From Sistotremastrum niveocremeum HHB9708 (taxonomy: Eukaryota; Basidiomycota; Agaricomycetes; Sistotremastrales; Sistotremastraceae): DNA of 34,372 bases. Shown here piece by piece: positions 1 through 34,372 of this stretch (the first letter of the stretch is position 1; every line of letters starts with the position of its first letter). Below the pieces are notes generated by a model that made no database searches, had not been told where the DNA came from, and saw only the letters and a program-made list of their open reading frames with translations. The stretch spans positions 1 through 34,372 of the forward strand of contig KV419478.1 of the NCBI GenBank assembly GCA_001630475.1, given 5' to 3'. The translations under genes were made by a program, and so were the position numbers.

Positions 1-323
1 GTAGAGTGGAACAGGGGAGAGGCGAGGGTTTGCGAACAAATATAATGTATTAGACTACACTAGACAATATAATATTTACAAGTATGAGTGGCACGGTTGC
101 CTATCCAACTGGCCCGTACTGAAGTCGAAATGAAACAAGGCGGCGTTTGTCCCGTCGGCCGATGCCGCCGGCATGACCAGCCGCTGAAAATACATTGTCC
201 CTTGTCCCGGCAGCTGTCCGCCGCTCAGCCGGAGTGTCCCAAGGCTGTCCGTGTCCAAACCCGCCGCCGGCGTTGTCAAAATGGTACAGTATCAGATTGA
301 CGGACTGGAGTAATGCTGGAAAG

Positions 324-408
324 TCGGATTGGCGAAATGCTGGATGTTGAGAATATCGGATTGGCGAAATGCTGGATGTTGAGAATATCGGATTGGCGAA
401 ATGCTGGA
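324..408. repeat. 32-bp tandem repeat, about 2.6 copies
   Basis: Two identical 32-bp units lie at 324-355 and 356-387, each starting TCGGATTGGCGAAATGCTGG, followed by a partial third copy from 388 that decays after about 20 bp into a further TTGGCGAAAT. A more diverged, longer copy of the adjacent sequence recurs about 227 bp downstream (406-466 resembles 633-690). The block therefore seems to have grown by nested duplication. Confidence 0.85.
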
Positions 409-3121
409 TTGGCGAAATCAGGGAAACTGAGACTGGATGAGATGCTCTGGTGCTCGAAATGCTGTCGTACCGTGAAATCGTGCTGCGATGCTCAAATATT
501 GCCTTACATGAGGCCTCGTCGTGGAGCCGTCGCGGCTGCAATTGGTTGTCGAGATGTGTCAGATACGCTGTATACCGCAATGTCGAAATGCTGGGATCCG
601 GGATGACCAGAATGGCGGATTGGCGAATTACGAGATTGGCGAAATACGGGAATCTGAGATTGGGATGAGATGCTGTGTGCTCGAATTCCTGTCTCACCGG
701 AATCCCAGGATTCCGCGGTTCCGAGGATCCGGCAATCCGGTAATCCCGGTGCCCCGGAATGCCTGGCTTCCGGCTACATGCTTTTCGCAAAGCGAGAATG
801 TCGACGCTTTTCGCGGCCTGCGTTTCATAGTGCAAAAGTTGTGATTTTTTGGGTAGCCCTTCGCGATCTTTTCGCTTTGAGACAGCGATGCAAGACCAGA
901 TCTGATTTTCATTGCTCTGCGGAGCAAAAATCCATTCTGTTCTTGGGGAGTAAAGCATGCAAGTCTGGCGGATACTTTCAATGCATCTCTTGGCTACATT
1001 TCTCAGAACCTGCGTTGCAAAACGCTTGATTAAACAGTGAGTACGCAGAAGCATCTTGCAAAAATTTTGCAACGCTTTTCGGCGCAACCTCGGATCCGCT
1101 TCTCATGCCTTGCTCAATGTAACCGGCATGCAAGTACAGTAGTAATTTGCACACCTTTGGCACCAGGTCTGCATTGAAAACGGTCTAGATAGTCACATCC
1201 TACATACAGCGCATCACATCGCAAACTGCGATCCAATGTTCAAACCAATCGCGCTGAAATCTCCCTGAAATCACATGTTCAGGATTCACACTTTTCTCAC
1301 ACTGTTCTCGCTGCAAAAAGCGTATCCTGCATGCTGTGAGTTGCTCCTCCTGTTCGTTCGCTTGTTCAACCGATATCTCCGCCCTCGCTTATCGCCCTCT
1401 CCTATTATCCTCCCTTCGCCCTCGGAATAAGAACGATAGGAGCGAGCGACTGTATTACCTCTGGGAAGGAGAATGAGGCGAATGCCGAGTGCCCGTCACC
1501 TTGCCGTCTCGCCTCGTTCTTACCCCACATTGCCCTTTCATGTGCCTCGATTCTTTCACGTAAAATTCGCGAAATGATACAACGTGACGTTGCGATGTCA
1601 CCTCTTCATCCCACTTCGAAATTACATCGACTATTTACATGTACTAGTAATTGTAACTAGGATACGAGGTGAAGTTTCTAATTGGTTGCACGAATTGAGA
1701 TGATACATACACGTATACCCACCCGGAAGAATAAAGAACGGTGAAGTGGGAATTTATTGATGCGTCGATGCGTCGATAAACAAGCTTCTGTTTTAGCCGA
1801 GCGCTCGAACCTGATCTACGGCTTCTTTCGCCCTAGCGCTAGCGCCTCTTCTTGATTAAGCTTGATTTGGAGGATTTTGGGTCCGTGAACTGCGGATTGA
1901 GTTCCTGGATTTGGTTTGGTTCTTGTTTAACTTGTTTATGCTATTCGAGGGAAGGGAGACAGGTGTTTTGTGCGATTGGAGGGGTGAGTTGATGAGATAG
2001 AGAAATTTGATTTTGGGTTTGTTTGTGATGGGTGGTGGAGTTGAGGATCGAGATTTGGAAGTATCAGATGACGGAGTTGAGAGATGTAGATGATAGGAAT
2101 TTGTGATGTCAAGCCAAGCCACCGATGAGACGTCAGTCGAGGCTCGGTGGGACTCGAAGTCAAGAGAGACGAGATACAAGTCGTGGTTAGTTGACGATAC
2201 TTGAGCATGTAAGCTTCGTTCGAGGTGTGAGTGGTTGTACATGTGTAGACGACTGGATGAACATCGAGGACGGAAAGGAAAGATTGCGAGAGAAGGCAGG
2301 GATAGACAGGGTAGAGAATTGAGGACGCGGAGCGAAGGTGATGGATGTTGAAGCTCAAGCTCCGCGTGGAGCGGATCAAGATTGTTCGCGATGCGGCTGA
2401 GATAAGATGAGACGAATGATGACTGCTAGTCTAGGATGGGAGCGATTCTGGATCCTTTGAATTTTGGTAAGTTGAGAACGAGAGAACGAGAGGAGATTTA
2501 TTTGCTGGATCAACGGCGCGGCTTTGATGACTTGAGGACGATTCGAGATTTCGAAGGGGTTGGAATTGACAGTTAGGCGATAGCGAAGTGAGGCTGAGAT
2601 CGAAGTAGTTCTTCTACGAGCGAAGGAGAAGTCTTATGACAACGATATGATGCTATCTGAGTCCTTGAGCGTTCATCTCAGCTCAACTGAGGAGAAAGTA
2701 TGACACTCACAGTGGGACCAACGTTATCCGCCCAAGCTTTAACGACATGGTCCTTTATCAACGTTCAACGTCGACGTCTCGGAAAATCATGCGCCGCAAA
2801 AGAAATCAGGAGGAAAAACACGAACGAAGGAATCGCCGAGAAAATTCGCTCAGTTGAATTCGCGGCTGCCGAAGCAAGAGAAGAGGTCCGGACTCGCCGG
2901 ACTCGGAGGAAAAGGGTGGACTGTGATTGGACGGCCGAGGAACTGCGGAGAGAAGCATCCGTACGCGGTGTTCGGCAATCGTGGATGAGCGGGATCTAGG
3001 GCTGGACTGGGCTCTGGGTTAGGGTTTTTAAGAGGTAATGGGGTGGACGTAAGCTTGACATCGTTTGAGAGGAGTTGAGGAGGATGGAGAGAGGTTGAAG
3101 AATTTGAGAGATTAATATTGG

Positions 3122-3153
3122 TTGGATGATTGGATGATTGGATGATTGGATGA
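3122..3153. repeat. 8-bp microsatellite (TGGATGAT)x4
   Basis: Four successive copies of TGGATGAT are visible, the last ending in C instead of T. A short GGAA run follows about 40 bp downstream. This is ordinary slippage-prone sequence in intergenic DNA. Confidence 0.8.
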
Positions 3154-3731
3154 CCGGTTGGGTGTGTTCGAGCGCGGAAGGACCGAGAAAGGAAGGAAGG
3201 AAGGACAAGCGTGAGCGGTGCCGTCATGCCGGGAACTCTATTTCCGCAGTTCAGGATCACAAAATGTCTATCAAGCGCCTTGGCGAGCTTGGCGCTAACC
3301 TAGCTAACCCACATTCACTGCACACAAAGACTCTCTGCTGGAGCTAGGTCAGCTTAGAATCGAGAGGTTAGTGAAGAGAGGGAGGATCGGAAAGTGCGGA
3401 ATTCGATCTGGAGATCGAGATTTTGTTGCCAAGCCGTGTGGAAGCGCTCGGCGGCCCTGCGTCGCGGTGTGACATCTGTCACGCATTTTCTTTTACGTGA
3501 CATCGAACCAGAAAAAAGAACTGGGGTAACGACGCCCTTCGCGCTTTTTGCTCGCTCACGTTCATCGACTCATTCATCGCGAACTTGCTCTTTGTCGTTT
3601 GGGCGTTTACTTGGAAACGTGACTTGCACGTCTCTTTGTTAATTTTCTTACGAGCGTCACGCACTTTACGCTACGACTCGAGCTCAGCTCACGAGACCTC
3701 TTTCTGGCACGCGACTAGCACTAGTACTGCG

Positions 3732-5582
3732 ATGTCGCTTCCTTCACCACTCTCAAACATCCGCCTTAATCGACGAGTAATAACCGTCACCGTCCTCTCC
3801 ATATTCCTCCTCACCCTCCTCGCCTCATTCCACTCTTCCGTCCGCTCCCGCATCCCTCTCTCCTTCACCGACTCCTCCTCCTCATCCGATCCCAGTGATT
3901 TGATCGACGATCCTATTCTTGATGAGGACGATAAAGATTGGACGGGGGGCGTGTTGAGAACTACGCCGCCGAAATATGAGGCTTGGACGGAGGCGGAGAG
4001 GAATTTGCCTCAGCATAATCCTGATCTTCCATATCCTGAGGGGAGGACGGGACGCTACGTCAAATTCTCAAACCAGATCAAAGCTCTAGGATGGAATAAT
4101 GTTTTTAACGAAATGTACGTCCTCCTTTCTTTCTCCCTCCCTCTTTTCTTCGTCTTTCCTATTTGCGTTCGTTCGTTGCTTTTATCGTTGCTTTGTCTCT
4201 TTTGCGTCCTAAAACCTGATACTGATACTGATACGAATACAGTTTATTGTGTAATCACCTCGCCTGGCGTTCCGGCCGCGGCTACGTCTTCCAAGACTAC
4301 GTCTGGAAACCCGAATACTACCCCTGGCGCATCAAATCCTGGCCCTGGCCTCACACACCCCTCTCCGCTCTCATATCCGGTCCTATATCCGGAGGATCAT
4401 GGGATCAAAATGATACCACTCCTCGATCAATTTCGGAAGAGATGTTTGACAAATTTTGTCCGCCTGAAGATACCGAAAAAATCGACACGGATGTGGTTAA
4501 AGAAGGTATAAGAGGGGATATGACGGATGGGAGGGTTATTATGGAGAAGTGGGTTAAGACGCTTAAGGAGAGTCCGAAGAGGTGTGTGGATGTTAGACCG
4601 AGTTTGAGTGGGAAGGATGGGTATCCTCAAACCTTCGATCTCTGGTTCGTCTTTCCTCCTTTTGCTCCTCTCATGGAATGTTGAATCGGAAGGCAGGTTG
4701 ATTGGCTCTGAGAGACTCATCTCTCTCTGGCCCGAATTCTCCACCTCCCCCGTCTCTCGACGGATGTATTCCTCCCCCCTCGTCTCCGCCGGCGTAGCAT
4801 ACAACGAACACCTCCTCCAATCTCCCTCTCCCTCTCCAAATCCCTATTCACGGACAATCGCGATACATCTCAGAAGGGGCGATTATAAAGAAGCGTGTCT
4901 TGGACTCGCGAATTGGAATTCTACTTTTTATGGGTGGAATTTGCTGCCTGAGCTTCCGGATAAATTCATCAATCCTGAAGGCTACGAATGGGGGCACAAC
5001 ACACCCGAGAACGTCAAGTTCTATCTCTCACGTTGCTTGCCTAGCACCGAATATCTCGTCGAGAAAATCAAAACTAGTATCAAAGAATGGGAAGAGAATG
5101 CTTCTGGTGCATTGGGTGATACGTTAGCTGATCGAAGGGGACGGATAGACAGGATGTACGTCATGACGAATGACGCGTCCGAGTCTTCTATGCGCGAGTT
5201 CCGGGAGGCTGTACTTGCGAGGACGGGAGTGAAGAGCGTGTTTACGACGGGAGATGTGAGGTTTGAGAATGATGAGCAGGTTGGGGTGGGGATGGTTATT
5301 GATATGGATATTGGACGGAGGGCGGAGGTGTTTATTGGGAATGGGGTGAGTTCTTCCCTTTTTTTTTTGTCCGACCTTTAGGGAGGACTTTGTCCTTTGG
5401 GAGGATTCCTTTCCTTTGGGGGGATTTGTCCGACCCTTTGGGGAGGAGTTGTCTGACCTGGGGAGGTTTTGGTTTTGGAAGAGTGCTGATTTGGTTTTTG
5501 ACAGTGGAGCAGTTTGACGAGTAATGTTGTGCATCGGAGGTTGGTTGATGGGAAGGAGTGGATGGCGAATCGGTTCTGGTGA
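3732..5582 (+). CDS. Type II membrane O-fucosyltransferase-like protein (GDP-fucose protein O-fucosyltransferase superfamily)
   Basis: Four exons by my reading: 3732-4114, 4243-4644, 4697-5345 and 5505-5582, giving about 503 residues. The ATG at 3732 starts a short basic cytosolic tail (NIRLNRRV) and one membrane segment at about residues 16-32 (VITVTVLSIFLLTLL), so the catalytic part should face the Golgi/ER lumen. A Ser/Asp-rich stem follows. The lumenal domain has features I associate with a basidiomycete fucosyltransferase-like family: HLAWRSGRGYVFQDYVWKPE after the first intron, and HLRRGDYKEACLGL near residue 318, the HxRRGD motif that contacts GDP-fucose in related enzymes. MVIDMDIGRRAEVFIGNG and WSSLTSNVVHRRLVDG close the protein. 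The splices at 4645 and 5346 restore TFDLW-L and GNG-WSS without gaps. Family level is fairly secure; acceptor substrate is unknown. The last intron (159 nt) is long and carries an imperfect minisatellite. Confidence 0.85.
5365..5480. repeat. Imperfect minisatellite inside an intron
   Basis: Within the last intron of the fucosyltransferase-like gene, units like CCTTTGGGGAGGA-TTTGTCC recur about five times with a period of roughly 20-23 bp and many changes. This accounts for the intron being about three times the usual length in this window. Confidence 0.6.
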
Positions 5583-6459
5583 TCGCCTCTTCCAATCCCT
5601 TCGACCCGTCGACCTCTCGACGATCCGGTGGAAGGCTCTTGAACTTTCCGGCTTTCAGTTATGGATGCTTCGACTTCCTTCGGCCTTGGATTATCGGCAA
5701 TCTTTGGAGGGCGGGATGGCATACGATGCTCTCTCTCGCTTTTAGGATAACGGTGATCGTAATGATTGACTCGGGATATTGGTCCCTTTCTCTCCCGGCG
5801 TTCTCGGTGCTGCTTCGTCTTCGATCACGGACGATTCTTCCTCAAAATAGAAAGACGATCTTCTTCGCTTTCGTCTGTCTTCCCTCAGTTGTTCGATTCT
5901 TCACCCGTCCTTGGTTTATTCGTCGTTTCTGTTTGTTATGAAAATTATTGTAGATGGTGATGATGTTGCGTTGCGATACCTGTAATTCTTTTTAATCGTT
6001 TATAATTCTTTTCGATAGATTGGTTGATGTTGGGTAGATTAGAGTAGATTTCGTAGCGTAGGTCTTGTTCGTTCGTATACATAAATGTTGTCTCAGTGAT
6101 TATAATCTCGAGACGTTCTCTCGAAGTCGGGATTCTCCGGTCCGACTTTCAGCGAACCTTCACGAGCTCAGGCTCTCACGCTTCGTCATTTTCAAGCTGC
6201 AGGGGTTTCAATGAATAGGAATTGCTCTCATGTGATCTTTCTCTCGTGCTCTTTCCCTGAATGAATTATTCGACCTGTCCGATGCCTCGAGGCTCGGGAT
6301 CACATTCAGGAGCTCAGGATATCGATCTGGATAACACTGGCGTCTCCTCACTTCTCAAATCTGCCTTTGAATCTTGAGTCTCTGCTTTTCGGACGAACTA
6401 GATCTTGATTGTGAACCTCTTTATACTGTGATTCCGATTGGCAAGACATTTTGAAGACC
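5583..6459. other. Intergenic region between fucosyltransferase-like and oxidoreductase genes
   Basis: Contains the 3' untranslated region of the upstream gene and the promoter of the downstream one, both transcribed rightwards. Short open frames continue past the stop at 5582, but they lack family resemblance and splice support. No RNA gene or repeat is evident. Confidence 0.6.
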
Positions 6460-7999
6460 ATGAGCTCAAAAGTGCATGCGCAATCGACGAAGGTGTTACG
6501 AGTAGGACTTATAGGTGCAGGCAGCGTTGCACAGACAGTACACGTACGTCCTCTCCCGATCGACATCTATCATACTTACACTGATTCATCTCATTTCTCT
6601 AATCTAACCCATCGATTCTGCCTCATGATCGACAGCTCCCCACACTCCTCCTCGTGCCTCATCTATTCAAAGTCGTCGCGATATGCGATATAAGCCCCGG
6701 AGCTCTGAAACAGTGTCTTGAGAAGTTCCATATCCCGCTAGATAAAGGATATACTACTTCGTAAGCGTCTCTCCAACCGGTTCGGATTTGACGAGATTTG
6801 CTGACGGATGATGCAGGGAAGATCTTGTGAAGGATCCGGATGTTGATGTTGTTTTCGTTGCGCATAGTGATGAATATCATGTCAGTCTTTCTCCACCTGC
6901 CTAGTGTTTCTTCGATTCTTGATGAGATTTTATTGATATTGATGGGTGGCACAGGCGCAAGCAGCGATTGAGGCGATGAACGCCGGTAAACAGGTCTTTA
7001 TCGAAAAGCCGATGGCATGGTCTCGATCTCAAATCGACTCTATCATCGAAACTAGGAGTAGAACCGGGGTATGTTCAGCCTTCACTTCGATCGTTCTGAG
7101 TTGCTAAAGTCGTTGTAGGTCCTCGCGTTCGTGGGGTATATGAGGCGCTATGCACCTGCTTTCGAACAGGCTGTTGAGATTGTTAAGAAGATGAAGAATA
7201 TCTCGTATGTCCGCGTTCGAGATATCGTAGGAGAGGTATACTCTTCTCAAGTTCCTTCTACTTGAATGCGCTGATCTTACGTAGAATTCGCTCTTCATCG
7301 ATCAATCGGGAACTTATCCCGTAGCATTCGACGACATCCCTCCATCCGTGCGGAACGAAACGACCCATCTCCGCAAAACCCTCTTCTCCGAAGTCCTCGG
7401 CTCTCACTTAACCACCGCAGATCCATCACTCAACCTCCCCTTCTTATTCACCCTCCTCGCCTCGCTCGGCTCACACGATCTCTCCGCTATGCGTGAAATT
7501 CTTGGTGGATCTCCGAAGAGAGTTATAGGCGCTGCACAATCGGAGAATGAGAATGGAAAGTTTGTGAATGCGTTGTTTGAGTATGAGAGAGGAGGGGGGA
7601 AGTATTTGGTTTCGTATGAGACGGGGATTGATAGGGTTGCGTTGTTTGATGCGCATATTGAGGTTTATGGAGATGGGATGAGAGTGCGTGTTGATTGGGA
7701 TACTCCGTTTATCAAGGTCTGCTTCTCTGCTTCTCTTTTATGACAAAATATCGACATATACTGATTATCAGTAGGGTCTTCCGACGACGTTGACGATTCA
7801 GAAGACGGATTCGAAGACTGGAGAATATTCTGAGCAGGTGATAAGACCTACGTATGAGGATAATTATACGTTGGAGTATAAGAGGCTGTATGCTGCTATT
7901 GTTGATGGGGAGAAGGTGAAGACGACGGTTGAGGATGCTGGGGAGGATTTGGGCATTTTTAAGACGGTTATCGATGCTGTTGTTGCTGCTCAAGGGTGA
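6460..7999 (+). CDS. Gfo/Idh/MocA-family NAD(P)-dependent oxidoreductase
   Basis: Seven exons: 6460-6543, 6636-6760, 6817-6880, 6955-7068, 7119-7235, 7285-7716 and 7775-7999, giving 386 residues. The N-terminal Rossmann fold has VGLIGAGSVAQ (about residues 14-24) for dinucleotide binding, and after the second intron DPDVDVVFVAHSDEYH. Exon 4 supplies AGKQVFIEKPMAW, the EKP motif typical of this family, whose Lys is usually catalytic. The C-terminal half is the sheet-type substrate and oligomer domain (SLFIDQSGTYPVAFDDIPPS and later THLRKTLFSEVLGSHL). The start ATG at 6460 is followed directly by the Rossmann strand, so the protein is cytosolic. At the last intron the reading frame demands the acceptor TAG at 7772-7774, because the CAG just before it would create a stop. 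Substrate is unknown; members act on inositols, sugars or related polyols. It is convergent with the next gene, with 123 bp between stops. Confidence 0.9.
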
Positions 8000-8122
8000 G
8001 ATAGTTGGGAGAACGTTCGCGAGACTGGGACTGTGGGTTTGAGTGGGGGTTAATTTTGTGAAGTAGTAATCAAAGTATATACAGGGATAACAAAGATGAA
8101 GATGGAAAGAGAGTTGCAGTGA

Positions 8123-9130
8123 TCAATGGACTGTGTACCGTCTGCCCTTCCGTTTTCGCCTTGAACAATATTTACATTTACATTCCTCCTTGGCATTCTC
8201 GCCACCATTCATAATCCAAAACGCATGCTCATAAAATTCCTCCGGACTCCTAAAACACTTCACTTTCCTCGATCCATAGAGATAACAATCCCTCCGCGGA
8301 CGATGTCGATCGCCTGTGCGATGCTCGTAGAGCCGATAGTGGTCGGGCCAGGATTTCATATGGTATGCGACGAGATCGGCATTGGGGAGGTGGAGGAAGG
8401 ATTTGGCGATGTGGTGGCCTACTTTGTGGAGCCAGTGGAGGGATGTTTTGTGTGTTAGCGGAAGGAGGGTTACGTAGTTAATTGGATCGTTGGATGAATT
8501 TGGATTCGTTGTGGGTGGTGGAGGGGAAGTCGGATAAATGGGGGTGGTTGATGCGTTAGTGATTCCGTCCGATGTTCCATCAGGAAACGATATCTCAAGA
8601 CCTTGCAAGTACTTTGAATTATCTGACTGCTCTTCTCGAGGAGAAGGAGGCTCAGGTCCGAATAGTGAATCGTCATCAGCTTCTGAGGCTGAATCACCGG
8701 AATCGGGTGGAGGTGTAGCCCCTCCTTCAACCGCTGGCTGTTCAGCTGAGGGAATTGGAGGGACCGAGACGGCTGTCGGCTTTCGGTGAACGACGATATG
8801 ACGATGACGCGTCAGGATGAGGCCACCTGGCCGACCTTGTCCATGGTTTGTCTGATGCGAGTGGGGTCGTTCGGAGACTGCTAGTGCAGATCGTCGATTC
8901 CAGTTCTTTGGATCATAGAGTGATTCGACGTCCTGCTGTGGTATTGTCCTCTGAATTATTGGAGCTTTCGGAGGATCACCAGGTGTTGGATCAACGAGCC
9001 CAGGCTGACTGGATCCATCGAAATTTGAGTTTGATATCGAAATCGATGGATTCATCTTCCTGGGCCCTAAGTCCTGATCGCTTTTCCGGGAAGACGACGG
9101 AACAGCAGGAAGGCTACTTTCGACGTTCAT
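8123..9130 (-). CDS. Clr2-like transcription-silencing domain protein (short form)
   Basis: A single uninterrupted frame of 335 residues. Residues 1 to about 205 are Ser/Pro/Asp-rich and probably disordered (for example SASEADDDSLFGPEPPSPRE). From about 215 a folded domain begins: THKTSLHWLHKVGHHIAKSF, WPDHYRLYEHRTGDRHRPRR, DCYLYGSRKVKCFRSPEEFY, EHAFWIMNGG and a terminal Cys cluster CKCKYCSRRKRKGRR. The LYG...FRSPxEFxxHxxW pattern and CxCxxC end match what I know of the N-terminal domain of fission-yeast Clr2, part of the SHREC heterochromatin complex. Many basidiomycete proteins keep only this domain, so the lack of the longer Clr2 C-terminus is not necessarily a truncation. No in-frame ATG precedes 9130 before a stop, but a further 5' exon cannot be excluded. 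A nuclear silencing role is inferred from the domain alone. Confidence 0.7.
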   Translation of the reverse strand: MNVESSLPAVPSSSRKSDQDLGPRKMNPSISISNSNFDGSSQPGLVDPTPGDPPKAPIIQRTIPQQDVESLYDPKNWNRRSALAVSERPHSHQTNHGQGRPGGLILTRHRHIVVHRKPTAVSVPPIPSAEQPAVEGGATPPPDSGDSASEADDDSLFGPEPPSPREEQSDNSKYLQGLEISFPDGTSDGITNASTTPIYPTSPPPPTTNPNSSNDPINYVTLLPLTHKTSLHWLHKVGHHIAKSFLHLPNADLVAYHMKSWPDHYRLYEHRTGDRHRPRRDCYLYGSRKVKCFRSPEEFYEHAFWIMNGGENAKEECKCKYCSRRKRKGRRYTVH

Positions 9131-11465
9131 CTGATGATGTCGCGAAAGTGAAGGACACGATCGTATTGGAGAAGAAACAATATTTCAACTCGTAATACAA
9201 TAGATTCGAATGATATTCGTATTCGGTCCGGATGTACGGAAGTTAGACTACGAACTGGAAACAAGATATGTAAGGAGTCTGAAGACTCGATAAGAGGAAA
9301 AGAATACTATTTATACGGGTGGGATGTGGGTAATAGCTGGTGAGGAGTGGGGGTTTGAATGAAGATTTGTGGTGGGGAACGAGGGCTTATATAGCGTATC
9401 GATCGATAACATGGTTTGAGTCATCGAGGGAATGAATGACACAGCCCTGCACAGCCCCCGCTTCCTAAAAGAGAGATGCCGTGACCATGCCGTCGGAGTA
9501 ACAGTTGATGCGGGGACTCGGAAGCAAATTGTTCCCAAATCGGGTGTCGGCAAACCCTAGCGCGAACCCATTGAGACTAGACTAAGTCGGGGTCGTTAGC
9601 GGTGCGTGGAGCTCGATAGGCTCGATAGCGACGGGCCGGCTCTGCCGAGGGTCTAACGTAGTAATAGCCGTTTATTTCGGTAGCTATTATGTAATAAAGA
9701 TAATCCAATTGCCATATTTGAGCGCGGCGTATCAAAAAACCCTGAAATGGGGCTCGGATGCTTAGCTCAGCGTGTCAGCCGGCAAATCCCGCTCCCGGCC
9801 TCACATTTCGCAGCGAGTGCCTCTCAACAAAGCCTGCCGCGTCCGGCGCTGTTCATAAATATCTAGATTATTGTCGTTACCTCGAGTAAGAATTTATGAA
9901 ATTTTGAACTTAAAATAAGCCTTTTTTCGGTGCCAAGAAGTGTGAAAGCGAAGACAAACTGGCTTGTGAGCCAATGAATATTGTAGATTACATTTGAATG
10001 TTTGGTCAGGCGTTTGAGAGCTTAGTCTATCGATTTGAATATCTTTTGTAGTGTATATGTGACGTCTTGATGATCCAAGAGCGTTCAAACATGCCGGACG
10101 GAAGAAAACTCACAACAACAAAAGAAAATTGGTTGTTGATGATTTCTGCAGAGTGATGGTGCCTGGTGAGCTGTTAGGGCAATTTTGTGCTACATACCAG
10201 CGTTTAACTCTCCATACGCAAGACGGACAGCTCCTGTCAACGCAGTGGTGGAATATACTCTGCCGGCGAAGCCGGCCGCAAAAATGACACCTTTTCCATG
10301 AAACCCAGGCATTCTGTGTTCGTAAATATTTCTATGACATTTGTTTCGACTGTTCGTGATGTTCATCAGTGCATATTGATGCCCTGCAGCAGTGTAACCC
10401 GGCGAAGCTGGGCCCAAAAAAAAAAGACACATTTTGCGGAATTTCAAGCCAAAATGAACACCAGAGCTCATTCATAGCGCTGGAAATTTGACTTCTCAGC
10501 TCATATCAACGCCTAAATATCTTTTCCGGCTCAGGATTGAATATTTTAATGTGTTTTTGGTTTCAAAGAGAGCAATTTATTTCTGAATAGAGCTGAAGTT
10601 CAAAAAGATTTGACTGTGATGAGTCGCTAGATAAAATGGTTCCGAGCATGTGTAAGAAGAATCACTGTAATCGGTCAAGAAATGGCTGAGCTATTGAATT
10701 TACAATGTTGAGGCAATAATTTCGCGTGCTCGGATTAAACACGGTAAGTCCGCTATCGAGCTCGCTTGTTGTCAGCATCAAATAATATATATATTCAGTT
10801 ACTATATATGGACCGTGGGCTCTTCCCGCTTTCGGCGGCAGGGTCCTCCAAACACCGCTATCGAGCCCTAAGTCGTTGGAGAGAGATGGGGAAGTCCTGG
10901 GTACCCCTTTCGATGAATAGTGTGCTCTTCCAGCCTATCCGGCAATAGAATCGATATTTTTCTGTCTTTTCTGTCCTCTGTTCATCGCTTTTGTTTGGTA
11001 TTGTCATCAGCCTCGTGTCATTTTACGTGTTGCTTTATGTGTCTCGGCTGCAACTCTGCGCAGCTCTCTGCGCCTCATACTCGTGTCGAAGCCTATCCGT
11101 TCCTGGCATGACCCTCGTCCCAACAACCTACCGGTTCGATTGAACCTGTATACTCGCTCCTTAATTTGGGGGCCATTCTAGTACACTCATTGCTATTGAT
11201 TATTCATTGATGCCAACGTCAGTCAATTCGATAAGTATAATAATGAACATTACTTCGGTGTTTATGAAGCTTTATCGTCCTGCTTCATTAACGTTACAAT
11301 GCGACAGAAACTGATAGCAAGGTCCGACATTCAGGCTGTCGAGATAAGAGGATACAGACCAGAATGATGAGATGGCTGGTATGCCTCCCTTGGTTTCATC
11401 GCGGTAGATTTCGACACCTTCTGAGGGAGGAGTTTCCGAGGCGATGGGACAGGAGGGCCCACGAA
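9131..11465. other. Gene-free region with an AT-rich island (about 9.85-10.8 kb)
   Basis: No coding region supported. The part near 9131 should hold the promoter of the Clr2-like gene. From about 9850 to 10800 the sequence becomes visibly AT-rich with runs of T and A and an alternating TATATATA stretch near 10785, unlike the flanks. It includes two related GC-rich stem motifs (about 10263 and 10399) followed by CAAAAA and GACAC-TTTT. This may be a degraded insertion, but I found no terminal repeats or transposase-like frame. Confidence 0.5.
10263..10436. repeat. Direct repeat of a hairpin-plus-A-run motif
   Basis: About 35 bp beginning CCGGCGAAGC at 10263 recurs with changes at 10399. Both copies have CCGGCGAAG, then GG, then a CAAAAA run (longer in the second copy), then GACAC and TTTT. 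The first copy is a perfect short palindrome, GCCGGC-GAA-GCCGGC. The function is unknown; it may be part of a degraded mobile element. Confidence 0.6.
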
Positions 11466-11597
11466 TCAACGAAGAGGTGTAGAGGTGTCCGTCAATAGAC
11501 TGTTTGATTGCGATCCAGCCAGGATGGCCGATAGGAAATCGAGAACATCGTCATGATCGGAATCTGAGGCTGGTGAGGAGGATGAAGATTCATCGTA

Positions 11598-12704
11598 CTA
11601 GTACGAGCTATCGTAGGTGCCCATCATATCATTAGCATGCCTCGTACCAACTGAACCTATCGCCCATGGTTAGAAGTTAGTCTACTCTAACGAGAGCTGA
11701 GACACTGACCACTTACGACCTAGATTGACGAAAGTGATCCCCGCCCTTGGTGCCAGACGATATCTTCCGGTACTGCGCAAGCTTTTACGGGAGAGAAGCT
11801 AAATCATTCCGTCGATGTAAATGAGAATAATACTTCGCGATGCTGACATTTGAATGGAAACGCAGACATAGATACACAGTTGACCGCGTGCAGGGGCGTA
11901 GAAAATGTTGAAGTAAACGTGCGACGGATGCAACTTGAACGTGAGATCCCCGGCGTTGCTTGACGATAATTTGGAGAAGTCCCGATAACATTTGAATAGA
12001 GTTCCGAACCGTTGATACTGCGAATAATATTGACAGAAGGGAAAGCTTTGGAGCATAGAGGGACGGAAGATGAGATAGAGAGTGTCGATGAAGATTTTGG
12101 ATGAGCGAACACAAGCTGAAGAAAAGAGAGGGGTACCGAAGGTCCCCCACTCATTGGATTGAGTCAAGTGGTACTGACACAGAACGGTCCGTCTGCTGGG
12201 TCTTCCGATAGGCACATGAGAATGTACATATGAGCAGGGCGTAATAGAATGTCTGAAACCGACGTGATCAAATGAATGTGACTGACCTAGTATGAGAAGA
12301 TGCTTACGAACCTAGCGAAACGGATGTACATTAAAGTCGACCTTCCGTACACAAAAGTGTGAATTGAGAATTGAAAGACATGATGCAAAGGCCCGGCGAT
12401 CAAACGAGCCAATGGAATGATCACGCGTGATCCAAGTTCCCTTACCGAGTCAACGGCGCATAGCAGGATACGAGACCGAAGGAGGTCTTTGCGCCTGAAA
12501 ACTCGGTGTCTGACGGTGAGCGCTGAGCGATGGTACGTATGAATGGTACGATACAAGTGTTTGCGCCCATAGCGCAAACGTGTCTAATCGGCACGTCAAA
12601 AGTTAGCTCACCATTGGCCTCGGCATTTGATCAGTCTGATTGAAAGACAAATTCCCGACGGCGGCCTTCCGTATTAGGTCGGAAATCGACTTCAATCTAG
12701 GCAT
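11598..12704 (-). pseudogene. Possible spliced gene or pseudogene, family not recognised
   Basis: This is a weak call built from several coding-like pieces joined by good splice signals on the minus strand. An ATG at 12704 opens a 31-codon piece (MPRLKSISDLIRKAAVGNL...) ending at GTGAGC (12611). A second piece, 12446-12522, contains SDTEFSGAKTSFGLVSCYAP and ends at GTAAGG. A third, 12179-12252, reads ILLRPAHMYILMCLSEDPAD and ends at GTCAGT. A further piece ends in APRAGITFVNLG at 11717, followed by a clean 60-nt intron (11657-11716, branch site and TAG acceptor). The last piece, 11598-11656, reads SVGTRHANDMMGTYDSSY and hits TAG. The frame then continues open and acidic/Ser-rich to a TGA at 11466. 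Exon joins in the middle (11.75-12.1 kb) could not be settled because three frames are open. Either a real gene whose full structure I missed, or a decaying one. Confidence 0.25.
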
Positions 12705-13106
12705 GATGAATATGCGACGCGCTCTAGCTTGCGGACAGCCTCAATCGGGAGGAGCAAGAGGCATTATTGGAGCGTAATTCTCGATTAGTCATGCTTCCGC
12801 AATCGGTCCCGGAGCTAGCCGAAGGATTCCGATTGGTCGCCTCCGAAATTTTCAGGAAGAATTTGCGGGCGTTCGGAGCTTCATCGCCGTGCGAAGGCCT
12901 GGCTCTGCTTCACTCTCTCGCTGCTCCACGGTCATGCGATTCCACAAGCTTCTTTCTCCTTTTCGTTGAGGAGTATAGAAAGCTCGCTCCTTTGCTCTCT
13001 CCTTTCTGTTCCATCCTTCATACGACTACTCATCCAAGAGTAACTTCCTACTACACGATTTACGACTTTCCATTTACGACACTCAACTAATATCATTTCC
13101 ATCACG

Positions 13107-13916
13107 ATGCTTTCCTCATTCGTCGCTCTCGCATCTCTCTTCATGACCCTCGTCTCCCCTCCTGCCATCGCTGCACCAGCAGCTGGAATTTCCCTGCTCT
13201 CCCGTGATGTGGGCATCACTATCTGCAATACCTCAGTCGTCGGCGATCTTTCGGCCACGGCGAAGGCGCATCGTAAGTCGAATTACTTACCCTGGGACCG
13301 ACAGTCACTGATTCTTGTGCGATTCAGACTCTGCTCTCGGATTCCACCTGAACAAAACAGGGGCCCTCATCTTCGACCCGAACTCGAAGCAAGAGCTTAA
13401 GCTCGAATTCCAGCCTTGCACACCTAACTTTGGCCGATTCCCGAATACGAACGGTGTTGTGGAAGGTTCGCTCCATATTTTGTCTAATATCACCTTCTTA
13501 ATACTAATAATACTCTGCGTAGGTCATCTCTTCATCCCAAGCGTCAAAAAGTGCCTCGGAATAACCACCGTCAATGGCCCCGAGTTCCCTCTAAGCGCTG
13601 TAGACTGCTCAATCTCGGATGACTCGTCTCAGGTCTTTAATGACTGGATCCAACTTAACGGGACCAAATATCTTTGGGTATGTTCCACAGCTCTATTTTG
13701 CCTCTTGCATGCCTTGCTGACGCTACGTTCGTTTAGTCTGGAGCCACACAAGCCGATGGGTCGTTATTCCAGGGCTCCAATGATGCTGGTGCTGCCAACT
13801 GTACCGGAGTCGGCCTCTTCGGCTACAAGAAGGCCCACTCTGGTCTTCCTCCCAAGGGACAGGTCATCCTTCAGTGTGCGAACAACAAGGAGATCTCACC
13901 TCTTTTCTTGCATTGA
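13107..13916 (+). CDS. Small secreted protein, possibly beta-trefoil (ricin-B-like)
   Basis: Four exons: 13107-13272, 13328-13465, 13523-13677 and 13737-13916, giving 212 residues. A signal peptide is clear at residues 1-23 (SFVALASLFMTLVSPPAIAA, then AP). The mature part has several Cys and repeated short strands: CNTSVVGDLSATAKAHHSAL, ALIFDPNSKQELKLEFQPC, KKCLGITTVNGPEFPLSAVD, FNDWIQLNGTKYLW and NCTGVGLFGYKKAHSGLPP. Cys-Leu followed by Asp-Cys and a Trp strand is reminiscent of beta-trefoil lectin subdomains, but canonical QxW repeats are not obvious, so that family is only a suggestion. Extracellular location is well supported; function is unknown. The second intron (13466-13522) is 57 nt, a multiple of three without a stop, so its retention would insert 19 hydrophobic residues. 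A 9-bp tandem repeat follows in the 3' region. Confidence 0.75.
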
Positions 13917-15315
13917 ACGACATCCAATGACATTTTACGATACGAGGAGGGAACGTTAGGTTCCCGATAATGAACTTACGGACATCTCGGACATCTCGGA
14001 ACTCTCGGACATTTCGTTCTTCGATTTCGTGTTTTCATAGTTTGATTTTGCTTTTCGGCTTTGTTTGCACATCTCATTTGGACATTTGAAACACACATCA
14101 TCATAAAATTGTATTATCTCGTACTTAGTTTTCCAAGGAAATATCTGCTCCATTGAACTTGATATTAGCAGAGTCTTGCGCTGGAGTGACGAGTACGACG
14201 ATTCGGGATGAATCGGGGCATCGGCAGAAATCGGAAACCTAGACCCGGAAAGATTTAGAGCTCCGACCTCTCAGGAACCCTGCGCCAGCCCATCCCACTT
14301 CGTCCAGCGAGATCGCGTTGCTCATCCATGATCACTCACCTTTCGTCTGAACTGCACTGCTTTCAGGCGCCGCATTAGTCTGTCTCAATCGGACTGCTAC
14401 AGGTCTGAAACTGATTCACGCTAGGATAGCATCTCGTTCGTGAATAAGCTGCTCTTGGGTCATCATACTCGAATTCCATTCACCGGCCGATGACCATTTT
14501 TGTGCGACTGCCAATCTCTGACTCTGACATTGTATCTTTTTCAACCGATTTGCGGGTCGGTTCTCAATCTCTTCTGCTAAGTTGGTGTCTGTCAACAACG
14601 AATCTCGACTTGACTTCTCAATCCTGTCGAACCTTCTTCATGTTCGCTATCGTGCCGCGTAATAATCTGATCGACCGATGCACTTATTCTCGAGCCCCAC
14701 AGCTTTAGTCAGTACGATCTAGTACTCTATTTGACTTCCAACAATGTACGACGCTATCAGGAGTCTTGAACTGTATCGGGCCTGTGTGGCTTACGCGTGT
14801 TCTCTACCTTGGTTCTGAATCAGACTGTCAACGCAAAGTTCTGTTTCGCAATCCTCTGACATCGACGAGCCTGTGTCGTGACTGAAACAAATGAGCCTCG
14901 ACTGAATTTCTGTTCCGTGGAAGATAATATAAGCCCTAATCTGCTTCGCTTTTTGTTGCATGAGAATTTCAATCTGGCACGGCATATGTTGCTTATATCC
15001 GGGAACCCACGACCAAATCGGATTCTACGAAGAAAGAATACAAAAGGTCGACTCTCCCGCTGGGCTACAACATTTCACTATTCACTGAATTTCATCACCG
15101 TATTCTACTCCTAATCCTACGACTCTCACTCTCTTATTTGAAAAGAGTTTGTACACTCTAGAGGATTCCCAGAATAGTTTGAAGGAGGACGCTCAAATCA
15201 AGAAGACCGAGGACGAGGTTGAGGACCAAGGAGACCAATCCCGTCAAAGTAGACAAGGGGAGGCTAGAAGATATTATAAACTCGATGCCCTTTCTTGTTT
15301 GAGTAAATATGGGAC
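13917..15315. other. Intergenic region between two small secreted-protein genes
   Basis: The two flanking genes converge on this 1.4-kb stretch. Apart from the 9-bp repeat I see no gene, RNA gene or mobile element. Open frames on both strands are at most about 105 codons, lack signal peptides or recognisable motifs, and have no splice support. Confidence 0.55.
13979..14014. repeat. 9-bp tandem repeat (CGGACATCT)x4 in 3' region
   Basis: Four tandem copies of CGGACATCT are visible, the third and fourth with small changes. They lie about 60 bp after the stop of the secreted-protein gene and may be transcribed as part of its 3' end. Confidence 0.75.
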
Positions 15316-15910
15316 TCACGATGCCCCGAGGAGACCTCCGGTTCCAGGAAGAATGCCAGAAACAATGTTGACGACGGCGGACAAAGAGATATCTAGTTTA
15401 ACCGAAGCGATGATGCTGATGATGGTAGTGAGATCGAATCTCAACAAAGCCGCGACGATAGCCTGAGAGGATCGGAATCGACTTGTGAGCAATAACCAAT
15501 ATAATGAGGCGACACATATATACTTCAACAAGTCCAACCAGAAGACTGACGACACCGCTAAGGCCTGCAACGACTCCAACCACTGCAAGGCCGTTGGCGC
15601 AGACGTCGAGACCGGTAACCAAGTCTTGAACGAGAGGAGTCAAGCTGACTCCGTCGATGCTAGCACTGACAGCATCTATAACGCGACGTCAGAATTATTG
15701 TGTAATGATATTGGAAAGCCTACTGAGAGCAGTGAGAGCGTTGTCGACATCGAGAATGCCGATCGCACTGCAGATGTTGGCAGGGATGAGCTGCCTCTTC
15801 TCGGCTTCAGCGTCACGCTTTTCGGTCGGAACAGCGCTCGCATAGACGAAGGTGGCGGCCGCAAGGAGGGCGAAGAGAGAGATCAAGAAGCGGGAGGAGA
15901 TCTTGAACAT
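15316..15910 (-). CDS. Small secreted hydrophobic protein with dibasic (Kex2-type) propeptide
   Basis: Three exons on the minus strand: 15910-15724, 15675-15524 and 15462-15316, giving 161 residues. A signal peptide (ISSRFLISLFALLAAATFVY, then ASA) is followed by a short pro-segment VPTEKRDAEAEKRQ with two Lys-Arg sites separated by DAEAE. This resembles pro-segments cut by Kex2 and trimmed by a dipeptidyl aminopeptidase. The rest is strongly hydrophobic, rich in Val, Leu, Ile and Gly (LAVVGVVAGLSGVVSLLVGL), with only two Cys (ANICSA and DVCANG), and ends in SGILPGTGGLLGAS. It lacks the eight-Cys pattern of hydrophobins, so it is not one. No family is recognised; a surface-active or aggregating secreted protein is my guess from composition. 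A TATA box lies about 80 bp upstream of the ATG. Confidence 0.75.
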
Positions 15911-15988
15911 GTTTCAGATGACTGAGTGGAAGACCTGGGAGGACTGAAGAGCTGGTGTGCTGATGCTTGGAGGACGATTTGGGTCTCG

Positions 15989-15995
15989 TTTTATA
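15989..15995 (-). promoter_or_regulatory. TATA box (TATAAAA) of the KR-propeptide secreted-protein gene
   Basis: TATAAAA on the minus strand, about 80 bp upstream of the ATG at 15910. It fits a TATA-driven, inducible small secreted-protein gene. Confidence 0.6.
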
Positions 15996-18830
15996 CGCAA
16001 CTGCTAATCACAAATCGGAAAGAAATTGATTTGAGATACTTCAATTACGACGTAAATGCCCCGAACGTATTGGCACATGAGAAAGGCCGTTGAATTCAAT
16101 ATTTCCAAATACGGGATATAAGATCGTCAAGAATGGGAACTGATGAAAAAAGATCGGATGCAAAGAGGAGAGGCGCCATGAAGACGATAGCTCCTGTATC
16201 ATGAAGGGAACACCCGACCGAAGAGAAGCCAGCTCGTGTGTTTCATGGGGCAAACTTCTCGCAAGCTCCCCAATCTACCCGAAAGGGCGATCCTTCACTA
16301 TCAGATCCGAGATTGTGCAGTTCCGCAAGGCATTCCAGGAGATCTGACAGCTTCCGAGGTGTGTTCGTCGATGTGGGAAATTTTTCTCGGCATTTTTCCT
16401 TCACCAGTACGTGTAGGCTTTGTTGATGACGTTGATCTTGTTTGAGCAACATGTTCTTTTTACAGTGCGTCCTTCGGATCGTTCCTGGCTTGTATCAGAA
16501 AGATCTTAGACACTGACAGACATGAGATATACTGAACACGTACGAACTCATCAATTCGAATGTGTATTCAGAATCATCGTGTCAACCTTAAACCTTCTGT
16601 ACTCTTGATCTTCTAGCGCCTGCGACCTCCGCCCCCGACGTGTGACTGAATGTAAGAAACACATGTTAGGGAGGGATCTTGGACTCCGTACTGTACTCAA
16701 GTCGTTCAACGTCCGGACTAGACGGGTGCATTTCTCATGCTCGTGCATTCACCGACCAAACAAACAGTATGAACTGAGGTCCGGCTGGGTACTCAGGCAC
16801 AGAATACAAAGGAAGGTCTCCTGCCGACTTAGCCCCGGGTGTTGTTCCTTCGGCGGACCTCTGCCTGTCGCGTACGAAGCCATGTTTGGCGCCTCATGTT
16901 CACCGGTCTGACAGGACGTGTAAATCTCATCTGTCACCTTGCTTAAGCTTTCAAGCTTATAGACATTCAGAGAAGCCCCATCAACGAGTCTCTTAGGCTG
17001 ACGGACTCCACTCCAAGGCTGTTGAGTCGATCGGTAGAGTTTCCAAAGCCAAGAATGCCCTGAAAATCAAACAGTAGACTAGTTGGAAAAAGAAATAAGA
17101 GGCACTATGCTCAACGATTGCCTACGAATCCCGTTCTGTCGTAACTCAATTCCACTCCTTCGAGAAAACTGTTTCATACCCAAAGTTTCCCCCCTTAGGT
17201 CGATATCCCTAAAAGACGGCGTTCTTCGGAACTCTCACGATCCGCCCTCAGTGTCTCGATCAAACCAACCGAGGCGCTAAAAGTGACAGCTACATCTCTC
17301 GGTGCACGTTTCTCGTGAGCTATGAATGCCACTCGTCGTGGATTGGACCAAGAAAAACCTCGGGGATGGAACAAGCCGTAAGGTTTCATGAAGAATTTTC
17401 ACGAGCATCACCTAACATTCAGCTGTCTATTGGTCGTGTTTCAACATATTCACTCGGCAGGATTGAGACGGCATGGAATACTGATTCTTCCCCGAGCGGT
17501 TCTTGAGCGTTGATCCCTCAAGTAGTCTTCCTGACGTATGCTAGGGTGCAGAGTGAATGAACGTCCACGTGGGAGAGGTGAAGTGCAAAGCGTGTGATCG
17601 GAGGTGTCAACCGAAAGAACTCGGCACGATGAGCTCACAATGTGTCGGATTTTGAACGATGGCCGAACGCGGTTGCAATAGCGGGCTGCCGCGAAAGCTC
17701 ATGATCAGGTCAACAATTCACGTAGAATCTGTCCGAATCATATGACCCTGTGCCGCAGTATTTGAACATGACTGATGCATATGGTAGTCGTTGAAGTGAT
17801 ACCGTGGTAGTCGATAGGAGCTCGAAAGTGTTGCAAACCAAGGAGAGAAAGAAAAACTTGATATTTAGTTCTATAGCTTGGGATTTTGTTGCATCCGGAA
17901 TAAGCTTCAGAAACAAGTATCGATTTTATTAAAATTGCTTTCAACGTCCGAATGGTCAACATCGAGCGGAAGCAAGATACTTTCACATCCAGCCGTTTCA
18001 CTTCCCGATCTGCGACCGATGAACAAGGGAATGACGTGGATTGATGCAATGATACGGGATAGAGTACATCCGATGAGAAATTATGGACGGACGGGATAGT
18101 GATTGTATGAAGGACATCGTGTTACTGCTTCGGAAACCTGAACGTGAGCCCGGGGCTAAGGATGCAAGAGGATTGTGAGGTTCGACGAAGGACGTCGTAC
18201 ATGGAACCCCGGCCCCGTGGAGACAGGAGAGTGAACGAAGTTCATGGCGAAATCTGACAAACGGAATCGTGCATGAACGATCTGATAGGCCGTATGTCAG
18301 ATGGCGTCATTTGGAATTTTGATGACTGAAGATAGTGTGCACTGGATAGTCTTGTGTGGGCCCGACATGTGAGATGTCACATTGTTGAAGAAGACATCAA
18401 TGAACGGAGTGGATATAGTGAGCTGTAACGACAAAGGAGTAAAGATGTTTGATCGAGATTTTAGGCGATTTCAATTCGAAGTGTGACGTCGTTTGGGAAG
18501 ATGTACGGCGAACTGTATTATGTTCGTGAGTGCACATCTATCGCAAACGAAACACAGGTTGAATGCGTGCGGAAAGCACCGTACCGCACGCGTGACGAAG
18601 AACAATTTCGGATCAAGATGCGAGTGTGTCGAGCTGGCGGAGGATTCCTTCGCAACATCATTTTGATCGGAAGACCGGGAGAAGAATGGGGGTGAGTCGC
18701 ACTTATAATGCATATACAGATGAGCCAATAAGGATTGCCCATACGACCAAGACCTACCAGAAGAATTAACCAGGAAAAGGACAAAGAATATATTAGAAGC
18801 CGCACCTAAGACGAATAGAGAAGGCTCGGA
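15996..18830. other. Gene-poor region, 2.8 kb
   Basis: I found no gene I can identify. One possible two-exon small gene (16245-16516) is listed separately with low confidence. Elsewhere there are only short overlapping frames on both strands, and no tRNA, repeat array or transposon signature was recognised. The stretch at its right end adjoins the 3' end of EFG1. Confidence 0.5.
16245..16516 (+). CDS. Possible 70-residue two-exon hypothetical protein
   Basis: An ATG at 16245 opens 54 codons (LPNLPERAILHYQIRDCAVP, DLTASEVCSSMWEIFLGIFP) to a GTACGT donor at 16407. A 59-nt intron ends in TTTTTACAG at 16465, and a short second exon (CVLRIVPGLYQKDLRH) ends at TGA 16516. Splice signals are good, but the protein is short and matches no family I know. 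Treat as tentative. Confidence 0.2.
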
Positions 18831-19733
18831 TTATTCGTCACTAACGTCGCCACCATCGTCGCCACCTTCACCCTCGTTACTTTCAGTCTCGTCATCGAAG
18901 AAGTCATCTACATCTTCCGTCTGATGCCCACTTGTCCGACTCTGCGATCTAAGGCCGGTCAACGTTTTCGCCTTCAAAGGGTTTTCCTGCAGCTGAGATT
19001 TCTCCATTGTCGTCTCAGGCTCTGATTTCATTGTTCCATCTCGCATGGCGGCTTTAACTCGCTCCCTGAAGGCTTCGCGCTTTGTATTGGTGATGCTCGA
19101 ACTGTCGGCATTGGCGTCTTCACCTGATGGGAAAAGTGCAATATATGGTTCAAGTTTGGGATAATTCTAGGTTTCAATTCAAAAGTTAATCGAAAATGGA
19201 CAATGCTGTACTCACAAGGACATAGTTAAGATCGACACGGAGAGAAAAGAGCGTGTCCTCGAGAACTGGTCGATCTGCATCCCGAGTCTCGGCAGATGAC
19301 AAGAGCTTCTTGGTCTTGGCAATCTTGCGGCAAAGCTTCTGCTTATCTTTACAAGACCGTCAGATCGACTGTCTCAAGCATGATCAATGCAAGGCTTTTA
19401 GTCTGCGCACCAAAGAATTTGACTCGTCGATATCGCAGCACCATCGTCCTCTCTTTCCGACTTCGCTCTGCGGCCTCCAGATCCCCTTCTAAAGCTTTCA
19501 ACCGTCTTTCTGTCTCAAGCCTCAGATCCGCAGGAATATTATCCTATCAGAAGAGCCATTAGCATTTGGGGACCAAGGCGAAGAAAATTTCCAACCTTAG
19601 CCAGCAGGCGTTTTGCTTGTCGAATCGAAGATTTGACTTTTTGAACACCGGGGACATGAGTTGAAGACTGCTTTGAGTGAGACTGTTTCGAAGTGAATCG
19701 ACCCTTTCCTTTGTCTGAACGACTTGGAGGCAT
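18831..19733 (-). CDS. EFG1: rRNA-processing protein EFG1
   Basis: Four exons on the minus strand: 19733-19596, 19543-19411, 19346-19216 and 19166-18831, giving 245 residues, close to the yeast protein. The order of motifs is that of EFG1: a basic N-terminus, GVQKVKSSIRQAKRLLAK, then after the first intron NIPADLRLETERRLKALEGD and a coiled-coil stretch, RRVKFFDKQKLCRKIAKTKK, LRVDLNYVLNYPKLEPYIAL, then FPSGED. Splicing at 19410/19347 and 19215/19167 restores KFF-DKQK and NYVL-NYPK exactly. The C-terminus is acidic (DVDDFFDDETESNEGEGGDD). In yeast EFG1 acts in the nucleolus in maturation of 18S rRNA and the small-subunit processome; that role is transferred by homology. It lies downstream of, and in the same direction as, the GPI-type protein gene, with 658 bp between them. 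Confidence 0.9.
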
Positions 19734-20391
19734 GACTGCAATGAGGCCAGGAAATCAGCCCCCTGCCGACAGACCGTTCTGGAAGCGGAGCTTGTACCCT
19801 CGGTCCGATACCTCCGTGAAGAGCCGGGACATTTGCGATCTATTTCGTCGGTATTCTGTACGTGGAGAATCTAGGTGAATATGTACACTGTAGTCGGTGA
19901 ATTACTATCAGCTGTCTATCAAAAATGAGTGACCCCGCAAATCAATGTGAGCCGGAAGGTCACCTTCGATACAAGCTACGATAACAGGCTTTTGTCAGAT
20001 CAAGTGTCGAACGCGACCGTTAAACACGATGTATTGGATTCGAGTGGTTTGATATAGATATTTCAGGGCTCTGCTCGACGTGTTTGAGCGTTGCTGGACG
20101 AAAAGCATTAAATTTTCGAATTTTGCTTGAGCGCTTTTCGGGCGCTTATCAAACAAGAGATTTACGTCGAAATTGCTCCAGTCCAGCGGTAGCAGCCTCG
20201 GTGTCAGGTCATCTGCTTGCCCATCATCGGGACTCGGATTATATTCTGGAATGCCGCGTTTCAGAGAACTCTGGCTTTGAGACACGCATCGGCATGATTA
20301 TAATATTATGCAGTATCCCGCATATCCAATCGTAAATAAGTTAGCAAGAAAATCATTACACAAATTTACGAAGCATAGACTATGTATACTG
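19734..20391. other. Intergenic region upstream of EFG1
   Basis: Holds the EFG1 promoter and the 3' region of the surface-protein gene. A 96-codon minus-strand frame (19995-20285) looks mildly protein-like but begins at GTG, with no in-frame ATG and no convincing splice acceptor, so it is not called as a gene. Confidence 0.5.
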
Positions 20392-21167
20392 CTAAAACAC
20401 TGCCAAAGCGACGAAAGCAGCAAGACTGGCATAGATACTGCTGGCCTTCAAGATCGATGCATTAGATTTTGCCGTCGTAGTAGGGGCAGCAGAGGACGAA
20501 GGATTGGCTGTACTGGGGATCGTCGACGACGAGCCTGCTTTGGTCGAGGAAGATGGGGCAGGAGTCGTAGAAGTTGACGCAGGTCCTGCTCCTGTGGCCG
20601 AAGCGATAATTCCACCGGTGCTGCTCGGCACCGTGCTACCCGTAGCTCCATCGGCAGCGGTCAGAGTCTCGCTAGGGACTTGGAATCCCGAGATTTGACA
20701 TACTTGGATCAATCCTATGATAATTCATTGGAGGGAATTTGAGCTAGATGGGATATAGGGGACTCACCATCGAGGGTAGTTACGAATTGTGAGAATGCGT
20801 CGCTGGTGGACGAGAATGCTTCGGCCGTGATGAGACATTGGAAGCATGCTTTGGTGTCTCCTATGTATTGGGCTGAACAGGTACAGTCGCTTCCGGCGTT
20901 TACTGGACAATCACCGGAGCCTCCGCTAGCAGTGCATGGTTTGTCGCACTGGAAATGTGATGAGAACGAATATTGTTTAGAAGAGGAAAGGTTATCATAC
21001 CTGAGCTGGAGTATGAGGCGAGAGCTGACGGTGCAAGAGAGCCAAGCGAGCGTGGGATGTACCAGCAGGTGTAGCGAGAGCTGTGACGCTGATTAACGTT
21101 TGTGTCTTGTAGGCACGACGAAATTACCTGAAGCGAAGAAGGCAGCGAGCACGAAGACGAGTTGCAT
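20392..21167 (-). CDS. Cys-rich, GPI-anchored surface protein (CFEM-like Cys order)
   Basis: Four exons on the minus strand: 21167-21128, 21080-21001, 20948-20768 and 20714-20392, giving 207 residues. The start MQLVFVLAAFFASALATP is a signal peptide; it requires the second of two nearby AG acceptors (intron 21127-21081). The mature domain has eight Cys: CDKPC, GDC, SDCTC, KACFQC and VCQ. The order including a CxC is like CFEM domains, but the spacings and the usual Asp are not canonical, so CFEM membership is uncertain. A long Ser/Thr/Pro/Ala-rich, probably O-glycosylated stalk follows. The C-terminus has a GPI signal: small residues (KSNAS) and then a hydrophobic tail ending ASLAAFVALAVF. 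The protein should sit on the plasma membrane or wall. A TATA box lies about 70 bp upstream. Confidence 0.8.
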
Positions 21168-21235
21168 ACTGATCTGAGAGGGAATACGGGGGTTGATATT
21201 GGATGTGAAGGACGATATCGCAGATTGTTCGGATA

Positions 21236-21241
21236 CTTATA
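21236..21241 (-). promoter_or_regulatory. TATA-like box (TATAAG) of the GPI-type surface protein gene
   Basis: TATAAG on the minus strand, about 70 bp upstream of the ATG at 21167. Confidence 0.45.
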
Positions 21242-22357
21242 CTGCCCTAGGAGGCGATCGAGCGGGTTTGGTTACCGCCGACATCGCAGGGATGACAAGT
21301 AGGAGAATCGCCGAGGTATAGAGGGCTGTCGCATCCTCGCTTTGAATGAATGCACGCACGAAAGCGTTGCTATAAGGATTCCGCAGGTACCGCATCGATG
21401 ACCAGCCTCAAACCAGGGGCGTTAATTACCAGGCACGATATTCAGCAGGCTAGGTAGAAATCCCTTTGAATCGAGACTCGATATGGAAAGTGATTTACTC
21501 AGCCCTTGACGCAAGAGAATGCAAAACGAGACAGTGAGAGCTCCGAACAGAAGCTCTCATTCTTGACGGAAGTGGTCGTTCAGTTTTGTCAACTCGCAAT
21601 CCTTATTTCTGCTGTCTGCGTGACTTGATGAGCTGTGCTGCTGTTCATCGCATTTGAGCTCGTGCCGGGGACTGGACCGCCAAGAACAAGACAGGCCAGG
21701 AACGAAATGCTGACTCATCTTGCGCTGGGTTTAGGGCCTCGGGGATGTCACGACCGAAGGGTTTGTCGAGTCGTTGGCTCAAAGATATTCAGATCAGGTG
21801 GGATGCGAGAGTTAGGATCCGATTCAGAGGTTTCAAACAACGAGCTCGGAGTCCATGTCGCTTCGAGATTCACGAAGGCAAATTTCGGAAATACACTGGG
21901 AGTACCTTGAACCGAAAAAATAGGCAGTCAGAGAGGGCAATGATTTTCCGTGGCCTAGACATAACTGAAAATTCCGAAAGCATCAACTTTATTTCCATGT
22001 TCTGCTCGAGGCCATCAGAAAGCATGTCCAAGGCAGATGAAAGCGAAAAAGTTCTTAGGGCGCAGAATTCCGGAAAAGGGACTGATTATTCAAAGAGATA
22101 ATAGTTGTATCTGAGAGAAGGAAAGAGTATTCCGGAGCAAATACGACGTTTTGGCTAAGAGATATCCTGGTAGTAAGATCGAATGTTTCTAGGGGGTGAA
22201 GCCAAAGTTAAGCTTCGAGTCAGGGGGCATTGCCGATTTCCGATCCATTCCGAACCGCGACGCGGCTACGCGTGGACCAAACAAGCGCAAGCGCGTTCCA
22301 GTTTTTCACCGCCCTCCCCCGCCATCTCCCTCTCGCGAATCAGAATCTTTGAACACA
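21242..22357. other. Divergent intergenic region between surface protein gene and PCNA
   Basis: Contains promoters for both flanking genes. No gene was recognised; open frames near 21.6-22.1 kb and 22.2-22.5 kb are short and without motifs. An ACGCGT box lies 85 bp before the PCNA start. Confidence 0.55.
22268..22273. promoter_or_regulatory. ACGCGT (MluI cell-cycle box-like) upstream of PCNA
   Basis: A single ACGCGT hexamer, 85 bp upstream of the PCNA ATG, in a CG-rich stretch. In yeasts this is the core site of the MBF (Mbp1/Swi6) regulator of S-phase genes, PCNA among them. One hexamer may be chance, but the position is as expected. Confidence 0.45.
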
Positions 22358-23747
22358 ATGCTCGAAGCGCGTCTCTCTCAAGCTGCTCTTCTCAAGAAAC
22401 TGCTAGACTGTCAGTATTCACCTCCTCCGACCCCATTTCGCGTCCTTAGAGCCGCCATCACGCTTGATGTCTGGCTCTCTCTTCGACGACTCAGCTGACC
22501 TCTATTCTTTCAGCGATCAAAGAGCTCGTCACTGATGCCAATTTCGAGTGTAATGAAGAAGGAATCAACCTCCAGGCCATGGATAACTCCCATGTCGCCC
22601 TCGTCGCCGTAAAACTCGACGCAGACGGCTTCGCCAAATACCGATGCGACCGTGCCATGCCTCTCGGCGTCAACCTCACTTCCCTCACCAAAGTCCTGAA
22701 ATGCGCCAAAGACGACGATCGAGTCACTTTGAAAGCTAGGGACAACGCGGATGTTCTCAATCTACTCTACGAAGCCTTCGTCGGAGACCGCGTCGCCGAA
22801 TACGAGATGAAGCTCATGGATATCGATGCGGATCAGCTGGGCATCCCTGAGACTGACTACGATGTCCAAGTGGCTATGTCCAGTACCGAGTTTGCGCGTA
22901 TCTGTCGTGATCTCACCAATCTCGGCGAGTCGGTCAAGATCGAAGTCAACAAGGAGGGCGTCCGATTCACCAGCGAAGGCGATTCCGCCAACGGCAGTGT
23001 ATTGCTTATCCAGACCGCTGAGTCGGAAGCTGCGTATAAGGGCGTTCTGGACAAGAAGAAGAAGAAGGAAGAGGGCGAGTCTTCTGGGGTGAAGAAAGAG
23101 GAAGGTGCTGAGGATGAGGACGAGACAATGGCTGATGGAGAGAAAGAAGTGGAGGAGGAGGATGAAGATGAAGACGCACCGAAGTCGGCGAAGAAAGGAA
23201 AGGGCAAGCGCATCAGCAAAAAGCCTGCCGACGACGACGACGACGATGACGTAATCGAGATCAAAGACGAAGAAGACGCTGAGAAGGAGAAGGAAAAGGA
23301 GGACGACGCAGAACATCAGGAAGAAGAGGAAGATGATGCTGAAGAAGAAGATACTTCGTCGAAGAAACGCAAGAAGAAGGCCACTGCTAAGAACGGCGGT
23401 CCTTCGAAACGGGCGAAAAAGGTGTGTCTGCCGTCTCTGCTCGTCTGAGTTCGCCTCTAAACGTTCGACTAGGACAAGCAAATCGACGAAGCTCCTCCTG
23501 GTGTCTACATCGAGATGCAGCAAGCCGTCCAGTTGACCTTCTCCTTAAAATACCTCGTCAACTTCGCGAAGTCCTCCGCTTTATCCAACTACGTTACGCT
23601 CTCCATGAGTAACGAGGTTCCCCTTCTCGTGCGTCTTAGCCTTCGAATCGCAAGCCACCTATACTCACATCTATTCTACAGGTCTCCTACAACTTTGGTT
23701 CCGGGAGTATCTCATATTATCTGGCACCTAAAATTGGTGACGAATAA
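22358..23747 (+). CDS. PCNA: PCNA, DNA sliding clamp, with a long charged insertion
   Basis: Four exons: 22358-22409, 22514-23421, 23473-23628 and 23682-23747, giving 393 residues against about 260 in most eukaryotes. The clamp is clear from the start MLEARLSQAALLKKLLDS through CDRAMPLGVNLTSLTKVLKC, the interdomain connector LMDIDADQLGIPE, EFARICRDLTNLGESVKIEV and the C-terminus SISYYLAPKIGDE. Residue numbering matches human up to about 185, and the modification site Lys164 is kept (VNKEG). Between the strand ending SVLLIQTAESEAAYK and the strand GVYIEMQQAVQLTFSLKYL there is an insertion of about 125 residues (codons about 198-320), made of Lys runs and Asp/Glu runs. It ends exactly at intron 2. 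Known role: trimeric ring holding DNA polymerase delta, ligase and repair factors on DNA in the nucleus. The insertion is discussed in the findings. Confidence 0.95.
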
Positions 23748-25375
23748 GATGATCGGTCGATGGATGTCTCCGTCTTCCTTGCAAAATATCAACATATACC
23801 TTGTTAATATGTCTAAAAGTTCCTCGTATGCTCTCTTTGCATGTATCTCTGTTGTTGGTTTTCTTTCTTTGACATATACGTTCTCTTCCACCCATGTACG
23901 AATCATCAACTTTCCAGCTAAGGGAAATTCGGCGAGAATGTGAGTGTGCATTCCAGTATATTGTACAAAGTCGAGGTGCTCTCGGATCTATCGACTGCTT
24001 AGCGCATCCGATGAATACGGTCGACACAAGTGGATTGTTGCGTGCGTCGGCCGAGAGGGCCGAAACGTCAAGCAGCGGTGGCGTCGTGTTTTAAGGAAGG
24101 CATGGATCACATAGGAGGAGCTGAAGGTCCGAAGCAAATCGAAGATGTCGTCGCAAATGTTTCAGTGCGAGGTTCAGGAGAATTTACAGGTGTCGACGGA
24201 AGGCGAGAAGAGGCGAACGTGAGGAGATCGGTGGCTGACAAGAGGAGATCGGGTATTCAAGCCAGTGAACTTGTGATAATTCTCTATGATATAGAAGAGA
24301 ATTGTACTGCGTCTAAAATTTTTGAGAATTAGACTTGTGACAGAGCTGCCTCCAATCGCTTTTAGGCCCGATGTGAAACGGTGAGCTGTCCGCTCAATAT
24401 GGACAAGAGAAATGCGCGCTGAGATGAGGATCGATTAAAACAGGAGTGTCGCAGTTCAAGCGCACTATGGTTTGTATCCGAAGGCCAATCTGAAGCACGG
24501 TTATGAGGTGCCAAGGGACGAGAAAGCTCAAGTAATCCGGAGGATAGCGAAGGGTCCGGACGAGGTCGCATAGAGTGCTGTTTCATGGTGTCGCCATCCT
24601 TTGTATCATGGATGCGCTGAAGACATTGGCTGGCGATGTTGGCCATGCAGACAATGCGCTTCGAGTTCGAGACTGGCAGGGTGCCAATCGCTGAGAAAAT
24701 TACAAGGCGGTCGAAAGTTACGAATAACCCGAGAATAGCCTTCGTATCCGCCGGACGGCCTCATTGACATGGAGACCGTGGACCCATCCATTGACTCCAT
24801 TTATCGTCAGGCTTGCAATCTTGATGCTGTGCCCAGAGTTGAAGAACGCCGCAGCCAAGAAAAATTGGGACTCCGATGCACCGCGCTCTCACTTGATCTC
24901 CAGACTCGACCATCATTTTTATTGGCCTGCAACCGATCAAGCGAATATTCCGGAAAATAATTGAAGGAACGGTCTGCGATACAAGCTGCGCCAATATCGC
25001 CGAGATCTCAATCTAATTTCTTTGTGAATCTGGTACTCCGGGCTCCTTAACCCGTCGATCATTCTCGATCGCTTTTGCTTCGCAAGTTCTCGGTCGATAA
25101 ATGTTCTATAGCTAAACTATCCTCACTCTCGTGTTCTGGAAATCTTCTTCGCCTCCCGTATTTCTGATGTTCTTGGATTGACCTCTCGTCGCTGCTTACT
25201 CTGGTCCGGCTATGTCGACTGAGAAGATCATCCTGTACAGCCCGGCATTCTCGGCTTACCCTTTATGAACCACTTGATGAGCCATTGCGATCAATCGCAA
25301 ATTCGCTCTCACGATAATTAATGGCAGTGCATTCTGACCGTAGGCCGGAATCCTTGCTTGCCGCCCTCGGAAAAA
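23748..25375. other. Intergenic region between PCNA and the cupredoxin gene
   Basis: About 1.6 kb without a supportable gene. Frames on both strands are at most about 100 codons, many beginning at non-ATG codons, and have no recognisable motif. No RNA gene or repeat array was seen. Confidence 0.55.
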
Positions 25376-25381
25376 AATGAA

Positions 25382-25387
25382 TATAAA
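25382..25387 (+). promoter_or_regulatory. TATA box (TATAAA) of the cupredoxin gene
   Basis: TATAAA lies 57 bp before the ATG at 25444, at a usual distance for a TATA-driven fungal gene with a short leader. Confidence 0.65.
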
Positions 25388-25443
25388 GCTGAGCGATATT
25401 CGCGCTTTCTCTCATCACTCTGCTCTTCCTCTCATTCCTTCGT

Positions 25444-26909
25444 ATGAAGTCTGTCAGTTTCCTCCTCTCCCTTGCCCTTGTTCCGTCATACGTTCTCGGA
25501 GCCACTCATTTTATCACGGTCGGAGGGACGAACAGCGATGGATCTCCGAAGCTAATGTTCGACCCGGCCAATGTCTTTGCAGACATCGGCGATGAACTTC
25601 GCTTCACGTTCAATGTCAAGAATCATTCGCATGTGATCTTTTACGCCATTCATTAAACGTTCTCACTTTTGCCTATAGTGTAACTCAATCATCGTTCTCC
25701 GAGCCCTGCGCCCCTCTCACCAACTTGTATGGGACGCACATCGGATTCGACTCAGGATTCATGCCTGTGACTTCCGGATCAAGCAACCCGCCTACGTTCT
25801 CCGTCATCGTCAACGACACGAAGCCCATCTGGGGATACTGCCGTCAGACCGCTTCGCCGAAAACCCATTGTCAGCAAGACATGGTTTTCGCGGTCAACGC
25901 GCCTCAGGATCCTTCTCCGAACACTTTTCCGGCATTCCAAAAGCTCGCCGCCGCCTCGACAAGCCAGGACACCACGAGCGCATCACCTTCGCAGACTTCA
26001 TCGGAATCGAGTTCTTCCACCTTCACCTCGGCTGCAGCAACCTCCACGGTTACGGATACCGGAGTCACACACTTTGTGTCAGTTGGTGGCGTCAATTCCG
26101 ACGGTACTCCCAAACTGATGTTCGATCCTAACAACATCGTTGCGCAACCCGGCGACAAGGTCATGTTCCAATTGTAAGTTTCACTTCCTGCTCAACGATT
26201 TGGAGATCTGACGCTCAGTTTATCTAGTAACGTGAAGAACCATACTGCGACCCAGTCCGCATTCCAAGAACCCTGCGCTCCCCTATCCGATCAATTCGGT
26301 CAACACATCGGATTTGACTCGGGTTTCATGCCATTCAATCCCAATGTGACGTCTGTCATGCCCACGTTCACTATTCGTGTTAACGATACGAAGCCAATTT
26401 GGGGCTATTGTCGCCAGGTCGCATCTCCCAAGACTCACTGCGAATCCGGAATGGTGTTCGCTATCAACGCTCCTTCCGATCCTGCTCCCAACACGTTCAC
26501 AGCTTATCAGAAGCTGGCCTTAGCCTCTACTATCCAGGATAACACGGCGATCCCCCTATCGCTCCTTAACGTCACAACTACAGCGCTCTGGGCTTCTTCG
26601 TCTACTCCGGCGAATAAGAACTTCGCCGTACTCGGTTCGTCATCGGATGGCTCGGATGAAGAAGGTGGGCTTACGAATGTCCTTCATCTTCTTTCCGCGC
26701 TGCTCGGGCTTGTAGGATTCCTCGTGGCTTTCGTAGTCGTCGCAGCCGCCGTGGGGATCTTCCTCCTTATCAAGACGCGGAAATCGAGGTCTCGGAAGGG
26801 GTCGAGAATGGTGGACGCATCATACCGACCAGTTGCGCTTCCTAAGAGCAAGATGAACGAGGATGGCACGCACGACTATGATGCTCCTCTGTATGCAGAC
26901 GGAGCTTGA
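25444..26909 (+). CDS. Membrane-anchored protein with two tandem cupredoxin domains
   Basis: Three exons by homology between the two internal repeats: 25444-25628, 25679-26173 and 26228-26909, giving 453 residues. A signal peptide (SVSFLLSLALVPSYVLG) precedes domain 1, which starts ATHFITVGGTNSDGSPKLMF. A Ser/Thr-rich linker leads to domain 2, which starts VTHFVSVGGVNSDGTPKLMF. Each domain keeps a plausible type-1 copper set: His in NVKNH, Cys in WGYCRQ, His in PKTHC and Met in the DMVFA/GMVFA strand. After domain 2 come an acidic stalk (SSDGSDEEGG), one membrane helix (LVGFLVAFVVVAAAVGIFLL), a basic stop-transfer (KTRKSRSRKGSR) and a short cytosolic tail. So this is a type I surface protein rather than a GPI protein. 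The first intron appears to use a GC donor (25629-25678); no GT donor gives the correct phase. Role is unknown; copper binding at the cell surface is inferred. Confidence 0.85.
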
Positions 26910-27229
26910 GAGGGAGGATCTTCATTTTGGGTTTTCCCTGGGCTTTTGTTTTCTCGGACTTTCGTACCGGACATTCATACTTTCCATAGTTGGAGATTTC
27001 AGACCCATTTTTGTATTCTTGAGCACTGCGATTGAGGTAACACGACTTGAATGATTACGTTGGGGGCTCCAAGTCGATTGAAGGGCCGACCGGCGTCCGG
27101 CTGGCGGCTATTTTTCTTTCTCTCACGCACAACGATGGTGCACTCGTCTCACATGGCTACGGATAAGCATGGGGATTTGAAGGAGTCCCGCTTTTCTCGT
27201 CTCTCTTGCGATCGCATACCAGTCATTCC
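26910..27229. other. Short intergenic region
   Basis: 320 bp between two genes in the same direction, holding the 3' end of the cupredoxin gene and the promoter of the aminotransferase gene. No distinct feature is recognised. Confidence 0.6.
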
Positions 27230-28863
27230 ATGACTCTTGACATCCAGAGCGTTCGTTCGCAATTTCCTGGCCTAAAGGACGGCTTCATCTTTGGAGACAA
27301 TGCGGGCGGTTCTCAAGTGCGTCTTATCTCGAGCTCTACGCTAGTGGTCGAATCTGATTTTAATTCTCTGTGTGAACAGGTCGTTGAAGATGTGATCGCA
27401 CGGATCTCTGATTACCTGTCCACGTCCAACGTTCAACTCGGTATATCCATTTTCCATCTGAGGCTGTAAAGTCGAATCTCAATTGCGATTCATCGTTAGG
27501 TGCTCAATACCCTGTATCCAAACTCTCTACGGCACGTGTCGATCTGGGAGCTACCCACACTGCAGCTCTCGTGAACGCGTCGCCTACTGAGATCATATTC
27601 GGACCTTCGTCAACTGCTTTGGTGATCAGCATTAGTCGCGCTATCGACAAAGATATCCTAGATGGAGAGGAAATCATTATTACCGGGGAACATGAATGTG
27701 CGTCGCATCTTCACTCTGAAGTCACCCCTAACCTCATTTCGACTTCGTCCAGCTAACGTCGGTCCGTGGAAGAAGCTGGTAGCCGCTAGAAAGAACATCG
27801 GAATGAAGATTTGGCCGCACACTCCTATCAGCGACTCATCTTCCAATCCCTATGCAGTAGCCCTTCAGATTGATGCCCTCCTTCCGCTTATTACTTCGAA
27901 GACGAGGCTGATAGCTTTTCCCGCTGCGTCGAACCTGTTAGGCGCAGACGGTCACGTCAAAGAAGTCATCGCTAAAGCTCGAGAAGTTGCGAAAGAGAGA
28001 GGTGCACGGAAGCTTGAGTTTATCGTTGATTGCGTTGCGTATACTCCTCATCGCTTGATCAATGTGAAAGATTGGGATGTGGACTATGCTTTCTTTTCGT
28101 ACTACAAGGTCAGACTGATTCTAATCACAAATATCATTATCTCATTCTCCTTCAGCTATATGGGCCTCACGTTGCTACTATGTACGTGAGGCAAGCTGCG
28201 CTTCAGGGATCGTTATCGTCGCTGGCCCATCACTTTCTTCCCGTCGCCGGCAAAGCGTACATGCTTCAACCTGGAGGCCCCGGCTACGAATCGGTCTACG
28301 CTATCACTGGCGTCCTCCCATATCTTCTTTCGCTATCCGACTCCAAACCTTCGATTGCATTCGACGAGGCTACAGCGACCATTACCAATACTTCCGAGAT
28401 CACCAGTGCATTGGTCGAGGCATATCAGAAGATCGCAAAGCATGAGACTGAAGTTCTCGTTACGCCGTTGATCAAGTATTTGAGAAGTAAATATGAGCAG
28501 GGTGTTCGGATCGTTGGGGATGATGCGTTTCCTGTTAATCCTGGTCGATTCCCTACTATCTCGTTCGTCGTTGTCGGAACGAAAGAACCGGCGGGAGATA
28601 AGATCGTCAAGTATCTCGATGCGACTGAGAAGGTTCGTTCCGTGTCCTTTTTCATCCATTTGCGCTACGGAAGTTAACAGGCGAGACAGATCGGTATTCG
28701 CAATGGTCATATGTATGCCTACACCCTTGTCGAAAGTCTGAAGCCTGCGATCGATCTCGACGATGGAGTGGTTCGGGTCAGCTTTATCCATTACAACACT
28801 GCTGAGGAAGTTGAGATTTTCATCGAAGAGTTGGATCGTGCTATCGACGGGGCTGTATCGTAA
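27230..28863 (+). CDS. Class V aminotransferase, cysteine desulfurase-like PLP enzyme
   Basis: Six exons: 27230-27316, 27380-27440, 27500-27697, 27753-28108, 28156-28632 and 28681-28863, giving 453 residues. The start is set by MTLDIQSVRSQFPGL, the usual N-terminus of this group, followed by FIFGDNAGGSQ. PLP-fold landmarks occur in order: NASPTEIIFGPSSTALVISI, the EHESNVGPW segment, VDCVAYTPHR (Asp that pairs with the cofactor ring nitrogen) and DYAFFSYYK-LYGPHVATMY. The Lys in the last of these, at the exon 4/5 junction, should form the Schiff base. HHFLPVAGKAYMLQPGGPGY, a C-terminal FPTISFVVVGTK and IGIRNGHMYAYTL finish the small domain. It resembles the cysteine desulfurase-like subgroup of class V aminotransferases. 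No mitochondrial targeting sequence is evident, so it is not the NFS1 housekeeping enzyme. Substrate is unknown, and desulfurase activity is not proven by sequence. Confidence 0.88.
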
Positions 28864-28905
28864 TCTTGAGCTCTTTGCCTTGCTTCGGTCGTACTAGATG
28901 ACCTT

Positions 28906-29211
28906 TTACTCTACGGCACTTGAGCATCGCTCGTTGACGTGGTATCTTGAATTTTGAGTAGTCTGTGCGAATATGCGGCGATCGAAGATTTGTCCGTAAT
29001 ACGACGCTCGTGTGCGTTTCAAATTCGGAGCAGATCTGACCCCAAGGAGGTCGAGGGCTTGACGGAGAGCAAGATCGGATCCCCTCAACGAATGATAGAA
29101 TTGATGCTGATCATCTTCATCTGAGTTGGAAGGTGACTCGACGGATCGAGGGATAAGATTGACGGCCAGGAAGCCCTGGATCTCAACTGACGCGTTGGAG
29201 CTTTGAGCCAT
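28906..29211 (-). CDS. Possible small hypothetical protein downstream of RPN6
   Basis: A 101-codon frame with a true ATG at 29211 (MAQSSNASVEIQGFLAVNLI). It contains SDEDDQHQFYHSLRGSDLAL and LDLLGVRSAPNLKRTRASYY. It lies between RPN6 and the aminotransferase gene, which converge on it, and starts 97 bp after the RPN6 stop. No family is recognised. It could be an independent small gene or just part of the RPN6 3' region. Confidence 0.3.
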   Translation of the reverse strand: MAQSSNASVEIQGFLAVNLIPRSVESPSNSDEDDQHQFYHSLRGSDLALRQALDLLGVRSAPNLKRTRASYYGQIFDRRIFAQTTQNSRYHVNERCSSAVE

Positions 29212-29308
29212 TGGAGTACGAGACGGATATTATTTACTGCGATTACATGCCGGAACGCGTACGTAGATGAAACTGCGATGGAAGCTCTCATCGTGGATAC
29301 GAAATCCG

Positions 29309-31152
29309 TCATGCGATTTTAGTCGTCTATGGCCATATGGTCAGCAGATGATCGTGGTACGGATGTAGAGGCGTACCTTAGCGTATAATGACTCGACGAC
29401 ATCTTCGACTTGCGAGATCATTTTAATGGCGGCGCTATACGTTCCCTATGTGGATAGAGTCAGTAAATACCGGATAAACTGGTGGAGGAGCGAAGTAAAG
29501 GGGCTCCAAGAATGACGTCGTATTCGACTCCAGCATGCAGGAAGACGGAGACGACAACGTAGTGACATCTGATCAAATTTTCGGAAGATGTAAAGAATAG
29601 AATGGATATGTGGACGAAGATTGACGATGGAGAATAAATGAAACGAAGGAAGACTTACGTGCTCAGCCTGCTCATCATACAACACCAAGCATCCTCTGCC
29701 TTGATCGAGAACTCCATGCAACACTTTGTCGAGAATCATTTGGCTCAATCTAGTCGATATCAGTAAGGGGTCAGAGTCGCGATGAAGAGATCTCACTTGA
29801 GCTCGACTGCTTGTCGTTCCTGACCGACGACTTTGGCGACGTATTCGACTTCGACCACCGAGTATGGTTCGACGATTCGGAGGAGATTTTGTTCGAGGAG
29901 TGTGTCGTAGAGAGCGGCGAGATGAGAGCGAATGGTTTCGTCCGATGACAACTCTACGAATGAATGATCAACAACGATGCAGTGACAGAGCGGATTCAGT
30001 TACCATCTTTGTACACTTTGAGCGCCTTCTCGAAGTCGGCGAGGTTGCGTTTCTGGTGAGCACGAGCGACAGCCCGCATTGACTCGACGTCTTTCACTTG
30101 TGAGAATTTCGTCGCGAGTTTTACGGATAAGAGGGCGGTGACGTCTTCGGGCTGAGACGTCGAGGTCAGTAGAGGGCCAGGAGAGCGGAACGAGGGTGTA
30201 GGCGCACCAAATTCAACATGATTTTACACAGCAACATGTACTTCAACGCCTCCAGTGCCTTTCCCTCGGCTTCTGCTCCCTGATTACTCAGATTCTCGAA
30301 CGCCTCAAAGAAGTACGAGTATGCCGTTGTATAATCTTTGTCTTCTGCATGGAGGATGCCGCTCTGGAGATCGAGTTGGCACTGGAGATGTGGAGGGCAG
30401 TATATGGAATTGGCGGCGGTACGAGAAGAGGTCAGCGAAGCCTTCGACTTCGGGAAGTTGCCGATGGCACGATATACGCGCGATTCGAGGAGGTGGAGTT
30501 CAGTGAGAACGAGCTTATCGTCTAGACGACGGAGCTCGGCGAGGAGGGAGTCGATGAGAGAGAGGGCGGCTTTGTGGGATTGCGTTGATAAGTAGATGGA
30601 GGCGAGGCGTAGCTGGAGGGATTGCTTCAGGAAAATGCGTTTCTCTGACGCCGCCCACTCGATGTTGTCTTTTAAGACGGAGATTTGAATGGCAGTCGAT
30701 GAGGGAATGGGGTTGAAGTAGTCGAGTAAGGTTCGAACTAGTAGCTCCAGGTCAGAGGATGAATAAGCAAGATTCGTTAAGAAACATACTAAGTTTAGCA
30801 GTCTTAGCTTTCGCCGTCGAGGACATGAACGCTCGTGATTTGAATATCACTTGAGCAATCCCTTCAGCATTCCTAGTTTTCTTGTCAGTATAGACCGCTC
30901 AAAGAATTCCGACGAACGTACTTCTGATCGCGGTATAGCTCCCCCAGTCTCAGTAAAGCTTCTTCCTGAATCTCTAAACCCTCCTTCAGCTGAGCCTCCG
31001 TTTGATTTGAGCTAACGGCTGAACAGCAAGTCAGCCAGAATCTACGCGATAGCGTGTCAGGACTTACGCGCAGCAAGAATCTGATTGTACAGGGCTTCCG
31101 CAGCTGCCACATCCTTTGCGGACTTGGCCTGTTGAAGCAGCTCTGACGACAT
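29309..31152 (-). CDS. RPN6: 26S proteasome lid subunit RPN6 (PSMD11)
   Basis: Nine exons on the minus strand: 31152-31068, 31018-30922, 30872-30790, 30737-30208, 30151-30004, 29953-29797, 29749-29659, 29445-29377 and 29326-29309, giving 425 residues (human 422). The N-terminal half is an alpha-solenoid of TPR-like helices: EGLEIQEEALLRLGELYRDQ, AKTAKLIRTLLDYFNPIP, ELHLLESRVYRAIGNFPKSK, ANSIYCPPHLQCQLDLQSGI, then YSYFFEAFENLS. The C-terminal PCI domain has LEALKYMLLCKIMLNL, LRIVEPYSVVEVEYVAKVVG, LKLSQMILDKVLHGVLDQGR and a final helix MISQVEDVVESLYAK. All are close to the family. Rpn6 clamps lid and base to the 20S core of the proteasome. The seventh intron (29446-29658, 213 nt) is unusually long, and the last exon codes only five residues plus the stop. 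It is divergent from RPN7. Confidence 0.95.
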
Positions 31153-31309
31153 GGAAAGGATAATTCGGATGGCGAGAATGGACTGGAGAGCTGAGCGACG
31201 CGTCAGTCAAAGGTAGTCCAACATCCGTGTTCCGACTCCGACGAGCCCAATTGGAACGCGTCACCCTCGCGTCTCGTCTTCGTCGTCTCTACCAGCGCAG
31301 AACGTCAAG
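31153..31309. promoter_or_regulatory. Divergent promoter shared by RPN6 and RPN7
   Basis: Only 157 bp separate the two start codons, so both promoters and 5' leaders must fit here. There is no TATA box. Two direct copies of ACGCGTCA occur at 31198-31205 and 31256-31263, 58 bp apart, one near each gene. I see no yeast-type Rpn4 site (GGTGGCAAA). Coordinated expression of these two lid subunits is a reasonable inference. Confidence 0.75.
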
Positions 31310-32625
31310 ATGTCCGAAGAGCCTATTCTTCCTATCCCTAATCTCAAAATTCCTGAATGGAACTTTCATCTCGCGTCTCCGAAACTCGAACATCTCCACG
31401 AAACAGCGCGTGCGGAACTGTTGAAGGCGATTGAAGTCGATGGTATGACTGCGTTCGTTCTGGTCGATGGGAATACTGAACGTAAATTGAAGAGATGGCG
31501 CCTTACTATAAGCTCATATCCTCCGGATCATCGCCAGTCTTGCCTCTTGATGATGAACTCTTGAAGAAGATGGAAGAGGCGAACGAGAAGAAGCTCAAGG
31601 AGTTCAAGGAGAAGTTGGTTGAGGCTGAGAAGACCGAGGGGGACACGGAGGTCTCAGATATTCTTCGCGCGAAGGCTATGTACTTGACCAAGATTGGTGA
31701 CAAGGTGCGTACATCTTTCAATCAACCTTTCGACGAGTCCTAAATTCGGTTGCAGGAAAAAGCTATCCCTGCTCTCAATACAGCTCTGGAGAAGACCCCA
31801 GGCCTCGGATCGCGCATCGATCTCGTTCTCACTCTTACCCGTCTCGGCTTCTTCTACTCGTCGCCCTCGGATATCAATAAGCATCTCACTCAGGCAGCGG
31901 AACTGATCGATAAAGGAGGGGACTGGGATCGTCGGAACCGCTTGAAAGTCTATCAAGCGTTATATCGGATGTCCATTCGAGACTTCAAGAAGGCCGGAGA
32001 ACTTTTCTGCGATATCCTCTCTACGTTCACCGCCACGGAGCTGATAGACTACGACACGGCCGTTCTGTACGCAGTCATCTCCAACATTCTTACTCTTCGC
32101 CGCGTGGATCTCAAGAAGAAGGTACCTTGATTGCCGTCATCTGCCTCTTCGACTGCTGATGCGGTGATGTAGATAATTGACGCACCTGAAGTCATCCAAC
32201 TCTTCAGCGCTGTTCCGGCGCTTAGCACATACACGAAGTCTCTGTATTCGTGTCACTACGCCACCTTCTTCACCTCCCTCTCCACCATCGAGACCACCTT
32301 CCTCGCCCCTTCGCTCCTCCTCTCCCCCCATTCTCGCTACTACACACGGGAGATGCGGATACTCGCCTACAACCAACTCCTTCAATCATACTCCTCGCTC
32401 ACTCTCGAATCCCTCGCTTCGGCATTTGGTGTATCGGAAGAGTTCATTGACAAAGAGCTCGCGCGTTTCATCAGCAGTACTCGACTACATGCTCGAATCG
32501 ATCGAGTCAATCGAGTGGTCGAGACTACGAGACCGGAGTTGAAGAGTGGGCAGTACGACAAGGTCATCAAGCAGGGCGACCTTCTACTTAATAATGTTCA
32601 GAGGCTGAGTAAAGTACTGTACTAG
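31310..32625 (+). CDS. RPN7: 26S proteasome lid subunit RPN7 (PSMD6)
   Basis: Four exons: 31310-31442, 31493-31704, 31756-32121 and 32173-32625, giving 387 residues (human 389). Conserved blocks in order: IPNLKIPEWNFHLASP, then after intron 1 EMAPYYKLISSG, a charged helix KKMEEANEKKLKEFKEKL, AKAMYLTKIGDK and GGDWDRRNRLKVYQALYRMS. These are followed by IRDFKKAGELFCDILSTFTA, YYTREMRILAYNQLLQSYSS, the PCI winged helix LTLESLASAFGVSEEFIDKE, LHARIDRVNRVVETTRPE and the C-terminal helix IKQGDLLLNNVQRLSKVLY that enters the lid helical bundle. Rpn7 is a structural PCI subunit of the proteasome lid, working with the Rpn6 product encoded next door. Intron 1 uses the acceptor at 31491-31492, which restores the frame as VDE-MAPYY. 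Confidence 0.95.
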
Positions 32626-33248
32626 TGATTCTATAGAATGAAGACTAGCATTTGTAGCATCCCTTGCGAATGGTATTGATATACTCGAATAATCAGCTGT
32701 CGGTGGTGGTGGTCGGAATATTAATAAAACGATGATCGAGTGATGTTACGTCACACTCGCTTACGCCCTACTCACCTCACTCGAGGTCGTCCGACTGCCT
32801 CCAATCTGAAGAACTGAATTCGAAGTCGGCGAATCTCTACTCATCTGTGCAATCTTCTCTACATCGACGCATCAACTAGCAGGATCTGGGTCTGGATCAG
32901 GAACGGAAAGGGGCGAAAGTCGTTGTTCTAGTCATCAAGGCTATACCATCCATCATCCAGTAAGCTCTACCAAAACCCTCTACCCATCTCCGGAGCATTA
33001 CTAGATCATCAGGCATCATCCAAATTCCTACACCCTGCCGTCCATCGCCCTGCCCCTGCCCCTGCGCCGTCTCTGCTACGAAAGGACTGCCGCTCGGTTA
33101 TCTCGTTACCTTGCTCGTTACTTCGACGCAACCACGTTCTCCGTGAGCGTTCAGCAACCCCAGCACTCTCCCGCACGTCGTGTCAACGATCGCGCTTCCT
33201 CTCGATATCTCCGTCGACAATTTATATTTCCATTCCCTTGTCGTCCCA
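32626..33248. other. Intergenic region downstream of RPN7
   Basis: The RPN7 3' region followed by pyrimidine-rich sequence (33000-33120) that looks like a fungal promoter or leader. A TTTATATTT stretch lies about 30 bp before the ATG at 33249. No other feature seen. Confidence 0.45.
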
Positions 33249-33506
33249 ATGAACCAGCACGATCGACTGTCGGTCGATGCGCTCTCAGTGGTTCGGGCCC
33301 ACACTCAATCCCCCGAGATCGTGTCAAACGTATCACCGGCGCCTACGGCGACTACTTCTGTTCCGTTGCTGAACGCTGTCGCACCGATACTTGCTTTGCC
33401 AGAGAACGACGACATCCAAATCATCAAAGCTGAGACGAAAAAGACGATGGGGAAAGTCATAAAGCACCCATCACCCCTTGAAACAAGGGGGATGAATACA
33501 GAATGA
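33249..33506 (+). CDS. Possible 5' exon of an unknown gene, maybe cut by an insertion
   Basis: An ATG at 33249 opens 85 codons (MNQHDRLSVDALSVVRAHTQ, then SNVSPAPTATTSVPLLNAVA, then NDDIQIIKAETKKTMGKV). The composition is that of a disordered N-terminus and no domain is recognised. The sequence turns AT-rich soon after, and the reading ends at TGA 33504-33506, just past a CCCCTTG-AAA-CAAGGGG hairpin (33474-33490). A GTCATA donor near 33457 is possible. Either a short first exon, or a gene interrupted by the AT-rich segment to its right. Confidence 0.3.
   Translation: MNQHDRLSVDALSVVRAHTQSPEIVSNVSPAPTATTSVPLLNAVAPILALPENDDIQIIKAETKKTMGKVIKHPSPLETRGMNTE
33474..33490. repeat. Perfect short hairpin CCCCTTG-AAA-CAAGGGG
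   Basis: Seven base pairs around a three-base loop, at the left edge of the AT-rich, inverted-repeat-rich segment. It may mark the boundary of an insertion. Confidence 0.6.
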
Positions 33507-33543
33507 ATGGCAGAGGTCATGGATGAGGTGGCAATCGAAGAGG

Positions 33544-33612
33544 ATCTTGGATGGATTAAAACTAAAGGTAGAACACCTACTTGAGGTGTCTAAATTAGTT
33601 TTAATCCAAGAT
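33544..33612. repeat. Long two-part hairpin (69 nt)
   Basis: The left arm (33544-33564) and right arm (33596-33612) are complementary over 17 bases, with one 4-base bulge (a duplicated GGAT in the left arm). Inside lies a second stem, ACACCT (33573-33578) with AGGTGT (33584-33589) around the loop ACTTG. The core of the outer stem is GGATTAAAACTA paired with TAGTTTTAATCC. Confidence 0.75.
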
Positions 33613-33788
33613 AAAAGCATAGTCAGAAAAAGGGATCTGAATGATAATGCCAATGAACTTACAATGATTTACTAGTCTTTTTTAAAGCTTTGGTGGGTCA
33701 CGAAACCACATTAGCCGAGGTAGGTTCGCCCAATTAGGAAATTGATTCAAACTCCGATCAAACATTAATCAACCAAATCATCAAAAAA

Positions 33789-33914
33789 TCTTAACAGACT
33801 CATTTACATCTGTTAAGAAAATCAAGCATCAAAGAATCTTAACAGAGATTACTGAGTCTGTTAAGAAGATGCGCCTGCAGCAAATTGTTGCGCAGATGAC
33901 TAGACATCTTAACA
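33789..33914. repeat. Five alternating-orientation octamers TCTTAACA / TGTTAAGA
   Basis: TCTTAACA occurs at 33789-33796, 33837-33844 and 33907-33914, and its exact reverse complement TGTTAAGA at 33811-33818 and 33859-33866. The first two pairs both have a 14-bp spacer. A degraded sixth copy (GGTAAGGA) lies near 33930-33937. TGTTAAG/CTTAACA are the sort of ends seen on some LTR elements, so nested LTR ends are one explanation; a factor-binding array is another. Confidence 0.7.
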
Positions 33915-34372
33915 GCATCAATTGATTGCGGTAAGGAAGATGGAGATCATAGCAGCATCAAGCTGGAGGGCGCGGGAAAGTCATTTTGCTGATTACTAAG
34001 CGATATATAGCCTCTTAAAGAACTCTGGGCCCGACCATAAGTCTCGTATATCCTTTTATGGTGCATTTCATTAATTTATTAAGGTATTCTGTAGATTTGG
34101 TAGGTCGTGTTATCGATTTTTTCTGGCTGGGTTACCGGTTTTGGAAATAATTGAAACTCCGCTAGGGGGGGATGTGTACACGCAAGAAGACTTATCCAAA
34201 TCAATCGAGACGTCTAAGTCATCTTCCGATGCACGTGGGAGTAGTACGGTGACGCTTGCGGGAGTCGCTCGGACGTGTAAGAAGACTTATCACATTCAGT
34301 CAAGCTTCACAAGCGATTTCCAACTATATAATATTGTATCACAGAACTTGAATGCTTTATCAATGTCCTGAC
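33870..34372 (+). mobile_element. Possible LTR-like or promoter-like segment running off the window
   Basis: After the octamer cluster come a GC-rich patch, a TATATA box (34004-34009), a GGGCCC motif and an AT-rich stretch around 34070. An open frame then runs from about 34140 to the window end without an ATG (for example GSSTVTLAGVARTCKKTYHI). This order could be the U3-R-U5 of an LTR element followed by its internal region. However, I cannot identify a second LTR, a primer-binding site or a gag/pol motif within the window. It could equally be an ordinary promoter and first exon. Confidence 0.25.

Follow-up and report, generated by a model that had tools for sequence, protein, structure and literature searches.

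A PCNA gene of agaricomycete type with a long charged arm in its back loop, a likely further case of a known basidiomycete feature

Introduction

What might a sliding clamp as conserved as PCNA be doing with a charged arm of about 140 residues beside Lys164? The question is raised by a gene in the 34,372-nucleotide stretch of DNA that we analysed at its full length (the window), in which a first-pass annotation had singled out a Lys/Asp/Glu-rich insertion in the D2-E2 loop. Because PCNA is so highly conserved, such an arm would amount to a natural experiment on the traffic that the back face of the clamp can tolerate. Below we consider whether the insertion belongs to a genuine PCNA, whether it has known relatives, and what it may contribute to the clamp.

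Results

Gene model and identity

Our splice model of the gene has four exons on the forward strand and encodes a protein of 393 amino acids. Exon 1 (22358..22409; donor GTCAGT), placed by translation and the splice model, encodes MLEARLSQAALLKKLLD plus one further nucleotide, and is followed by an intron of 104 nt (22410..22513, GT...CAG). Exon 2 (22514..23421) contains the remainder of domain 1, the first half of domain 2 and, at its 3' end, the charged block. Intron 2 (23422..23472; 51 nt, GTGTGT...CTAG) adjoins the block on its 3' side and has three in-frame stops. Exon 3 (23473..23628) opens with DKQIDEAPP and continues with strand GVYIEM and most of what remains of domain 2; after intron 3 (23629..23681; 53 nt, donor GTGCGT), exon 4 (23682..23747) ends in YYLAPKIGDE and a stop codon at 23745-23747. 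The block and its flanking strands had been described as lying in one continuous frame. This holds as far as 23421, but strand GVYIEM is encoded in exon 3, and since intron 2 separates the block from strand E2 the description needs to be qualified. An antisense ORF of 260 aa (22762-23544, reverse strand) was rejected as a gene and attributed to the purine-rich coding strand, of which it is a by-product.

Exon 2 matched the Pfam families PCNA_N (5.8e-42) and PCNA_C (profile positions 1-64, 3e-19), and the PCNA_C match resumed in exon 3 (profile positions 62-110, 6.1e-15). PCNA domains are thus found on both sides of the block, in agreement with the proposal that it occupies the back loop between intact strands. 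By phmmer, exon 2 matched 94 PDB sequences, and all 60 of the matches listed are named PCNA. Human numbering was said to hold up to Lys164 and, indeed, this lysine is residue 164 of the predicted protein. G178 is also kept, as are M40, H44 and I128, which we take to be members of the front-face PIP pocket. Together with a single PCNA_N match in the organism's own genome (34.7 Mb, 111 contigs), the retention of these residues bears out the view that the gene is not a degenerate copy. Apparently, then, this is the ordinary, single-copy and functional PCNA of an agaricomycete-type fungus. DUF6533, a family that is expanded in agaricomycetes, has 40 matches in the same genome, which fits such a host.

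Extent and composition of the arm

The D2-E2 loop of canonical PCNA has roughly 8-12 residues. Sequence matches to canonical chains (PDB 1plq, 1axc and 7o1e) run through strand D2 and include all five of the residues named above, but those chains are about 258-261 aa long and have no arm. In the window protein, the Lys/Asp/Glu-rich core lies at 23053..23421 within exon 2, exactly where it had been placed. It had been put at about 125 residues and forms the dense part of the insertion. The stretch that has no counterpart in a short-loop PCNA is larger: the expanded loop extends over 23020..23499 on the forward strand and, once intron 2 is removed, comprises 143 aa (residues 187-329) between strand bD2 (SVLLIQT) and strand bE2 (GVYIEM). 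As a baseline we used a eukaryotic-type short-loop PCNA of 256 aa (described below), which has about 9 residues at the D2-E2 position, giving an extra length of about 134 residues.

The loop contains 33 Glu, 30 Lys and 23 Asp, such that 62% of it is D/E/K/R, with a net charge of -23. When the best 60-residue stretch was taken from every six-frame stop-to-stop ORF of at least 60 aa (unspliced only), the most charged stretch in the window was found in the arm (0.73); the runner-up (0.52) is read from the same DNA in an overlapping frame, and no stretch elsewhere in the window exceeded 0.50. The charges are also strongly segregated. The variance of net charge per residue (NCPR, 10-residue blobs) was 0.194 as against a shuffle mean of 0.055, a value reached by 0 of 3000 shuffles, and the net charge per 13 residues along the arm runs 0, +2, -8, -9, +6, -5, -4, -8, -3, +5, +1. 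Such a composition suggests that the arm is probably disordered; an AlphaFold prediction of exon 2 alone and without alignment (mean pLDDT 41.6, pTM 0.20) was uninformative on this point. Compared with its own genome (13 best candidates scored), the charged block matched only itself, and an origin as a copy of another gene's segment was rejected accordingly. Pfam matches to BUD22 and CDC27 fell below the cut-off and were discarded as compositional.

Known relatives

The PCNA of Coprinus cinereus is said to carry a 107-aa D2-E2 insertion, inside one exon and with purine-rich codons, and reportedly comes in two forms, CoPCNA-alpha and CoPCNA-beta, of which one is a truncated isoform. The loop in the window is longer, at 143 aa in all. 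A further case is provided by Cryptococcus neoformans PCNA (Q5K7Y2), for which the accessible text of a 2022 review (PMC9225081) describes an insertion of more than 80 residues in the back loop, at yeast positions 183-195, as well as Thr in place of Lys at position 168; the novelty implied in the first-pass annotation therefore finds no support. The two proteins, which we matched by description, share the site of the insertion and the replacement of K168 (by Thr there, by Arg here), but differ in length, with more than 80 residues in the former as against a 143-aa loop in the latter. Among PDB entries, the PCNA chains 5h0t, 5hac, 6j0j and 7wp3 have 289-302 aa, some 30-45 above 258 aa (a difference that includes tags), and they align with the window protein to about 17 residues past strand D2. 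Chain length and match together suggest that these proteins may have a longer loop here too, although the extension is much shorter than the window arm. Since an insertion at the same place has been published for C. neoformans and, reportedly, for Coprinus, the novelty of the present one is low. We consider it very likely that the gene encodes PCNA and that its arm belongs to this known kind of basidiomycete feature; by its position, the arm would be another example, to which the sequence adds some functional clues.

None of the viral, genome-contig or plasmid collections scanned yielded a basidiomycete PCNA. Exon 2 of the window gene had no match among viral contigs; query A1 gave one locus there, with queries A4 and A2 leading to the same contig, and found nothing among genome contigs. 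Plasmids gave no match. The short-loop baseline used above (IMGVR_UViG_3300010980_000172 from IMG/VR, 1-2847) is the only relative available with its whole coding sequence as DNA. It encodes a complete eukaryotic-type PCNA, with an intron at 2266-2369 (the GTATGT option, one of three that keep the frame). The contig is filed as viral, its other ORFs look phage- or bacteria-like by eye, and it is probably chimeric or misfiled. In a full-text literature search that covered few subscription journals, we found no role for a back-loop insertion, only a statement of its existence in a review and a citation, and the accessible part of PMC7255605 yielded nothing on insertions in kinetoplastid PCNA.

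Residues flanking the arm

Yeast PCNA binds Rad5 and Rad18 through two back-face lysines, K168 and K196, according to the available portion of PMC13050448. The counterpart of K168 in the window protein is R168, which precedes the arm. That of K196 is presumably Y332, an assignment made through human and yeast numbering as we take it to be, so that these two residues flank the arm on either side. The short-loop PCNA from IMG/VR keeps K168 and lacks K196, and human PCNA likewise has no Lys at 196. The change at position 196 is therefore not specific to arm-bearing clamps. Of the two changes, loss of K168 alone appears to accompany the arm, in two insertion-bearing cases (the window PCNA and that of C. 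neoformans).

From the accessible text of the papers concerned, SUMO attached to PCNA at K164 points towards the back face (PMC6116012), yeast Rad18 reads K164-SUMO through a SUMO-interacting motif (SIM; PMC3526273), and a backside loop is mentioned as a partner site (PMC4634812). Given the orientation of K164-SUMO and the way in which Rad18 reads it, a clamp that carried a SIM of its own would differ in a meaningful way.

Motifs within the arm

We compared 18 patterns with 20000 shuffles of the loop; the motifs reported here were picked post hoc, after inspection of the sequence. A SIM consists of a hydrophobic core with acidic flanks, as described in the accessible part of PMC4030836. VIEIKDEE (23251..23274, forward strand; residues 264-271) has a V-I-x-I core of this description, flanked by seven Asp on one side and KDEED on the other. 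The VIEI core is the only one in the arm and overlaps IKDE, a match to the psi-K-x-E SUMO-acceptor consensus. The shuffle P was 0.025 for the SIM-like core and 0.002 for the fused SIM and acceptor form, both post hoc, and SIM-like cores may occur by chance in acidic disordered stretches. We did not rely on the P of 0.0001 obtained with the acid-flanked SIM pattern, since its three matches overlap and all belong to a single site. VKKEE (23089..23103, forward strand; residues 210-214) also fits the acceptor consensus. Strict [VIL]KxE occurred twice in the loop as against a shuffle mean of 0.44 (P 0.064) and the loose form of psi-K-x-E gave P 0.32; psi-K-x-E alone is thus not significant.

Basic K[KR]x[KR] clusters were more frequent over the whole loop than in shuffles (7 versus a mean of 1.46, P 0.0003, post hoc). 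The basic C-terminal part of the block (23362..23421, forward strand), KKRKKKATAKNGGPSKRAKK, is NLS-like. CK2-type sites were fewer than expected by chance (1 versus a mean of 4.3). Eleven of the 18 patterns had no match in the loop, namely PIP, APIM, AT-hook, KEN, SQ/TQ, S/TP, D-box, the inverted SUMO site, the reverse-order SIM, the strict bipartite NLS and E[DE]KKK.

Discussion

A possible role for the arm

These features suggest a model whereby the PCNA ring would assemble as usual, with three disordered arms, each of about 140 residues, hanging from its back face next to K164 and the PIP pocket on the front face unobstructed. The arm might then offer back-face transactions an additional site for docking and modification, supplying basic patches for nuclear targeting or DNA contact together with a SUMO-interacting and SUMO-acceptor module, adjacent to the surface that in yeast PCNA engages Rad18, Rad5 and K164-SUMO. 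We put this forward as the likeliest mechanism, tentatively and on the strength of sequence features. A bolder version would hold that the basidiomycete arm is a SUMO reader and acceptor in cis which took over the back-face surface of yeast Rad5 and Rad18, such that the clamps of mushrooms and related fungi would regulate their own modification instead of leaving its reading to partners alone, Srs2 and Rad18 among them; we regard this as a long shot. With K168 lost in two arm-bearing clamps and a SIM-like core in the arm, mushrooms that are amenable to genetics would allow a direct test for a role in damage tolerance.

A serious rival, and one that we think quite possible if short of probable, is that the arm grew in a near-neutral manner, a tolerant back loop having accumulated purine-rich triplets through slippage during replication and retained them as harmless. 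Short arrays of AAG, CGA, GAGAAG and AGGAAGAAG inside the block are consistent with such a history. So is the use of Lys codons, with an AAG:AAA ratio of 21:8 in the loop versus 6:10 in the rest of the gene, and so is the variation in extra length between species (more than 80 residues as described for C. neoformans, reportedly about 107 in Coprinus, and about 134 here). However, codons for the acidic residues are mixed (Glu, 16 GAA and 15 GAG; Asp, 15 GAC and 8 GAT), which argues that most of the arm is not fresh microsatellite. The strong charge segregation and the lone hydrophobic SIM-like island also hint, weakly, at constraint at the level of amino acids.

Alternatively, the arm could act on chromatin in the manner of a histone chaperone, its alternating acidic and basic patches binding histones or DNA behind the fork independently of SUMO. 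The succession of charge blocks described above would suit such an activity, and the weak, sub-threshold resemblance to BUD22 and CDC27 points in the same direction; but resemblances of this sort are typical of any acidic and basic low-complexity stretch, and AT-hook matches in the loop number zero. On balance we find a chromatin role rather unlikely. The first-pass annotation had likewise raised binding to DNA or chromatin factors, as well as tuning of clamp loading, as conceivable functions.

Retention of the block

Block-less transcripts or proteins might exist beside the full form, as is said of CoPCNA-alpha and CoPCNA-beta. Two in-frame direct repeats of 10 bases bound the block, CAAGAAGAAG at 23052 and 23370 (318 nt or 106 codons apart) and AAGAAGAAGG at 23059 and 23371 (312 nt or 104 codons apart), and would allow a truncation that keeps the frame. 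However, the longer, 11-base repeat (23055 and 23341) is 286 nt apart and out of frame, neither of the 12-mer truncation sites that Coprinus is said to have occurs exactly in 23040-23500 of the forward strand, and short repeats may produce artefacts through reverse-transcriptase jumping. Splicing fares no better: none of the eight GT sites in 22980-23129 fits GTNNGT, as opposed to all three of the model's own introns, and frame-keeping pairs of donors in this interval with acceptors in 23300-23519 would define introns of 207-522 nt, compared with 51-104 nt in the gene. As none of these pairs has a donor resembling those of the gene itself, splicing-out of the block is disfavoured and was set aside. 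The title of the Coprinus PCNA paper includes 'Alternative truncation' (Hamada et al. 2002, Eur J Biochem 269:164, doi 10.1046/j.0014-2956.2002.02634.x), a phrase in line with two isoforms; for the present gene we judge them decidedly unlikely.

An assembly error, against which the first-pass annotation had cautioned, or an unspliced intron misread as coding, might be suspected in a low-complexity stretch that adjoins an intron, but is scarcely credible, given that the frame is open through the whole block, that there is no long exact repeat, that a good intron lies just 3' of the block, and that an insertion of like kind is in print for another basidiomycete (accessible text of PMC9225081). 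Indeed, exact triplet runs in the block reach 18 bases at most and its four TRF arrays are short (20-34 bases) and imperfect, which makes collapse or expansion during assembly unlikely.

Pathway components and gene neighbourhood

In the organism's own genome, the MIZ SUMO-ligase domain has one match. A Rad18-like locus (C1:514392-515512) is made up of four pieces among 11 matches, none of the 11 being over the cut-off, and a SUMO-like gene was recognised by eye in L035. HIRAN, a Rad5-type domain usually carried by Rad5-type helicases, was not found in this genome, in which introns may hide a match. Two tandem arrays of ubiquitin-like matches (C2:300618-301754 and C2:1120799-1122031) are probably polyubiquitin genes; one match in the former has an internal stop.

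The neighbourhood of the PCNA gene is an ordinary fungal gene context. By Pfam, the window contains genes for a Clr2_transil silencing-factor domain protein (8126-9184, reverse strand), a class-V aminotransferase (27662-28186, forward strand) and an RPN6_N proteasome subunit (30169-30846, reverse strand). Two adjacent forward-strand ORFs (25596-26177 and 26178-26909) share the motif order EPCAPL...GFDSGFMP...NDTKPIWGYCRQ...SPKTHC, indicating a tandem duplication or a repeated domain, and have no Pfam match at E 0.01. Near the left end of the window, 324-409 is an exact 32-base tandem repeat of 2.7 copies.
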